NCBI RefSeq assembly: GCF_000718095.1
Contig: NZ_JOEI01000029.1
Span: 1 to 64,000 of the forward strand
Source: Streptomyces scopuliridis RB72
Lineage (GTDB): Bacteria > Actinomycetota > Actinomycetes > Streptomycetales > Streptomycetaceae
Direction of reading: 5' to 3'
DNA: 64,000 nt
Part shown: positions 1-64,000 of the stretch, one piece after another
Layout of the letters: each line of letters starts with the position of its first letter
How positions within the stretch are numbered: position 1 is the stretch's first letter
Made by a program: the position numbers and the translations under genes
Notes under the pieces: generated by a model
Told to the model about the DNA's origin: nothing
Database searches by the model: none
Seen by the model: the letters and a program-made list of their open reading frames with translations, nothing else

Positions 1-2
1 TG

Positions 3-95
3 ACCGCCGCCGTCACGATCACGGCTGCCACACTCACCATGTTCACCGGCCTGTGGTTCATCCTCCCGAGGGCACTACGCCGCCCAAACCCATGA
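3..95 (+). CDS. C-terminal end of a membrane protein (5' part outside window)
   Basis: The frame is open from the window edge and stops with TGA at 93-95, giving about 30 residues. They form one hydrophobic helix (TLTMFTGLWFIL) followed by a basic tail (RALRRPNP), which is what a C-terminal membrane helix with a cytoplasmic positive end looks like. Too little is present to name a family. It may equally be chance reading, since the next 450 bases are gene debris. Confidence 0.35.
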   Translation, partial: TAAVTITAATLTMFTGLWFILPRALRRPNP

Positions 96-98
96 CCC

Positions 99-447
99 GT
101 GAAGGGCGTCCACCGTGCCCACCGAACCGCCACCCGCACGGACAGTCCTCCTCGCGCGGGCTGCTGCCGCATCACGGTGAGGGAGCTCTCCCGCACCTTC
201 CTCTATGACAACCCCGAGGCCAGAGCCGCCGTCGCTATCGCAATGGCCGAGACCGGAGACCACCGGTCCCAGATGCTCGCCGATCAGGGCGACGAGCGCG
301 ATTGCGACCTGGCGCGAACGTGCGCTGAACGCCGAGGAAGCGCTCAAGGCCGCTCACGCCCAGATCCTCACCCAGCGGACCCGCATCGGTGAACTCCTCG
401 GCCAGATTCGCCACATGCAGGCCGAATGGACCGAAGAGGCCATCCAG
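99..447 (+). pseudogene. DUF6262-like protein remnant (transposon/integrase-associated family), frameshifted and truncated
   Basis: Clear family-like sequence starts near 171 (VRELSRTFLYDNPEARAAV) in one frame. It continues after a shift near 300 in another frame (TWRERALNAEEALKAAHAQI, then TRIGELLGQIRHMQAEWTEE). In intact relatives, as I remember them, these two blocks form one helical coiled-coil protein that accompanies Tn554-type tyrosine integrase modules. The reading ends sharply at about 447, where sequence of an unrelated gene on the other strand begins. The gene is therefore doubly damaged: one frameshift and loss of the C-terminal coil. No integrase gene is left beside it. Confidence 0.6.
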
Positions 448-449
448 AC

Positions 450-542
450 GACACGGACGGCGATCTCGTTCTCGGTGATGTGCGGGGCGGGCAGGTCATC
501 GACCCTCAGATCGCCTGCCCCGTAGGCGATACACGCTTTCAT
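450..542 (-). pseudogene. 5' stub of a zinc alcohol/L-idonate 5-dehydrogenase-like gene
   Basis: Starting at the ATG at 542, about 31 residues read MKACIAYGAGDLRVDDLPAP and onward to ENEIAVRV. This is the typical N-terminus of L-idonate/sorbitol-type medium-chain dehydrogenases, which continue with a GGICGSDLHY-like zinc region. That continuation is absent: after residue 31 the frame runs into the DUF6262-like remnant. The stub starts only 23 bases downstream of the galactonate dehydratase stop and on the same strand, so it was probably the last gene of that sugar-acid operon before truncation. Confidence 0.55.
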
Positions 543-564
543 GTCTCTTTCCCTGCTGCCCGGT

Positions 565-1716
565 CTACCACTCGGTCAGAGATCCATCGGTGTTGCGCCA
601 CACGGGATTGCGCCAACGCTGCCCCACCTCGGCGGCCTTGCGTACGGCGGTCTCGTCGATCTCGATGCCGAGCCCCGGCGCGGTCGGCCGGCTGATGTGG
701 CTGTCGGCGAAGTCGAAGACGCTCTTGTCGACCAGGTAATCGAGGAGATCGGAGCCGCCTCCGGTGTTGTAGTGGATGCCCAGGCTGGTTTCCTGGATCA
801 GCGCGTTGGGGCTGGCGAAATCGATCTGGAGGCTGGCGGCGAACGCGATCGGGCCGAGTGGGCAGTGCGGGGCGAGCGCCACACCGTACGCTTCCGCCAT
901 CGCGGCGATCCGGCGTACCTCGGAGATGCCGCCGGCGTGGGACAGGTCCGGCTGCGCGACCGCGATCCCCGAACCGAGCAGATCGCGGAAGTCCCAGCGC
1001 GAGTAAAGCCGCTCCCCGGTGGCGATCGGCACCGTCGTGGATGAGCAGATCCGCCCGAAGTCCGCGGTCAGTTCGGGCACGATCGGCTCTTCGACGAACA
1101 GCGGGTGCAGTGGCTCCAGCAGGCGCAACGCCTCGCGGGCGACTGCGGGTGAGACGCGCCCGTGGAAGTCGATGGCGATGTCGGCCGCGTCGCCGATCGC
1201 CTCGCGTACGGCGGCGACGCGCCCTACCAGCAGGTCGAGTTCGGCCTTGGACTCCAGGGCGCGGGCCTTCCCGGTGCCGTTCATCTTGACCGCGTCGAAG
1301 CCCTGTTGCATGCGTTCCAGCGCGTGCTCGGCGACCCGGTCCGGTTCGTCACCGGCGATCCACGAGTAGGTGCGCACCCGGTCGCGTACCGCGCCGCCGA
1401 GCAGTTCGTACACGGGCACGCCGAGGGCCTTGCCCTTGATGTCCCACAGAGCCTGGTCGATGCCCGCCACCGCGCTGGAGAGGATGGGCCCGCCCCGGTA
1501 GAAGCCTCCCTTCGTCATCACCTGCCAGTGGTCCTCGATACGGAACGGGTCCTGGCCGATGAGGTAGTCCGAGAGTTCCTCGACGGCCGCGGCGACGGTC
1601 GCCGAACGGCCCTCGACGACCGGCTCGCCCCAGCCGGTGACGCCCTCGTCTGTGCGTACGGCAAGGAATAGCCAGCGGGGTACCACGGAGAAGGTCTCCA
1701 GTGCCACGATCTTCAT
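565..1716 (-). CDS. dgoD: D-galactonate dehydratase
   Basis: A 383-residue enolase-superfamily protein that dehydrates D-galactonate to 2-keto-3-deoxygalactonate in the cytoplasm. The mandelate-racemase-type pattern is complete: AIDFHGRVS carries the first metal aspartate and the general-acid histidine, FVEEPI and TGERLYSRWDF carry the other metal glutamates, and APHCPLGPIAFAA carries the catalytic histidine. QETSLGIHYN near the C-terminus also matches DgoD. Length equals the family norm (about 382). Its ATG overlaps the stop of the upstream aldolase gene (ATGA), so it is translationally coupled and is the last intact gene of a five-gene operon. Other acid-sugar dehydratases of the superfamily remain possible, but the fit to DgoD is strong. 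Confidence 0.92.
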   Translation of the reverse strand: MKIVALETFSVVPRWLFLAVRTDEGVTGWGEPVVEGRSATVAAAVEELSDYLIGQDPFRIEDHWQVMTKGGFYRGGPILSSAVAGIDQALWDIKGKALGVPVYELLGGAVRDRVRTYSWIAGDEPDRVAEHALERMQQGFDAVKMNGTGKARALESKAELDLLVGRVAAVREAIGDAADIAIDFHGRVSPAVAREALRLLEPLHPLFVEEPIVPELTADFGRICSSTTVPIATGERLYSRWDFRDLLGSGIAVAQPDLSHAGGISEVRRIAAMAEAYGVALAPHCPLGPIAFAASLQIDFASPNALIQETSLGIHYNTGGGSDLLDYLVDKSVFDFADSHISRPTAPGLGIEIDETAVRKAAEVGQRWRNPVWRNTDGSLTEW

Positions 1717-2345
1717 TGATCCGCCTTTCCTGTGATCGCCTCGATGAGCTCGGGCAGCTGTGCGAACTGGTCAGGGTCGGCCAGTGCCGACCCGAGTGAC
1801 ACCGCGGCGGCGCCGGCGCCGAGGAATTCCATGGTGTTGGTGAGATTCATGCCGCCGGTCGCGACGAAGCGCGCCTGTGGGAACGGACCGTGCATCGAGG
1901 CGATCCAGCCCGGACCGAGGTCGGCCGCGGGGAACGCCTTGAGCCAGGTGAGCCCGAGGGACTCGGCTTGCTGGATCTCCGACGCGGTCGCGACGCCCGG
2001 CAGGTGCGGCAGGCCCGCCGCGAGTGACGCCTCGGCGACTTCGCGGGAGAATCCGGGAGCCACGGTGAAGCCCGCGCCCGCTTTCACCGCTTGCTCGACC
2101 CTCTCAACGGTGGTCACCGTGCCGGCGCCCACCACGGCTCCGCGCTCCTCGCCGGCCTCGACCGCGGCGCGCAGCGCGGCCACAGCGGTCTCGCTCTGTA
2201 TGGGCACCTCGACGAGCCGGATGCCGGCGCCCCACGCCCGTCGGCTCACCTCCACCGTGCGTGCGACGTCGAAGCCGCGCAGGATGGCCATGAGCGGCAG
2301 CTCGTCGAACGCGCCCTGGAACAGCTGTCCGGATGCGGTGTTCAT
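1713..2345 (-). CDS. dgoA: 2-dehydro-3-deoxy-6-phosphogalactonate / KDPG aldolase
   Basis: A 210-residue class I aldolase of the Eda/DgoA family. It cleaves the phosphorylated 2-keto-3-deoxy sugar acid to pyruvate and glyceraldehyde 3-phosphate. Visible motifs are LMAILRGF at the N-terminus, the VVGAGTV strand, and TWLKAFPAADLGP, whose lysine should form the Schiff base; FVATGGMNLTN precedes the phosphate-binding end. The ATG at 2345 is chosen because it overlaps the stop of the IclR gene (ATGA); a longer frame upstream lies inside that gene. The context with DgoD and a PfkB kinase makes galactonate the likely substrate line, although gluconate-type aldolase activity cannot be excluded. Confidence 0.88.
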   Translation of the reverse strand: MNTASGQLFQGAFDELPLMAILRGFDVARTVEVSRRAWGAGIRLVEVPIQSETAVAALRAAVEAGEERGAVVGAGTVTTVERVEQAVKAGAGFTVAPGFSREVAEASLAAGLPHLPGVATASEIQQAESLGLTWLKAFPAADLGPGWIASMHGPFPQARFVATGGMNLTNTMEFLGAGAAAVSLGSALADPDQFAQLPELIEAITGKADQ

Positions 2346-3085
2346 TGGGTCCACCCGAGTGTGCGAGAGATGGTTTGTGCGGTGTGCCTGATGGCCGGCA
2401 GATGCGTGTGCAGGACGGTGAGGTCGGTCTGTGCCTTCAGCGCCGTCACCGAGATGGCCGTGCGTACGGTTCCGGTGCCGTCCCGGACCGGGACGGCCAC
2501 ACAATTGACGAACGACTCGTACTCCCCGTCGTCCTCGGCCCAGCCCCGCGCCCTGACCTCGCGCAGCCGAGCGGCGAACGCGTCGGCCGTGGTCACCGTG
2601 GCGTCGGTGAAACGCTCGTAGACGTAACCGTCCAGCAGCTGATCGCGTTCGTGGTCGGGCATGAACGCCAGGATCGCCTTGCCGACACCGGAGCTGTGCA
2701 GCACGACCGGCTTTCCGATCTGCGAGTACAGCCGTACGGTGCCCTGCGGTTCAATCTTGTCGACATAGATCACGCGCCCGTCGTCGACGGTGGCGATGTG
2801 CACCGTGAGCCGGAGCTTGCGGCCGAGCTCGGCAAGGAACGGGTGCGCGCTCGCGCGCAGATCGAACTGTTCCAGGGCGGCTGCCGCCAGTCCGGCGAGG
2901 CGGTATCCGACGGCGAAGGTGCCGTCTTCTCGTTTACGGGCGAGTCCGCCCTGGCAGAGGTCCTGGAGCAGACGCAGTGCGGTGGTCCGGTGCACACCGA
3001 ACCGTTCGGCGATCGCGGCCGGATGCTGCGGGCCCTGGCTGAGCATCTCCAGGATCTGGATGGCTCGCTCGACGGCCTGGCTCAC
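2342..3085 (-). CDS. IclR-family regulator of the galactonate operon
   Basis: A 247-residue regulator with an N-terminal winged helix (about residues 1-65: AVERAIQILEMLS, then FGVHRTTALRLLQDL as the recognition helix) and a C-terminal IclR effector domain (LRLTVHIATVDDGRVIYVDK; LHSSGVGKAILAFMP; a conserved FVNCVAVPVRD block). It lies between the kinase and aldolase genes with 4-base ATGA overlaps at both ends, so it is produced with the enzymes. It probably senses galactonate or a keto-deoxy intermediate and controls the operon promoter upstream of 5414, where an inverted repeat is seen. Confidence 0.9.
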   Translation of the reverse strand: MSQAVERAIQILEMLSQGPQHPAAIAERFGVHRTTALRLLQDLCQGGLARKREDGTFAVGYRLAGLAAAALEQFDLRASAHPFLAELGRKLRLTVHIATVDDGRVIYVDKIEPQGTVRLYSQIGKPVVLHSSGVGKAILAFMPDHERDQLLDGYVYERFTDATVTTADAFAARLREVRARGWAEDDGEYESFVNCVAVPVRDGTGTVRTAISVTALKAQTDLTVLHTHLPAIRHTAQTISRTLGWTQ

Positions 3086-4026
3086 CGACCCGCTCCGTCC
3101 TGGTCGAGTGCCGGGCGGCGCAGGGACGTGGCGTCAGCGTGGTCCTCGACCGAGCTGAGCGCGAACGCGGCGACGCGGTGCCCCAGACGCAGCCTGTCAG
3201 CCGGGATATCGTTCCGCAGCCAGGCCGACAGGTAGCCCGCCGCGAACGCGTCTCCCGCTCCGACCGGCTCGACCACCTCGACCGGCTCGGCGGGGACGAA
3301 CGTGCCCGTGTCCGCGCCCGGTTCGAACAACACCGCGCCGACCTCCGCGTTCTTCACTACTACGCTCACCGACGGTCCGATCAGGTCGCGTACCTCCTCG
3401 GCGGTAGTGGTGCCCCAGACATGTGCCGCCTCATCGAGCCCGACGAACACGACGTCGGCCTGCCGGGCCAGGGTGAGCAGCGGCGCAGAAGCGTCTTCGG
3501 TACTCCAGAGCGCCGGACGGTAGTTGACATCGAACGAGCGGAGTACCCCGGCCTCACGTGCACGATCGAACAGGGCCGTAGCGGTCTCCGCGCAGCTGGC
3601 AGACAGCGCGGCGGTGATTCCCGAAAGGTGCACCAGACGTGACGGGGCAATCGGGACCGTGTCCAGGTACGCGGGTGTGAGCCGGGACGCCGCGGACCCG
3701 GTCCGGTAGTAGTGGACCCGGGTGCCGTCTTCGCAGGAAGGGTCTTTGAAATAGACGGCCGTCGGGGCGGACGGATCCCTCTCGACATAGCGCACGTCGA
3801 CCCCGGGCCGGGCGACTGCGGTAAGCACTCTGTCGCCGAGCGGGTCGCCGCCAACCCGGCTCGCCCATGCCACCCGGTGGCCCAGATCGGCGAGATACTG
3901 TGCCACGTTCGACTCGGCACCCGCGACTCCGATGGCCGCCTCGCGGGCCGTGGCGAGCCGCTGACCGTGGCGGGGCGTCACCAGGACCATGGCCTCCCCG
4001 AGGCAAAGGACTTCGTGGTCTGACAC
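3082..4026 (-). CDS. PfkB-family sugar kinase, probable 2-keto-3-deoxygalactonate/gluconate kinase
   Basis: A 314-residue ribokinase-fold kinase. LCLGEAMVLVTP begins the Rossmann-like core, GAESNVAQYLADLGHRVAWA is the first PfkB block, and PVGAGDAFAAGYLSAWL near residue 255 is the second signature with the catalytic aspartate and anion hole. It would phosphorylate 2-keto-3-deoxygalactonate at C6 to supply the aldolase next door. In enterobacteria this step uses the unrelated DgoK; PfkB-type KDG kinases take that place in many actinomycetes. The gene overlaps the IclR gene by four bases and starts five bases after the transporter stop. Confidence 0.85.
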   Translation of the reverse strand: MSDHEVLCLGEAMVLVTPRHGQRLATAREAAIGVAGAESNVAQYLADLGHRVAWASRVGGDPLGDRVLTAVARPGVDVRYVERDPSAPTAVYFKDPSCEDGTRVHYYRTGSAASRLTPAYLDTVPIAPSRLVHLSGITAALSASCAETATALFDRAREAGVLRSFDVNYRPALWSTEDASAPLLTLARQADVVFVGLDEAAHVWGTTTAEEVRDLIGPSVSVVVKNAEVGAVLFEPGADTGTFVPAEPVEVVEPVGAGDAFAAGYLSAWLRNDIPADRLRLGHRVAAFALSSVEDHADATSLRRPALDQDGAGR

Positions 4027-4031
4027 TTCTT

Positions 4032-5414
4032 CTACACCTCTGCGTATTCGACGTCGATCGGAGTGCTGCCGTCACTGGCCCCGGACTTGATCGCCTTGCG
4101 GCGCAGCGCGCGGGGCGCGGTCTCCGGTAGCAGCAGCACCGAAATGGCGGTGATAACTCCCGAGAGTGCCATGTAGCCGGCGAGCAGCCATGGGCTACCC
4201 CCTCCGGCATGGACCAGGAGGGTGGCGATGAACGGCGCGGTGCCGGAGAACAGCACGGCCGTGCTCTCGCGGGCGAGCACCAGGCCGGTGAACCTCACCT
4301 CGGTCGGCAGCAGTTCGGAGTAGAAGGAGCCCGCGGGACCGAAAATCAGCGAATTGAGCATCACAGCGAACGCAAGGCTCACGGCAATGGAGATCACGGG
4401 CAGCGATTTCGTCCCGACGAGCAGCCAGAACGGCGCCGCGAACAGCGCTATCGCGATCCCACCGCCCATCATCAGAGGCCGCCGCCCGACACGGTCGGAG
4501 AGCCAGCCGCAGAGCGGTACGCCGAAGACGGACACGGCCGCGGCGATGGTGATCGCGATGACCGCCACATTCGCCGGCATCCCCAACTGCTGGGTGGTGT
4601 ACGCCGGCAGATAGCCCTGGATGGAGTACGACGCGACGGCAGTGGCACAGCCGGCGCCGATCATCAGCGCAATGGTCCTGCGATGACCGCGGACGGCTGC
4701 GGCCAGCGGCATCTTCTCCTTCTTGCCCTCCGCGACCGCCTCCTTGAACGTCTCACTCTCGTCGGCCATGTGCCGCAGGAGAAAACCGGCTATCACCACG
4801 ACGACCGAGGCGAGGTAGGGAAGGCGCCAGCCCCAGCTCAGGAACTTCTCCTCGTCCATCGATGACACGATCGCCATCGCACCGGACGCGCACACCACTC
4901 CCAGGAACTCGCCGCCGCCGGGCAGGGCCGCGTAGAAACCGCGCTCGGTGGGCCTGGCGCTCTCGGTGGTCCACACGTAAGCGCCGCCGAGCTCCGCGCC
5001 GACGCCCAGCCCCTGGAGGATGCGGCAGAACACCAGCAGGATCGGTGCCCAGATGCCGATCTGCGCATACGTCGGCAGCAACCCGATGGCGAGTGTGCCC
5101 ACCCCCATCAGCACCAGGGTGATCTGGAGGACCGGCTTACGGCCCCACCGGTCGCCCAGGTGGGCCAGGATGAGCCCGCCGACCGGGCGGGCCGCGAACC
5201 CCACCGCGAACGTGGCGAACGACGCCAGCGTCGCCACGAACTCCGACTCGCCGGAGAAGAAGATCTTGTTGAATACCAGCGCCGCGGATGTGCTGAAGAG
5301 GAAGAAGTCGTACCACTCCAGTACCGATCCCACCACCGCGGCCATGGCATTGCGTTTCCGGGAGTTCCGGTGGGGATCGAGGTCGGGCGCTGTGGTCGGT
5401 TGAGGGTCTGCCAT
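4032..5414 (-). CDS. MFS transporter of the metabolite:H+ symporter (MHS) type, probable galactonate uptake
   Basis: A 460-residue membrane protein with about 12 hydrophobic helices. The N-terminal block MAAVVGSVLEWYDFFLF is the hallmark of the MHS group (shikimate, alpha-ketoglutarate, ProP relatives), and GDRWGRKP is the MFS loop 2-3 motif. GWLSDRVGRRPLM repeats it in the second half. It is the first gene of the operon and lies five bases before the kinase start. Uptake of D-galactonate or a related sugar acid is inferred from the enzymes that follow, not from the protein itself; most characterised MHS members carry carboxylates, which is compatible. Confidence 0.85.
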   Translation of the reverse strand: MADPQPTTAPDLDPHRNSRKRNAMAAVVGSVLEWYDFFLFSTSAALVFNKIFFSGESEFVATLASFATFAVGFAARPVGGLILAHLGDRWGRKPVLQITLVLMGVGTLAIGLLPTYAQIGIWAPILLVFCRILQGLGVGAELGGAYVWTTESARPTERGFYAALPGGGEFLGVVCASGAMAIVSSMDEEKFLSWGWRLPYLASVVVVIAGFLLRHMADESETFKEAVAEGKKEKMPLAAAVRGHRRTIALMIGAGCATAVASYSIQGYLPAYTTQQLGMPANVAVIAITIAAAVSVFGVPLCGWLSDRVGRRPLMMGGGIAIALFAAPFWLLVGTKSLPVISIAVSLAFAVMLNSLIFGPAGSFYSELLPTEVRFTGLVLARESTAVLFSGTAPFIATLLVHAGGGSPWLLAGYMALSGVITAISVLLLPETAPRALRRKAIKSGASDGSTPIDVEYAEV

Positions 5415-5494
5415 GCGTGCTCCTTTGCACGGGGCGCATGCTGCCGCGTACGGCGATAGGACGCCGCAAGGCCTGTGCCGCCAAGGTGTTTCGC

Positions 5495-5752
5495 CTACGT
5501 TAACCTCACCTCAAGCGCCCTGCGCACACCCTGTGCATATAGCGCACAGCCCATTTCCTCGCACCTGAGGAACTCGACCTCGCGGATCTCTGTGCGCATC
5601 CCGGCGGGCCGCTGGGGCACACCATCGGACAGCGGTCCGCCCTCGCCGTCAATCGCCGTGCGGGCCCGGTCGGCGTCGACGACGGCCACCATCACCACGT
5701 CGCTCGCGCGTACGACGGCCGCGGGTGAGGCGACGGGATCCGGAACGCTCAC
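5495..5752 (-). pseudogene. Fragment resembling the NAD-binding domain of a 3-hydroxyisobutyrate-dehydrogenase-like gene
   Basis: The minus-strand frame gives VRASDVVMVAVVDADRARTA, which resembles the middle of the NAD-binding domain of 6-phosphogluconate/3-hydroxyisobutyrate dehydrogenase family proteins. The rest of the family is absent: no GxGxxG start and no downstream domain. The second half of the frame (TEIREVEFLRCEEMGCALYA) is not recognised and may be the tail of another gene. It overlaps the presumed promoter region of the galactonate operon. Fragmentary and uncertain. Confidence 0.3.
5531..5549. promoter_or_regulatory. Inverted repeat upstream of the galactonate operon (candidate IclR operator)
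   Basis: CTGTGCATATAGCGCACAG has perfect 6-base arms (CTGTGC/GCACAG) separated by seven mostly A/T bases, in an otherwise GC-rich stretch. A further GCGCACA lies just before it (5522-5528). It sits about 115 bases upstream of the transporter start at 5414, a plausible place for the operon promoter. Binding by the IclR protein of this operon is inferred from position only. Confidence 0.4.
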
Positions 5753-5773
5753 CAGCGCGAGGGTGAGGCGCTA

Positions 5774-6550
5774 CTACCTCCGCCCCGCGCTCGCTACGCG
5801 AGAGGGGAGGCTCAACTCCATCGAAGGGCCCGGCTCCGGGCGGTGGACGCCACGGGGACGGTAGCCCAGCCGGTCCGCCAGACCCACTATGCCGGCCGAC
5901 AGCCAGATGATGGCGAGCCACATCTCGGGCCCCTGCAGACCGGGTTCGCGACCGGGACCTCCGCTCCCCTCGCCTGCCGGGCCGAAGTCGGCACCGTCCC
6001 GCCGGCGGTCCAGGCCCGTGTCAGCCGTTCCTCCGCCCAGGCGCGGGCATCGGCGGCACGGTGGCGGCTCTGTCGCCCCGCGAGCCACAACGGGTGAGCC
6101 ACGTCGAGCACATCGCAAGCGTTCTCGCGCCCGGGGGCGAACCAGCGCGGATCCCGGCCGTGGGCCATCACGGTGTCCACCGTCTGCTCGGCGTACGGAG
6201 CTCGCACGTCGAACTGGGCGAAGGAGCCGCGAGTGAGGCGAAGCGCGCGCCGAGCAGATCCAGGGCACAGCCCACCGACAGCACGTGATACCCGGCGGCG
6301 CCGTCGTCGGCCCAACCGTCGGATGCCGGGGCGGGCGGTGTTCCAGGACCTCCGTCGGGGGCGTACTCGGGGACCAGTCCGGTGGTGGGATCCTGCAGGG
6401 CACACAGCCGCTCGGTGTGCTCGGCACCGGACAGTTGGGGCGGGGGCGAGCGGGAGAGAAGCCGTGGTTGAACCCGAGCAAAGAGCTGTGCGCACCGATG
6501 CGCACACCGTTGCCGAGAACGATCCGGCCTCGGACACGTAGCATCGCGGG
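5774..6550 (-). pseudogene. Decayed hexapeptide-repeat acyltransferase-like gene
   Basis: Pieces of one protein are spread over three minus-strand frames. Near 6545-6455, RGRIVLGNGVRIGAHSSLLG is a left-handed beta-helix acyltransferase repeat. Near 6243-6015, LTRGSFAQFDVRAPYAEQTV and PRWFAPGRENACDVLDVAHP follow in another frame. Near 5950-5800, LQGPEMWLAIIWLSAGIVGL and LGYRPRGVHRPEPG end it in the first frame. In intact actinomycete proteins that I recall, these blocks occur together in this order in a roughly 500-residue acyltransferase. At least two frame changes and a large loss of the hexapeptide domain make this a relic. Confidence 0.55.
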
Positions 6551-6662
6551 CCGAGGTTTACCCCCTTGCCGGTCAGGCGCTACTGGCGCGCAGGCCGTGG
6601 ATCTGCGGGAAGACCGGTCTCGGCCCACTCCAGGACTGACCGGTCGGTGGTCGGCGGAGCGG

Positions 6663-7901
6663 TTACCTGGCGTACATCAGGGTGCCGAAGCCGAGTTGGT
6701 CGAAGCCTCCGCTGGCGGAACCGTAGTCACCACCGCCGCCTTCGGGGCGGCCCTTCCCCGCCATCTGGGTGATGTACGGCACCGAGAGGCCGCGGCGGCC
6801 CGCGTAGTGATAGTGGAGCTGGTCCCATACCGGCCGGACCTGCCCGCGCGAATTGTCGGAGATCACGGTTTGCGACATCTGCGCGCAGTTCTGGCCCGTC
6901 CCCCAGGTGTACGTGGTGAACGGGACGGTGTTTCCGAGGTTGTACTTGGCGACGTACTCCGCCGCCTTCATGAAGCGGTTGTTGCCGTAGCCGTACAGGT
7001 CGTCGCCCTGGTTCCAGGCCATCTCGCAGAAGGCGCCCATCTGACCCATGCCCATCATGGTGTGGCCCTGGTCGCGCCCGGACTCCTGCCACTGGGCGAG
7101 CCCCTGGCTGTCATACAGGAACGGTACGGCGCGGTTGATGGAGCCGTTGCCGGCCCCGTTCTTGAAGTAGTTGACGGCCTGATCGTACTTGGCGCCGTCG
7201 TCGCACAGGATCGCGATGGCCAGGATCGAGTTCATGTTGCACAGATCCCAGTTGGCCCAGTAGTTGGTGATGCACGCGTCGTTGTGGCGGAGCAGGAAAT
7301 CGTTGTTCATCGGGTAGAAGACGTTGAGCATCATCGTCTTGAACCGGTTGAGGTCGAAGCCGGAGTATCCGCGCATGAGCTCGGCCGCGTTGGCGAACTG
7401 GTAGCCGTAGATCCCGGCGGCGAGGAACCGATCGGCATTGCCGGCGAGGCTGGTGAGCTTGGCCGACCAGGCGTTGAGGATGTCCCGCGCGGTGTCGCCG
7501 TGGGCGGTGGTCCCCGCGATCTTCCAGCGGAGCGCGTTCTGGTAGGCGGCGTGGATGTCGTTGTAGAGGATGCCGTAGTTCTCGCCGGTACCGCCGCGGA
7601 TGATGGTCGCCTGCGGGTTGGCCTTCCACGAGCTGGCGGAGTGCGAATTGGCGGTCAGCCGGTTCCAGCCGGACAGCCATGGGTCCTTGCCCGCGGCGAC
7701 CTGCACCTTGGCCCGGTTCAGCTCTCCGTAGGCGTGGAGCATGCCGGGGTGGGTGAACGTCGCGGGCGCGGCGCCGGCGGTGTTTCCGTTGAGGGCTGCG
7801 GTGGCACCGCCGAGGGCGCCCGCGGCGGCCAGCCCGCCGGCGGTACGCAGGAGGCTGCGGCGGGACATGCGGTGTGTGGTGATGTCGGTGTCGCGGCTCA
7901 T
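6663..7901 (-). CDS. Tat-exported alginate-lyase-family protein (polysaccharide lyase)
   Basis: A 412-residue secreted protein. The N-terminus carries a twin-arginine signal (MSRRSLLRTAGGLAAAGALG) ending near TAGAAPA. The mature part has the helical alginate-lyase fold signature: FTHPGMLHAYGELNRAKVQV at the start, a conserved ITNYWANWDLCNMNSILAIA block, and DQGHTMMGMGQMGAFCEMAW with the histidine typical of the active site. The ATG at 7901 is preferred over one 90 bases upstream because it has a GGAG site and gives the proper n-region. It follows the GH28-like gene on the same strand after a 103-base gap. Substrate is probably a uronic-acid-containing plant polymer; the family also includes proteins of unknown specificity. 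Confidence 0.8.
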   Translation of the reverse strand: MSRDTDITTHRMSRRSLLRTAGGLAAAGALGGATAALNGNTAGAAPATFTHPGMLHAYGELNRAKVQVAAGKDPWLSGWNRLTANSHSASSWKANPQATIIRGGTGENYGILYNDIHAAYQNALRWKIAGTTAHGDTARDILNAWSAKLTSLAGNADRFLAAGIYGYQFANAAELMRGYSGFDLNRFKTMMLNVFYPMNNDFLLRHNDACITNYWANWDLCNMNSILAIAILCDDGAKYDQAVNYFKNGAGNGSINRAVPFLYDSQGLAQWQESGRDQGHTMMGMGQMGAFCEMAWNQGDDLYGYGNNRFMKAAEYVAKYNLGNTVPFTTYTWGTGQNCAQMSQTVISDNSRGQVRPVWDQLHYHYAGRRGLSVPYITQMAGKGRPEGGGGDYGSASGGFDQLGFGTLMYAR

Positions 7902-8004
7902 TTCTGTGCGTCTCCATTCTTCGGGTGATCGGTGGGGGATCTGTGGGGGCACGCGGTCGAAGCGCCTGGCGACGTGGGACGAACGAACCATGGACGGCCG
8001 ACGG

Positions 8005-9513
8005 TCACGTGGCCGCCTCCGCGGAGGTGAGGAACGTCAGGTTCTTCACGTGCTCGTTGACGTGCATGGGCACGAAGTCCGAGGTCGGGTACCAGCCCGG
8101 CTTCTCCATCGAGTCGGCGATCACGACACCGTTGACGACGAGGTTCTCGAAGGTGACGTTCTGGATGAGGCGGTCCCCGTCATAGCCGGCCAGCAGCGAG
8201 GGGTTGGCGTGCGTGCCCGTGTAGGTGAGGTTCTTGACGTAGACGGTGTCGATGCCCCGGCCGGGCGACGAGTTGTACTTCCTGTTGAACATGACCCGCA
8301 TGTTGATGAGTTGGCCCTGCCGGAAGTCCTCCACGCGGACGTCCTCGACGCGCACATCTCTGACGAGGTTGCTGTCCCCGGGGTTGAGGGCGATGCATCC
8401 TTGGTAGAGCGTCTGCGGTTCGCGGTGGTCGAGGATGTCGATGTTCCTGAAGGTCAGGTTCTCCAGTACCTCCGGGTCGGCTGTGTTGCCGTGGGTGCCG
8501 ACGTTGACGGGGTGCGCGACGTCGGCCCACAGGGTGGAGTTCTGGACCGTGATGTTGCGGGTGTCGCCGTAGTAGTCCCAGCGGTGGGTATACAGAGCGA
8601 TGCAGTCGTCGGCGTTGCGCAGGAAGACACCGTCGATGGTGACATCGCTGCTGGAGAACACGTCGATGCCGTCGCCCCAGACCTTCGAACTGAAGGCGGC
8701 CATACCGTTGAGGGTGATCTGCTGGGACTGGCCGATCGTGACGGCGTAGCCATCGGGGTTGAGCATGGTCACGCCGCTGATGGAGATGTCCGTCGACCTC
8801 TCGACGGTCGCGCCGCCGCCGGGTGCCGCCCAGATCACTCCGCGCCCCGCGAGCCTGGCGTTCCGTACGTCCTTGAAGACCACTCGCGAAGTAAGCACCG
8901 CGCCGCCGTCGAGATAGACGGTCTGGCCCGAGCCCACGGTCACGGTGCCGCTGTCAGTGGTGTGCACGCCGGGACCGAAGTAGAGGACGTCCGGGTCGTC
9001 CGCCGCGGGGCGATCCGTCTCCAGGGGACGGGCGAACAGGTGAAGGCAGTCGAAGACGTCCTCATTGACCTGGACGACGACATTGCGCGGCTCGTCGAGC
9101 GTGAAGGCGATGGTGCCGCTGCGGACGTCCGGGGTGATTTCGTACGAGTCAGGGCGTACGCGCGCTGTCCTGATGGCGGCCTTGGTGTAGGTGGCCAACA
9201 CCTCGATGCTGCCGGAGAAGTCGACGAACGCCAGGGAGGAGTTCTGGAGCAGGCTGATGTCGGTGGTGGTGTCGACCATGCTCAGAGTGGCCAGGTAGAC
9301 GCCCAGAGACCGCCAAGGGCGTCCCGGTGTACGGACCTTGACGGAGAAGCTGTCGTTGGTCGGCGCGCCCGCCGGGACGGCATAGGTGACCAGCGACGCG
9401 TCCGCCGTTCCGTCGGCCGCCCGGTCGGCGCCCGCGGAGCCGGTCGGCCCGGCACCGAGAGCGGAAGCCCCGGCCGCCTGGAGGGCCGAGCGACGGGACA
9501 TGGACGTGGACAT
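8005..9513 (-). CDS. Secreted GH28-like right-handed beta-helix glycosidase (pectin-active type)
   Basis: A 502-residue protein with a short Tat-like start (MSRRSALQAAGASALGAG). After an N-terminal beta domain (about residues 40-170) comes a parallel beta-helix. It carries GDGIDVFSSSDVTIDGVFLR followed by NADDCIALY, the position of the catalytic aspartates in polygalacturonases, and VGTHGNTADPEV, which may hold the catalytic-site histidine. It would hydrolyse homogalacturonan, rhamnogalacturonan or a related glycan outside the cell. GH49- or GH28-related specificities are both possible. A near match to the locus operator lies 25-40 bases upstream, so it is likely a member of the LacI regulon. 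Confidence 0.8.
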   Translation of the reverse strand: MSTSMSRRSALQAAGASALGAGPTGSAGADRAADGTADASLVTYAVPAGAPTNDSFSVKVRTPGRPWRSLGVYLATLSMVDTTTDISLLQNSSLAFVDFSGSIEVLATYTKAAIRTARVRPDSYEITPDVRSGTIAFTLDEPRNVVVQVNEDVFDCLHLFARPLETDRPAADDPDVLYFGPGVHTTDSGTVTVGSGQTVYLDGGAVLTSRVVFKDVRNARLAGRGVIWAAPGGGATVERSTDISISGVTMLNPDGYAVTIGQSQQITLNGMAAFSSKVWGDGIDVFSSSDVTIDGVFLRNADDCIALYTHRWDYYGDTRNITVQNSTLWADVAHPVNVGTHGNTADPEVLENLTFRNIDILDHREPQTLYQGCIALNPGDSNLVRDVRVEDVRVEDFRQGQLINMRVMFNRKYNSSPGRGIDTVYVKNLTYTGTHANPSLLAGYDGDRLIQNVTFENLVVNGVVIADSMEKPGWYPTSDFVPMHVNEHVKNLTFLTSAEAAT

Positions 9514-9537
9514 TCACAACTCCTCGGAGATGGTGCG

Positions 9538-9553
9538 TGCGAATCGGGTGCTA
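9538..9553. promoter_or_regulatory. Degenerate LacI-type operator upstream of the GH28-like gene
   Basis: TGCGAATCGGGTGCTA matches 12 of 16 positions of the best site in the locus (TAGAAATCGGTTGCTA at 18555). It lies 25 bases before the GH28-like start codon. It is the weakest but one of the family; position supports it. Confidence 0.45.
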
Positions 9554-9713
9554 CGGAGGTGACGTGAGGCCGGCAGCGGAGATACCGGAGCACGGCCGTA
9601 CTCGCCGCGCTGCGCCCAGTGTTCGGCGAGAGCATCGGCCTGGACGAGATACTGGCTCGCACCATGGACGGGGACCGGGCCGGCGAAGGAGTGCTCGCCG
9701 ACGTCGGCGCGGG

Positions 9714-10655
9714 TCACTTGAGGCTGCCGAGGGTGACACCCGAGCGCCAGTAGCGCTGCATCGAGACCAACAGGATCACCATCGGGATCAGCGAGATGAT
9801 CGAACCGGCCACGACCATCCCGGTGAGGTCGACGGAGCTGTCCGTCTTGACCTTCAGCCAGGAGTACAGGCCGAGCATGACCGTCCACTTCTCGCTGCTG
9901 CGCAGGAACACCAGGGGGCCGAAGAACGAGTTCCACATGCCGACGAAGCCGAGCAGGAAGATCGTCGCCGCCCCGGTGGACATCAGCCGCGCGCCGATCC
10001 GGAAGAAGATGCGGTACTCGCCGGCGCCGTCGATGCGCGCCGCCTCCAGCAGTTCGGGCGGGACCGCACCCTCCGCGTACACCTTGGCGAGGTATACGGA
10101 GAATGCGTTGAAGAAGCTCGGGAGGATGATCGCCGACGGGGTGTCGACCATGTTCAGGTCGGTGTAGAGCAGGAACGAGGGAATGGTGAGGAGGGCGCCC
10201 GGCACGAGGAACGAGCCGATAATGCAGCCCATCAGGAAACCGCGTCCTCGGAACTCGTACATGGCCAGGGCGTAGCCGCAGGCCACACAGATGACGGTCA
10301 TGCCCGCGGTGCCCACAAAGCCGTAAAACAGTGTGTTCCACATCCAGCGGAGGAAGATGCCGTCCTGGTAGGTGAAGAGCTGCTGGAGGTTCTCCTTGAG
10401 ATGAATGGCCGTGAACCACAGGCCGTTGGTGGTGTAGAGGTCCCGCTGGCTCTTGGTGGCCGAGACGATCAGCCACCAGACGGGCGCCAGCGAGTAAAGG
10501 GTGAAGAGCGCCAGACCGGTGATGATCAAAGCCTTGGTGCGCCTGGTCTGCCGGACGTGGCCGGCCTCCGTGCGCCGGCGACGGGCAGGCGCCCGCTTTC
10601 CGGGCGAGTTCGTTGCGGCTGCTGGTCCGGTCGGCCGTTCCATGGTCGTGGTCAT
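9714..10655 (-). CDS. Carbohydrate ABC importer, MalG-type permease
   Basis: A 313-residue inner-membrane permease with a basic cytoplasmic N-terminus and six predicted helices. The EAA loop that docks the ATPase reads LLEAARIDGAGEYRIFFRIG. It pairs with the MalF-type permease encoded just upstream (4-base ATGA overlap at 10652-10655) and the lipoprotein before that. No ATPase gene is present; streptomycete CUT1 importers usually share the ATPase MsiK. The product imported is probably an oligosaccharide released from pectin or arabinan. About 200 bases without a recognisable gene separate it from the GH28-like gene. Confidence 0.92.
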   Translation of the reverse strand: MTTTMERPTGPAAATNSPGKRAPARRRRTEAGHVRQTRRTKALIITGLALFTLYSLAPVWWLIVSATKSQRDLYTTNGLWFTAIHLKENLQQLFTYQDGIFLRWMWNTLFYGFVGTAGMTVICVACGYALAMYEFRGRGFLMGCIIGSFLVPGALLTIPSFLLYTDLNMVDTPSAIILPSFFNAFSVYLAKVYAEGAVPPELLEAARIDGAGEYRIFFRIGARLMSTGAATIFLLGFVGMWNSFFGPLVFLRSSEKWTVMLGLYSWLKVKTDSSVDLTGMVVAGSIISLIPMVILLVSMQRYWRSGVTLGSLK

Positions 10656-11584
10656 GAGGTGGGCGCCTTGTTCGTGAGCCGGTAGAAGAGGGCGGAAGCG
10701 GTGCCGACGACGAGCGCGAGGATGATCGACAGCGCGGCCGCGTAGTTGAACTCACCCTGGCTGAAAGCCCAGTCGTAGATCCCCATGATGGGGGTGAAGT
10801 CACGGGTGACGGTCTCCGGCGTCATCGACCGGAACAGCATCGGGTCGCTGAAGATCTGCAAGGTGCCGATGATGCTGAGGACGGTGGTGAGCACCAGGGA
10901 CCGGCGCACCAGCGGGACTTTGATCGACCAGGCGATGCGCCACTCCGATGCGCCGTCGATCCGCGCGCTGTCGTAGATCTCGGGTGGCACCGCCCGTAGC
11001 GCGGAGTACACGATCAGCATGTTGAACCCGATGCTGCTCCACGCGATCAGATTGCCGATGGAGATCCAGATCATGGAGCCGCTGTAGAAATCCGCGTGCA
11101 CCCCGATGAGGTCGAAGAACGGGGTCAGCGGTCCGACGGCCGGACTGTAGAGGTAGATCCAGATCAGCGTGGCGACGATGCCGGGGATCATGTACGGCAC
11201 GAGGAGGGGCAGGCGGAACCTGTCGGCGAGGCGCTGGGAAGCGGCGTCCAGCAGCAGTGCCAGACCTACTCCGGCCAGCTGGATCAGCGGGATGCTGAGC
11301 GCCGCGAAGAGCGCGACCCGTCCCATGCCGGCCCAGAACTTCGCGTCCTCGAATCCCTGCACGAAGTTGTCGAGACCGACGAACTCGACAGTCTTGTCCC
11401 CGAAGCCGAGCCCGGAACTCTGTTTGCGGTAAAGGCTCTCCTTGAGCGCCATGACCATGGGCGTCACGGTGAAGAGCGCGAAACCGAGGAAGAAGGGCAA
11501 CGTCAGGGAGGCGCCCTTGAGCGCCATGACCCTCTTCCAGCGCAGGTGCGGGGCGCGGGGCGCTCGCGGCTGAGCGGCGGTCAT
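10652..11584 (-). CDS. Carbohydrate ABC importer, MalF-type permease
   Basis: A 310-residue membrane protein with six main helices and the EAA motif IYDSARIDGASEWRIAWSIK. It forms a heterodimer with the downstream MalG-type protein. The start at 11584 lies only four bases after the stop of the solute-binding lipoprotein gene, so the three importer genes are one operon. Family CUT1. Confidence 0.92.
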   Translation of the reverse strand: MTAAQPRAPRAPHLRWKRVMALKGASLTLPFFLGFALFTVTPMVMALKESLYRKQSSGLGFGDKTVEFVGLDNFVQGFEDAKFWAGMGRVALFAALSIPLIQLAGVGLALLLDAASQRLADRFRLPLLVPYMIPGIVATLIWIYLYSPAVGPLTPFFDLIGVHADFYSGSMIWISIGNLIAWSSIGFNMLIVYSALRAVPPEIYDSARIDGASEWRIAWSIKVPLVRRSLVLTTVLSIIGTLQIFSDPMLFRSMTPETVTRDFTPIMGIYDWAFSQGEFNYAAALSIILALVVGTASALFYRLTNKAPTS

Positions 11585-11588
11585 CGGA

Positions 11589-12920
11589 TCAGCCTTCGAC
11601 GTTGACGTGCTTCGACTTCAGGTCGGCGACGGTGAAGGTCTGCATGTGCTCCAGCGCCTGGCGGGCCGTGATCTCCTTGGTGACGATCTTCGCCCACTGG
11701 TCCTGGAGTTCGGCGAAGACGCCGGTGTAGTTCGGTCCGACCACCCAGGAGTCCTTGGCGCTCTCGACCGCCTTGAGGATCACGTCCCTCGCCTCAGGCT
11801 TGTACTCCCCGAAGAGCTTGTCCGGGACCGAGGAGTCCACCCACGGAGACGGGTCCGGGAGCGCGCCCGGCCACGTGTACTGCTTGGTGTCCTTCTGGTA
11901 GGAGGCGTCGATCGCGTCCTTGGACGTGTTCAGCCAGACGCCTGCCTCGGTCGCCTCCTTGAGATGGGCGCAGCCCTTGGGAACGAGCAGACCGCTGTTG
12001 GCGTTGTGCGCCTGGGTGACGAACGAGCTCGCGTCGGAGAACTGCGGGAGATCGATCGGCTCCCAGTCGCCCAGCGACTTCTTGTAGTTGAGCTCGTAGT
12101 TCGGCAACTGCCATGTCTGGGTGGTGAGGGAGACCATCTTGCCGGAGTCGAAGTAGTTGATCAGCGCCGGGCGGTCCGTGTAGGTCTGGTTGGCGACCAC
12201 GTCGTTGTCAACGAGCTGCTGGACGATGTCCGCGGCCTTCAGGGACTCCGACGACAAGAAGGCAACTCTCCACTTGTCCCCGTCGAGCTTGTACCACGAG
12301 CCGCCGGCCTGCTGGACGAGGTTGACCAGCGTGGACGGGTCCTCGCCGGCCAGATTCATCACCTGGACCCCGTGCTTCTTCAGCTCCTTGCCCGCGGTGA
12401 TGACGTCGTTCCAGGTTTTCGGGGGCTTGACCCCGTACGTGTCGTAGACCTTCCGGTTGATCATCATGAACGACGGCTGGAATCCGGTGGGTATGGCGTA
12501 GTACTTCCCTCCGGCCTCCACGGCGGGGACCGAGGACTCGATGAAGAGATCTTTCTTCTTGGCGTAGGGCTCCAGGTACTGGGTGATGTCGGCGAGCAGG
12601 CCCTCGCCGACCAGCCCCGGGACCTCCGAGAAGTTCTTCACCAGACAGGGGACGTCCTTCCCGGAGGCCACGGCATTGCGCAGGTTCGCCGCCGCTCCGG
12701 GATTGTCCGCCTGCTTGACAATCTTGATCTTGACGTCGGCGTGTGTCTCGTTGAATTTGGCGGCGACAGGCTCGGTGTATCTGGCCTCGTCCCAGGTCCA
12801 CCACTGGAGGGTGACCGGCCCCTCGGCCTTGGCACCCGAGCCGCCGCCGCTACAGGCACCCAGGGCGACGGACAACACCATCGCGGTGGCGGAGGCCAGT
12901 GCGACCCGCTTGCGGTTCAT
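11589..12920 (-). CDS. Extracellular sugar-binding lipoprotein of the CUT1 importer
   Basis: A 443-residue solute-binding protein. The signal peptide ends in a lipobox (VALGACSGGG) for lipid anchoring. The mature part starts with VTLQWWTWDEARYTEPVAAK, the typical first strand and helix of MalE-like receptors, and ends with a helical C-lobe. The ATG at 12920 is preceded by GAGGAGG six bases upstream, so a 39-codon longer frame is discarded. It opens the importer operon and has two copies of the locus operator upstream (12990 and 13132), one of them within 70 bases of the start, so it is the most likely direct target of the divergently placed LacI regulon. Confidence 0.92.
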   Translation of the reverse strand: MNRKRVALASATAMVLSVALGACSGGGSGAKAEGPVTLQWWTWDEARYTEPVAAKFNETHADVKIKIVKQADNPGAAANLRNAVASGKDVPCLVKNFSEVPGLVGEGLLADITQYLEPYAKKKDLFIESSVPAVEAGGKYYAIPTGFQPSFMMINRKVYDTYGVKPPKTWNDVITAGKELKKHGVQVMNLAGEDPSTLVNLVQQAGGSWYKLDGDKWRVAFLSSESLKAADIVQQLVDNDVVANQTYTDRPALINYFDSGKMVSLTTQTWQLPNYELNYKKSLGDWEPIDLPQFSDASSFVTQAHNANSGLLVPKGCAHLKEATEAGVWLNTSKDAIDASYQKDTKQYTWPGALPDPSPWVDSSVPDKLFGEYKPEARDVILKAVESAKDSWVVGPNYTGVFAELQDQWAKIVTKEITARQALEHMQTFTVADLKSKHVNVEG

Positions 12921-12989
12921 GAAACCCCTCCTCGGGATCCGGGCATGGTGTGCCGAGCCGATCCGCTGCTCGGTCTTGCCGGAGCCGCG

Positions 12990-13005
12990 TAGAAATCGGT
13001 CTCTA
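12990..13005. promoter_or_regulatory. LacI-type operator, importer promoter (site 1)
   Basis: TAGAAATCGGTCTCTA, a near-palindrome centred on CG, 70 bases upstream of the binding-protein start. It differs from the best site (18555) at two positions. Confidence 0.75.
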
Positions 13006-13131
13006 CGGAAGCTAGAGCTACCCCACGCGCGAAGCAAGATGTCGCACGCGAAAATCCTCTGTTACAGGCAATTCCCCTACGTGATCTGGTTGATCTACGC
13101 GACCGGAGCAGCGGGAAGTCCTACGCGGGTC

Positions 13132-13147
13132 CAGAGATCGATTTCTA
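13132..13147. promoter_or_regulatory. LacI-type operator, importer/LacI intergenic (site 2)
   Basis: CAGAGATCGATTTCTA; its reverse complement is TAGAAATCGATCTCTG. It lies 142 bases from site 1 (centre to centre, about 13.5 helical turns), between the LacI gene end and the importer promoter. Two spaced operators suggest looping by a tetramer or two promoters. Confidence 0.7.
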
Positions 13148-13197
13148 CACGCCCAGGCGCGCACCCTCCCCCACGTCATCGCGGGGGCGCGCGACGG

Positions 13198-14262
13198 TCA
13201 GTCGCCGGAGCGCCGGGTGGAGGCACGTACGACGACGTGCGTCCCGAACACCTGGTGCTGGCTGTCGGGGAATTGGTCGCGGTGCAGAGCGAGGCGTACC
13301 GCGGCACGGCCCAGCTCCTCGTGCGGGATGTTGACCGTGGTCAGAGCCGGATACACGTCGAGGGCGGTCGGGATGTCGTCGTAACCCGCGACAGCGACAT
13401 CCTCGGGCACCCGCACGCCGTCCTCGCGCAGCGCTTGCAGCGCGCCTGCCGCAACCATGTCGGTGGCGGCGAACACCGCGCTGAAGTCGGCGCCGCTCGC
13501 GACCAGTTCCCGCATCCCCTGATAACCGAAGCTGCGGGTGAAGGTGCCGTCCACCATCAGTGCCTCGTCGTGGCTGACACCCAGCATCTCGTGGGCGCGG
13601 ACGAAGCCCTTGATCCGCTGGCTACTGGTGGACAGCCCCGGCACCCGGCCGAGATAGGCGACCCGCCGGCGGCCGGAGCTGATCAGGTGCGTGGTCATGG
13701 CGAAGGCGCCGCCCTCGTTGTCGTAGTCCACGACAGTGGCGGGCACGCCCTTGCCCAGCGGTGGTCTGCCGACCAGGACAAGCCGCGAGCCCGCCCGGTC
13801 CAGGGCGTGCGCGAAGTGCGTCATCCGGTCCTGGTACGGCTTGTCGTCCCAGGCGCCGCCGACGACGATGACGGCGTCAGCGCGCTGCTCACGCATCGTC
13901 TCGACGACCGCGAACACGCGCTGCGGATCGCCGTGGGTGGTGCACAGCATGCACAGCCGCCCCTCGGCGGCAGCCTGCTCTTCGACGCCGCGCGCGATGT
14001 GGGCGTAGAAGGGGCCCGTGACGTCATCAACGACGAACGCCACGGTCTTGTTCGCGGCGCCGCCGAGGGCACGCGCGTGCGCGTTGACGACGTAGTCCAG
14101 CTCGCGCATGGCGCGCAGAACCCGGGACCTCGTCTCCTTGGCCACCGGGTAGGTGCCGCCGAGCACGCGGGAGACAGTGGACGCCGACACCCCGGCCCGG
14201 GCAGCCACGTCCCGGACCGTCGATGACTCACGATGGGACGGGGCCCCCGCGTTCTTCTCCAC
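13198..14262 (-). CDS. LacI-family regulator of the pectin/arabinan locus
   Basis: A 354-residue repressor. The helix-turn-helix is TVRDVAARAGVSASTVSRVL at about residues 14-34, followed by the hinge helix (VVNAHARALGGAANKTVAFV) and a periplasmic-binding-protein-like effector domain ending in GYDDIPTALDVYPALTTV. A GTG at 14262 is chosen: it has GGAGGG nine bases upstream and gives the normal N-terminus, whereas the much longer open frame upstream is antisense to the next gene. It is the only intact LacI gene in this locus, so it is the likely owner of the repeated 16-bp operator. The inducer is probably an oligosaccharide or arabinose. Confidence 0.92.
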   Translation of the reverse strand: MEKNAGAPSHRESSTVRDVAARAGVSASTVSRVLGGTYPVAKETRSRVLRAMRELDYVVNAHARALGGAANKTVAFVVDDVTGPFYAHIARGVEEQAAAEGRLCMLCTTHGDPQRVFAVVETMREQRADAVIVVGGAWDDKPYQDRMTHFAHALDRAGSRLVLVGRPPLGKGVPATVVDYDNEGGAFAMTTHLISSGRRRVAYLGRVPGLSTSSQRIKGFVRAHEMLGVSHDEALMVDGTFTRSFGYQGMRELVASGADFSAVFAATDMVAAGALQALREDGVRVPEDVAVAGYDDIPTALDVYPALTTVNIPHEELGRAAVRLALHRDQFPDSQHQVFGTHVVVRASTRRSGD

Positions 14263-14395
14263 GTATCGGTTCCCTCCACCACCGGCACCTGCGTATCTCC
14301 TTACGATAGTGGACCGCGGTGGATCGGCGGGAACGCGCGTCCTGCTGGTCCGTCCGGGCCGGCGCGCGGGGCGGGGGCGGTGCGGCGCGGGGTGG

Positions 14396-15433
14396 TCACG
14401 CGGCGCGTTCCAGTTCTGCGGGGTCCACCCGGTGGACCAACGGCACTCCGGCCAGCAGACGTTCCAGCTCTTCTGCGACGTACTGGCCCAGGCGCCGCAC
14501 TTCATTGCCCTGCGAGCCGGCGAGATGCGGGGTGAGGAAGGCGTTAGGCAGATCGAAAAGGGGCGAGCCGGACGCCAGCGGCTCGGGGTCGGTGACGTCG
14601 AGTATCGCGCTGATCCGGCCCCGTCGCAGTTCCTCGACAAGTGCGTCGGTGTCCACCAGGCTGCCCCGCGCGGTGTTGATGAGTACGGCATGCTCGGGCA
14701 TCAGCCGCAGCTCGCGGCGGCCGAGCATGCGATGGGTCTCGGGCAGCGCGGGGGCGTGGACGGTGACGATGTCGCTGGTGCGCAGCAACTCGTCGAGCGG
14801 TAGCAGCCCGACACCCAGCGCCGCCGCCTCGGCCGCCCCGACATACGGATCGGCCAGGAACACCTCGAAGTCGAAGGGCCGCAGCAGTTCGATGAGCCGG
14901 CGGCCGATCCGTGACGCTCCGACCACTCCGACCCGGCGGCCGAAGTTCCCGATACCGGGCATGATCTCGGCCAGGGTGAAGGTGCGCCGCGCGCGGTAGC
15001 GGTCCCGCGCCGCGAACAGGTCCTTGCCCGCCAGCATGATCATGCCCAGGGTGTATTCGGCGACCGGCAGGGCGTTGGCGGCGGAGGCCGACGAGACGAC
15101 CAGACCCCGTTCCCACCAGCCGGGAGCCATGATGCCTTTCACCGAACCACCCGCGTGCAGAACGGCCCGCAGTCCGGGAGCCGCGTCGAGCACGTCGGGG
15201 CCGATGTGCGGGCAGCCCCAGCCAGTGAGCAGGATCTGGGCCTCTGCCAGGGCTCTTCGCGCCCGGGATTCATGGAAGTCCTCGGCGATCAGGACGGGCG
15301 CCAGATCCACCGAGGCCCGGAGCCGGTCCATGAGATCGGGTGGATAGACGCTGGGCAGAGTGTCGGCACTCATCGCGAACAACGCCACGGGACGCTCGGA
15401 CAAGGCAGTGGCCTCCGGCTTTGGGATCAACAT
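14396..15433 (-). CDS. D-isomer-specific 2-hydroxyacid dehydrogenase
   Basis: A 345-residue NAD(P)-dependent enzyme interconverting a 2-hydroxy acid and its 2-keto acid. The cofactor fold shows VGVVGASRIGRRLIELLRPF, and the catalytic triad is in place: arginine in NTARGSLVDTDAL, glutamate in DVTDPEPLASG and histidine in LTPHLAGSQGN. The N-terminal catalytic domain is complete. The ATG at 15433 lies at the edge of an operator and shows no clear ribosome site; an ATG 60 bases further in also lacks one, so leaderless translation is possible. In sugar-acid loci such enzymes often reduce keto-acid or hydroxypyruvate intermediates; the substrate here is unknown. Confidence 0.88.
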   Translation of the reverse strand: MLIPKPEATALSERPVALFAMSADTLPSVYPPDLMDRLRASVDLAPVLIAEDFHESRARRALAEAQILLTGWGCPHIGPDVLDAAPGLRAVLHAGGSVKGIMAPGWWERGLVVSSASAANALPVAEYTLGMIMLAGKDLFAARDRYRARRTFTLAEIMPGIGNFGRRVGVVGASRIGRRLIELLRPFDFEVFLADPYVGAAEAAALGVGLLPLDELLRTSDIVTVHAPALPETHRMLGRRELRLMPEHAVLINTARGSLVDTDALVEELRRGRISAILDVTDPEPLASGSPLFDLPNAFLTPHLAGSQGNEVRRLGQYVAEELERLLAGVPLVHRVDPAELERAA

Positions 15434-15448
15434 AGCAACCGATCTCTA
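15433..15448. promoter_or_regulatory. LacI-type operator at the 2-hydroxyacid dehydrogenase start
   Basis: TAGCAACCGATCTCTA (reverse complement TAGAGATCGGTTGCTA), overlapping the first base of the dehydrogenase start codon. Two mismatches to the site at 18555 when oriented the same way. It would block transcription directly if the promoter lies just upstream. Confidence 0.7.
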
Positions 15449-15501
15449 CGCTAGGCGGCACCAGGTGAGAGGGTCAATGGGCCGGACATCGAGATCATGC
15501 C

Positions 15502-16557
15502 TTGGACCATGGGGGTTGTGTATCGATGCCTTACACGTTTGGCTACTGCGGTACGGCGACCGGTTTCCAGCCGTCCCTCAAGCCCGTCCGCATCGGTCGG
15601 GGGTACTCCCGGACGGAGGCTGGGAAAGCGGCGGACGGCACGGTCCGGATCACCAATCTGCACGACTTCCGCGACCTGTCGTATCTCGCCTTCGTCTGGT
15701 CCTGCGAGGCCGACGGCGAGCCGCTCGCCACGGGCACGCTGGACGTGCCCGCGCTCGCCCCCGGCGAGTTCGACGCGCATACCGGCGTCCTGACCCGGCT
15801 GGGTTCCGCGCCGCTCGCCGGCCCTCGGCTGGACGTATGGCGCGCCCACCGACAACGACCAGGGGGCGGACCGGCATCCGGAGCAGCAGTACGACCGGCT
15901 CTGGCGACAGCTCGGTCTGCACCGGATCCGGCACCGCGTCGACGGCGTCGAGCTGACGCGGGACGCGCTGACCGTACGCACCCGGGTGGCCCCCGCCGGC
16001 ACGGCCCTGGGCCTGAGCACCGTCTACCGGTGGACCGCCGACACCGATCGGCTACGGCTGACGGTCTCGGTCACCCCCGACGGCGACTGGCGGGTGCCGC
16101 TGCCCCGGCTCGGCATCCGGCTCGGCCTTCCGGCCGCCTTCGGCAGCGCCGAGTGGTTCGGCGGCGGACCCGGCGAGGCATACCCCGACACCGCCACCGC
16201 TTCACTGATCGGGCGTTACCGCATGAGGGTCGACGACATGCAGACCCCATACGTCCGGCCTCAGGAGAACGGCGCCCGCCCGGACGTCCGCCGGGCCCAG
16301 CTCTCCGGCGGCGGCGCGACCGTACAGATCGACGGCGAGCCCGCCTTCTGGTTCACCGCCCGCCGCTGGACCACGGAGCGGCTCGACGCCGCGTCGCACC
16401 TCTCCGGTCTCGCACCGGGAGACACCGTGTGGGTCCACCTCGACCACGCTGTGCACGGCATCGGCTCCGCCTCGTGCGGTCCCGGTGTGCTCCCCCGGTA
16501 CCAGCTTCTCGCCGCGCCCGCGGAGTTCTCCATCGTGCTGTCGTCGACACAGCGGTG
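15502..16557 (+). pseudogene. GH2 beta-galactosidase, C-terminal remnant with a frameshift
   Basis: Only the last 340 or so residues of a protein normally about 1000 long are present. The first part (about 15526-15845) shows LAFVWSCEADGEPLATGTLD and then the entry to the small-chain domain (LDVWRA). A one-base loss near 15845 shifts the frame. After it the natural continuation PTDNDQG is read in the next frame, followed by EWFGGGPGEAYPDTATA and YVRPQENGARPDVR, both classic for the bgal_small_N domain. The sugar-binding and catalytic barrel domains are missing entirely, so no activity is expected. It is divergent from the dehydrogenase across an operator. Confidence 0.85.
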
Positions 16558-16564
16558 AAACCGG

Positions 16565-16599
16565 ACCGGGCCCAGGACGCTCGACATCCTGGGCCCGGT
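16565..16599. terminator. Hairpin terminator
   Basis: ACCGGGCCCAGGA and its exact complement TCCTGGGCCCGGT flank a nine-base loop (13-bp stem), just after the beta-galactosidase remnant and before the aldo/keto reductase remnant on the other strand. No T-run, as usual in actinomycetes. Confidence 0.75.
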
Positions 16600-16604
16600 T
16601 CACG

Positions 16605-16894
16605 GGGAGACACGGTGAGACGTGTGTGGCAGCCCACCAGCGGTTCCAGCTCGGCGAGTTCGGCCTCGTCGAAGGGCCGGGAGTCGAGGACGCCGAGGTT
16701 CTGGTCCAGTTGAGCCACACTGCTCGCACCGATCAGCACGGAGGTGACCCGCTCGTCTCGCAGGACCCAGGCGAGCGCCAACTACGCCAGCGTCTGCCCG
16801 CGTTCGTCGGCGAACTTGTTGAGCGCGCTCAGCAGGGCGACCTTGCTGCCGCTGCTGTACCGGTCGTCGGCGGCGAGGTAGGACGCGGGCTTCA
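16605..16894 (-). pseudogene. Aldo/keto reductase C-terminal remnant with an in-frame amber stop
   Basis: Read on the minus strand, SKVALLSALNKFADERGQTL-A is followed by a TAG stop (complement at 16782-16784) and then, in the same frame, LALAWVLRDERVTSVLIGAS and SVAQLDQNLGVLDSRPFDEA. Relatives (YghZ/glyceraldehyde-3-phosphate-reductase type) have a glutamine at the stop position, so CAG-to-TAG is the simplest change. Only the last quarter of the barrel, with the NADP-binding VTSVLIGASSVAQL segment, remains. The gene follows the arabinofuranosidase gene on the same strand and may once have been co-expressed. Confidence 0.8.
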
Positions 16895-16953
16895 CGGTGT
16901 CTCTTCTCTTCCGGTCATCGGGTGTTCGGGGTGATCGGGGTGGCGCGGCCGCC

Positions 16954-18489
16954 CTACCCGTTCCCCGGGCGACGGAGGCGGATGACATTCCAGGACAGCG
17001 GGGTGAGGACAGCGCGGAGCACGTCACCGGACACGGTCGCGCCCGTCGCGGTGCGCGGGGTGACCCGGTCGGGACGGTCGAGGGTGTTGCGTGCGTCGGG
17101 GTCGTCGCCGTCCAGGACCAGGTGCTCGGCGACGGCCAGCTCGCCGAAGCCGCGCAGTACGACGTCCAGGGGCAGTGCACCGGTCCGGTCCCGGTTGACG
17201 GCGAAGACGGTGACCGCACCGGTCGCGTCGTCGGTGACGGCCGTGGCATGCAGCAGGTCGACCTCGCCGAACCGTTCGGTGGTGTGACGGGGACTGTCGG
17301 CCTCCACGCGCAGCACCCGGCCACGCCCGAACGCCGATGCCTGGGCGAAGGGATAGAAGATCGTCTGGCGCCAGGCGGGACCGCCCGGCTCGGTCATGAT
17401 CGGGGCGATGACATTCACCAGTTGGGCCAGTGAGGCTGCCGTGACGCGGTCGGCGTGCCGGAGCATCCCGATGAGCAGCGAGCCGGTCAGCACCGCGTCG
17501 GCGAGGGAGTAGTTGTTCTCCAGCAGCCGGGGCGCGTAGGGGAATCCGTCCTCCGGCGGTGGCGTCGTCGGCGAGCGCTCCACGTGCCAGACGTTCCACT
17601 CGTCGTAGGACAGCATGATCTTCTTCGTCGACTTGAGCCTGGCACCGATGTGGTCGCAGGTGTCGACGACGCCCTCGATGTACCGCTCGACGTCCTCCGC
17701 GGAGGCGAGGAAGGAGTCGAGGTCGGTGTCGTCCACCGCCAGGCCGTAGTACGAGTGCAGGGAGACGTACTCCACCTGCTCGTAGCACTCCCCCAGGACC
17801 GCGGCCTCCCAGGCGCCGAAGGTCGGCATACCGAACCCGGACGAACCGCAGGCGACGAGTTGGAGATCGCCGTCGACCATCTTCATGGCGTTTGCGGTCT
17901 CCCGGGCGAGCCGGGCGTACTCCCCCGGTTTCTTGTGACCGATCTGCCAAGGGCCGTCCATCTCGTTTCCCAGGCACCACATGCGGATGCCGTACGGCTC
18001 CTCGGCACCATGGGCGATGCGCAGGTCGGACAGTTCGGTGCCGCCGGGGTGGTTGGCGTACTCCACCAGCCGGACCGCGTCCTCCACGCCCCGGGTGCCA
18101 AGGTTGACGGCCATCATGGGCTCGACGTCCGTCTTGCGGCAGAAGTCCATGAACTCGCCGAGCCCGAATCGGTTGGTCTCCAGGGAGTGCCAGGCCAAAT
18201 CCAGGCGCACCGGGCGCTGTTCGAGCGGACCGACGCCGTCCTCCCAGCGGTAGCCCGAGACGAAGTTGCCGCCCGGGTAGCGGACCGTGGTGACCCCGAG
18301 TTCCCTGACGAGCGCGAGGACGTCCCGGCGCAGTCCGGCCTCGTCGGCTTCGGGGTGGCCCGGCTCGTACAGGCCGTCGTAGACACAGCGGCCGAGATGC
18401 TCGACGAACGAGCCGTACAGACGCGGGTTCACCTCGCCGATCCCGAAGGCGGGGTCGAGGGTGAAGCGTGCCGCAGACCGTTGGATCAT
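16954..18489 (-). CDS. abfA: GH51 alpha-N-arabinofuranosidase (intracellular)
   Basis: A 511-residue retaining glycosidase that removes terminal L-arabinose from arabinan or arabinoxylan oligosaccharides. It has no signal peptide, so it acts after import. WCLGNEMDGPWQIGHK holds the acid/base glutamate and MLSYDEWNVWHVE the nucleophile; RYPGGNFVSGYRWEDG is the usual GH51 barrel entry, and the C-terminal beta domain ends in LTPLSWNVIRLR. The ATG at 18489 (AAAGG upstream) starts at the normal MIQRSAARF; one six codons earlier is possible. A perfect locus operator ends 66 bases upstream. It probably forms an operon with the GH43 gene before it, with its own regulated promoter. Confidence 0.95.
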   Translation of the reverse strand: MIQRSAARFTLDPAFGIGEVNPRLYGSFVEHLGRCVYDGLYEPGHPEADEAGLRRDVLALVRELGVTTVRYPGGNFVSGYRWEDGVGPLEQRPVRLDLAWHSLETNRFGLGEFMDFCRKTDVEPMMAVNLGTRGVEDAVRLVEYANHPGGTELSDLRIAHGAEEPYGIRMWCLGNEMDGPWQIGHKKPGEYARLARETANAMKMVDGDLQLVACGSSGFGMPTFGAWEAAVLGECYEQVEYVSLHSYYGLAVDDTDLDSFLASAEDVERYIEGVVDTCDHIGARLKSTKKIMLSYDEWNVWHVERSPTTPPPEDGFPYAPRLLENNYSLADAVLTGSLLIGMLRHADRVTAASLAQLVNVIAPIMTEPGGPAWRQTIFYPFAQASAFGRGRVLRVEADSPRHTTERFGEVDLLHATAVTDDATGAVTVFAVNRDRTGALPLDVVLRGFGELAVAEHLVLDGDDPDARNTLDRPDRVTPRTATGATVSGDVLRAVLTPLSWNVIRLRRPGNG

Positions 18490-18554
18490 CGGGAAGTGCC
18501 TTTCCATGCGGGTACGGGGGCGGGGCGGGAACGGGGCGGGAACGCAAAGACAGA

Positions 18555-18570
18555 TAGAAATCGGTTGCTA
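18555..18570. promoter_or_regulatory. LacI-type operator before the GH51 gene (best site)
   Basis: TAGAAATCGGTTGCTA, taken here as reference. Its last three bases coincide with the TAG stop (complement) of the GH43 gene, so the operator is partly embedded in coding sequence. Confidence 0.8.
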
Positions 18571-20151
18571 GTCGCGTAGCTCGAACCAGTCGAAATCGGC
18601 CTGCACGCGAGTGCCGCCCAGATCCTGGGCGCACACGCCGACGAACGCGCCGGTGAATCGGAGCCGGTCACCGTAATCGTCGGAGAGCTTGCTCGCGTCG
18701 AGCAACGGGCCGACGGGCTGCCACGCGATCCCGTCGGGTGAGGCCGAGAAACGCAGTTCGGCCTCGTCGAAGCGGGCGCGCAGATGGATCAGCGGCCAGT
18801 CGTCGATGTCGACGTCGTCGTCGGCCAACTCCCGGTAGGTCCCGTCGTCACTCAGGACGACACCGAGCACCCGGCCCCGCCCCTCGGTATGCGTGACGCG
18901 CAGGTAATAGTGGGTGGTGGTGTCGTACCAGCAGATCAGGCCCGCGAGCTGGGCGAAGTGCGAGGGCCGGAAATCCAGCACGGTGGTGGCCTCGCACCGC
19001 ACCGCGGTGAGCCGCCTGGCGACCAGACTCTGCTCGAAGTGTGAGTGGAGGCTCTGTCTGCCGCGCAGCCGCAGCCAGCCGGGGCGTTCCGTGAGGCTCA
19101 GCCAGGAGGCGTCGCCGGGTACCCGCAGGGTGCTCCACCTCGCGTCCAGCACGGGGGCGTCGAAGTCGTCACGGACCTGCGGTGTCCTGTGGACGTGCGC
19201 ACCTGCCGAGCGGGGCGCCGGGACCTCCGAGCGCGGCTTGTCGTCCCCGTGCGCAAGCCGCAGCCATCCGTCCGCGGTCCACTCCACCCGTTGCAGACAG
19301 GTCTCGCGCCCCAGCACGCATCGTGGTCCCGCGGGCGTGGCGACCGGTCGGGACGCGAGATGCGCCAGGTACCACGCGCCGTCGGGGGTCTCGACCAGTT
19401 CGCCGTGGCCCGCCTTGAGCAGGGGCCAGTCGGGCGTGTCACGCGTGGTCAACAGCGAGCCGTGCGGGTCGAGTTCATACGGGCCGGTCAGCGAGCGGGA
19501 GCGGGTCATCAGGATGCCGTGGTTCCAGCCGGTGCCTCCCTCGGCGAGCATCAGGTAGTACCAGCCATCGCGCCGGTAGAGGTTGGGGCCCTCGATCAAC
19601 TCGTCGTGCCGGAGCACGGTCCGCGGCTCTCCGATCAGCGCCCGCTCGCCGTGGTCGTACTCCTGGAGCACGATTCCGGCGAACGAGGGACGCCGCTCGC
19701 GGTGGTCCCATTGCAGATTCACGAGCCACTTACGGCCGTCGTCGTCGTGGAAGAGCGAGGCGTCGAATCCGGACGAGTTGAGGAAGACCGGCTCCGACCA
19801 GGGACCGTCGATCGCGGGCGCGGTGATCAGGTAGTTGTCGACGTCCTTGTAGGGAGAGCCAACGGTCGAGACGATGCCGTAGACCAGCCAGAACCGACCG
19901 TCACGGTGGGAGAGGGAGGGCGCCCACACCCCGGCCGAGTCGGCTACGCCGCGCAGATCGAGCAGTTCGGTACGGTCCAGCAGATGACCGGCCGGCTCCC
20001 ACGTGACGAGGTCGGTCGAGCGGTGGACCGGTATGCCGGGGAACCACTCGAAACTGGAGGTGGCGAGGTAGTAGTCCACCCCGACACGGACGACGCTGGG
20101 GTCCGGGTGGAAGCCCGGCAGCACCGGGTTGTGGATCCGGCCCGAAGTCAT
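18568..20151 (-). CDS. GH43 beta-xylosidase / alpha-L-arabinofuranosidase (intracellular)
   Basis: A 527-residue inverting glycosidase with the five-bladed propeller of GH43 (subfamily 11/12 type) and a C-terminal beta-sandwich (from about residue 320). Catalytic positions are visible: aspartate in PGFHPDPSVVRV (base), aspartate in FDASLFHDDDGRKWL (pKa modulator), glutamate in ELIEGPNLYRRDGWYYL (acid). No signal peptide. The ATG at 20151 has AAAGGA six bases upstream; a start seven codons earlier is less likely. It is upstream of the GH51 gene and preceded by two operator-like sites, so both would be induced together to trim imported arabino- or xylo-oligosaccharides. Confidence 0.93.
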   Translation of the reverse strand: MTSGRIHNPVLPGFHPDPSVVRVGVDYYLATSSFEWFPGIPVHRSTDLVTWEPAGHLLDRTELLDLRGVADSAGVWAPSLSHRDGRFWLVYGIVSTVGSPYKDVDNYLITAPAIDGPWSEPVFLNSSGFDASLFHDDDGRKWLVNLQWDHRERRPSFAGIVLQEYDHGERALIGEPRTVLRHDELIEGPNLYRRDGWYYLMLAEGGTGWNHGILMTRSRSLTGPYELDPHGSLLTTRDTPDWPLLKAGHGELVETPDGAWYLAHLASRPVATPAGPRCVLGRETCLQRVEWTADGWLRLAHGDDKPRSEVPAPRSAGAHVHRTPQVRDDFDAPVLDARWSTLRVPGDASWLSLTERPGWLRLRGRQSLHSHFEQSLVARRLTAVRCEATTVLDFRPSHFAQLAGLICWYDTTTHYYLRVTHTEGRGRVLGVVLSDDGTYRELADDDVDIDDWPLIHLRARFDEAELRFSASPDGIAWQPVGPLLDASKLSDDYGDRLRFTGAFVGVCAQDLGGTRVQADFDWFELRD

Positions 20152-20180
20152 ACGAGTTCCTTTCACGGGCATGAGTCATC

Positions 20181-20196
20181 GAGAAATCGGTGCGAT
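20181..20196. promoter_or_regulatory. Half-conserved LacI-type operator before the GH43 gene
   Basis: GAGAAATCGGTGCGAT keeps the left arm and CG centre of the locus motif but not the right arm. It lies 30 bases before the GH43 start. Confidence 0.4.
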
Positions 20197-20269
20197 GAGC
20201 CGGGGTGTTTCGCGCCCCGCCAGGTAGTGAACTCCGAGGTCTTCACGTCGCTGTGGCACGGCCCTAATG

Positions 20270-20285
20270 TAGAAACCGGTTGTCG
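20270..20285. promoter_or_regulatory. LacI-type operator before the GH43 gene
   Basis: TAGAAACCGGTTGTCG has the whole left arm and centre and part of the right arm. It is 119 bases upstream of the GH43 start and between GH43 and the broken LacI gene, so it could have served both. Confidence 0.6.
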
Positions 20286-20348
20286 AAGCGGTCAATGCCC
20301 CCTGTCGCAGCCGCAGCTCCTGAAACTTTCGACGGCCCGTGGTGAGGC

Positions 20349-21402
20349 ATGGCTGACGACCCGTGGCGAGGCATGGATGAGGGGTACTCGATGACGCGCG
20401 CCGACGGCCCCGCCGGACCGACACTGGCGGTCGTGGCCCGGGAGGCACGGGTGTCCGTACCCACGGTCTCCAAGGTGGTGAACGGCCGGGAGGATGTCGC
20501 TCCCGACACGCGCCGTCGTGTCACCGAGGTACTGGACCGGCTCGGCCGGACAGGGCCTAGGTCCTGTCCGGTCGATCTTCGCGGATCAGCCCGCGGCGTC
20601 TGGTGCCGTGCATCGCAAGGCGGAGGATCGCCCATGTACTGGACCTACTTGGGCGACTCCGACAACGCAGCGAGGTGCGGTGCCAGGCGTCGCGGGCCCG
20701 CGAAGATCGACCGGACAGGGCCTAGCCGCGCGCGGATCGGCGGGCGTGCTGTTCGACGTCGCGGAACTCACCGACTCCCAGTACGCGTGGCTCGACGAGC
20801 AGCAGGGCATCCCTTTCGTCGTGATCGATCCAGTGGCCGATCCGCCGCCGTACGTGGCAGCGGTCGGCGCGGCCGACTGGCGCGGCGGCCTGACCGCGAC
20901 GGAGCACCTGCTCGCGCTCGGCCATCGCCGGATCGGGGTCATCGGCGGCTGTCCGCGGCAGTTGCACGGAACCGCCAGGATGGCGGGTCACCGCTCGGCG
21001 CTGACCGCGACCGGCATTCCGCACCGCCCCGAATACGAGAAGTTCGCCCGCTTCGACATGGCCGAGGCCCGGCCGCGGACCGGGGAACTCCTCGATCTCG
21101 ACGAGCCGCCGACCGCCGTCTTCGTCTGCTCGGACGCGATGGCGCTGGGCACGTACCAGGCGGTCGCCGAGCGCGGATGGAGGGTGCCGGACGATGTCAG
21201 CGTGGTCGGGTTCGACGACCTGCCGGAGTCTCGCTGGGCCACACCCGGACTCACCACCGTGCGGCGGCCGCTGTCCGACATGGCCGCCACCGCGCTGCGG
21301 CCGCTGGTCAGGATCATGGCGGGCGACCCGCCGGAGGCGTCCCGCATCGAACTGTCCGCCGACCTCGTGGTGCGCGGCAGCACGGCGCCTCCAGCGACAT
21401 GA
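20349..21402 (+). pseudogene. Second LacI-family regulator, disrupted by a MITE and an internal deletion
   Basis: The helix-turn-helix is present in one frame (VAREARVSVPTVSKVVNGRE, near 20430-20490, up to VTEVLDRLG). The effector domain follows in a different frame from about 20735 (GSAGVLFDVAELTDSQYAWL, then TEHLLALGHRRIGVIGG and SVVGFDDLPESRWATPGLTT). A 161-bp inverted-repeat element sits between them. Even with the element and its target duplication removed (165 bases, a multiple of three) the frames do not join. Roughly 70-80 residues of the first effector subdomain are missing. So the gene lost function by deletion as well as insertion. It probably controlled the adjacent alpha-galactosidase or GH43 genes. 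Confidence 0.85.
20561..20721. mobile_element. MITE-like element with long terminal inverted repeats inside a LacI gene
   Basis: The left end GTCCTGTCCGGTCGATCTTC is mirrored by the right end GAAGATCGACCGGACAGGGC: about 25 bp of inverted repeat with a single mismatch. CTAG flanks it on both sides (20557-20560 and 20722-20725), fitting a 4-bp target duplication as made by IS5-type transposases. The 161-bp body has no room for a transposase and no useful open frame, so it depends on an enzyme supplied elsewhere. The element sits exactly at the border between the DNA-binding and effector parts of the host gene. Confidence 0.8.
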
Positions 21403-21436
21403 GACGGCCCCGGCGGGACGCGCCGACCCGGGGCCG

Positions 21437-22618
21437 GCCGACGTGGGCATGGTCCGCTACGGCCAGACCGGCTCCAAGAACCGCATCGCCCTCACCAGCA
21501 CCGGCGCCTGGTCAAGCGCCGAACATCTGCCGATGGGCTGCGTCGAGGACGGGGAGACCGGTCGGGCCCCACTGTGGCAGATCGAGCACAACGGCGCGTG
21601 GCACGCGGAACTGGGCGACCGCTACGACGACGTGTACCTGGCCCTGTCGGGGCCGACCGACCGTGAGCACGCCTGGCGTGCCCGGCTCTTCCCGGGCGAG
21701 TCCTTCGAGAGCGTTCCGGCCGCGGTCGCCCTCGTACCGGGTGGCGGCTTCGAGGGCGCGGTCGCCGCCATGACCGGGTATCGCCGTGCGCTGCTGCGAC
21801 CGCACCCCGATCACGAGCGCCTGCCCGTCGTTTTCAACGACATCAACAACTGCCTGATGTCGGACCCGAGCACCGCTGCGATCCTGCCGCTCGCGGAGGC
21901 CGCGGCCGAGGCGGGCGCGGAGTACTGCTGCACCGACGCCGGCTGGTACGCGGACTCCGACGGCTGGTGGGACGCGGTCGGCTCGACCGGCACCCCGGCC
22001 TCGTTGTCGAGAGCTGCGCGGCCGGCGGCAGCCGCGGTGACTACGCCACGCTCGCCTGCCTGCCGGTCCACTCCCTCACCGACCAACAGGATCACCGCAA
22101 TCTTCCGCCGATCGCCGTCGCCGCCCCGGCTGCCGTCCTGCCGGAACAAGGAGCCATGTGGGCCTGTCCGCAGAGCGAGTTCGGCGTGGACGAGACCGGT
22201 CTCGCACTCGTACCGGCGCTGCTCGGCCGCGTCCACCTGAGGGGCGGGTCGACCGGCTGTCCCCGGCGCAACTGGCCCTCGTACGGACGGCATTGGACGC
22301 GTACATGGGCTACCGTCCTTACCTGCGCACGGCCGTGCCGCGCTGGCCGCTCGGACTGCCCGGCCGGCGCGATCCGTGGACCGCGCCGGCCCTGGACTGC
22401 GAGGACGGCTACCGGGCAGCGCTGTCCGCCGTGAGAGCGGCGATTCCCGGTGCGCGCTGCCGTTCCCCGAGCTGTGCGGGCGGGCGGGGTCGGTGTCCCG
22501 GGCCTTCGAGGCGGCGGGAGACGCCGGGGCGCGCTGGGACCGGACCGAGGGAGTCCTGACGGTGGACCTGTCCCGGGCCGGCAGCGCGGTCCTGCTGCAT
22601 CTGGAGATGTACGGGTGA
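21437..22618 (+). pseudogene. GH36 alpha-galactosidase remnant with internal deletion and frameshifts
   Basis: The N-terminal beta domain and the start of the barrel are readable (GQTGSKNRIALTSTGAWSSA, LWQIEHNGAWHAELGDR, then LPVVFNDINNCLMSDPSTAA and EYCCTDAGWYADSDGWWD). At about 21985 the reading jumps to RLDRHPGLVVESCAAGGSRG in another frame. The roughly 150 residues between, which contain the nucleophile motif (YLKLDYN in relatives), are gone. Two more frame changes follow near 22240 and 22430 (VDRLSPAQLALVRTALDAYM; then WDRTEGVLTVDLSRAGSAVL). The protein cannot be active. It would have been an intracellular galactosidase of this locus. Confidence 0.85.
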
Positions 22619-22712
22619 GTGCTGCCTGCCGACCGGGCGGCGCGAGACCTCCCCTCCCCTTCCGGGCTCGACCTGTGCGAACGCTGTCGCACCAAGAAGC
22701 GGAGGAACCGTC

Positions 22713-23546
22713 ATGCCATACGTTGAACTGCCCCGCGTGCGACTGCGCTTCACCGACACGGGCACCGGAACCGGCAGTGGCACCGATGCGGGTGCCGGGA
22801 CCCCGCTGCTCCTGATCCACGGTTGGGGCGGCGACAGCGCCGAGTGGCGGCCCGTTGTGGCGGCACTGCCACCCGGACGCCGGGTCATCACCGCCGACCT
22901 GCGCGGCCACGGCGAATCCTCCACGCCTCCCCGCGGCTACTCTCCTGCCGATTTCGCGGGTGACCTGGCGATGCTGATGTCGTGGCTCGATCTCCCACCC
23001 GTGATCGCCGTCGGCCACTCCATGGGCGCACAGATCGTCGTCGCTCTCACAGCCGCCCGATCCGACGCCGTAATGGGCCTGGTGGCGCTGGACCCCGCCT
23101 ACGGCGCCGATGACGCCGAGCTGCGGCGCATTCCCGGCGAACAGGAGCAACTGCGTGCCGAGGGCAGCGGGTGGGCGGCACGCTTCGTGGACGGCGCGCA
23201 CACGAGCGCCACTCCGCGGAGGGTGAGAGCGCGCCACCGGCGGTTGATGTCGGCCATGGATCCGCGGGTCCTGGCGGAGGCGCGGGACGCCATGTACCTG
23301 GCTCCCGGCGCGTTCGGTCCCCGGGCCGCCGCGGAGGCCATGCTTGTCACGCTGAGGCGCCCCGTACTGACCGTCATGACGAGCCTCGACCGCGCCGCCT
23401 GGGCTCGCCGCGCGCTGCCAGACCCGCGCTCGCGTGTCGAGGTGTTCGAGGGCTGCGGCCACTATCTGCATGAGGAGCGTCCGGAGGAACTCGCGTCGCT
23501 TCTGGCCCGTTGGCTCGTCGACCTGGAAGTCTCCCCCGAGCCCTGA
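22713..23546 (+). CDS. Alpha/beta hydrolase of unknown substrate
   Basis: A 277-residue single-domain hydrolase with the usual order: LLLIHGWGGDSAEW (oxyanion loop), VITADLRGHGES, nucleophile elbow VGHSMGAQ, an acid after a late strand (VMTSLDR) and the catalytic histidine in FEGCGHYLHEERPEEL. A lid of about 70 residues separates the elbow from the last strands. No signal peptide. A start with AGGAAC a few bases upstream fits. It stands alone between a dead galactosidase gene and the large lyase gene, so context says little; a sugar-ester or lactone hydrolase is conceivable. Confidence 0.8.
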   Translation: MPYVELPRVRLRFTDTGTGTGSGTDAGAGTPLLLIHGWGGDSAEWRPVVAALPPGRRVITADLRGHGESSTPPRGYSPADFAGDLAMLMSWLDLPPVIAVGHSMGAQIVVALTAARSDAVMGLVALDPAYGADDAELRRIPGEQEQLRAEGSGWAARFVDGAHTSATPRRVRARHRRLMSAMDPRVLAEARDAMYLAPGAFGPRAAAEAMLVTLRRPVLTVMTSLDRAAWARRALPDPRSRVEVFEGCGHYLHEERPEELASLLARWLVDLEVSPEP

Positions 23547-23939
23547 GCCCCTTTGAGCCCCTTGAGCCTCTCGATCCAACAGGAGTGGTACCGGTCTCTG
23601 CTCGTGCCAGGGAGGAGTTTCGGGGACTATTTCCCGTATAGCGGTATCTCAACGGGCATCATGCGGCGAGATGAATAGCCCACAACCACTCCTGCTGTCA
23701 TGGATGTTGACTCAACTAGCAATCGATTTCTAAGGTGCTCACGAAGCGTCGGATCTGGTGCTGGCCGAGCAGACCTTCCGCCGCCCGGTCGTCCCGTCGG
23801 TGAAGCCCGCGACGGGGCTGGACACCGAGAAGCGGCGCGAACTGCCCCTCCCCGGCTCGCGTTCGCCCGCCGCATCGCGCCGCCTCATGTGAGCGGACCA
23901 GCACGCCAGGAGCATCACGACCAGCACTGGAGGACCCGC
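23547..23939. other. Intergenic region with one strong operator
   Basis: About 390 bases without a convincing gene. It holds the operator at 23717-23732. The stretch 23740-23900 has coding-like composition (SDLVLAEQTFRRPVVPSVKP in one plus frame) but no start site or recognised family, and may be debris or the 5' leader of the lyase gene. Confidence 0.5.
23717..23732. promoter_or_regulatory. LacI-type operator before the large lyase gene
   Basis: TAGCAATCGATTTCTA; its reverse complement TAGAAATCGATTGCTA matches the reference site at 15 of 16 positions. It lies 207 bases upstream of the start at 23940, which implies a long leader. Confidence 0.75.
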
Positions 23940-26741
23940 ATGGAACGTCCCTGGAAAGTGAACTGGCAGGTAAAACAGCGGAGAGGACTGCGCTCGACAG
24001 GCGCTCTGTCCGTAGTCACCGCCATCGCCCTGCTCCTGCTGTCCATCCCCTTGACGACTTCGGCCGCGGTGGCCGGTTCAACAGCGGCCGACGGCACGGA
24101 ATTGACGAAGGACACACTCGTCTCCATCGAGAGGTCGACCAGCGCCGCCGGATTCAGCCATCCTGGTATCGGTGTCACCGCGGACGACCTCACCACCGCC
24201 AGGGCGCAGGTACGGGCGGGCGTCGAGCCATGGAAAAGCCACTACGACGCGATGGTCAAGACGGGTTACGCCTCGCCGACCCTGAAGTCGAAGAACGCCG
24301 GCTCCGTCCTCGATCAGCCGGGAACGGACGCGTTCACAGGCACCGGTACGCAGTCCAAGCTCATCGAGGACTCCTGGGGCGCCCATACACAGGCGATCCT
24401 TTACTACATCACCGGCAACAGCGTGTACCGGGCCAACGCTCTGAAGATCATCAGGATCTGGAGCCACATGGACCCGGCCAAGTATGCCTACTACCCCGAC
24501 TCCCAGATTCACACCGGCGTCCCGCTGTACCGGTTGCTGTCGGCCGCCGAAATCCTGCGCTACACGAGCTTCGACGCCGACTACGGCGACTACAACCTCG
24601 CCTGGACGGAAGCCGACACGGACAACCTCACGACGAACCTCATCGCGCCGATGACGGCGACCTTCCTGCACAAGAACACCAACTACTTCAACCAACACTC
24701 GTACCCGCTCGTCGGCGCCCTCGCCGGATACATCTTCACGGACAATCGTGCGCGCTACTCCGAGGGTGTCGAGTGGTTCACCGTCAACGCCACCTCGCCC
24801 TTGCAGCACCAGAACGGAGCCATCGCCGGCATCTTCAAGCACGTCGACAAGAACAACCCCCTGAACCCGTACGGATACAGCTTCGTCCAGCATCAGGAAA
24901 TGACGCGGGACCAGGCGCATTCAGGGGGCGACGTGGACACCCTCACCGGACTCGCCCGCATCGTTTCGGTGCAGGGAACGAAGATCGACCCCGTCACGGG
25001 AACCGCGTCGACCGCCAGGAACGCGGTGTCCCCTTACACCTTCCTCGACCACCGCATCCTCGCCGGCGCCAACGCCTACGCCCAGTTCATGCTGGGGTAC
25101 GAAACGCCGTGGGTCGACCTCACTGGCGGCACCGGAACGCTGTCGAGCGCCTACCGCGGGCGCCTCTCCGACATCACGGTGGTCAACGAGTTGTACGACA
25201 TCTACACGTACAAGCTCGGGGTCAACGTGGAGAAGAAGGCGCCGTACCTGGCGGAGGCGCATCGGCAGGCCAACGGTCCCCTGTATTACAGAGGCGGGAG
25301 CCTCAGCAACTTCTGGGGAGGTATCGACACCGGCCCTGAATTCTGGCTGGCGTTCCCGATGCCGCTCGCGGGGCAGGCGCCGCCGCCCGCCGGGGAGCGG
25401 CATGTGCAATTCGAGGACAAGAGCGTCTCGTTCAACCCCCGCAAGACGTCCGTCAGGACGGAGGGCGACCGTACGTATACGAGGGTGACCGGCTCACCCA
25501 AGGGCACCACGATCGCCCTTCACGACCTTCACTACCAAGACCGGACGAAGTCCAGCCCGGTCGGGTTGTCGATCCGTACCAGCGGCACGTCCACACTGGA
25601 GATCAGCAAGGACCAGAACACTCCGCCCTTCCGCACGATGACGCTGCCCAACACCCACAATCAGTGGCGGTACCTGACGTACGACATGGCGAACAGCGCC
25701 GCGCCGCCCAACCGGACCGGCGACCACATCGCGTACTACACGGTCAAGGGACGCGGCAACGCCGACGTGGATTTCGACCACGTCAACGTCCTTGCCGGCA
25801 ACGAGCTTTCACCGCCTGTCTTCCCGCAGGGCGCTGCCACCACCCTCGTGACGGTGAAGGGAACCGACTTCGCCACGTCGTTGGCGGCACGTGACGCCAA
25901 CAGCGCCGACACGCTGAGCTACGAGGCCTCCGGGCTGCCGAGCGGCGCCCTGTTGGCCTCGGCCACGGGGGCGTTCACATGGACACCGGGACAGCGCCAG
26001 GTCGGCGCCCACCGGCTGCTGGTGGTGGCCGACGACGGCTCAACCGACACCGTGCTGGAGGTAACGCTCCACGTCGAGAAGAACCGCGCCGCCGCCTATG
26101 ACCGGGCGTTGGACGGCTACGACCCCGAGCGCGCATACACCTCCGCGTCCCTCAACGCGTTCACCGCGGTCGCCGACGATGTCAAGGCATCCATGGAGAC
26201 GGACACCGACCGGCAGTTCGACTCGGCTCTGGTGAGGCTCCAGTCGGCGGTCGCGTCCCTGAAGCTGCTGAATCCGACGCTCGCCGACGATGACAGTCTC
26301 GACTATCCGTCGATCGTGACGTCCGACCTTCCCGTTCCGACCAACGTCCGCAATCTCACCGACGGTGACTACAACACCTTCAGCGGGGACCTGAAGGCGC
26401 CGTTCTCCGTGGACTTCGGAGCGGACTTCCGCGTGACCCCGACGGCATTCGGTCTTCAGGCCCGCTACATGTTCGGCAACCGCTCACAGGGCGCGAACGT
26501 CTACGGGTCCGACAACGGGCAGACCTGGACGCTCCTCACCTCGCGCGAAACGACCGACACCACGGCGTCGAACTACGCCATGGAAACGATCCCGACGCTC
26601 CCCGAGGTGCAAGGGATGTCGTTCCGCTACTTCAAGGTGCGGGTGGACCATCCGGGACCGCCCACCGATCCCGCCTACCCCGGGCTGTCCTCCTTCAGCG
26701 AATTCCGCATCCGCGGGGCACGCGCGGAGGTGCCCACCTGA
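23940..26741 (+). CDS. Large secreted multidomain polysaccharide-lyase-like protein
   Basis: A 933-residue exported protein. The signal peptide has a basic n-region and a hydrophobic core (TAIALLLLSIPLTTSAAVAG). Residues about 60-480 are an alginate-lyase-type helical domain (HPGIGVTADDLTTARAQVRA; EILRYTSFDADYGDYNLAWT; NTNYFNQHSYPLVGALAGYI; GYSFVQHQEMTRDQAHSGGD, where asparagine-histidine and the later histidine-arginine region resemble the active site). Next comes a carbohydrate-binding-like sandwich, a putative Ig-like module (LSYEASGLPSGALLASATGA), a helical FIVAR-like stretch and a C-terminal F5/8-type (CBM32-like) domain. The ATG at 23940 is chosen for the signal peptide. Operator upstream places it in the LacI regulon. 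Substrate unknown, probably a uronate-containing plant glycan. Confidence 0.82.
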   Translation: MERPWKVNWQVKQRRGLRSTGALSVVTAIALLLLSIPLTTSAAVAGSTAADGTELTKDTLVSIERSTSAAGFSHPGIGVTADDLTTARAQVRAGVEPWKSHYDAMVKTGYASPTLKSKNAGSVLDQPGTDAFTGTGTQSKLIEDSWGAHTQAILYYITGNSVYRANALKIIRIWSHMDPAKYAYYPDSQIHTGVPLYRLLSAAEILRYTSFDADYGDYNLAWTEADTDNLTTNLIAPMTATFLHKNTNYFNQHSYPLVGALAGYIFTDNRARYSEGVEWFTVNATSPLQHQNGAIAGIFKHVDKNNPLNPYGYSFVQHQEMTRDQAHSGGDVDTLTGLARIVSVQGTKIDPVTGTASTARNAVSPYTFLDHRILAGANAYAQFMLGYETPWVDLTGGTGTLSSAYRGRLSDITVVNELYDIYTYKLGVNVEKKAPYLAEAHRQANGPLYYRGGSLSNFWGGIDTGPEFWLAFPMPLAGQAPPPAGERHVQFEDKSVSFNPRKTSVRTEGDRTYTRVTGSPKGTTIALHDLHYQDRTKSSPVGLSIRTSGTSTLEISKDQNTPPFRTMTLPNTHNQWRYLTYDMANSAAPPNRTGDHIAYYTVKGRGNADVDFDHVNVLAGNELSPPVFPQGAATTLVTVKGTDFATSLAARDANSADTLSYEASGLPSGALLASATGAFTWTPGQRQVGAHRLLVVADDGSTDTVLEVTLHVEKNRAAAYDRALDGYDPERAYTSASLNAFTAVADDVKASMETDTDRQFDSALVRLQSAVASLKLLNPTLADDDSLDYPSIVTSDLPVPTNVRNLTDGDYNTFSGDLKAPFSVDFGADFRVTPTAFGLQARYMFGNRSQGANVYGSDNGQTWTLLTSRETTDTTASNYAMETIPTLPEVQGMSFRYFKVRVDHPGPPTDPAYPGLSSFSEFRIRGARAEVPT

Positions 26742-26748
26742 GCTGCTG

Positions 26749-27276
26749 GTGACCGTCCTCACCGGTACGGCCGCCGGCGCGGCCAGTGCGGCGCCCCCGG
26801 CGGCGCCGGTCGCCGCCGCCACTGAGGCGTCCCCCGGGTGGGTCTGCCCCGGCACGCCCATACCATCGGGTTACGTGATCACCAGCCGCGCGGCGAACGG
26901 GTGCAACGGTGCCGGCGCCTGGTACATGCAGCCCGTGCAGGACAGGATCTGGGTCTGCGCCACCTCGCCGATCCCCGCCGGCTACGTGATCACCCTCCAC
27001 AGTGCCAATGGCTGCAACAGCAACATCGACACCTGGTTCCTGGAGCTGGCCCGCGACGGCCAGTGGGTCTGTGCGGGCTCGCCGATCCCCACCGGTTACG
27101 TGCTCACCGGCCACATAAGCACCGGCTGCGGCAACATCGGCGTGTGGTTCCAGCAACTGGCCCGCGTCGGCGTGTACATCTGTCCCGGCGTGCCCATTCC
27201 GGCCGGCTACCGTACCGACGCCTGCAACGCGAGCATGTGCGGCGGCCTCGGGGGCTGGCTCCTGCTCAGCGCCTGA
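26749..27276 (+). CDS. Small secreted protein made of four cysteine-bracketed tandem repeats
   Basis: About 175 residues starting at GTG 26749, seven bases after the lyase stop. After an alanine-rich, export-like start (LTGTAAGAASAAPPAAP) come four repeats of about 37-40 residues. Their common core is WVC-(PG/AT/AG)-xPIPxGYV-(I/L)T, then a Cys within the next 15 residues and a tryptophan-containing end (AWYMQP, TWFLEL, VWFQQL, GWLLLS). Each repeat has one pair of cysteines. No family is recognised. The signal peptide lacks a normal basic n-region and no better start is seen upstream, so the 5' end may be wrong or damaged. Position suggests co-transcription with the lyase; a surface or glycan-binding role is a guess. 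Confidence 0.6.
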   Translation: MTVLTGTAAGAASAAPPAAPVAAATEASPGWVCPGTPIPSGYVITSRAANGCNGAGAWYMQPVQDRIWVCATSPIPAGYVITLHSANGCNSNIDTWFLELARDGQWVCAGSPIPTGYVLTGHISTGCGNIGVWFQQLARVGVYICPGVPIPAGYRTDACNASMCGGLGGWLLLSA

Positions 27277-27288
27277 TCCGATCGGATC

Positions 27289-27327
27289 CGCCGGAAGGCA
27301 CCGCGTGGCGCGCGGTGCCTTCCGGCG
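27289..27327. terminator. Strong hairpin terminator
   Basis: CGCCGGAAGGCACCGCG pairs with CGCGGTGCCTTCCGGCG across a very short loop (16-17 bp stem), 13 bases after the repeat-protein stop. It ends the lyase operon. Confidence 0.85.
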
Positions 27328-27500
27328 TCGCGCGCGCGTGTTGAACTCCGCCGGCTCCTGGCGACCGCGGAGCCGCTGCGTCTCGGCTCCCTGCGGCCGT
27401 CGGGTGGTGAGGGATTGACCGGTTGAAGGAATGAGCGGTCCCAGTCGGGCTCATGTGACATGTGGTCAGGCTGAACCATCCAGCCACCCGATGAATTGCT

Positions 27501-27517
27501 TGTCAGGTTCATTGACA
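27501..27517. promoter_or_regulatory. Inverted repeat upstream of the GH97 gene
   Basis: TGTCAGGTTCATTGACA has 5-base arms TGTCA/TGACA seven bases apart, 60 bases upstream of the GH97 start, in a 250-base gap that otherwise shows nothing. It could be an operator for an unlinked regulator; the locus LacI motif is not present here. Confidence 0.35.
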
Positions 27518-27577
27518 GGCCCTCAAATCTCCGCCACGCTCCGATTCATCCGATGACTGGAGAAGGGGTGGCTCCGC

Positions 27578-29482
27578 ATGGCGGTCCATGTCCGTATCCG
27601 CATAACCGTGTTGACGCTGTGTCTCGCGCTTGCGGCAGTGCTGGTCGCCGCGCTGCCGGCCGGCGCCGAGCCTGCCGTCTGGAAGGTCTCCGCCCCGTCC
27701 GCGCATGCCGGGCACGGCCCTGGCGCCGTACTGAGACTCGATCCCTCCAACGGCAGCCCATCGCTGGAGGTGACCCACGACGGGCAGACCGTCATCGAGC
27801 CCTCTCCCCTCGGAATCGTCACGGAAAGAGCCGACCTCTCCACCGGGCTGCGCCTTCTCGGGCGCAGCGACCGTAAGGTCTCCGAGTCGTACCGCACCAC
27901 CGTCGGCAAGGACCGCACCCGCCATGCCCGGATGACTGAGGCGCGCTTCCGCTTCGGCACCGCGGACGGCGCCAGGCTCGATCTGCTCGTGCGGGTCTCC
28001 GGCGACGGCGTCGCCTACCGCTATGTCCTGCCCGCCGACACCGGCGATGTGGTCGGCGAGACCTCCGCGTTCACCCTGCCCGCGGGCTCGGCGGCCTGGC
28101 TCGGCAAGTACCGGAGGGACAACGAGAATCTGTTCGCCCAGTACGACGCGGCCGGCGCCCCCGCCGGCGAGTACATGATGCAGGCGCTGTTCAAGGCCGG
28201 TGACAGCTACGCGCTGGTCGCGGAGTCCGACCTCACCGGGACCTACTCGGGCGCGCGCCTCGTGCACGACGCGGGGTCGGTCACCTACCGTGTCAAGCTC
28301 TGGGACGAGCAGGTGCAGGTCGACGGGGCGCTCACCACCCCCTGGCGTGCTGTGATCACCGGCGATCTGGCGACCGTCACCGAGTCCACGTTCGTCGACG
28401 ACCTCGCCCCCGCCTCGAAGGTTCGTGACACCTCCTGGATCAAGCCGGCTCCCGCGCTGTGGACCTGGCTCGCGGGGGGCAGGCCGGCCGGGCAGAGCCT
28501 GGAGAAGCAGAAGGCGTACGTGGACTACGCGGCTCAGCGCGGCTGGCCGTACACCGTGGTCGACGCGGGCTGGTACTTCGACCCGGACCAGTGGGACGTC
28601 ACCGATCCCGACTGGCAGACGAACAGTTGGATGCCGGAGCTTGTGCGGTACGGCCGTGAGCGTGGCGTCGGCATCCAGGTCTGGATCCACCACCGTGACC
28701 TCGACACTCCCGAGGAGCGGGAGCGGTGGCTGCCGACGCTGGAGGAGTGGGGCGTCAAGGGCGTGAAGATCGACTTTATGGACTCCGAGGCGCAGGAGAC
28801 CTTCCGCTGGTACGACACGATCCTGGCCGGGACCGCGGAACACCACCTCCTCGTCAACTTCCACGGCTCGACGATCCCCAAGGGTGTCCACCGCACGTGG
28901 CCGCAGGTCATGACGATGGAGGGCGTCAACGGCGAGGAGAAGAAGACCAATACCCCGGAGCACCTGGCGACGCTCCCCTTCACCCGCAATGTCATCGGTG
29001 GGATGGACTACACACCGGGTGCCTTCCAGCGTGCGGAGCGTCCCAACGCGGCTTCTGACGCTGGCGAGTTGGGGCTTTCCGTGCTCTACGAGTCCGGCAT
29101 CCAGAACCTTGCGGGCACGCCGGAGTCGTACGACGAACGCCCCGAGGCCCGGCGCTTCCTGGAACAGATCCCGGCGGCCTGGGACGAGACGAAACTACTG
29201 GCGGGTGACCCGGGCAAAGGCGCGGCCCTGGCCCGGCGCGACGCCGAACGCTGGTTCATCGGCGGCATCTTCGCCGGGGCAGCCCGCACCGCCGAGGTCC
29301 CGCTGCGCTTCGGCCACGGCAAGTGGCTGGTGGAGACGGTCACCGACGGCCCCGGTGGCCTGGTGCGCAAGGGCAGGGTGCTGCGCGGTGATACGAAGCT
29401 CTCCGTGCCGGTGGTCGCGAACGGCGGCTTCGCCGCGGTGGCGTGCCACTGGTATCAGGGCCGTACCAGCTGCGACCGCTGA
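27578..29482 (+). CDS. Secreted GH97 glycoside hydrolase (alpha-galactosidase/alpha-glucosidase family)
   Basis: A 634-residue exported enzyme with a Sec signal (TVLTLCLALAAVLVAALPAG). The N-terminal GH97 beta-sandwich covers residues 30-290 (DENLFAQY-type and EYMMQALFKAGDSYALVAES blocks). The barrel starts near WIKPAPALWTWLAGGRPAGQ and contains YTVVDAGWY, GVGIQVWIHHRD, GVKGVKIDFMDSEAQE, NFHGSTIPKGVHRTWP and VMTMEGVNGEE. The aspartate in KIDFMD occupies the nucleophile place of the retaining, alpha-galactosidase-like subgroup, whereas the inverting subgroup uses glutamates elsewhere; so alpha-galactosidase or beta-L-arabinopyranosidase is more likely than alpha-glucosidase. A GH95 gene follows on the same strand. 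Confidence 0.9.
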   Translation: MAVHVRIRITVLTLCLALAAVLVAALPAGAEPAVWKVSAPSAHAGHGPGAVLRLDPSNGSPSLEVTHDGQTVIEPSPLGIVTERADLSTGLRLLGRSDRKVSESYRTTVGKDRTRHARMTEARFRFGTADGARLDLLVRVSGDGVAYRYVLPADTGDVVGETSAFTLPAGSAAWLGKYRRDNENLFAQYDAAGAPAGEYMMQALFKAGDSYALVAESDLTGTYSGARLVHDAGSVTYRVKLWDEQVQVDGALTTPWRAVITGDLATVTESTFVDDLAPASKVRDTSWIKPAPALWTWLAGGRPAGQSLEKQKAYVDYAAQRGWPYTVVDAGWYFDPDQWDVTDPDWQTNSWMPELVRYGRERGVGIQVWIHHRDLDTPEERERWLPTLEEWGVKGVKIDFMDSEAQETFRWYDTILAGTAEHHLLVNFHGSTIPKGVHRTWPQVMTMEGVNGEEKKTNTPEHLATLPFTRNVIGGMDYTPGAFQRAERPNAASDAGELGLSVLYESGIQNLAGTPESYDERPEARRFLEQIPAAWDETKLLAGDPGKGAALARRDAERWFIGGIFAGAARTAEVPLRFGHGKWLVETVTDGPGGLVRKGRVLRGDTKLSVPVVANGGFAAVACHWYQGRTSCDR

Positions 29483-29685
29483 GGCGTGTCGCGGAACCAG
29501 CGCCGTCACGCCCGCGGGGCGGGGCCTGCGCCCGCCGCGGAGCGGCTGATGTCACCGCCGTGCGTGCCGTCGCGAGGCGGAGGATCGGCGTCGTCGACGG
29601 CCCGGACGCACGCGGGCCACACCTTCTTCCAACGGGACAGCTCGGATCAATCACGCCATCTTCGTATGAGGCGCCGGGAGGCATC

Positions 29686-32040
29686 ATGGCCACTGCACCA
29701 GATCCGTCGAGAAGGGCCCTGCTCGCTACAGGCACCGCGCTGGGCGGCGCGCTGGTCGTGGGAGGCGGCAAGTCCGCGTCGGCCCAGGCTGTTTCGCCCG
29801 CCAGGGAATCCGGATCACCACGGACCGCGCCGGTGGAACCACACGTATCCCCGGACATCTGGCGCACCGTGCTCGACGACGCCGACCCGGTATGGCAGCG
29901 GATGCCGAAGACCTGGTACGAAGGCCCGTTCCTCGGCAACGGCTTCCTCGGCTCCGGCATCTACGCCGAACCGGGCGGGAACGCGGTCCGCTTCAATGTC
30001 CAGCATTCCGAAGTCCAGGATCACCGGCCCGAGTTCGGTTCGCTCTTCGGCCTTGCCCGGCTGCCGATCGGTTACTTCACGCTGGAGCCCGTCGGTACCA
30101 TCACCGGCGTCGACTGGCGGCTGCGGCTGCGCGACGTCGAGCTGACCGGCACCCTCACCACCACCGCGGGCTCCCTGACGCTGCGCGCTTTCGTACACTC
30201 CTCGACCGACCTGCTCGCCGTCGAGGTCACGCCGAGCGAGGGAGAGCGCGGCTTTCGCTGGGTCTTCCACCCGGCCGTGGCGATCAGCCCGCGTGCCGCG
30301 TCCAAACCCCTCCCCCCGGGATACGTGGCCAATCCACCGGCCACGATCGAGCAACACGGAGACGTGACCGCCGCCGTACAGCCGCTGCTCGCGGGCGGCC
30401 GGCATGTCACCGCCTGGCAGGAAGTGGCTCGCCACGGCAGGCGCACCCTCTATGCGACGGTCGCGCACTCCCATCCGGCGACCACCGCCCGTGACCGTGC
30501 GCTGCGCGCCGTGCGGACAGCTCGGGCGGTGCCGTACGACGTGCACGCGCTCCCCCACCGCGCGTGGTGGCAGCGCTACTACCGGAAGGGCTTCCTGTCG
30601 CTGCCCGACGCCCGGTTGCAGCGCTTCTACTGGATCCAGCTCTACAAGGTCGCCGCGGCCGCCCGCAAGGACGCGCCGGTGATGGCGACTTCCGGGCCGT
30701 GGCTGGAGCCGACGCCCTGGCCCAACACCTGGTGGAACCTCAACGTCCAGCTTGAGTACTGGCTGATCCACGGCTCCAACCATCTCGAACTCGACGCCGT
30801 CACACGTGCGTTGAGTGAATTCCGGGATCAGCTGGGTGCGGAGATCGCCGCTCCCTATCGTGGGGACTCGTACGGTATTCCGCGCACCACCGACCCGCAG
30901 CTCGTCAACGGTGGCGCCACGTCGGGAGATCTGGGCTACGGCGTCGGCATCCCCGGCCAGGACTCACCCACCCCCGAGGTCGGCAACCTCACCTGGGCAC
31001 TGCACAACGTCTGGCTCAGCTACCGGCACACCATGGACGAGGCCATCCTGCGCGATGTCCTCTTCCCGCTGCTGCGCAAGGCCGTCAACTACTACCTGCA
31101 TTTCCTGACCCCCGGCACCGACGGCAAACTGCATCTCCCGGCGACCTTCTCCCCCGAGTACGGGGTCAACGCGGCCGACTGCAACTACGACCTGATGCTG
31201 CTGCGCTGGGGTTGCCGTACCCTCCTCGACTCAGCCGAACTGCTGGGCAAGCGGGACCCGTTGGCGAACCGCTGGCGCGAGGTGCTGGCCAAGCTCACGC
31301 CGTACCCGGTGGACGGCAACGGTTACATGATCGGAGCCGGGGTCCCCTTCGCCAAGTCACACCGCCACTACTCGCACCTGCTCGCCGTCTATCCGCTGTA
31401 CGAGGTCACGGGCCGGACAGCGGACGAGCGCGCGCTGATCGAGAAGTCGCTCGCCCACTGGGTCGGCTTCGAAGGAGCCCTCCAGGGCTACACATTCACC
31501 GGTGCGGCCTCCATGTCGGCGCTCCTCGGCAAGGGCGACGACGCGCTCAGCTATCTCGGTCAACTGATGACACGCTTCATCCAGCCCAACACCATGTACA
31601 AGGAGTCGGGCCCGGTCATCGAGACCCCGCTGTCCGCCGCCCAGTCGCTGCACGACATGGTGTGCCAGTCCTGGGGCGGCACGATCAGGGTGTTCCCGGC
31701 CCTGCCCGCCGTCTGGCGCGATCTGGTCGTGCACGACTTCCGTACTCAGGGTGCCTTCCTGCTCAGCGCGGTACGGGAGAAGGGCGCGACCCGCTGGGTG
31801 CGGCTCACCAGCGAGGCCGGCGCCACGTGCCTCGTACGCCACGGCATAGTGGGAGCCATCGAAGTCCGGGATGGCCTGGGACGGCCCATGAGGTTCGAAC
31901 AGACCGGCGAAGGCGAGATCCGCATCCCCCTCCGCAAGGGTGAAGCGGCGCTCATCACCGCGGCCGGCGACGCCCCGGATCTCACCATCCGCCCCGTCAC
32001 ACCCAACGAACCGGCCCTCCGGTGGGGGCTGCCCGCCTGA
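29686..32040 (+). CDS. Tat-exported GH95-family glycosidase (alpha-L-fucosidase / alpha-L-galactosidase type)
   Basis: A 784-residue exported enzyme. The signal SRRALLATGTALGGALVVGG looks twin-arginine. Residues about 60-280 form the N-terminal sandwich (WYEGPFLGNGFLGSGIYAEP is the GH95 opening). The helical barrel shows WWNLNVQLEYW, aligning with the family NINTQMNYW whose two asparagines activate water. SPEYGVN is near the acid region, SHRHYSHLLAVYPL matches the HRHxSHL block, and DMVCQSWGGTIRVFPALP matches the end of the barrel. The start at 29686 has GGGAGG five bases before it; the frame is open 81 codons further up but overlaps the GH97 gene. The gap to GH97 is 203 bases. Confidence 0.85.
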   Translation: MATAPDPSRRALLATGTALGGALVVGGGKSASAQAVSPARESGSPRTAPVEPHVSPDIWRTVLDDADPVWQRMPKTWYEGPFLGNGFLGSGIYAEPGGNAVRFNVQHSEVQDHRPEFGSLFGLARLPIGYFTLEPVGTITGVDWRLRLRDVELTGTLTTTAGSLTLRAFVHSSTDLLAVEVTPSEGERGFRWVFHPAVAISPRAASKPLPPGYVANPPATIEQHGDVTAAVQPLLAGGRHVTAWQEVARHGRRTLYATVAHSHPATTARDRALRAVRTARAVPYDVHALPHRAWWQRYYRKGFLSLPDARLQRFYWIQLYKVAAAARKDAPVMATSGPWLEPTPWPNTWWNLNVQLEYWLIHGSNHLELDAVTRALSEFRDQLGAEIAAPYRGDSYGIPRTTDPQLVNGGATSGDLGYGVGIPGQDSPTPEVGNLTWALHNVWLSYRHTMDEAILRDVLFPLLRKAVNYYLHFLTPGTDGKLHLPATFSPEYGVNAADCNYDLMLLRWGCRTLLDSAELLGKRDPLANRWREVLAKLTPYPVDGNGYMIGAGVPFAKSHRHYSHLLAVYPLYEVTGRTADERALIEKSLAHWVGFEGALQGYTFTGAASMSALLGKGDDALSYLGQLMTRFIQPNTMYKESGPVIETPLSAAQSLHDMVCQSWGGTIRVFPALPAVWRDLVVHDFRTQGAFLLSAVREKGATRWVRLTSEAGATCLVRHGIVGAIEVRDGLGRPMRFEQTGEGEIRIPLRKGEAALITAAGDAPDLTIRPVTPNEPALRWGLPA

Positions 32041-32173
32041 TCAGGGCCGGACAGGAAGGGGATCGGCCGCCCGTACCGGCACATCCGTGGCCGTCACGCT
32101 GCTGAGCCAGGGAGCACGCCGGCTCATCGACGGCATCGCCACTGAAGCACTCAAGCCTGAGCGGACATGGGAC

Positions 32174-32207
32174 GGATCCGGGAGCGTACGTGACGCCCCC
32201 GGACCCG
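32174..32207. terminator. Imperfect hairpin between convergent genes
   Basis: GGATCCGGGAGCGT can fold with ACGCCCCCGGACCC with two mismatches, 130 bases after the GH95 stop and 26 bases before the end of the converging MauE-like gene. Probably serves one or both directions. Confidence 0.5.
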
Positions 32208-32232
32208 CTCCCTGACCGCTCCGCGGGCAGTG

Positions 32233-33135
32233 TCAGCTCGCCAGCGGCAGCGCCTTCCGCGACGGCACCGTGCTCAGCAGCTCCGCTCCCACCGGCTCCC
32301 CGCTGTCCGCGTCAAGGAAACTGACGCGGACGACGGGGTCGCCGGGGGTGTCGCGGCTGGACGTGGCGTCGAGTGCGAACACCACGGAGACCGGCCAGGC
32401 CCCCTCCGCTGTCTCGTACACACCCGAGAACAGGAGAATGCGCCAGCCGTCCTCCTCCCAGTGGTCCAGCAGAGCCGACCGGACCACAGGGGAAGCGGCC
32501 TGCCAGGCAAGGGAGTTCTCCAGCAGTTCGACGCTCGCGGCGACCGGCACCCGGTCTCCCGCCCCGGTGCCGAAGAGCGGATGCCCGAAGACACGCAGCC
32601 TCGCCCGACGCAGCGGCAGCAGCCACCACCGGTCGAGATCGGCCGAGAGCGCTATCAGTACGACCGCGGCGGCGGCCAGGAATCCAAGCGACCCGGCGGG
32701 CCGCCCGGAGACCGTGGACCACCAGCTGCCGTGCGCCACGGCCGCCGCCACACCGCTCACCAGCACCACCGCGGCGCGTGCGAACGCGCGCCAGGTGATC
32801 GGCGTGTCCTCGTTCGCCGAGCAGCCGCACGAGGACTCCGGGGCGAGCGCCCGCCCGTAGCCGAGATAGCCGAGAAAACCCGCGCCGAGGAGGGCGGCGG
32901 CCGCCCCCGGCAGCGGGTTGGCAGGTACGGCCAGCAGCCCCGCGGCGATGAGCAGTTCTCCGGCGCCGACGCCGCGCAGCACCAGCGCCGCTCGCTCGCT
33001 GCTGCTCAACATGCGGGCCAGCGCCGTCTTCGGTGCCCCGAGCACGGTGCCGCGGCTGAACAGCTTGACCGCGCCGGTCCAGCCCAGCAGACCGGCAAGG
33101 ACCAGCGGGGCGAGGCCCGTTGTCAGTGAGAGCAT
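32233..33135 (-). CDS. MauE/DoxX-type redox-associated membrane protein with a soluble C-terminal domain
   Basis: A 300-residue protein. The first half has about five hydrophobic segments (LAPLVLAGLLGWTGAVKLFS; GAAAALLGAGFLGYLGYGRA; AAVVLVSGVAAAVAHG; FLAAAAVVLIALSADLD). A cysteine pair, ESSCGCSANED, lies between helices at about residue 100, as in MauE, which helps form disulfides during maturation of exported quinoproteins. The last 120 residues are a soluble domain of unknown kind. The start at 33135 has GAGGAGG upstream; a longer frame overlaps the preceding gene. It is the third gene of an operon with a Tat-exported protein (28-base gap) and a protein with 16 cysteines, suggesting it manages their redox state. 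Confidence 0.75.
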   Translation of the reverse strand: MLSLTTGLAPLVLAGLLGWTGAVKLFSRGTVLGAPKTALARMLSSSERAALVLRGVGAGELLIAAGLLAVPANPLPGAAAALLGAGFLGYLGYGRALAPESSCGCSANEDTPITWRAFARAAVVLVSGVAAAVAHGSWWSTVSGRPAGSLGFLAAAAVVLIALSADLDRWWLLPLRRARLRVFGHPLFGTGAGDRVPVAASVELLENSLAWQAASPVVRSALLDHWEEDGWRILLFSGVYETAEGAWPVSVVFALDATSSRDTPGDPVVRVSFLDADSGEPVGAELLSTVPSRKALPLAS

Positions 33136-33163
33136 CTCTCCGTCTTCCTCCTCGATCCCGCTG

Positions 33164-33781
33164 TCAGTGCCCGACCGAGATACGGACGACATCCACGGAG
33201 TTGTCGGACGGCCGCCAGGCCCCGAGGACCTGGGCACTCTGCCCGATGCGCAACTGGGACAGGTCGGACGTGAGCGCGCGGCCCGCGTACGAGGCGTTGG
33301 TGGTGGCCGGAAGGACGTTGCCGACGACTTCGTGCTGACCGTGGGCGAGGTGGAGCCGGTTCTTCGCGATGCCGCGGATCTGGGTGTCGAGGTTCACGAT
33401 GTTCACCCACACGGCGTCGGCGGCTATGGTGCCATCGGGCATCGGTACACCGCGGGCGTAGAGCCCGTCACCGATCTCGATCGCCGCGGCGGAGGTGGCG
33501 CGGACCTTCCACACACTGGTGGCGTTGGTCATCTGGACACGCGCGTGGTCACCGTAGGAGCCGGCGACCTCCAGGATGCTGCCGGTGATGCCGGTGATCC
33601 GGCCCTCCACGAAGGAGGACTTCGCGATGGCGGGGTCGAGTGACGGCTCGGCGGCGAAGGCGGCGTCGGCGTCGATGCCGCCGAGCGCGGTCGCGCCGAT
33701 GATCGTGGCGCCGCTGAGGGCGGCGGTGGTGAGGAAGCGACGGCGGCCCAGGCCGCGGCGGTCCTCCTGACGAGAGGTCAT
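33164..33781 (-). CDS. Tat-exported beta-rich protein of unknown function (cell-wall-protein-like)
   Basis: A 205-residue protein with a clear twin-arginine signal (GLGRRRFLTTAALSGATIIG) cut near AAFAAEP. The mature part is predicted all-beta: FVEGRITGITGSILEVAGS, DGLYARGVPMPDGTIAADAV, VNIVNLDTQIRGIAKNRLHL, then GQSAQVLGAWRP. The pattern resembles OB-like DUF5666 modules, but I am not sure of the family. It has no cysteines in the mature part, in contrast to its neighbour. The ATG at 33781 lies 14 bases after the upstream stop; the 129-codon longer open frame is antisense-like reading through the cysteine-rich gene in another frame and is rejected. Confidence 0.75.
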   Translation of the reverse strand: MTSRQEDRRGLGRRRFLTTAALSGATIIGATALGGIDADAAFAAEPSLDPAIAKSSFVEGRITGITGSILEVAGSYGDHARVQMTNATSVWKVRATSAAAIEIGDGLYARGVPMPDGTIAADAVWVNIVNLDTQIRGIAKNRLHLAHGQHEVVGNVLPATTNASYAGRALTSDLSQLRIGQSAQVLGAWRPSDNSVDVVRISVGH

Positions 33782-33795
33782 GTCCGCGTCCCTTC

Positions 33796-34218
33796 TCACT
33801 CGTAGATGTAGACCGGCAGCTTGCCGGAGCTGAGGTTGCCGATCGCCGAGAAGGCGGCCGGGGTCAGATCCAGGACGCGGTTGGTGCGGCAGGCGCCGTT
33901 GCAGCAGGCGGCCTCGCCGCACCATTCCTTGGTACGCGGTCCGCAGTCGGTGATCGTGATGCATACCGTGGCGCCGGAACACTGGTGTCTGACGTTCATC
34001 ACGGCACCGCAGCCGCGTCTGGGTATGTTCTCGCCGCACAGGTCGGGCCGGGTGATGTCCCAACATGCCTGTGACGCGTTGGGCCAGGCGCCGTGGTTGG
34101 CGCTTGACCGGCAGTTGCCGCAGGCACCGCCGCCGGCGCTGCCGCACGGCCCCCACGAGGATCCGCAACAGAACCAGCTCGTTTCACCAGCCCACAGGCT
34201 GGTCGATCCGCAAGCCAT
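33796..34218 (-). CDS. Cysteine-rich RlpA/barwin-like double-psi beta-barrel protein
   Basis: A 140-residue protein containing 16 cysteines. The N-terminal 45 residues are small, aromatic and cysteine-rich (WFCCGSSWGPCG, GACGNCRSS). The C-terminal part carries a double-psi barrel signature: VCITITDCGPRTKEWCG, then NRVLDLTPAAFSAIGNLSSG and KLPVYIYE, with the aspartate and the DLTPAAF block as in RlpA and expansins. There is no signal peptide, yet so many cysteines imply an oxidised, exported protein. Transport together with the Tat partner encoded next is one possible answer. The start at 34218 has AGAGG about nine bases upstream. First gene of a three-gene operon ending with a MauE-like redox protein. 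Confidence 0.72.
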   Translation of the reverse strand: MACGSTSLWAGETSWFCCGSSWGPCGSAGGGACGNCRSSANHGAWPNASQACWDITRPDLCGENIPRRGCGAVMNVRHQCSGATVCITITDCGPRTKEWCGEAACCNGACRTNRVLDLTPAAFSAIGNLSSGKLPVYIYE

Positions 34219-34357
34219 CGTGCCGCCTCTCTCAGTTCAGATTGACGCGTACATGACAAATTCAGGAGAAGGTCGTGCGCTCGAAGCAACCCCATGATGC
34301 TGATGTCTACGCGCGTTGGCTAGAGGGCACCTTGAGAGTCTGTCAGGTGATCTCTGA

Positions 34358-35025
34358 TCGGTCGCCGCCGCGGCGGTCGCCGCCGCCTGGTGGATGGCCG
34401 GCCGCGTGCCGCGTCCGGTACGCCATGTCACCGAAACCGCGCGGCTTCTCTCCGCCACGAACCTCCACGAGCGCATCGCCCTGCGCGCGCCTCCCGGCGA
34501 GCTGAAGGTACTCGCCGACACCTTCGACGAGATGCTCGACCGCATACAGCAACTCGTCAACGCCCAGCAGAGGTTCGCCGCCAATGCCGCACACGAGCTG
34601 CGCACCCCCCTGGCCCTCCAGCGGGCCGCCGCCGAGACAGGTCTCGCGGGCAACCCGGATGCCCGGCGGGTAGCGCGGATCCGTACCAAGCTCATCGAGA
34701 CGTCCGAGCACCAGGGACATCTGATCGAGGGCCTGCTGCTCCTCGCCGCGTCCGAGCAGGGCATGCGACGCCAGGAGCCGGTCGACCTGCACGAGGTCGC
34801 GCACGCCGTGGTCCTGGCGGCCGGCCCCGAAGCGGCCGACCATGACGTGACACCGCACCTCGATCTCCGGCCCCTGCGGACCACGGGCGACCCCGTTCTG
34901 CTCGAACGGCTGGCGCACAACCTGGTGAGCAACGCGATTCGTCACAACCATCCGGGCGGCAGTGTCACCGTCCGCACCGGCGCCGGTTGTCTGGAGGTGA
35001 GCAACACGGGACCCGTGATCCCCCC
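34358..35025 (+). pseudogene. Two-component sensor histidine kinase, truncated at both ends
   Basis: The frame opens right after a TGA at the end of a transmembrane helix (VAAAAVAAAWWMAGRVPRPV). It continues through HAMP (LLSATNLHERIALRAPPGEL), the dimerisation helix with the phospho-histidine (ANAAHELRTPLALQRAAAET) and the N-box of the ATPase domain (LVSNAIRHNHPGGSVTVRTG). It leaves the family pattern after EVSNTGPVIPPG, so the G1/G2 ATP-lid boxes are lost. The sensor domain, first membrane helix and response-regulator gene are also missing. An ATG at 34394 could give a 262-residue product, but it would have no complete catalytic domain. Confidence 0.75.
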
Positions 35026-35182
35026 CGGCACGCCTGGGCCACCCGGCTTATGGCGCGTACCGCGGGCTCGGCGTTCGTCAGCCGGCCGTCCTGGTGGCCC
35101 ACGCCGAGACACATCAGGCCGAGCCGGCGGTGCGTGGGGCCCGGCGTGGGGTAGTGCATCCCCCGGTCGACGGCCGCCGTAG

Positions 35183-36415
35183 TCAGTCTCCGCGCGGCCC
35201 CCGGAAGTCCACCGAGGTGACGAGGGCGTAGTCGAAGTAGATCGGGTCCCCCTCCTCGTCCATCGGGGCCGTGCGCCGGGACAGCCGGCCGTCCGGCGTC
35301 CACTCCAGCCGGGTGACGGAACCGGCCGCGTCGGCCGACTCGTGGGGCCGCCCGAAGGCGTCCCGGGTGAGGGTGTACGTGGCGCCCTGGGAATCCGTGG
35401 CCGACAGGGTGAGTCCTGCGGGATCGTTGACCCGCCGCTCCGTCACGCCGTTGGAGAAGGTCACCGTGGCCGGGGCGCCCGTCGTGTCGTAGGCGTAGCT
35501 GGTTGACGTTCCGTCCGGGGCCGTCACCGACAGCCGGTTCCCTCGGTCGTCGAAGGTCTGCCGTCAGACGGACCCGTCCGGGCCCGTGACCGCTACGGGC
35601 AGATGCCGCTCGTCGTAGGCGGCCGACGCGCGGCGCCCGTCGGGCAGGAGCATCGTGATCAGGTCGCCACGCTCGTCGTAGCCGAACTCGGCGGTGTTGC
35701 CGAGTTCGTCGGTGCGGGAGAGCGGATTGTCGTAGCGGTCCCAGGTGAACAGCACGGTATGACCGCGGGCGTCGGTCTCGGCGACGGTCTGGCCGAGGCT
35801 GTTGAACCGGGTGACGGTCACCGCACTGTAACCGTCCTGAACACCGGCGATGTTCAGCGCGGTCTGGATCGCCAGGTCGGCGACGGTGTTCTCGATCGCG
35901 GCAACCGCGGGCTCCGTGAGCGTGGCGACGATCTCCGAGACGGCCGCCTCCGCCATCTCCTTCAGGATCCGCTTGAACGCGATCCGGGTTGCGGCGATCT
36001 TGGCGCCGGCCAGCAGCGTCGACAGGCCGGCCGTCACCGGTGCGAACGCCAGCGTGATGCCCACCGTGGCGCACAGGTCCGCCAGTTCGCCCACTGCGGC
36101 GATCTTGCGGGCGACGATGATGTCGGCGACCCGGTCGAGCGCACCGGCCACCAGACGGGCCGCCCTGGCCAGGTCCTTGTGCTTGCCCTGCACCTTCGAC
36201 CAGTGCTTGTCCAGGGCGGTCAGCGACTCGCTCTGCCCGCTGGAGAGCAGTTTCTGTATGTGCCCGTACGCGGTCCCCGCGTCGTCGTCCGCGTCGTCCG
36301 CGAACTCCCGCAACGAGTCCGCCATGTCGCGGTACGCGTCCTCGTCCACGTTCGGTCAGCCCACACCGACGACATCGAGCATCGTGTCGACGCCCTCAGG
36401 AATCGTGTACCCCAC
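35183..36415 (-). pseudogene. RHS/WXG100-type polymorphic toxin gene relic with two Trp-to-TGA stops
   Basis: From a GTG at 36415 the frame reads VGYTIPEGVDTMLDVVGVG, a TGA (36356-36358), then PNVDEDAYRDMADSLREFAD. The helical, ESX-like N-terminal domain runs to about 35900 (hydrophobic AFAPVTAGLSTLLAGA). RHS repeats follow (GQTVAETDARGHTVLFTWDR, YGYDERGD-like, AYDERHLPVAVTGPDGSV). A second in-frame TGA lies at 35564-35566, then RQTFDDRGNRLSV, further repeats and an end at 35183. Relatives have tryptophan at both stops (VGVSWPN; a W before RQ in repeat text), so single G-to-A changes explain them. Family members have tens of repeats and a C-terminal toxin; only a few repeats remain. Confidence 0.8.
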
Positions 36416-36880
36416 GACGCAACAACCCCCGTCCCCACTCGCAATGCGAAAGTCCGTTGATCACCCTTACGTGTGACGCGCCGTCGGCCCCCATCGGTTC
36501 CCTCCGCAGGGCCCAACCGGGCTTCGCAGCAGGGCCCCTGACGCTTCGACAGACCGACTCGCAGCGGAATCAGGCGCATTCGGGGTCGGACTGATCCATG
36601 AGGTCACATGAGCGATATTCACCTGTTCAGGTGAACGGTGTCGGATTTCCGGGCGGGGGACGATCGTCGGCTGGATAGTGAGGACGCTGCGCGATGTCCG
36701 GGTTCGGATTCAGGTCGGGAATGCGATGGCTAATCACGCGGATCTAGGTGACGACCAGGGTCGTCGGCACGAAACCGCACTCGGCCGGAACCGGCTCGTG
36801 TGTTCACGGCGGACCCATCTCTCGTATTCCTCACATTCCCCTCACTGTTCGTGGTCGCAACTCGCCCCAAGGGAGGACAC
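36416..36880. other. Intergenic region with a perfect palindrome
   Basis: About 465 bases with no convincing gene. Apart from the palindrome at 36618-36635 I see only short open frames. Base composition dips around 36600-36760 (for example ATGAGCGATATTCACC), fitting a promoter region for the methyltransferase. Confidence 0.5.
36618..36635. promoter_or_regulatory. Perfect palindrome TTCACCTG-TT-CAGGTGAA
   Basis: Eight-base perfect arms two bases apart, 245 bases upstream of the methyltransferase start. This is the size and form of a TetR- or MarR-type operator. No such regulator gene is near, so the binder is unknown. Confidence 0.5.
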
Positions 36881-37786
36881 ATGGTCGGCACAGCGCATCG
36901 GAACACCGGTGTGGAAGGCGTGGAAGGAGGTGTCGGTCTGACCGCTCTCATGGTCGCCGCGGCACGGGCGATCGAGACCCACCGCCGTGACAGCCTGGCA
37001 CGGGACATCTACGCGGAGCACTTCGTGCTCGCCGCACCGGCGTCCGCGGGCTGGCCGGTCCGCGTACAGCAGGCTCCGGACGGGGACGCGAACCCGCTGT
37101 GGGGGAGGTTCGCGCGCTATTTCGGTCTGCGGACGAGAGTCCTCGACGACTTCCTCCTCCGGTCGGTGGGCACGGGCGCCCGCCAAGTGGTCCTGCTCGG
37201 GGCGGGGTTGGACTCGCGGGCGTTCCGACTCGACTGGCCTCCCGGCTGCGTGGTCTTCGAGATCGACAGGGAAGGCGTGCTGGCGTTCAAGCACGAGGTG
37301 CTCGGCGGGCTGTCGGCCACGCCGAAGGCGGCGCGCGTACCGATCCCGATCGATCTGCGCGCCGACTGGGTCGGAGCGCTGACCGACGCCGGTTTCGACA
37401 CGGCCGCACCGAGCGTATGGCTGGCCGAGGGGTTGCTGTTCTACCTGCCCAACGCCGCCGAGACCAACCTCATCGACTCAGTGGACCGGTTGAGCACAGA
37501 GGGCAGCGCTCTGGCCTTCGAGGTCAAGCTGGAGAAGGACTTGCTGGAATACCGCGACAGTCCGCTCTACACCTCGACGAAACACCAGATCGGCATCGAC
37601 CTGCTCAACCTGTTCGACAGAGAGCCGCGGCCCGACTCCGCGGGTGATCTGGCGGGTAAGGGCTGGTCCACATCGGTCCACACCCCCTTCGACTTCACCC
37701 GTCGGCACGGACGCGGCCCGCTGCCCGAACAGAACGACGCGCTGGCGGGCAACCGGTGGGTGTTCGCGAACAAGTCCCGGTCGTAA
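36881..37786 (+). CDS. SAM-dependent methyltransferase (leucine-carboxyl-methyltransferase-like, TIGR00027 type)
   Basis: A 301-residue class I methyltransferase. It begins with the family block EGGVGLTALMVAAARAIETH, has the SAM-binding loop VVLLGAGLDSRAFRLDW and the acidic strand end VVFEIDREGVLAFK, then VPIPIDLRADWVGAL and VWLAEGLLFYLP. These order and motifs belong to the LCMT/Ppm-like group common in actinomycetes, often in secondary metabolism as O-methyltransferases. The ATG at 36881 follows GGGAGG by four bases; a longer frame starts 27 codons earlier without a site. It converges on the furan-type operon; a functional link is only positional. Confidence 0.88.
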   Translation: MVGTAHRNTGVEGVEGGVGLTALMVAAARAIETHRRDSLARDIYAEHFVLAAPASAGWPVRVQQAPDGDANPLWGRFARYFGLRTRVLDDFLLRSVGTGARQVVLLGAGLDSRAFRLDWPPGCVVFEIDREGVLAFKHEVLGGLSATPKAARVPIPIDLRADWVGALTDAGFDTAAPSVWLAEGLLFYLPNAAETNLIDSVDRLSTEGSALAFEVKLEKDLLEYRDSPLYTSTKHQIGIDLLNLFDREPRPDSAGDLAGKGWSTSVHTPFDFTRRHGRGPLPEQNDALAGNRWVFANKSRS

Positions 37787-37791
37787 CACCC

Positions 37792-37824
37792 CCCGTCGGG
37801 GGCCTGTGCCTCTCCCCCGACGGG
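37792..37824. terminator. Hairpin terminator after the methyltransferase gene
   Basis: CCCGTCGGGGG and CCCCCGACGGG form an 11-bp stem with an 11-base loop, starting six bases after the stop codon. Confidence 0.8.
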
Positions 37825-37940
37825 ACGCACCGGACGAGCGTCGCGGGAGGACCGGCCACGCCGTGCGGTGTCCGTGGCCGGTCGTCGGATGGCGGTCGAG
37901 CGGAGTCGATCAGACAGGGCAGCGGCGTGGAAAGCCTCGA

Positions 37941-39044
37941 TCATCGGTTCCTCCCCTCCGGGACGAGGATGGGTTTGACCACGCGGCCCGCGTCGCAGTC
38001 GCGTTCGGCCTCGTTGATGTCCGCGAGCGGGTACGTACGGATCAGCTGGTCGAAGGGAAACCGCCCGGCCTGCCACAGTCCGGTCAGCCTCGGAATCAGC
38101 AGTCCCGGCACCGCGTCCCCCTCGCAGATGTGGGAGATCCGCCGGCCCCGGTCCAGCGCTCCCGGTTCGAGCGGCAGCGCGGTGTGGAGCCGTGCCACCA
38201 GACCGAGGTGCCCGGTCGGGCGCAGGGCCCGCAGTGCGTCGTTGATCAGCTGGGCGGAGCCCGTGGTGTCCAGCGCGTACCGCGCGCCGCCGTCGGTCAG
38301 TCGCCGGATGCGGTCGGACAGGCCGGCCGAGGCGGCGTGCAACGGAATCGCGCGGAACCGCTCGGCGAGCGCCAGGCGTTCGGGGTGCCGGTCGACGGCC
38401 ACGGTCACCGCCCCGGCGGCGGTGGCGGCCATCACCGCGGCCAGACCCACCGCTCCCGCGCCGAACACGGCGATGGTGTCGCCGGGGCCGACGCCGAAGG
38501 AGTTCACCACCGCTCCGGCTCCGGTGAGGAAACCGCAGCCGAGCGGTCCGAGCAGTTCGATGGGCAGTGCGGGGTCGACCCGGACGGCGTTGCGGGCCAG
38601 GACCATCGCGTACTCGGCGAACGAGGACTGGCCGAACCACCGGGGGGCCAGTTCACCCCCGGCCGCGTCGGTGAACCGCGCCGCGTTCTCCCCGCGCCCC
38701 CCGAAGAGGTTGAGCGAGGCGAAGGAGTCACAGTAGGCGGGAGCCGCCCCCATGCAGTTCCGGCAGTGTCCGCAGGAGTCGAAGCTCAGCACGACATGGT
38801 CACCGACGCTCAGGCCGGTATCCGGGCCGCCCGTCTCCACCACGACCCCGGCCCCCTCGTGGCCGAGCACCGCCGGCAGCGGTGAGCGGCCCGCCGAACG
38901 CCGGACCGCGAGATCGGTCCGGCACATCCCGCAGCCCGCGATCCTGACCAGGATCTCACCGTCGGCCGGCCCCGCGGCCAGGATCACCTCCTCGACGGCG
39001 AATCGGCTCTCGTACGAGCGCAGTACCGCCGCGCCGAACCTCAT
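37941..39044 (-). CDS. Zinc-dependent (aryl-)alcohol dehydrogenase, MDR family
   Basis: A 367-residue NAD-dependent dehydrogenase. Catalytic zinc residues appear in IAGCGMCRTDLAVRR and LGHEGAGVVVETG; the structural zinc lobe is CGHCRNCMGAAPAYC; the cofactor fold is AVFGAGAVGLAAVMAA. Features such as FASLNLFGGRGENAA and FGQSSFAEYAMV resemble benzyl/aryl-alcohol dehydrogenases and mycothiol-linked relatives. The ATG at 39044 overlaps the stop of the aldehyde dehydrogenase gene by four bases and has GGAGGA upstream. With the furan synthase in the same operon, an oxidation of a hydroxymethyl-furan or reduction of its aldehyde is a reasonable role. Confidence 0.88.
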   Translation of the reverse strand: MRFGAAVLRSYESRFAVEEVILAAGPADGEILVRIAGCGMCRTDLAVRRSAGRSPLPAVLGHEGAGVVVETGGPDTGLSVGDHVVLSFDSCGHCRNCMGAAPAYCDSFASLNLFGGRGENAARFTDAAGGELAPRWFGQSSFAEYAMVLARNAVRVDPALPIELLGPLGCGFLTGAGAVVNSFGVGPGDTIAVFGAGAVGLAAVMAATAAGAVTVAVDRHPERLALAERFRAIPLHAASAGLSDRIRRLTDGGARYALDTTGSAQLINDALRALRPTGHLGLVARLHTALPLEPGALDRGRRISHICEGDAVPGLLIPRLTGLWQAGRFPFDQLIRTYPLADINEAERDCDAGRVVKPILVPEGRNR

Positions 39045-40450
39045 GGCCGCGCCTCCTCCGGACGGTGCACGACAAACGGTCTGAGGTTCCCGTAGAGCCC
39101 CCACGGTCCGCCCGCGACGCCGACACCGCTCTCCTTGATGCCCGCGAAAGGCTGGGCGAGGGACAGTTCGGCATGGTGGTTGATCCATGCCGTCCCGCAC
39201 TCCAGCCGGTCGGCCACCGCCTCGGCCCGGTCGAGGTCGGTCCCCCAGACCGAGCCGCCCAGCCCGAAGCCGGTGTCGTTGGCCGCCTCGATCGCTTCGT
39301 CGAGGCTCCCGTACGGCAGCACCGGCAGGACCGGACCGAATTGCTCCTCCGTCACCACCGGGCTGTCGGGTGGGACATCGGCCAGGATCGTCGGGGCGAA
39401 GAAGTAGCCCGGTCGGTCCAGCCGGTGGCCACCGGTCACGGCTCGGGCGCCGTCTGCCAGGGCCTGCGCCGTGTAACGCTCGACCCGGGCCAGTTGGGGG
39501 GCGTTGCTGACCGGACCCAGCCGCGAGTCCGGGTCGAGCCCGGGGCCGACGACGGCGCTCTTCGCACGCTGCGCGAGGGCCTCGACCACCTGGGAGTAGA
39601 GCCGGACCGGAGCGTAGACGCGCTTGACCGCCATGCAGACCTGCCCGCAGTTGCGAAAGGCCGCCCAGAACAGCCGGTCCGCGATCCGCTCCACGTCCAC
39701 GTCCTCCAGCAGGACGGCGGCGTCGTTACCGCCCAGCTCCAGGGTGACCCGGGAGAGCGAGGCCGCCGCGCCCGCCGCGACGGCCCGTCCGGTGGGAATC
39801 GAACCGGTGAAGGTCACATGGCGTATCCCTGGATGGGACGCGAGGCGGGCGCCGAGAGGTTCGCGACCGGTGACGATCGTCAGTACGCCCTCGGGGAGGG
39901 CGGTGGCGAGGACAGACCCCAGCAACCGTGTGGCGAGGGGTGTGAACGGGGAAGGCTTGAGCACCATCGTGTTGCCCGCGGCGAGCGCGGGCGCGAACTT
40001 CGCCGACGCGAGCTGGAGGGGAAAGTTCCACGGGACGATCGCGGCGACGGGTCCGAGCGGTCGCCAGCGGACCTCGCTGCGTACCGGCCGGCCGTCGGTG
40101 ATCGGCCGGGACCCGGGCTCCAGCTCTGCGAAGTAGCGCAGGCGGGCCGCCGTGCGGGCGATCTCCGCGTACGACTCGGCCAGGGGTTTGCCCTGTTCAC
40201 GGGTGAGCAGCGGAGCGAGCTCGGCGCCGGCCGCCTCCACGGCGTCGGCTGCCGCGAGCAACGCGGTGGCGCGGGCGACGCGGTCGGCACGCCAGCCGCG
40301 CCAGGCCTCGTGAGCCCGGTCGACGACGGCGTCCAGCTCGTCCGGCTGCTGGTCGGGAGCGTCGTCGAAGGCCTCGCCCGTTGCCGGATCGAGGACGGCG
40401 AAACACCTGCCGCTGATCCCGGGCGCGCGGCGGGGCTGACGTGTCGGCAT
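39041..40450 (-). CDS. NAD(P)-dependent aldehyde dehydrogenase
   Basis: A 469-residue enzyme of the ALDH superfamily. IVPWNFPLQLASAKFAPALA is the cofactor entry, VTLELGGNDAAVLLED holds the general-base glutamate, NCGQVCMAVKRVYAP the catalytic cysteine, and TEEQFGPVLPVLPYG the late conserved block. Length is typical. It starts eight bases after the MfnB-like gene stop and overlaps the alcohol dehydrogenase start, so the three genes are translated as a unit. It would oxidise an aldehyde to the acid, possibly the formyl group on the furan ring produced by the first enzyme. Confidence 0.9.
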   Translation of the reverse strand: MPTRQPRRAPGISGRCFAVLDPATGEAFDDAPDQQPDELDAVVDRAHEAWRGWRADRVARATALLAAADAVEAAGAELAPLLTREQGKPLAESYAEIARTAARLRYFAELEPGSRPITDGRPVRSEVRWRPLGPVAAIVPWNFPLQLASAKFAPALAAGNTMVLKPSPFTPLATRLLGSVLATALPEGVLTIVTGREPLGARLASHPGIRHVTFTGSIPTGRAVAAGAAASLSRVTLELGGNDAAVLLEDVDVERIADRLFWAAFRNCGQVCMAVKRVYAPVRLYSQVVEALAQRAKSAVVGPGLDPDSRLGPVSNAPQLARVERYTAQALADGARAVTGGHRLDRPGYFFAPTILADVPPDSPVVTEEQFGPVLPVLPYGSLDEAIEAANDTGFGLGGSVWGTDLDRAEAVADRLECGTAWINHHAELSLAQPFAGIKESGVGVAGGPWGLYGNLRPFVVHRPEEARP

Positions 40451-40458
40451 GCCGGCGG

Positions 40459-41232
40459 TCAGCTCGCGGCGACGGCGGCCGCGTACTCCCGGGCGTGCCG
40501 GTCCATCTCTGCCCGGAAGGCGGCCACCTGCCGCGGCTGAATCCTTCCTGTGGTGCGGTCACCCCCCTCGCAGACCGCCCCGCGCACCCCCACGATGTCC
40601 GTGCCGATACGGGTCAGCTCGCCGAGGTCTCCCTCCTTGACGCTGCCCGCGAGGGCGGCGAGCAGACCGGCCTCGTGGGCCAGCCGGACGAACTCCGCGC
40701 AGACGTCCGGCGGAACGTGGTCGAACAGCCGTGTCCCGTCCTTGATCGCGGTGTCGAGCATGGCCGCGTCGGAGCCGGAGCGGAGCGCGATGTCGGGCAG
40801 TGCGAGCGGGTTGACGCAGCCGATCCGGTGGGCGTCGGCGTAGCCCGAGGCGACAACGAAAGCGTCCGGCCGATAGTCCTTCACCGCCCGGACGACCCCT
40901 CGCATGACATCGATGGCCTGTTCGGGCGTCGTGCATCCGTAGAGGCCGACCTTGATGTACGTGGCTCCGGAGACAGCCGCGCCGAGCGCCGCCTGGGCCA
41001 CCGTACCGGGCTTGTACGGTACGTCTCCCACGGTGGCGGACACCGGCTTGTCCGCCGGGACGGCTTCGCGGATCTCCCTGATGACCCATGGGTAGTTCGC
41101 GCCGAGCGAGCCCTCGTCGGGCTTCTTGACATCGACGATGTCGAGGTACTCCGCCGCCTTCGCGCAGTCGAGGGCCTCCTCGACGCTGTCCGGGGAGATG
41201 AGAAGCAACAACGTGGGCTCCTTCCACCGCAT
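40459..41232 (-). CDS. MfnB-like (5-formylfuran-3-yl)methyl phosphate synthase
   Basis: A 257-residue TIM-barrel protein of the family that condenses two glyceraldehyde 3-phosphate molecules to 4-(hydroxymethyl)-2-furancarboxaldehyde phosphate. That reaction is known from methanofuran synthesis in methanogens. Visible: [20 protein letters not shown], then [20 protein letters not shown] with the lysine expected to form the Schiff base, [11 protein letters not shown] with the second active-site lysine, [17 protein letters not shown], and [10 protein letters not shown] for phosphate binding. The ATG at 41232 has AGG close upstream; a GTG two codons earlier is possible. It opens an operon with aldehyde and alcohol dehydrogenases. 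The organism has no need of methanofuran, so another furan product is inferred. Confidence 0.85.
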
Positions 41233-41443
41233 GTCCACCTGTCAAGGGCGGGTGTGCGGAGGCGTCTGGATCACTTGCGGTCTGCTCATCATTGCCGCGG
41301 CCCGTGGCCATCGGTAGGGCGCGCGGAGTCCGAACGGATCGTTGCCACGGCGCGTCCACCCCGGCGTGCGCCGTCCACGCCGGTTCGAAGACGGATCGCA
41401 CGCGGGCGTCGGGACCTTGCCCGAGTCGGAGGTGGTGCGGCTG

Positions 41444-41520
41444 GGCCCTGTCTGACAAATCCCGTCTGGCTCGCGACGCCTGGCACGCACGCTCGCTGCG
41501 TTATCGGCGCGAGAGCGGGG
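41444..41520. repeat. Possible end of an IS5-type insertion element
   Basis: GGGCCCTGTCTGACAAATCC and the following 50 bases recall the terminal region of IS5-type elements and MITEs common in streptomycetes. The matching right end is not found nearby, so this is at most a one-ended remnant. It lies between the furan operon promoter and a DctA fragment. Confidence 0.3.
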
Positions 41521-41531
41521 AGGGCGTCATA

Positions 41532-41807
41532 TCAGTGCCCCGCTACGGCTGGTGCGGCTTCGGAGTCGTCGGTCGTCATCGCCGCAAGCGCGGGGACGTC
41601 GGGGTCGGGGACCGGGCCGACGTCCTTTCCGTCGGGTACGGCCTTGGCGCGTTCGAGGTCGAACTCGCCCTCCCATTTGGCGATGAAGACGGTGGCGACC
41701 GCGTTGCCGAGAACGGTGGTGAGGATGCGGCCCTCGTTGAGGAAACGGTCGATGCCGAGACCGGCGTGGCGAAGGCGGTCCACCGGCATGCGGCGGACCG
41801 TAGCCAC
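41532..41807 (-). pseudogene. C-terminal fragment of a C4-dicarboxylate:cation symporter (DctA family)
   Basis: The frame reads [20 protein letters not shown], then [20 protein letters not shown]. This matches the end of DctA-type carriers, where D-R-F/M-x-S-E-x-R precedes the last helix (GNAVATxxVAKWEG). About 85 residues of an approximately 450-residue carrier are present and everything upstream is absent. The fragment lies right beside a possible IS end, which may have caused the loss. Confidence 0.75.
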
Positions 41808-41939
41808 CCCCTACCAGTGATCGAGGACCTTCCCCGAACCCCCGCACGAGACCGATCACCTGTGCTGGAAGCCCAAGATCAAGTGCTTGGCGTTACTGGC
41901 TGTTCCGCTGGTCCCCAAGGCCGGTTCCCGCCGCAGGGG

Positions 41940-42269
41940 TCATCGACCCTCTCGCGCCAAAGCTTCCGTCAGCGCGTCCAGCAGGCCCGGTACCGCCTCC
42001 TGGAGGGCGGTGCGGCGCAGGCGGTGGCCGCGGGAGGGGCCGACCATGACCGGGTGGAGGATGCCCGCCTCCACCAGGATCTTGAAGTGGTGGGTCGCGG
42101 TGGATTTGTTCAGGCCCTCGTAGAGATCCGAGCAGGGGGCTTCGGCGGCGGGATGCGCCGCCAGGCGGCGGACCATTTCCAGGCGTACGGGGTCGGCGAG
42201 GGCACGCAGCAGTTTCTGGACGGCGGCGACGGGTGGCAACTGGTCCGGTGGGGTCTCCCAGGGCGGCAT
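41940..42269 (-). CDS. ArsR-family winged-helix regulator
   Basis: A 109-residue repressor. VQKLLRALADPVRLEMVRRL is the first helix pair of ArsR proteins, CSDLYEGLNKSTATHHFKIL the helix-turn-helix, and LRRTALQEAVPGLLDALTEA the dimer helix. No metal-binding cysteine set is apparent. The ATG at 42269 has GGAG seven bases before it; the longer frame of 131 residues would cover the shared promoter. It is divergent from an MFS exporter gene, with a long inverted repeat between them, so it probably represses both. Confidence 0.87.
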   Translation of the reverse strand: MPPWETPPDQLPPVAAVQKLLRALADPVRLEMVRRLAAHPAAEAPCSDLYEGLNKSTATHHFKILVEAGILHPVMVGPSRGHRLRRTALQEAVPGLLDALTEALAREGR

Positions 42270-42280
42270 CAGACAACTCC

Positions 42281-42339
42281 AAGTTTGACGAGCATCATAC
42301 TTCTCCCTAACCTCTCGAAGTACGATCCAGATCAAACTT
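42281..42339. promoter_or_regulatory. Long inverted repeat in the ArsR/MFS divergent promoter
   Basis: The outer arms are AAGTTTGA (42281-42288) and TCAAACTT (42332-42339), both perfect. Inward they continue imperfectly to CATACTTC and CGAAGTAC, so the arms extend about 23 bases with a 12-13 base centre. Low GC content for this genome. Likely the ArsR binding region covering both promoters. Confidence 0.55.
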
Positions 42340-42352
42340 ACCAGGAGCCCTC

Positions 42353-43603
42353 GTGCGGATACTCACCCCGGGCCGCCGCCCCCAGCCATGGAGCTACGCG
42401 GTCCTCCTCGTCCTCCTCATGCTCGGGCAGGCGACCTCCGCCATCCCTTCACCGCTCTACTCCCTGTACGCCGAGAAGTGGGACTACCCGCCCTTCCTGA
42501 CCACCGTCATCTTCGCCGCGTACGGGGCCGTGGCGGTCATCGCGATCCTTGTCTCCGGGGCCCTGTCCGACCGGTACGGCCGCCGGCCCGTGCTCCTCGT
42601 CGCCGTCCTGCTGCTGCTCGCCGGGCTCGCCGCCTTCATCTTCGCCGCGGGGCCCGGGTATCTCGTCGCGGCGCGGATGCTCAACGGTGTGGGGATCGGC
42701 GCGATCGTCGTCGTCGGCGGGGCCGCCCTGCTGGACGTGAGCCCGGAGCGGGCGGCGCGGAGCGGGACGCTCACCGCCATCGCGTTCAACGTCGGCATCG
42801 CCGTCGCCGCGCTCGGCACCGCGACCCTCGCCCAGACCGGCTTCCACCCCCTGCTCCTGCCGTATCTCGCCGACGCGCTCATCGCCCTCGTCCTGTTCAT
42901 CCTCCTTTTGGTGATGCGTGAGCCGCACCCCTCGGCCGGTGCCGCGCCGCTGGGGATCCCGCGTCCGCAGGTGCCCAAGGAGATCCGTGGGCGCTTCGTC
43001 TTCGCCGTGATCGGCGCCGGTGCCGCCTGGGCCGTGCTCGGGGTCTGTTTCTCGCTGGAACCCTCGATCGCCTCCCACGCCGCGCACGTCGACGGGGCAT
43101 TCTTCGGCGGCGTCGTCATCGCGGCCGTGACCCTCTCCGCCGCCTTCGCACAGGTCGTCAGTGCTCGCTACCCGGCCCGCACGGTCGCACTCGTCGGTGA
43201 CACGGCGCTCGCCGTGCTCATGCTGGCCGGGATTGGCGGCTTCGCGACCGGCAACGCCGTCGTCATCATCGTCACCGTCGCACTCCAGGGCGGCGCCTAC
43301 GGGCTCGCCTTCGGCGGCTCCCTGCGTCACCTGACCGCACACATCCCCGCCGAGCGGCGCGGGGCTGTCATGTCCATGTTCTACCTGCTCGCGTACGGCG
43401 CGCTCATCACGCCCACACTCCTCGTGGGCGTCGGCGCGACCGTCTGGAGCGACACCGCGATCTTCCCCGTCTTCTCCGTGCTCGCGGCGCTTCTCTGCCT
43501 CTCCGCCGTGGTCGTCGAACGGGTGCTGGGACGTCGAGGAAGGCGCCCTGAGGTGACGCCGGCACCGGCGGCTGAGGTGCGGGGGGTGAGCGAGGTCGAC
43601 TGA
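42353..43603 (+). CDS. MFS transporter (drug/sugar efflux type)
   Basis: A 416-residue carrier with 12 hydrophobic segments. GALSDRYGRRPVLLVA is the MFS loop motif after helix 2; helix 1 begins SYAVLLVLLMLGQATSAIPS. The GTG at 42353 has AGGAG six bases upstream. It is regulated with the divergent ArsR-type gene. This topology (exporter plus small repressor) suggests efflux of a small toxic compound that acts as inducer; no substrate can be named. Confidence 0.85.
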   Translation: MRILTPGRRPQPWSYAVLLVLLMLGQATSAIPSPLYSLYAEKWDYPPFLTTVIFAAYGAVAVIAILVSGALSDRYGRRPVLLVAVLLLLAGLAAFIFAAGPGYLVAARMLNGVGIGAIVVVGGAALLDVSPERAARSGTLTAIAFNVGIAVAALGTATLAQTGFHPLLLPYLADALIALVLFILLLVMREPHPSAGAAPLGIPRPQVPKEIRGRFVFAVIGAGAAWAVLGVCFSLEPSIASHAAHVDGAFFGGVVIAAVTLSAAFAQVVSARYPARTVALVGDTALAVLMLAGIGGFATGNAVVIIVTVALQGGAYGLAFGGSLRHLTAHIPAERRGAVMSMFYLLAYGALITPTLLVGVGATVWSDTAIFPVFSVLAALLCLSAVVVERVLGRRGRRPEVTPAPAAEVRGVSEVD

Positions 43604-43697
43604 CCGGCGACCCTCATGGCGCAGCACGCGCCGACCGGTGGCCGGCCGGCCCGTGAAGGTCTGCCCTGTACGCAGGACCCGAGCCGAAGGAGCCCTC

Positions 43698-43985
43698 GTG
43701 CGACGACTGATCCGGCAGCTCGACGCGTGGGTGCGGGCGTTCGGGGACGGCCGCCTGTACTTGGCCGAGCTGGGTGCCACCCGGCACCGGACCAGCCGAT
43801 CCCGTCGTCTCGGCCCGAGCCGGCCACCTGCGGACCGTCTGCGGGTGGCGACCGCCCCTCAGGTGGTTCGCTTCTCAGAACGTCACTTGGATTCGATCCG
43901 CCCCATGGGGGCGACGCTCTCCGACAAAGCCTGCCGCGCAGCGGTCCAGCCGGCGTCCTCGATGCCGAGTGCGTGGCGAAGGTAG
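43698..43985 (+). CDS. Short hypothetical ORF after the MFS gene
   Basis: A GTG at 43698 with AAGGAG six bases upstream opens a 95-codon frame (RRLIRQLDAWVRAFGDGRLY and on). The first 35 residues look protein-like; the rest overlaps the end of the converging hydrolase gene by about 100 bases and is low-complexity arginine/serine-rich. It may be a small protein whose true end was lost, or chance. No family recognised. Confidence 0.25.
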   Translation: MRRLIRQLDAWVRAFGDGRLYLAELGATRHRTSRSRRLGPSRPPADRLRVATAPQVVRFSERHLDSIRPMGATLSDKACRAAVQPASSMPSAWRR

Positions 43986-44884
43986 GCCCAGGTGACCCGT
44001 TGGATCAGGGCCACGCGCTCGGGGTTCTCGTCCGTCGTCTCCCGGACTTCGTAGCCGGCGATTCCGCCGAGGGAATGCTCCGCTCCGAACAGAGTGAGCA
44101 GGCTCTTGCGCCCCGGGCTCAGGTGGTACGGGTCGGCGAGCCACTCCGGCCCTCTGACAGACATCCGCATGTCGTCCTTGTCCCCCGCGACCACGAGGGT
44201 CGGCGTGGTCATGTGGGCGAAGTCCGGTCCCTTCAACCACGGAAGGTTTTCGGCCGCGAAGGGGGTCAGGTCGTCTCCGCCCCTGCCGGCCGTAGCAAGC
44301 AGCACGCCCGCCTTGATCCGCGAGTCGGACAGGTCTTCCGTGTTCCTGCTCACCGGATCGAGGACGCGCAGGCCCAGCAGATTGCCCGCCGTCTGGCCGC
44401 CGAAGGAGTGTCCGGCCGCGGCGATGCGGCTCCGGTCCACGCGCCCGCTGAGACCGGGAACGGCGGCCTCCAGCAGATCAAGCTGGTCAAGGATGCGCTT
44501 CACGTCCTGGACGCGGAAACGCCAGATCCGCGGTGTGCGGGGATCGTCCTGGGGAAGACCCACGGTCCTGGAGTCGAGATGGGTGGGCTGAATCACCACG
44601 AAACCGTGAGCAGCCCAGAAGTCGGCCAGAGGACCGTAGCCGTTCAACGACGACCCGAAACCGTGCGAGAAGACGATGACCGGCAGTTCGCTCCCGGTTG
44701 CCGGCGCGGAAATCCTCACCCGCAGGCCCTCGCCGCGGCCCGGCACTTCCAGCACTAGCGGCTTCACCGAGACGATGGGGACGGGGACGGGGACGGCCAC
44801 GTCCGTGGCCGTCACATCTGATGCAGTCATGGGCGGATCTTCCTTCGCGTTTCCGATGGGAATGCTGTCGAACAAGCTGGTCAC
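43883..44884 (-). CDS. Alpha/beta hydrolase (chlorophyllase/PAF-acetylhydrolase-like)
   Basis: A 333-residue hydrolase. LPVIVFSHGFGSSLNGYGPL carries the oxyanion loop, RIAAAGHSFGGQTAGNLLGL the nucleophilic serine, TPTLVVAGDKDDMRMS the acid and FGAEHSLGGIAGYE the histidine. No signal peptide: a proline/valine-rich N-terminus of about 40 residues precedes the core. A GTG at 44884 with GGAGGA four bases upstream is preferred; an internal ATG 18 codons later is possible. Divergent from a MerR-type gene with an operator-like palindrome between them, so expression is probably induced by a MerR effector. Confidence 0.83.
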   Translation of the reverse strand: MTSLFDSIPIGNAKEDPPMTASDVTATDVAVPVPVPIVSVKPLVLEVPGRGEGLRVRISAPATGSELPVIVFSHGFGSSLNGYGPLADFWAAHGFVVIQPTHLDSRTVGLPQDDPRTPRIWRFRVQDVKRILDQLDLLEAAVPGLSGRVDRSRIAAAGHSFGGQTAGNLLGLRVLDPVSRNTEDLSDSRIKAGVLLATAGRGGDDLTPFAAENLPWLKGPDFAHMTTPTLVVAGDKDDMRMSVRGPEWLADPYHLSPGRKSLLTLFGAEHSLGGIAGYEVRETTDENPERVALIQRVTWAYLRHALGIEDAGWTAARQALSESVAPMGRIESK

Positions 44885-44938
44885 GGTCTCCTCCTTCGCC
44901 GAGGCGGAGGGGTGAGCCGTCGCGAGATACGCTAAAAC

Positions 44939-44954
44939 CTGACGCTGACGTCAG
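44939..44954. promoter_or_regulatory. MerR-type operator palindrome
   Basis: CTGACGCTGACGTCAG has 6-base perfect arms around four bases, placed between the divergent hydrolase and MerR genes 40 bases before the regulator start. This is the usual position, between -35 and -10, for MerR proteins. Confidence 0.55.
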
Positions 44955-44993
44955 AGGCAAGAAGTGTGGTCCGGCTCACATCGGAGAGACATG

Positions 44994-45365
44994 ATGCGCA
45001 TCGGCGAACTCGCCACCAGGACAGGCGTCAGCGTTCGGGCGCTGCGCTACTACGAGGAACAGAACCTGCTCACCTCACAACGCAGCCCCAGCGGCCAGCG
45101 GCAGTACCCGGACAGCGCGGTGGACCGTGTCCAGCTGATCCAGCAGTTGTACGCCGCCGGGCTGCCCAGCAAGTCGATCGCGGAACTGCTGCCGTGCGTC
45201 GTGAACGGCGAGGCCACGCCAGAGCTGCTCGACCGGCTTTCGGCAGAACAGGATCGCATCGACAGCCGGATCGGCGATCTGGTGAGCGCCCGGGACAGGC
45301 TGGGCACCGTCATTGCCGCCGCCACCGCGAACTGGCGAACAGGCCAACGCTGCCGACTCCAGTAA
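44994..45365 (+). CDS. MerR-family transcriptional regulator
   Basis: A 123-residue regulator. MRIGELATRTGVSVRALRYY is the winged helix, EEQNLLTSQRSPSGQRQYPD the wing and second part, and the last 45 residues a dimerising coiled coil. No cysteine-based metal site. Of two tandem ATGs (44991, 44994) the second has the better distance to GGAG. The C-terminus borders an IS remnant at 45395 on the other strand, so its very end (TANWRTGQRCRLQ) could have been altered. Confidence 0.87.
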   Translation: MRIGELATRTGVSVRALRYYEEQNLLTSQRSPSGQRQYPDSAVDRVQLIQQLYAAGLPSKSIAELLPCVVNGEATPELLDRLSAEQDRIDSRIGDLVSARDRLGTVIAAATANWRTGQRCRLQ

Positions 45366-45394
45366 CCAGCATGCCGGACTCTGCGGCTGGGGTG

Positions 45395-45600
45395 ATCAAT
45401 TGTCGGCAGTCGCAGAGGTTCTTGTGGCTCTTCATCCGGCCGACCACATGCTCCACCCGGGCGCGGACCTTGCGGTGGGCGGCGTTGTCCTCTGCCTCGC
45501 CCTTCAACAGCGCCCGTCCGGACCGTTGGTGGTGCGGGACGATCAGGCCGGTATTGATGTAGGCGCCGTCACCGAGGTCGTGGCAGTCCTCGGCCGGTCA
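45395..45600 (-). pseudogene. IS5-family transposase, C-terminal remnant
   Basis: In one minus frame the sequence reads CHDLGDGAYINTGLIVPHHQ, then LLKGEAEDNAAHRKVRARVE and HVVGRMKSHKNLCDCRQ. The last block contains the DDE-type glutamate region (R-x-x-V-E-H) and the usual end of streptomycete IS5-group transposases. The N-terminal two thirds are missing and no flanking inverted repeats were found. Confidence 0.75.
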
Positions 45601-45760
45601 TCGGCGTGCCGGTGCGCGTGTGCCCGGTGGCGTAGAGGCGGAGAACGTCGTGGCCGACTCCGGTCTCGTCGACGTACGTACGCGGCGCGCTGTAGAGGCG
45701 CAGGCGGGTCGTCGGTGCGGGGTGGGGCATGGTGGTCCGTGGCTTTCTCGAAGAGGGCGG

Positions 45761-46040
45761 TCAGGCCGCCGTGCCGAAGCCCTCGGCTCGCAGGTCCTGG
45801 TCGCGGAGCTGGGTGAAGTCGACATCGAGTTTGGGGTCGTACGCCTCGGGCCGGATCCCGAGTTCGTGGGTGGAGTACTCGCCGAACCGTTTGATGTGCT
45901 CGGTCAGGTACGGCGAGATGTGGGCCAGGCCTCCGGGCCGATCTCCCAGCCCTCCTCCAGGAGCCGGCGGACGATCTCCGCGATGTCCAGGGCGTTGTGG
46001 AAGATCACCGCGTTCGTGAGCAGGGCGTTGAACTTCAGCC
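45761..46040 (-). pseudogene. Tn3-family transposase, C-terminal remnant with frameshift
   Basis: RRRLKFNALLTNAVIFHNAL and DIAEIVRRLLEEGWEIGPE read in one frame to about 45933. The continuation AHISPYLTEHIKRFGEYSTH, GIRPEAYDPKLDVDFTQLRD and GFGTAA then reads in another frame to a stop at 45761-45763. These are the last 90-95 residues of Tn3-type (TnpA) transposases of about 1000 residues. The upstream border near 46040 and the IS5 piece at 45600 show repeated truncation. Confidence 0.78.
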
Positions 46041-46287
46041 GCCGTCTGGCAGGGGTTTGCCTCCGGTCAGCAGACGGGCTCCGGCGGCCACGGACTCCTC
46101 GACCGCCGGAGCCCGCGGACCACGGCATCGTCCGGTCCCGAGGCGGGCTGGAAGGTGTCGGCCGCAGCGTGCGGAACTGCCGGTGGGTGGGCCTTCTCGG
46201 CCCGCCCCTTGACCGGGCGTACCGGCCCCTGTCCAAGGCGGCCGGCATCTCGCACGCGAACATCACCCAAGGACCCCGGCCGGCCGG

Positions 46288-48875
<2,588 letters not shown>

Positions 48876-49131
48876 GCTGGACGAAGTCACCGGGAACGCC
48901 GGGCAGATGGCTGTCCAACTCGCCCGCCTCCTCAGCGCGAAGACCATCACCGCGGCCGGACGCGGCCCCGAGGCCTTGTCAAGCCGCCGGCCTTGGGCGC
49001 CCGCCACACCGTCTCGCTCGCCGCGGACGATGCCCACCGTCGACCTGACGATCGACACTCGCCCCATGCCCCCGCGCGACGTCGCGACCGCCTGGAACCA
49101 CCCCACTCCCACCGACACGCGCATCGTGTGA
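48876..49131 (+). pseudogene. Zinc-type alcohol dehydrogenase remnant
   Basis: The plus strand shows GNAGQMAVQLARLLSAKTIT and AAGRGPEAL, the cofactor-binding fold of a medium-chain dehydrogenase, in one frame. A short stretch (GARHTVSLAADDA) follows in another frame. The C-terminus VDLTIDTRPMPPRDVATAWN then reads back in the first frame to a stop at 49131. The region between is largely deleted and the N-terminal domain is missing. Confidence 0.6.
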
Positions 49132-49436
49132 GTCACCTGACCGCACCACAGGCCGGCTCCAACGCCCGGTATGCGACCGTCTCGGGGCCGCGATGCGTCC
49201 CAGATCCCCCGCGGCGGGGCCGCGTGACCGCCGGACGGAGGGCGCGACGGTGGAACCGGCCGCCGCGGTGGACGCCTCGCTGCGATTGTTTCGCCCGACC
49301 TCGCCGAGGCGAAAGCCGGCCGCATGGCCGACAGCGACATGGCCTGGAAAAGACGACTCGGTTCCAGGAGCCGCCCGGGTCGGCGCCATGCGTCACGTGT
49401 CGTGCCGATCGGTGGTACAGCCACGCCGAAAAGCTC
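49132..49436. other. Gene-free stretch
   Basis: About 300 bases between the dehydrogenase relic and a terminator. Several frames are open on both strands, but none has a ribosome site or family resemblance. I see nothing of note. Confidence 0.4.
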
Positions 49437-49477
49437 GGTGGCGTTCCGCGGCAGAGACACCGCTGCGGAACGCCACC
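49437..49477. terminator. Hairpin terminator of the DUF4232 gene
   Basis: GGTGGCGTTCCGC pairs with GCGGAACGCCACC (13 bp) around a loop of about 15 bases, 17 bases beyond the stop codon at 49494. Confidence 0.8.
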
Positions 49478-49493
49478 GGGGCGCGGACGGAGG

Positions 49494-50000
49494 TCAGGCG
49501 CCGCGCTGGACCGGACCGATGAGGGTGCCGGTGGCCACCTTGAGGCTGCCCTCGGCGACAGACGTGCCGGGGATCTGCCCGCCCGGAGCCCGGAGCGTGA
49601 ACGATGCCTCGTTCGCAGCGATACCGCGGCCGCTGCTCGGAACCTGTACGTCGAAGTGCACCGGGTGGCCCGGGCCGAAAGTCACCACGGTCTCCTGGCT
49701 GCCGTAGCGGCCTGCGGTGACCCCGCTGTCCGAGCCGTGGTTCGAGAACCGCACGTCGGTGGGCGAACCGGCCAGCTCGCACGGCTCGTACCCGCGCGGC
49801 GCGGTCAGGGTGACCCGGTAGTGACGGTGCCCTGCGCTATGGGGTGCCTCGGTGATCTTCGCGGTGTGGTTGGCCGGACGGCAGGCGGAGGGGGCAACGC
49901 TCCTGCCCGTTGCCGGCGAAGCCTGCGCGACTCCCGCGCCGGCGGCGCCCGCCAGCACAGTGGCAGCGAGGGTGACGGCAATCTTCTGGTCGGTACGCAT
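49494..50000 (-). CDS. Secreted DUF4232-like protein
   Basis: A 168-residue exported protein. The signal IAVTLAATVLAGAAGAGVAQ is cut near ASPATG. The mature domain is all-beta with one cysteine pair (SACRPANHTAKI; YEPCELAGSPTDVRFSNHGS), the arrangement of DUF4232 domains found in many actinomycete surface proteins. Function is unknown. The ATG at 50000 is preferred because AAGGAG lies eight bases upstream; a GTG three codons earlier is too close to it. It stands alone with its own terminator. Confidence 0.75.
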   Translation of the reverse strand: MRTDQKIAVTLAATVLAGAAGAGVAQASPATGRSVAPSACRPANHTAKITEAPHSAGHRHYRVTLTAPRGYEPCELAGSPTDVRFSNHGSDSGVTAGRYGSQETVVTFGPGHPVHFDVQVPSSGRGIAANEASFTLRAPGGQIPGTSVAEGSLKVATGTLIGPVQRGA

Positions 50001-50315
50001 CAAGAACACTCCTTGCCTTGCTCAATGGTCCTGCGGGTGTTCACCGTCAGAACCATGGTCAACACCATCCCTGCCCGCCTGCCCTCGCGGAAAATGTCTC
50101 AGGACTGCCACGTTCCGGCTCGTACGGTGCGATGCCGTTCTCCCGCGCCGTCTCCTCGCGGCCCGCGGCGCGAGGCAGGCGCGGTCGACCCCGTACCAGG
50201 TGTGAAGGGGTGAGCGGCCCGGGCGTGGGCGGGGGCCATCCCTGCGGGGGCGGGGAGAGGCACGCACCGGCGACTGCCGCGGAGTGCGCACCCGAGCGAC
50301 GGCTCACCGCGGGTC
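50001..50315. other. Intergenic region
   Basis: About 315 bases between the DUF4232 promoter and the end of the LacI gene. High GC, no open frame with a ribosome site, no clear hairpin. Nothing further seen. Confidence 0.4.
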
Positions 50316-51362
50316 TCAGTCGGCAACCGGCACGGTCGGAGCACCCGGTGGCATGTTGAACGGCGTCACCACCTGGATCGCCGAGGGCAGCGAGGGGCCG
50401 TCGTCGGGGAGTGCCTTGTGGGCGCGCATGATGATCTGGCAGGCGCGGCGCATGTCCTGGCGCAGGTCGTGGTGGAGGACCGCGGAGAGGCGGCGCTCGC
50501 GCAGCAGGCGGGTGTTGTCGTGGTCGAGGTCATGGGCGATGAACACCGCGCACTCCCGCCCGAGCGCCTCGAAGGCATCGAGGGTCGCGAGGTTGCCCCC
50601 GCCCGCCGAGTAGACGGCGATGATGTCCTCGTCGCGCTTGAGTGCCTCAAGAACGAGATCGTGCTGGGTGGCGTCGAGGCCGTCGCTGTCGGTGACCTCC
50701 ACCAGGGAGCGTCTGGGCTCGGCGAGCCGCATGGTGCTGCGGAAGCCCATCTCGCGCTCCTCCTCCCCCCGGAAGGAGCCGCGGCTGATGGTGGTGAGCA
50801 CATTGCCGGGCCGGCCGCCGAGCCACTCCCCGAGCAGGTAGGCGGCGGTGGCGCCCGCCGCGCGGTTGTCGATGCCGATGTACGCCAGCCGCGCGCTGTG
50901 GGGCAGGTCGCTCACCAGGGTGACGACGGGGATGCCGGTCGCGATCAGCCGCCCGACGGCGGCCACGATCTCCGGCTCGTCGGGGGCCTTGAGGATCACA
51001 CCCTGCGAACCACGCTTGGCGATCTTGTCCAGGGTGCCGATCAGCTCACTCGGAGAGCAGGTCTCACGGAAGTGGAAGCGCGAGCGCACGAGAGCGGGAT
51101 GCAGGGAGGACAGTTCGGCTTCAAGCGCGTCCCGTACCGCGGTGGAGAACCGCTCCGGAGTCTGCATCACAATGTCGATCATGAACGTGCGGCCCCCGAG
51201 CCGGACCTGGCTCTGCTGGCGGTCCAGGTCCTTGATGGCTTCCTGCACCTCCCTGATGGTGCTCTCCGTCACGTTGCCCCGCTGGTTGAGGACGCGGTCG
51301 ACCGTGGCCGTGCTCAGGCCGGCCTGGCGGGCGATTTCCCTGATCGGGTAGCGGTGTCGCAT
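50316..51362 (-). CDS. LacI-family regulator of the cyclitol/inositol-like region
   Basis: A 348-residue regulator. YPIREIARQAGLSTATVDRV is the helix-turn-helix, the hinge is degenerate, and the effector domain is of the ribose-binding type (FMIDIVMQTPERFSTAVRDA; RLAYIGIDNRAAGATAAYLL; ISRGSFRGEEEREMGFRSTM). This resembles regulators of inositol or rhizopine catabolism, whose effector domains are close to the binding proteins of the importer nearby. The ATG at 51362 begins right at the DNA-binding domain. It is divergent from the PhyH operon with only 107 bases between, so it very likely controls that promoter. Confidence 0.88.
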   Translation of the reverse strand: MRHRYPIREIARQAGLSTATVDRVLNQRGNVTESTIREVQEAIKDLDRQQSQVRLGGRTFMIDIVMQTPERFSTAVRDALEAELSSLHPALVRSRFHFRETCSPSELIGTLDKIAKRGSQGVILKAPDEPEIVAAVGRLIATGIPVVTLVSDLPHSARLAYIGIDNRAAGATAAYLLGEWLGGRPGNVLTTISRGSFRGEEEREMGFRSTMRLAEPRRSLVEVTDSDGLDATQHDLVLEALKRDEDIIAVYSAGGGNLATLDAFEALGRECAVFIAHDLDHDNTRLLRERRLSAVLHHDLRQDMRRACQIIMRAHKALPDDGPSLPSAIQVVTPFNMPPGAPTVPVAD

Positions 51363-51469
51363 GGCTGATCCCAAGGCCGATGATGGTTTTTTGATGTATC
51401 GGTAAGCATTGAATGATGGGTTCGGGTTCCCAAGACTGGCAGAAATGCACAGACTGCGAAAGGAACCGG

Positions 51470-52648
51470 ATGTCTCCCAGTGCCGCGGGAGCGCGTACGT
51501 GGCTGACCGAGGCGGACTGCGATCTCGACGTGTTCCGCTCACTCGTGGAGCAGCGCACCGACCCCGCCGACCATCCCTCGGCCGAGCGGGTCGAACAGAA
51601 CGTGCCGCTCTACGACGGCGATAGGCTCCGCTCTCTGGCGACCTCCCAGGAGGGCCGTCGGAGCGTGCAGGACGAGTTGGTCCGGGCTCTGCTGGACGGG
51701 CCCGGCATCGTGGTCCTCAAGCGCGCCTTCACCGACGTGGCCGTCGTGGACGCGGCGTCCGAGGTCTTCCAGGCGCTGATCGAAGAGGAGCGCGCCACCG
51801 GCGCGGCCCACGGCGACCACTTCGCCAAGCCCGGCGCGAACGACCGCGTCTGGAACGCCCTGGACAAGGTGGCCGTACGGGCGCCCGAGGTGTTCGCCGA
51901 CTACTACGCCAACGACATCCTGGAGCTGATCGCCGAGGCCTGGCTCGGCCCCGCCTACCAGGTGACCTCCCAGATCAATGTGGTCAACCCGGGCGGCGCG
52001 GCGCAGAACGTCCACCGCGACTACCATCTCGGCTTCCTCTCCCAGGAGCACGCCGCCGCCTACCCGGCACACGTCCACCGCCTGTCGCCGGTGCTCACCC
52101 TGCAGGGCGCGGTGGCCCACTGCGACATGCCCGTCGAGTCCGGCCCGACCCTGTACCTGCCGCACTCACAGAAGTACGAGCCCGGGTATCTGGCCTGGCG
52201 GCTGCCGCGGTTCGTCGAGTACTTCGACACGCACCACGTCCAGCTCCGGCTGGACAAGGGCGACGCGGTCTTCTTCAACCCGGCGCTCTTCCACGCCGCC
52301 GGGCACAACCGTTCGGCCGACATCAGGCGCATGGCCAATCTGCTGCAGATCTCCTCCGCCTTCGGCCGCGCGATGGAGACGGTGGACCGGGAGGCGATGG
52401 CGAACGCGCTGTTCCCGGTGCTGCTGCGCCGCACGTCCGAGGGCGCCTCGGAGAACTGGCTGCGCCGCGTGATCGCGGCCACCGCCGAGGGCTACCCCTT
52501 CCCCACCCACCTCGACCTCGACCCACCGGTCGAGGGTCTCGCCCCGCCCTCCCAGGCGGACACCGTCCGGCAGGCCGTCACCGAGGGCTGGGAACCCGAG
52601 CGGCTGCGCCAGGAACTGCGGGCGGCCGCCAAGCGCCGCCAGAGCTGA
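51470..52648 (+). CDS. PhyH-family Fe(II)/2-oxoglutarate dioxygenase
   Basis: A 392-residue oxygenase of the phytanoyl-CoA dioxygenase family. The iron ligands appear as NVHRDYHLGF (His-x-Asp) and a distal histidine in FFNPALFHAAGHNRS; the arginine binding 2-oxoglutarate is probably in RRMANLLQIS. It would hydroxylate a small organic substrate using oxygen and 2-oxoglutarate. The ATG at 51470 has AAAGGA six bases upstream; an earlier frame start is ignored. First gene of an operon with an SDR and two Gfo/Idh dehydrogenases, opposite a LacI gene. A role in removing a methyl or activating a substituted cyclitol is an inference. Confidence 0.87.
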   Translation: MSPSAAGARTWLTEADCDLDVFRSLVEQRTDPADHPSAERVEQNVPLYDGDRLRSLATSQEGRRSVQDELVRALLDGPGIVVLKRAFTDVAVVDAASEVFQALIEEERATGAAHGDHFAKPGANDRVWNALDKVAVRAPEVFADYYANDILELIAEAWLGPAYQVTSQINVVNPGGAAQNVHRDYHLGFLSQEHAAAYPAHVHRLSPVLTLQGAVAHCDMPVESGPTLYLPHSQKYEPGYLAWRLPRFVEYFDTHHVQLRLDKGDAVFFNPALFHAAGHNRSADIRRMANLLQISSAFGRAMETVDREAMANALFPVLLRRTSEGASENWLRRVIAATAEGYPFPTHLDLDPPVEGLAPPSQADTVRQAVTEGWEPERLRQELRAAAKRRQS

Positions 52649-52663
52649 AAGGGACACCACACC

Positions 52664-53425
52664 ATGGGACTGCTTGAGGACAAGGTCGTCCTCGTCAACG
52701 GCGGCAGCCAGGGCGTCGGCGCGGGCATCGTGCGGGCCGCCGTCCGGGAAGGCGCGACCGTCGTCTTCACCGGCCGTCGGGCCGAGATCGGCGAGAAGCT
52801 CGCCGCGGACACGGGCGCGCGCTTCGTACGGGCGGACCTCTCCGATCCGGCGCAGGCGCGCGACAGCGCCGTCCAGACCGTCGACGCTCACGGGCGCGTC
52901 GACTGTCTCGTCAACGCGGCGGGGCTGACGTCGCGTGGCTCGCTGTTGGACACCACGCCGGAACTGTTCGACCAGCACATGGCGATCAATCTGCGCGCGC
53001 CGTTCTTCGCGATGCAGGCAGCGGTGGCCGACATGACGGCCCGCAAGGCGCCGGGCACCATCGTCAACATCATCTCCAACTGCGCCCACGGCGGGCCGCC
53101 CCACCTGGCGCCGTACTCCGCGGCCAAGGCCGGTCTGGCGGGCCTGACGCGCAACGCCGCCCACGCGCACCGCTGGGACCGGATCCGGATCAACGGCCTC
53201 AACATCGGCTGGACGGACACCGAGGGCGAGGACGCCACGCAGCGCGCCTTCCACGACGCGGGCGACGACTGGCGGGAGAAGGCCGCCCAGGCGCAGCCCA
53301 TGGGCAAGCTCGGGCAGGTCGACGAGATCGCCGACTTCGTCGCCTTCCTGCTCTCCGACCGCAGCGGCGTGGTGACCGGCTCGGTCATCGACTGGGACCA
53401 GAACGTCTTCGGCAGCCAGGACTGA
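52664..53425 (+). CDS. Short-chain dehydrogenase/reductase (SDR)
   Basis: A 253-residue classical SDR. The cofactor loop is VLVNGGSQGVGAGIVRAAV, the NAG motif is LVNAAGLTSRG, and the catalytic serine-tyrosine-lysine set lies in NIISNCAHGG and PYSAAKAGLAGLTRNAAH. Length is typical and it is cytoplasmic. It begins 15 bases after the PhyH gene and ends 31 bases before the IolG gene. Likely oxidises or reduces a hydroxyl of the same cyclitol or sugar substrate. Confidence 0.9.
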   Translation: MGLLEDKVVLVNGGSQGVGAGIVRAAVREGATVVFTGRRAEIGEKLAADTGARFVRADLSDPAQARDSAVQTVDAHGRVDCLVNAAGLTSRGSLLDTTPELFDQHMAINLRAPFFAMQAAVADMTARKAPGTIVNIISNCAHGGPPHLAPYSAAKAGLAGLTRNAAHAHRWDRIRINGLNIGWTDTEGEDATQRAFHDAGDDWREKAAQAQPMGKLGQVDEIADFVAFLLSDRSGVVTGSVIDWDQNVFGSQD

Positions 53426-53456
53426 ACCGCCCCCGGGCAGAAGGAGCAAGATTCTC

Positions 53457-54458
53457 ATGCGCATAGGCATCATGGGGCTGGGCCGCATCGGCGCCTTCCA
53501 TGCGGAGACCCTCGCCGGGCTGGACGCGGTGGACTCCCTGGTGGTCACCGACCCGGTGGCCGCGGCCGTCGCCACGGCCACCGAACGCTTCGGGGCCACC
53601 GCCACCGACTCTCCCGAGGCCCTGCTCGCCGGCGGAGTCGACGGCGTCGTGATCGCCGCCGCGACCGACGCGCACCCCCACCTCATCCTCGCCGCCGTGA
53701 AGGCGAGCATCCCCGTCTTCTGTGAGAAGCCCGTGGCACGCGGGGTCGAGGAGAGCGTGGAGGTGCTGCGCGCGGTGGAGGGCAGTGGCGTCGAGGTGCA
53801 GATCGGCTACAACAGACGCTTCGACGCGGGCTGTGTGGCCGCACGCCGGGCCGTGATCAACGGTGAGCTCGGCGACCTGCACACCGTACGGTCCACCACC
53901 CTCGACCCCGCCCCGCCGCCGGCCGCCTACGTGGCCGTCTCCGGCGGCCTCTTCCGAGACTGCAGCGTGCACGACTTCGACATCGTGCGCTGGGTGACCG
54001 GCCGCGAGGTGGTCGAGGTCTACGCGACCGGTGGCAACCGCGGCGTGGAGTACATCCGTGAGGCGGGTGACGTCGACACCGCGTCCACCCTGCTCACCCT
54101 CGACGACGGCACCATCGCCGTCATCTCCAACTCCCGCCACAACGCCCGCGGTCACGACGTGCGCCTGGAACTGCACGGCATGAAGGACAGTATCGCCGTC
54201 GGCCTGGAGGACAAGCTGCCGCTGCGCTCCGTCGAACCGGGCGTCACCTTCCCGGCCGGGACGCCGCACATCTTCTTCATGGACCGCTTCGCCGCCGCCT
54301 ACCGCGCCGAACTCACCGCGTTCACCGAGGTCGTCGCCGGCACCCGCCCCTCCCCCTGCACGGTCGCGGACGCAATCGAGGCGAGCTGGATCGCCGAGGC
54401 CTGCACCCTGTCGCTCCATGAGCACCGGCCGGTACGACTCGACGAGGTGCGTACGTGA
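53457..54458 (+). CDS. iolG: Gfo/Idh/MocA dehydrogenase, myo-inositol 2-dehydrogenase-like
   Basis: A 333-residue NAD-dependent oxidoreductase. MRIGIMGLGRIGAFHAETLA is the Rossmann start, FCEKPVARGVEESV carries the conserved EKP lysine, and GGLFRDCSVHDFDIVRWVTG contains the aspartate-histidine active-site pair typical of inositol dehydrogenases. It would oxidise myo-inositol or a close relative to the 2-keto form. Preceded by an AGGAGC site. Its stop overlaps the start of a second Gfo/Idh gene. Other polyol specificities in this family are possible. Confidence 0.85.
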   Translation: MRIGIMGLGRIGAFHAETLAGLDAVDSLVVTDPVAAAVATATERFGATATDSPEALLAGGVDGVVIAAATDAHPHLILAAVKASIPVFCEKPVARGVEESVEVLRAVEGSGVEVQIGYNRRFDAGCVAARRAVINGELGDLHTVRSTTLDPAPPPAAYVAVSGGLFRDCSVHDFDIVRWVTGREVVEVYATGGNRGVEYIREAGDVDTASTLLTLDDGTIAVISNSRHNARGHDVRLELHGMKDSIAVGLEDKLPLRSVEPGVTFPAGTPHIFFMDRFAAAYRAELTAFTEVVAGTRPSPCTVADAIEASWIAEACTLSLHEHRPVRLDEVRT

Positions 54459-55477
54459 TGACGGACGACCCGCTGCGGATCGGCGTCCTGGGCGCGGCCC
54501 GGATCGCCGAGCTGTCGATCGTGGGGCCGGCCCGTGCGGGCGGCCACCGCCTCGTCGCGGTGGCCGCCCGCGACCGGGACCGGGCCGAGGCCTTCGCCGC
54601 CACGCACGGCGTGGAGCGGTTGGCTGACTCCTACGCCGACCTCGTAGCCGACCCGGAGATCGAGGTCGTCTACAACCCGTTGGCCAATGGTCTGCACGGG
54701 CCGTGGAACCTGGCCGCCCTCCAGGCCGGCAAGCACGTCCTCACCGAGAAGCCGTCCGCGAGCAACGCGGCCGAGGCGGCCGAGGTCCACGAGGCCGCCG
54801 CCAAGGCGGGCACGGTATTCATGGAGGGCTTCCACTATCTGTTCCACCCGGTCACCCGGCGCCTGCACGAGCTGCTGAGCAGCGGGGAGTTGGGCGACCT
54901 CCGGCACGTCGAGACCATGGTCGCCATGCCCGCACCGCCGGACAGCGACATACGGTGGTCGCTCCCGCTGGCGGGCGGTGCGCTGATGGACCTCGGGTGC
55001 TACAGCCTGCACGCCCAGCGCATGCTCGCGCCCTGGGCAGGTGGGGCGCCCCGGCTGGTCGCCGCGCGCGGCGGCGAGAGGGCGGAGGCCGCGGGAGTTG
55101 ACGAGTGGCTGAACGCCGATCTGGAGTTCCCGGGCGGCGCCACGGGCACCGCCCGCTCCCACATGGCCCACCACACGTGGCAGATGAGCTACCGCGTCGT
55201 GGGCTCGCGCGGCGAAGCCACGGCGGTGAACTTCGTACAGCCCCACCTGGACGACCGGGTCGTCGTACGTACGGCCGCCGGTGAGCGTACCGAGGAGCTC
55301 GGCCGCCGGTCCTCGTACACCTACCAACTCGGCGCCTTCGCCGCCCATTTGCGGCACGGTGTACCGCTGGCGCTGGACGCCGATGACGCCCTGACCACGA
55401 TGCGGCTCATCGACGACGCCTACCGGGCGGCCGGGTTCCCGGTCCGGCCGCGTACGGTCCTTCCGGCCACGGCATAA
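54455..55477 (+). CDS. Second Gfo/Idh/MocA-family oxidoreductase
   Basis: A 340-residue NAD(P)-dependent protein. [20 protein letters not shown] is the cofactor fold, [16 protein letters not shown] the EKP motif, and [20 protein letters not shown] the catalytic-helix region with tyrosine-x-x-histidine as in dihydrodiol or xylose dehydrogenases. It differs from IolG and probably acts on another carbon or another substrate. Either GTG 54455 or ATG 54458 may start it; both overlap the IolG stop. Last gene of the PhyH operon, followed by a strong hairpin. Confidence 0.87.
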
Positions 55478-55493
55478 CGGGAGAAGAGCGAAC

Positions 55494-55530
55494 GGAAGAG
55501 GGCGGTACCGGACCGGTACCGCCCTCTTCC
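55494..55530. terminator. Bidirectional hairpin terminator
   Basis: GGAAGAGGGCGGTACCGG and CCGGTACCGCCCTCTTCC are exact complements separated by a single base, giving a very stable stem. It sits between the convergent PhyH operon and the ABC importer operon. Confidence 0.9.
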
Positions 55531-55582
55531 TCTGCCCGTGCTCGATGTCGGTGACCGCTGCGCTGTGAGGGTGCTGTGAGTG

Positions 55583-56482
55583 TCAGTTGGCCTTGGCTGC
55601 GCCGGCCTGAAGGGCATCCTCTTCGGGGAGTTCCTCCACGTCGACGCCCCGTACCTGCGCCAACTCGTGCTTGAGTGCGGTGAGTTCGGTGCCGCCGGCC
55701 ATGTGGTTGGTGAGCTCCTCCAGCGTGATCTCGCTGCGGGCGGCGGAGAGTTCCGTGGTGCCCAGGCGTAGGACGCTGAAGTGGTCGCCGACCATGTAGG
55801 CGTGGTGGGGGTTGTGGGTGATGAAGATGACGCCGAGGCCGCGCTCGCGGGCGGCGGCGATGTATTTGAGTACGACGCCGGACTGTTTGACGCCGAGGGC
55901 GGCGGTGGGCTCGTCCAGGATCAGCACGCGGGCGCCGAAGTGGACGGCGCGGGCGATGGCGACACACTGGCGCTGGCCGCCGGAGAGGGTGCCGATGGGC
56001 TGTTCGAGGTCGTCGAGGACGATGCCCATGTTGCGCAGCTCTTCGTCCGCTGTCTGTTTCATCTTCTCGATGTCGAGGCGGCGGATCGGCCAGGGGCCTC
56101 TGGTCATCTCGGAGCCGAGGAAGAAGTTGCGCCACACCGGCATCAGCGGGACGGTGGCGAGGTCCTGGTAGACGGTGGCGATGCCGCGGTCGAGGGCCTG
56201 GCGCGGGGTGGAGAAGCGCACCGGTTCGCCGTCGACGAGGAACTCGCCCTCGGTGTGCTGGTGCAGCCCTGAGATGATTTTGATGAGGGTGGACTTGCCG
56301 GCGCCGTTGTCACCGAGCACGCAGGTGACCTTGCCGGGGTGGACGGCGAGGTCCACGCCGTGCAGGGCACGGACGTTGCCGTACGACTTGCCCGCGTTCC
56401 GCAGTTCGACGATCGGGGCGTTCTTCCCGGGAGCGGCTTCGGTGAGGACCGCTCGGTGTGCGCCGGTTGCGTTGCTTGTCAT
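55583..56482 (-). CDS. Sugar ABC importer ATPase (single-cassette, ribose/inositol type)
   Basis: A 299-residue ATPase. Walker A is [15 protein letters not shown], the Q-loop follows in [15 protein letters not shown], the signature is [15 protein letters not shown], Walker [12 protein letters not shown] and the H-loop [11 protein letters not shown]. Usual RbsA-type ATPases hold two cassettes (about 500 residues); this one has one, as in FrcA-type fructose/inositol importers. The ATG at 56482 has GGAGG eight bases upstream. It is the third gene of the operon, five bases after the permease stop. Confidence 0.92.
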
Positions 56483-56487
56483 AGGGC

Positions 56488-57567
56488 TCACCTCCGGGTC
56501 GCTGTGCGCTGGACCCACTGATTGATGAGGACGGCGCCGAGGAGCATGACGCCGAGGAAGGCCTTGAACCAGTCGGGGTTCCAGCCGGCGTAGACGATGC
56601 CCTGGTTCACCATGCCGAACATGAACGCGCCGAATACCGGGCCGATCGCGGAGCCGGCGCCGCCCGTCAGCAGGCAGCCGCCGATCACCGCGGCGGAGAT
56701 GTAGATGAGCTCCTGGCCGACGCCCTCACCCGACTGCACGGTGTTGAACGAGAACAGCTGGTGCATGCCGACGAACCAGGCGCCGAAGCCGACCAGCATG
56801 AACAGCGAGATCTTGGTGAAGGCCACCGGCACACCGACAGCCCGCGCGGACTCCTTGTTCCCGCCGGCCGCGAAGATCCAGTTGCCGTACGTGGTGCGCA
56901 GCAGCACCCACGTGGCCAGCGTCGCGAAGACCAGCCACCACACGATGGTGATCTTGACCTGGACGCCGCCGACATCGAAGGACGAGGCGAAGATCTTCTT
57001 CGCCTGGTCGAAGCCGTCCATGGTGCTGATGTCGTCGGTCGCCACGTTGCCGGTGACCAGCTTGGTCACGGCGAGGTTGACGCCCTGCAGGATCAGGAAG
57101 GTGCCCAGGGTGATCAGGAAGCTGGGCAGCCCGGTCCTGACCACCAGCCAGCCGTTCAGGAAGCCGACCGCCAGCGACACCAGCAGCGCGGCGATCACAC
57201 CGACCCAGACGTTCATGGTCAGTTGATAGCTGAGCATGGCCGCGGTGAGCGCGGAGGTGATCACCGCGACGCCGGCCGACAGGTCGAACTCCCCGCCGAT
57301 CATCAGCAGCGCGACCGGCAGCGCCATGATCCCGATGGTCGACGACTGGTAGAGCACGGTCGCCATCGCACTGCCGTCACGGACCGTCGGCGCCGCGGCG
57401 AAGAAGAAGACGTACACCGCGAGGGCGCCGAGGAAGACGCCCACTTCGGGCCGGGCCAACAGCTGGACGGCCGGCGGCCGTTCGGAGGTTCGCCCGTCCT
57501 TCCGAGAGGCCGGCGGGGCCGGCGACGGGGAGCCCGTCGCCGGTGCCGTCGTCTGGGCCATGGTCAT
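56488..57567 (-). CDS. Sugar ABC importer permease (CUT2, ribose/inositol type)
   Basis: A 359-residue membrane protein with about nine or ten helices after a 35-residue polar N-terminus. [20 protein letters not shown] is the CUT2 permease motif, [20 protein letters not shown] follows, and [20 protein letters not shown] is the ATPase-facing loop. Translation starts inside the stop of the binding protein gene (TGATG), so the two are coupled. A carrier for a monosaccharide-sized substrate, plausibly the cyclitol degraded by the flanking operons. Confidence 0.92.
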
Positions 57568-58586
57568 CACCGGGTTCCCTTCGCGGCGAACTCGGCGATC
57601 TTGTCGACGTTGGTCTTGTCGACGAAGGCCGGGCCGGTCAGCACGGGTGCCTCGCCGCCGCCGCTGTAGTTGCCGTTCGTCTTGTAGAGCCACAGGGAGT
57701 CGACCGCCAGGTATCCCTGGAGGTAGGGCTGCTGGTCGACGGCCCACTGGATCTTGCCGGACTTGATGGCGCCGACCGCGTCCTTGTTGAGGTCGAACGT
57801 GGCGAGCTCGGCCTTGCCGCCGGCGTCGGCGATGGACTGGATGGCGGTCATCGCGAACGGGGCGCCGAGCGTCGTCACATAGTCGATGGAGCTGTCCTGC
57901 TTGAGCTTGGCGGTGATCGTCGACTTCACCGACGGCATGTCGGTGCCGTTGACGTAGAGGATGTCGGTCCTGCCCTGGAACGTCTTCTTCACGCCCGCAC
58001 AACGGGCCTCCAGGGCCACGTGCCCCTGTTCCATGATCACGCAGGCGGTGTGTTTGGCGCCGGCCTCGTTGAGCCTGCGGCCGAACGCCTCGCCGGCGAT
58101 GCTCTCGTCCTGGCCGAAGTATGCGAGTAGGCCCTGCTTCTTCCAGTCCCGCACACCGGTGTTGAAGCCGACGACAGGGATACCGGCCTGCTCGGCCTGG
58201 GCGACCACGGCCTTCATGGCGTCCGGCTTGGCGAGAGTGACAGCGATGCCGTCGACCTTCTGGTCGACGGCGTTCTGGACCAGGTTCGACTGGTTGGGGC
58301 CGCTGGGGTCACTGGAGTAGACGAGCTTGACGTTGTCCTTGGCCGCGGCGGCCTGGGCACCCTTGCGGATCGTGTCCCAGAACGTGTCGCCCGGGGCGCC
58401 GTGGGTGATCATCGCGACCGTCATACGGGGAGTGCCGGCCTTGCCGGCCGAGACCTCGTTCCCGCTCTCTTCGGCCTTCTTGCCTCCGGAGCCGCTGGAG
58501 CATCCGGCGACGAGCAGTACGGCGGCTGCCGCCGCTGCGACAACAGGGACGATTCCGCGGGAGCGGTGATGAGACGAACGGTCCAT
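57567..58586 (-). CDS. Sugar/cyclitol-binding lipoprotein of the CUT2 importer
   Basis: A 339-residue receptor with a lipoprotein signal (AAAAAVLLVAGCSSGSG). It folds as a ribose-binding-type periplasmic protein: MTVAMITHGAPGDTFWDTIR at the start, VDGIAVTLAKPDAMKAVVAQ, then IPVVGFNTG, and near the C-terminus WAVDQQPYLQGYLAVDSLWL. It captures the substrate outside the membrane and opens the three-gene importer operon. The 400 bases before it, up to a terminator, should contain its promoter. Confidence 0.92.
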   Translation of the reverse strand: MDRSSHHRSRGIVPVVAAAAAAVLLVAGCSSGSGGKKAEESGNEVSAGKAGTPRMTVAMITHGAPGDTFWDTIRKGAQAAAAKDNVKLVYSSDPSGPNQSNLVQNAVDQKVDGIAVTLAKPDAMKAVVAQAEQAGIPVVGFNTGVRDWKKQGLLAYFGQDESIAGEAFGRRLNEAGAKHTACVIMEQGHVALEARCAGVKKTFQGRTDILYVNGTDMPSVKSTITAKLKQDSSIDYVTTLGAPFAMTAIQSIADAGGKAELATFDLNKDAVGAIKSGKIQWAVDQQPYLQGYLAVDSLWLYKTNGNYSGGGEAPVLTGPAFVDKTNVDKIAEFAAKGTR

Positions 58587-58934
58587 CTTTCCAGCACCTC
58601 ACTGTGCGACAGGGGAAAGGGAGAAGCAGTTGATCGAGCGAATGCTCCGGATCACATGCCGTTAACACGGCTGTTGCGTATGACGAGATAGAACCGTCAC
58701 GCCACCCTGAGGTCAACGTTTGTAAAGACATCATTTATCCATCAGGGCAAGATGTCAGGACAATTGCTTTCCCCGCGCCTTCCTGATCGCGACGGGAGAC
58801 GTCTGCCCGCACGCAGGAGAGCCACGAATGAACGATCGCATTGATGTAATAACCACGGGCCGGCCGGGAGTCGACATATATCCGCCGCAGACCGGTGTTC
58901 CCTTGGGGAGCCGATCTCCACCGGGAGAAGGGAA
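58587..58934. other. Promoter region of the CUT2 importer
   Basis: About 350 bases without a gene, with a marked drop in GC around 58700-58860 (for example TTTGTAAAGACATCATTTAT and TTGATGTAATAACC). This must hold the importer promoter. TCAACGTTTGTA near 58711 has a CG-centred, LacI-like core but is too short to call. Confidence 0.5.
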
Positions 58935-58980
58935 ACAGGGGTGGTGAGGACGACCGTGGTTTCGTCCCCACCACCCCTGT
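58935..58980. terminator. Hairpin terminator of the inositol-like operon
   Basis: ACAGGGGTGGTGAGGACGA pairs with TCGTCCCCACCACCCCTGT with one mismatch around an eight-base loop, ending six bases before the IolI-like stop codon at 58986. It separates the catabolic operon from the importer operon. Confidence 0.85.
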
Positions 58981-58985
58981 GGCAT

Positions 58986-59834
58986 TTACTTCAGCAGCGC
59001 CGCGGCACTCCGGTACGCCGCCGCGGCGGCCTCCCGCACCGGCAGCGCACGGTGCGTGTCGGAGAGGATCTCCACACCCCAGGGGCCGTGCCAGCCGGCC
59101 GTACGGAGCGCGGTGATGATCCCCGGGAGGTCGAAAGAGCCCTCGCCGCACAGGCGACGGCGCCGGACGGTGTCCTCGAAAAGAGTGCCGATGACCTGGC
59201 TGTCGGCGTCGTTGAGCTCCACGCCCACGATCCGCGACCCCGGTACGTCCGCCAGGTCGGCGGGTGGGGTGTGGGCGCGCTCGGTGTGCCAGACGTCGAT
59301 GATGAGGCCGCCCGCCGGGTGTCCGGCGGCCTCGACGAGCCGGAGTCCGTCGTGCACGGTCTTGAGGTTGGACCAGGGCAGGAACTCGATCCCGAGCCGG
59401 GCGCCCACACCGTCGGCCTGCGCCGCCAGCGTGGCGAACTCCTTGGCCCAGGCGTCGAGGTCCCAGGGCTCGTCCGCCACGTCGGGTCCGATCTTGAGGG
59501 TGCGTGCGCCAAGTGCCTCGGCGGCCCTCAGGAGTTCGCCGCGGACGGCGTCCGACGCGGTCCGCCGGGGCCCGTCGGTCCACCAGTCGGTCAGGAGCTC
59601 CAACTCGATGTGGCCGATTCCGTTGTCCTCGAAGAGGGACCGGATGCCGGCGAGCCCGTACTCGCGCTCGGCCTCCACCAGATCCGCGTACAGCAGCCCG
59701 AAGCCCTTGAATCCGGCGTCGCCCGCCGCTTCCGCCCGTTCCCGCAGGCTCAGCGGACTGCGTTGGTCATCCTGGTCGGGAGCGGTGTCGCCCGCGGTGG
59801 TCCAGCACGTGGCCAGAAATTCGTCAGCGGTCAT
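58986..59834 (-). CDS. Sugar phosphate isomerase/epimerase family protein (IolI-like)
   Basis: A 282-residue xylose-isomerase-like TIM-barrel protein. AGFKGFGLLYADLVEAEREY, TLKIGPDVADEPWDLDAWAK, LGIEFLPWSNLKTVHDGLRL and GGLIIDVWHTERAHTPPADL carry the glutamate, aspartate and histidine metal ligands, and VELNDADSQ with a late glutamate completes the set. Such proteins isomerise or epimerise keto-inositols or keto-sugars. It lies 146 bases after the IolE-like gene and is probably the last gene of that operon, ending at a strong hairpin. Exact reaction unknown. Confidence 0.82.
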   Translation of the reverse strand: MTADEFLATCWTTAGDTAPDQDDQRSPLSLRERAEAAGDAGFKGFGLLYADLVEAEREYGLAGIRSLFEDNGIGHIELELLTDWWTDGPRRTASDAVRGELLRAAEALGARTLKIGPDVADEPWDLDAWAKEFATLAAQADGVGARLGIEFLPWSNLKTVHDGLRLVEAAGHPAGGLIIDVWHTERAHTPPADLADVPGSRIVGVELNDADSQVIGTLFEDTVRRRRLCGEGSFDLPGIITALRTAGWHGPWGVEILSDTHRALPVREAAAAAYRSAAALLK

Positions 59835-59980
59835 TTCTGTTTCCTGGATTCCTCATGTTCGGAGAAGATGCCGGATGTTCGGAAAGGAAGCCGGCGCGCG
59901 ACGAATGGCAATTACAGGAAGAGGCGGTGTGCCGGTCAATCCCTCGGAAGACATCAAAGACACATCAGTCCTGTATACGG

Positions 59981-60868
59981 CTACGCGACACCGCGCAGCA
60001 CCGCGCGCAGATGCTCGGCGCCGGCCCACACATCCTCGGCCGGCCCCTTTTCCTTGGGTTCCTCGGTCAGGATGGTGTCCTGTTCCAGGACGTACCAGCC
60101 GTCGTAGCCACGTGCGTTGAGGTGGGTGACGATGGCCTCGACGTCCACGTCTCCCGTGCCCAGCGGGCGGTACATGCCCTTGCGCACGGCCTCGGTGTAG
60201 CTGAGGCGCCCGGACTGGACCTTGGCGGCGAGGGAGGCGTCCACGTCCTTCATATGGGTGTGGGCGATGCGCTCGGGCGCCTGGCGGGTGAGCTCGGCCG
60301 GGTCGGTGCCGCCGATGAGCAGGTGCCCGGTGTCGAGGCAGAGCGAGATCGCCGAGTGCTCCAGGACGCGGCGGACCTCGTCGCCGTTCTCGATCATCGT
60401 GCCGACGTGCGGGTGCAGGACGGCGCGTACGCCGCGTTCGGCGGCCAGCGCGGTCAGCCGGTCGAGGTGGGACAGCAGCAGCTTCCAGCCGTCCGCGTCG
60501 AGTTCGGGGCGGGAGTCGTAGCCGTCCTGGCCTGTGACGGCCGACAGGACGAGGACTTCCGCGTTCGAGGCGGCATAGCTCTCCAGGAGCTGTTCCGCCT
60601 CGGGCAGCGGGTTGTGTCCGGGCGCGTGCAGCAGCAGCGGGGTGAAGCCGCCGACCGCGTGGAGGTCGTGGTGGGCGAGGACCTGGGCCATGGCGTCCGG
60701 CTCGCCGGGCAGGAAGCCTTCGGGGCCGATCTCGGTGGCGGCCAGACCGACTTCGCGCATCTCGTTCAGCACCCGTTCGGGCGTCAACTGGTAGCCCCAG
60801 CCGGGGACTTCACACACGCCCCAGGAGATGGGAGCGCCGGCGATCCTGTTCAAGGGTGACGTGGTCAT
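59981..60868 (-). CDS. iolE: IolE-like 2-keto-myo-inositol dehydratase
   Basis: A 295-residue TIM-barrel protein. The N-terminus GAPISWGVCEVPGWGYQL is the diagnostic opening of inosose dehydratases, followed by LAATEIGPEGFLPGEPDAMA. AVLHPHVGTMIENGDEV, SLCLDTGHLLIGGTDPAEL and AHTHMKDVDASLAAKVQSGR supply metal ligands, and WYVLEQDT the last glutamate. It dehydrates 2-keto-inositol to the trihydroxycyclohexane-dione, the substrate of IolD at the right edge. Its start overlaps the stop of the hydroxyacid dehydrogenase gene by four bases. Confidence 0.88.
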   Translation of the reverse strand: MTTSPLNRIAGAPISWGVCEVPGWGYQLTPERVLNEMREVGLAATEIGPEGFLPGEPDAMAQVLAHHDLHAVGGFTPLLLHAPGHNPLPEAEQLLESYAASNAEVLVLSAVTGQDGYDSRPELDADGWKLLLSHLDRLTALAAERGVRAVLHPHVGTMIENGDEVRRVLEHSAISLCLDTGHLLIGGTDPAELTRQAPERIAHTHMKDVDASLAAKVQSGRLSYTEAVRKGMYRPLGTGDVDVEAIVTHLNARGYDGWYVLEQDTILTEEPKEKGPAEDVWAGAEHLRAVLRGVA

Positions 60869-61812
60869 GCCGTGGCCTTTCGGTGGTTCCAGTCGGGGTT
60901 GGCGACCGCGGCCGGCTGACGGTCCGCGAGGACGTCCGCGACACCGCGGGCGGCGTCGACGAAGGTCAGAGTCATCGCCCGGTGCGTCATACCCATCACA
61001 TGCGGGGTGAGGACGACGCCGGGGTGGTCGAACAGCGGATGGTGACGGGCCGGCTCGGGGTCGAACACGTCCAGTCCGACGCCCGACAGCCGGCCCGACT
61101 CCAGGGCGGCCAGGGTGGCGTCCGGGTCGAGCAGGCCACCCCGGCCGCAGTTGATCAGGATCGCTCCCGGCTTGACGCCGGCCAGCAGCCGCTCGTTCAC
61201 GAGGTGCCGGGTGCCCTCGGCGAGCGGCGTGTGCAGGGTGAGCACATCGCTCGACGCGGCCAGTTCACCGAGGCCTTCGCAGGCGAACTCGGACGGCGGA
61301 GGGCTGAACGGGTCGTACGCGAGCGTCCGCATCCCGAAGGCGACGGCGAGTTCGCCCACCCGGCGGCCGATACGGCCGTAGCCGACGATCCCGAGGGTGG
61401 CGCCGTCCAGGTCGCCGACCGGTACGGCGGTTCGCTCGGCCCAGCGGCCGTCCCGTACCAGGTCGGTCAGCGATCTCAGCCGCTTGGTCAGGTGCAGGGC
61501 CATGGCGAAGACGCCCTCGGCCACGGCCCGGCCGCCGCTGTTGGGGGTGATGACCACGGGGATACCACGGGCGGAGGCCGCCGCCACGTCGACCAGGTCC
61601 ACGCCGACACCGGTACGGGCGATGACCCGCAGCCGTGGCGCCCGCCGAAGGAAGTCCTCGTCCACCCGCCGGTCGGCGCGGACGATGGCGCCCTCGGCGA
61701 CCGCGAACTCATCGGGCGTGGGATCGGTGACGAACGTGACCCCCTCACCGAGGACGGGACCCACCGTGTCGGCGTCGACAGGGCCGAGGGCCACGACGAC
61801 ATGCTTGGACAT
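60865..61812 (-). CDS. D-isomer-specific 2-hydroxyacid dehydrogenase
   Basis: A 315-residue NAD(P)-dependent enzyme. LGIVGYGRIGRRVGELAVAF is the cofactor loop; the arginine, glutamate and histidine of the catalytic triad lie in INCGRGGLLDPDATLAAL, DVFDPEPARHHPL and LTPHVMGMTHRA. It resembles phosphoglycerate-dehydrogenase-like enzymes lacking regulatory domains. It lies four bases after the Gfo/Idh gene and overlaps the IolE-like gene, so it belongs to the same operon. It may reduce a keto-acid (for example tartronate semialdehyde or hydroxypyruvate type) made by the aldolase; that is inference. Confidence 0.88.
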   Translation of the reverse strand: MSKHVVVALGPVDADTVGPVLGEGVTFVTDPTPDEFAVAEGAIVRADRRVDEDFLRRAPRLRVIARTGVGVDLVDVAAASARGIPVVITPNSGGRAVAEGVFAMALHLTKRLRSLTDLVRDGRWAERTAVPVGDLDGATLGIVGYGRIGRRVGELAVAFGMRTLAYDPFSPPPSEFACEGLGELAASSDVLTLHTPLAEGTRHLVNERLLAGVKPGAILINCGRGGLLDPDATLAALESGRLSGVGLDVFDPEPARHHPLFDHPGVVLTPHVMGMTHRAMTLTFVDAARGVADVLADRQPAAVANPDWNHRKATA

Positions 61813-61816
61813 ACGA

Positions 61817-63034
61817 TCAACTCCCCACCGGATGCCCGAAGTTCGCCCCCGATACCTCGGGCACCGGCTGCCAGGAGCCGCTCGCCGCGGAGGCCGCTGC
61901 CGCCGCGATCACCTCGGCGACGGCGTGCGCGTCCTCGATCGTCGAGTTGAGGTGCTCGATGCCGGCCACGGCGGCCAGGAACTTCTTGGCCTCGATCACC
62001 TTGAGGTCGTCGTAGCCCATGCTGTTGCCGGGGCCGGGCTGGAAATGGGCGTAGTCGCCCAGATGGCCGTTGCCGAGCACGGTGGTGTAGCCCTGGTGGG
62101 GGCCGCCGCGGTCGAGGGCGACGCGCAGCTCGTTCATCCGCTCGAAGTTCCAGGCGACCGAGCCGTCGGTGCCGTAGATCTCGAAGCCGATGCCGCACTG
62201 CGGGCCGACGATCACGCGGGACGCCTCCAGGGTGCCGACGGCACCGCCCTGGAAGCGGACCAGTGCGGCGCTGTAGTCGTCGTTCTCCACGGCCGCCATC
62301 TCGCCGTCCTCGATCACCGCGAAGTGCGTGCCCGAGCCCATGGGCAGGACCGGACGCTCGGTGTAGACGGTGCTGGTGAGCGCGGAGACCTCGTCGATCG
62401 GGGCCACGACGTAGCTGACCAGGTCCACCACGTGACTCAGCAGGTCGCCCAGCGCGCCGTGCCCGGCCAGGTCCCGCTTGAAGCGCCAGGACAGGGCGCC
62501 CTTGGGCTCGGAGGCGTAGCCGGAGAAGAAGGTGGCGCGCACGTTGGTGATGCGGCCCAGCCTCCCCTCGGCGATCAGCTGCCGGGCCCGCTCGACGGCG
62601 GGGGCGTGCCGGTAGTTGTAGCCGATGGAGGTGACGACTCCCGCCGCGCGGGCCGCGGCGGCGACCTCGGCGGTCTCCTCGGCACCGCGCCCGACGGGCT
62701 TCTCGATCCAGAACGGCTTGCCGGCCTTGGCGGCGGCGATGCCGATCTCGTGGTGGAGGAGGTTGGGCGCGCAGATCGAGACGACCTCGACGTCCGGGTC
62801 GTCGAGGACGGCGCGGTAGTCGGTGCCGGCCTTCGCGTAGCCGAGGACGTCACGAGCATAGGCCGCGCGGTCCTCGGCCGTGTCGGCGGCGTGCACGAGG
62901 CGGGGTCTGATGCCCAGCTCGGGGTAGACGGACGGCAGGGCCTGATAGGCGCGGCTGTGGAGCTTGCCCATCCAGCCGACGCTGATCAGTCCGACGCCGA
63001 TCTCGCGTGCGGCGCCCGGAGTGGTGGTGGTCAT
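61817..63034 (-). CDS. Gfo/Idh/MocA-family dehydrogenase (inositol/sugar type)
   Basis: A 405-residue oxidoreductase. VGLISVGWMGKLHSRAYQAL is the Rossmann fold, FWIEKPVGRGAEETAEVAAA the EKP motif, and GALGDLLSHVVDLVSYVVAP contains the aspartate and histidine of the active site. A long C-terminal part (HFQPGPGNSMGYDDLKVIEA) marks a subgroup often found in inositol and rhizopine clusters. The ATG at 63034 overlaps the aldolase stop by four bases; a much longer open frame upstream overlaps that gene and is rejected. Confidence 0.88.
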   Translation of the reverse strand: MTTTTPGAAREIGVGLISVGWMGKLHSRAYQALPSVYPELGIRPRLVHAADTAEDRAAYARDVLGYAKAGTDYRAVLDDPDVEVVSICAPNLLHHEIGIAAAKAGKPFWIEKPVGRGAEETAEVAAAARAAGVVTSIGYNYRHAPAVERARQLIAEGRLGRITNVRATFFSGYASEPKGALSWRFKRDLAGHGALGDLLSHVVDLVSYVVAPIDEVSALTSTVYTERPVLPMGSGTHFAVIEDGEMAAVENDDYSAALVRFQGGAVGTLEASRVIVGPQCGIGFEIYGTDGSVAWNFERMNELRVALDRGGPHQGYTTVLGNGHLGDYAHFQPGPGNSMGYDDLKVIEAKKFLAAVAGIEHLNSTIEDAHAVAEVIAAAAASAASGSWQPVPEVSGANFGHPVGS

Positions 63035-63831
63035 GATCGTGTCTCCTGGGAATCCTGGGGCTGGGGCCTGGCCTGGCCGAGCGCTGCGGACAGGGCTGCC
63101 GCGAGCAGGGTCGAGTCGGAGCCGATGGCGATGAACGTCCAGCCCTCGGTCCGTTTGGCGGCCGCGGCCGCACCGTCGGGGACGAGAAGTCCGCACGCCT
63201 TGCCGTGCATGGCAGCGGCCTCGCGGACGCGAGCCAGAGCTTCTTGATAGACCGGCGCGGTGAACTCGCCGGGCACGCCGAGGTCGTGACTGAGGTCGCG
63301 GGGGCCGACGAACAGCACGTCGACGCCGTCCAGCGCCGCGATCGCCTCGACCTCCGCCAGGGCGCTCGCCGACTCGATCTGGACCACGCCGAGGATCTCG
63401 CCCTCCCGGTCCAGGGCCGCGGGGTCGAGCCCGAAGCGGCACGCCCGGTTGTAGGTGGCCACGCCCCGGTCCCCCGCCGGCGGGTATCTCAAGTGCCGTA
63501 GCGCCTCCCGGACTTCGGCCGCCGTGTCGAGTCGCGGCAGCATGATCCCGGCGGCGCCCAGGTCGAGGACGCGGCCGATGCGGATGCGAGCCGCGGACTC
63601 CACACGGACGACGGTCGGGACGCCGTAGGCCGCCGCGATCGGGACGGTCGTACGGGCCTGCTCCTCTCCCCCCGCGCCGTGTTCGAGGTCGAGCAGCAGC
63701 CAGTCGGTCCCGGCGGCGGCGCACACCTCGGCCGTGACCGCGGAAGCGGTGCCCACGAAGGTACCCAGGGTGACCTCGCCGGCCGCGAGTCTGGCGCGGA
63801 GGCGGCCGTGGTCCAGGGGTGAGCGGTTCAT
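63031..63831 (-). CDS. HpcH/HpaI-family class II pyruvate aldolase
   Basis: A 266-residue metal-dependent aldolase. DWLLLDLEHGAGGEEQARTT has the base histidine, VVRVESAARIRIGRVLDLGA the arginine, GIMLPRLDTAAEVREAL the phosphate-side block and VVQIESASALAEVEAI the metal glutamate followed by DVLFVGPRDLSHDLGV with the aspartate. It cleaves or forms 4-hydroxy-2-keto acids, releasing pyruvate. The ATG at 63831 overlaps the IolD stop (ATGA). In standard inositol pathways the aldolase is IolJ; this different type suggests a variant lower pathway. Confidence 0.87.
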   Translation of the reverse strand: MNRSPLDHGRLRARLAAGEVTLGTFVGTASAVTAEVCAAAGTDWLLLDLEHGAGGEEQARTTVPIAAAYGVPTVVRVESAARIRIGRVLDLGAAGIMLPRLDTAAEVREALRHLRYPPAGDRGVATYNRACRFGLDPAALDREGEILGVVQIESASALAEVEAIAALDGVDVLFVGPRDLSHDLGVPGEFTAPVYQEALARVREAAAMHGKACGLLVPDGAAAAAKRTEGWTFIAIGSDSTLLAAALSAALGQARPQPQDSQETRS

Positions 63832-64000
63832 CCGTACCACCTCTGGGACGCCAGACCCTCTTCGTACGCACGGCGCAACTGCGTGACCGTTTCCCGCTCG
63901 GAGACTTCGGCCGGGGCCACGTCCCACCACACGCCGGCGCCCGGAAGGTCGGCGTGCGGGATCACGGGGACGACCAGAACGACCGGGCCGTCGTGGTCGC
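63828..64000 (-). CDS. iolD: C-terminal end of IolD (trihydroxycyclohexane-dione hydrolase), cut by window edge
   Basis: The last 56 or so codons of a gene running off the window. The end reads GVWWDVAPAEVSERETVTQL, then RRAYEEGLASQRWYG and a TGA at 63828-63830. The WWDV-x-x-(A/P)-E-V-S block followed by a charged helix and an aromatic last residues is the C-terminus of IolD, the thiamine-diphosphate enzyme that opens the inositol ring. The IolE-like and Gfo/Idh genes downstream agree. It overlaps the aldolase start by four bases. Confidence 0.75.
   Translation of the reverse strand, partial: DHDGPVVLVVPVIPHADLPGAGVWWDVAPAEVSERETVTQLRRAYEEGLASQRWYG

Follow-up and report, generated by a model that had tools for sequence, protein, structure and literature searches.

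A conserved cassette of three genes, designated A, B and C, was identified on the minus strand of the window (the whole stretch of 64,000 nucleotides that was analysed). B is very probably exported by the Tat pathway, and A, a cysteine-rich barrel protein with no export signal of its own, is likely to form a physical complex with it, as judged from fused B-A genes found beside relatives of C. Export of A together with B is favoured with some reserve, and C, a MauE-type membrane protein, may well act on the cysteines of A.

Arrangement and conservation of the cassette

The coordinates and open reading frames (Table 1) agreed with the earlier note, and all three genes lie on the minus strand. 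The spacing of 14 bases that it gave for A and B was exact (33795-33782), and the gap between B and C is 28 bases. A search of the source genome returned a single copy of A.

Table 1. Coordinates of the cassette genes and of their notable elements in the window
Feature	Coordinates	Strand	Basis
Gene A: cysteine-rich double-psi beta-barrel protein, 140 aa, without signal peptide	33796..34218	-	DPBB_1 match, structure model
Gene B: 205 aa, Tat-type signal, cysteine-free, mature part predicted as two OB-like barrels	33164..33781	-	
Gene C: MauE-type membrane protein, 300 aa, with C-terminal soluble domain	32233..33135	-	PF07291 match
RRRFL twin-arginine motif of B, residues 13-17	33731..33745	-	Sequence
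CGC motif of C, residues 103-105	32821..32829	-	Invariant in 83 aligned orthologues
Tail of C (about residues 167-300) following the fifth hydrophobic segment, with a predicted cytosolic location	32236..32637	-	
Element TTGTCATGTACGCGTCA upstream of A, which may serve the operon as operator or promoter element	34243..34259	-	

The proposal that the three genes form a dedicated system and stay together was upheld by co-occurrence. Of 150 genomes of the Streptomycetaceae (the window's family), 26 carry A, B and C, always together and with constant order and strand. In a second family, 7 of 120 genomes carry close forms of all three, again together and in the order A-B-C; these 33 genomes are not independent lineages, with many close relatives among them and some genomes present in both samples. 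For the Streptomycetaceae counts, one weak second A match and one weak B match in a further genome were set aside; for the second family, weak matches (A in 6, B in 3 and C in 25 genomes) were set aside or treated apart. The second family was taken to be the Streptosporangiaceae because of its likeness to Nonomuraea: for six of the seven genomes, the closest of the named proteins compared with A came from Nonomuraea, and in another second-family genome one region was 86% identical to Nonomuraea gerenzanensis, in which the A-B-C order is present. A plasmid link was considered and rejected; it came down to one record, an 11.85-Mb Nonomuraea replicon listed as a plasmid and holding A-B-C.

Loci were collected by scanning genome contigs with an alignment of A, and the best 80 of 207 confirmed relatives, named as Streptomyces and relatives apart from L102-L107, were inspected. 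Routine separation of the genes, which the earlier note had named as an outcome that would refute its proposal, was not seen: B followed A in 80/80 of these loci and C followed B in 79/80, the lone missing C falling at a contig end (L097); C was cut by a contig end in a few more. Loci L102-L107 are named Kibdelosporangium, Amycolatopsis, Herbihabitans and Actinosynnema, which we take to be Pseudonocardiaceae, and Micromonosporaceae are represented here by protein matches alone (P0079, P0081, P0256). A scan of 396 genomes of the phylum with the alignment of A returned the source genome and one weak match, and a scan of 394 genomes of the class with P0081 as query returned five strong and five weak matches; in both scans 10 candidates were scored for most genomes, so that absence is weakly tested.

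Neighbouring ORFs of at least 90 aa, up to 6 kb on each side, were clustered for 88 loci (the window, the 80 above and 7 more). The largest of the 189 clusters covered 12 of the 88 loci; 11 clusters span families, each in at most 5 loci. No further constant member of the cassette and no conserved mau neighbour of C was present among these clusters, and a fourth member of the set was rejected, with no neighbour approaching the constancy of A, B and C. Because of this conservation, chance adjacency can be ruled out: on the gene order seen across loci, the A-B-C set is no chance neighbourhood. In the window, a GH95-type glycoside hydrolase gene (29443-32040, plus strand) is convergent to the operon, and such a neighbour was not widely common to the other cassette loci in the clusters. 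On the other side, at 34394-36349, inspection by eye pointed to remnants of a plus-strand gene for a sensor kinase and of a minus-strand gene for an RHS-like protein, which suggests that the region next to the operon is rearranged.

The barrel protein A and its Tat-type partner B

The description of A as a double-psi barrel protein of 140 residues with 16 cysteines was correct: the Pfam model DPBB_1 (PF03330) scored 31.7 bits, over its cut-off of 28.8, and the structure model is a folded barrel (pLDDT 88.6). By structure comparison, the nearest folds were 4avr, a phage baseplate barrel, kiwellin, loosenin, expansins and the Streptomyces papain inhibitor (SPI); by sequence, matches to the PDB were weak (best E 0.062 and 0.018). 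A consists of a single DPBB fold, as loosenins do. Against the two-domain expansin EXLX1 it scored 15.2 bits with NCBIfam expansin_EXLX1 (cut-off 100), having 140 residues and one domain. RlpA lytic transglycosylase is an exported lipoprotein with a SPOR domain in many members; A has no signal peptide, and no further Pfam domain was found in it at E up to 1. A also differs from loosenins, expansins, kiwellin, SPI and PA4485 in its 14 core cysteines, an inserted cysteine-rich loop and the missing signal peptide. It is tentatively proposed, because of the similarity in fold and with the PDB sequence matches being weak, that A could be a loosenin- or expansin-like protein acting on or near the cell wall, with a glycan-related role. 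A viral origin of A was rejected, as no relative was found in viral contigs. A distant relative with 42% identity, 22 cysteines and no signal peptide is P0090, a protein from a Methylomirabilota MAG labelled as outside Actinomycetota.

The absence of a signal peptide from A, also claimed earlier, holds for the window and for its homologues. In the window, the reading frame has six open codons 5' of the ATG (146 aa from stop to stop), and a hidden signal peptide is impossible because the upstream frame is open for only these six codons. The frame is open for at most 16 codons before the start of the A alignment in 18 of the 88 loci. Among the 75 loci having at least 12 codons open 5' of A, a hydrophobic 12-residue stretch within the last 40 upstream codons was found in two (L038 and L101) and looks like a chance occurrence. 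In 136 database homologues of A, the stretch before the WFCCG motif has a median length of 14 residues and contains a hydrophobic run in one, P0002, for which the prediction is over-extended upstream.

Fourteen cysteines of A are each present in at least 96% of 137 aligned sequences (P0034, P0067, P0086-P0089 and P0091, fragments or mixed frames, were left out of the counts, and a second alignment was made additionally without P0002, P0016 and P0017). Cys3 is present in 52 of the 137 and is accompanied in 51 of these by Cys86 (39 sequences) or, mutually exclusively, by Cys84 (12 sequences); neither Cys86 nor Cys84 occurs in the 85 sequences without Cys3 (for Cys3 and Cys86, Fisher P 2.4e-23, with kinship of the sequences ignored). 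Such paired gain and loss is a disulfide signature. Descent alone hardly accounts for the switch between positions 84 and 86; a bond linking residue 3 with the model strand 84-91 would agree with it. The cysteines of A thus look like structural disulfides. Their total is not always even (15 in 44 and 17 in 17 of the 137 sequences), and a spare cysteine is common. The alignment of A homologues contains no invariant histidine.

That B carries a Tat-type signal and has no cysteine was likewise confirmed: it has a GRRRFL motif and the sequence GRRRFLTTAALSGATIIGATALGGIDADAAFA near its N-terminal start. R13 and R14 are invariant in an alignment of 57 sequences, and the RR motif was present in 120/120 homologues among the matches listed (625 found). 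In the loci, the motif was detected automatically in 86/88 and in 88/88 after two were checked by eye (one tblastn frame slip and one frameshifted record). The 120 homologues listed have no cysteine (74) or one (46). The NCBIfam TAT model scored 12.3 bits on B, below its cut-off of 16.7, and the Tat-type call is based on the motif and the hydrophobic run alone. DUF5666 scored 14.8 bits on B and 16.6 on the L102 orthologue (cut-off 27), with no match for the L105 orthologue, and a MelC1 domain was absent (Pfam, E up to 1). A role of B as metal carrier was considered and rejected, the OB-fold matches being too generic.

A search with C of the second family returned weaker C relatives in 25 further genomes, many of them spanning the MauE part and the extra domain. 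Fifteen loci were fetched, picked among the better of 28 weaker matches (G618 was left out); one lies in genome G925, which also holds the split set. The gene directly upstream of the C relative is, in 14 of the 15, a single ORF (313-414 aa) that matches B over its N-terminal half and A over its C-terminal half. Profile comparison supported both assignments (N half against B: P 1.6e-10, probability 96.9; C half against A: P 7.2e-8, probability 94.6; crossed controls: P 0.44 and 0.5); the fusion profile alignment was built without L219 on account of its length. Single-profile HMMER matches, at million-sequence scale, were weak for B (best E 0.037, 10/14 reported) and ranged from E 1.8e-6 to 0.58 for A. 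Twelve of the 14 fusions have their stop within -4 to +4 bases of the estimated C start; for the remaining two the distances are 11 and 49 bases. In Nonomuraea gerenzanensis, a fusion with a C relative lies at 875-881 kb and the split set at 230 kb of the same record. The sole fetched locus without a B-A fusion upstream is L227 (G927 C1 9049000-9056000).

These fusions are Rosetta-stone evidence for an A-B complex, and to this extent the earlier idea that A rides on B gained support. The N-termini of the fusions read RRR[LF]TAALLG or similar (RWR in 2/14), and the uncharged run after the arginines has 1-14 residues; the median length of this run in the 57 rows of the B alignment is 21. No complete signal peptide was found in the 14 fusions, which speaks against a simple export of the fused variant; the fused B-A protein may remain cytosolic. 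At the position equivalent to D117 of A, all 13 aligned fusions lack Asp and have Glu (7), Gln (4) or Ser (2) instead; at the position equivalent to D91, Asp occurs in 4 of them.

The membrane protein C, the proposed mechanism and its alternatives

C had been called a MauE-type protein with a CGC motif and an extra domain, and the Pfam model MauE (PF07291) matched it at 42.4 bits, over the cut-off of 27. The hydropathy average suggests five hydrophobic segments. Mean numbers of lysine and arginine are 0.2 in the N-terminus, 6.2 in loop 1, 0.1 in loop 2, 2.7 in loop 3 (with the CGC motif), 1.1 in loop 4 and 5.3 in the tail. Summed over the parts assigned inside and outside, this gives 14.3 against 1.4, with the same sign in 83/83 orthologues and a minimum difference of 9 (truncated, short or N-containing C sequences were left out). 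By the positive-inside rule, the charge bias favours an outside N-terminus with the CGC motif and the tail inside. The C relatives beside the fusions have the same bias (12.0 inside against 1.9 outside, 15/15), with arginines shortly before the CGC motif. The classical four-segment MauE proteins of related genomes (L176-L184) showed, by eye, a weakly opposite charge pattern. From these charge counts alone, the CGC motif and the soluble domain of C are predicted to lie on the cytosolic side. The CxC pair of C stands without a second conserved cysteine pair or a visible quinone site, and by itself it is thin evidence for an oxidase. At locus L195, a MauE gene after position 1501 lies beside a 68-aa ORF with 8 cysteines and a leader-like start (1222-1428); the MauE product has a CQC motif with preceding basic residues and a charge pattern similar to that of C, and the arrangement resembles a peptide-modification cluster that includes a MauE protein.

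In the proposed mechanism, A, B and C would work as one device. B, targeted to Tat, would serve as the carrier: it would bind A, which is disulfide-rich and has no signal, in the cytosol, and the two would pass through the Tat translocon folded and paired (hitchhiker export). Located in the membrane with its CGC pair and extra domain toward the cytosol, C would manage the thiols of A before export and would most likely make its disulfides, so that A is folded when inspected by Tat. Outside the cell, A would work in or near the wall as a loosenin- or expansin-like glycan-binding protein. Action before export is proposed because the charge distribution puts the CGC motif and extra domain on the cytosolic side, and it agrees with the rule that Tat cargo normally folds before export. 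For an action of C on A at the cytosolic face, the balance is about even. The model as a whole, with A matured at the inner membrane face, binding B and riding out through Tat, is put forward as a working proposal that falls a little short of probable. A stricter version, which we consider rather unlikely, is a device that folds its cargo first: a cytosol-facing MauE-family protein would oxidise the cargo inside and hand it to a Tat-tagged OB-fold carrier, and the fused B-A protein of Nonomuraea and related genomes would be a non-exported sister.

The earlier note had a different order of events, with A riding out on B and being oxidised by C outside the cell. This order draws on the same cassette evidence as the proposed mechanism, and the weak charge signs of an outside CGC motif that were seen by eye in classical MauE proteins (L176-L184) agree with it. 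The strong opposite bias in C, found in 83/83 orthologues with a minimum difference of 9, and the 14 core cysteines of A, a cargo that Tat would normally require to be folded first, make it improbable; on the charge distribution of C, the order was revised. Somewhat less doubtful, though still unlikely, is that A resides at the inner membrane face, with A-B-C acting in the cytosol as a redox or sensor module that docks on C, and that the Tat signal of B serves a minor pool or some different purpose. In favour of this are the lack of a complete signal peptide in the fused B-A proteins encoded next to C relatives and the predicted cytosolic side of the CGC motif in split and fused variants alike; the equivalents of D117 and D91, mostly not Asp in the fusions, would make a non-catalytic role possible. 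Set against it, the split-form loci keep RR and a full signal in B, and the cysteines of A behave as structural disulfides, which are unusual in a reducing cytosol.

Two further explanations concern the nature of A itself. It could be a metalloprotein, with B as a metal-loading caddie like MelC1 and C protecting or delivering thiols for the metal; this is very unlikely, since Cys3 is gained and lost together with Cys86 or Cys84, which fits disulfides, A has no invariant histidine and the OB-fold matches of B are generic at the observed Z. It is more improbable still that A is the substrate of a RiPP-like peptide-modifying pathway. Pairs of MauE and cysteine-rich proteins suggested elsewhere in Streptomyces (PMC7794033) and the 8-cysteine ORF of 68 aa adjoining the MauE gene of L195 would point that way; A is nevertheless a folded barrel (pLDDT 88.6) without a leader, and no modifying enzyme is conserved nearby (189 neighbour clusters, 88 loci).

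For the proposed hitchhiker export, a precedent is reported in Streptomyces: MelC2, without a signal peptide, rides on Tat-tagged MelC1 and the pair is exported as a complex (PMC2758597). A and B resemble this pair in combining a signal-less cargo with an operon partner that has a Tat signal; they differ in that B shows no MelC1 domain by Pfam, that the cargo is a barrel rich in cysteines and that a MauE-type gene joins the pair as a third member. Tat hitchhikers in general export an untagged subunit via a tagged partner, according to three papers (PMC10924467; PMC4273604; PMC6719666), examples being hydrogenases, formate dehydrogenase, PaoABC and an FAD glucose dehydrogenase with a hitchhiker subunit. 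A and B share with such pairs a signal-less partner and an operon partner carrying a twin-arginine signal. Hitchhiking is known mainly for redox enzymes, whereas A is a disulfide-rich barrel, and a cargo of this kind with its own redox-type membrane protein encoded in the set would differ. C shares with the MauE of methylamine dehydrogenase maturation the Pfam MauE domain and the link with a cysteine-rich protein; unlike the latter, it has no conserved mau neighbours, and it has a fifth hydrophobic segment, a C-terminal domain and a CGC motif predicted to face the cytosol.

The earlier statement that no description of such a system was known stands in part. Pairing of MauE with cysteine-rich proteins had some precedent, because genome mining in 2020 had already noticed Streptomyces clusters with mauE homologues and precursors of at least eight cysteines; these decRiPPter candidate clusters, like the cassette, have a MauE gene beside a small cysteine-rich protein, and no Tat partner or barrel is described in the accessible part of that paper (PMC7794033). 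No description of the A-B-C set was found in the open-licence literature and, as far as open-licence papers show, the Tat partner, the B-A fusion and the inverted topology of C are undescribed. The CyDisCo folding factors include a soluble oxidase. CyDisCo plus Tat is an engineered system with added folding factors, whereas the cassette would use a natural membrane protein; both would form disulfides in the cytosol and then export by Tat, judging from the reports (PMC9995818; PMC6350376), one of which describes Tat export of YebF in engineered E. coli as dependent on cytoplasmic disulfide formation (PMC9995818). A device that folds its cargo first would, if real, be the natural counterpart of this system. 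The cassette would raise the question of disulfide formation at the inner side of the actinomycete membrane and would provide a simple three-part test system for MauE-type proteins, which are biochemically hardly known; it could also supply a natural part for secreting folded disulfide-rich proteins.

The element upstream of A

The motif TTGTCATGNNCNNG[TA]CA precedes A in many Streptomycetaceae loci besides the window, and the element lies 40-60 bases before the A start in 31 of 45 aligned upstream regions (sites less than 40 bases from the start were left out of the alignment). In that form it was not seen in L102-L107, in the seven second-family loci or in several Streptomyces loci such as L062 and L065, and no published motif matching it was found. 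The window site is the only exact copy of the element in the 8.24-Mb assembly. The genome contains 8 sites with one mismatch; the reversed control gave 1. A regulon was considered and rejected, as only one of the eight lies clearly just before a gene (LPMO); another falls inside a signal-peptide-like coding stretch. The LPMO-linked copy (L208, 1501-1517, source genome) begins 28 bases before a gene encoding LPMO_10 and CBM_2 domains (1529-2605), and could reflect either chance or a shared polysaccharide-related regulator.
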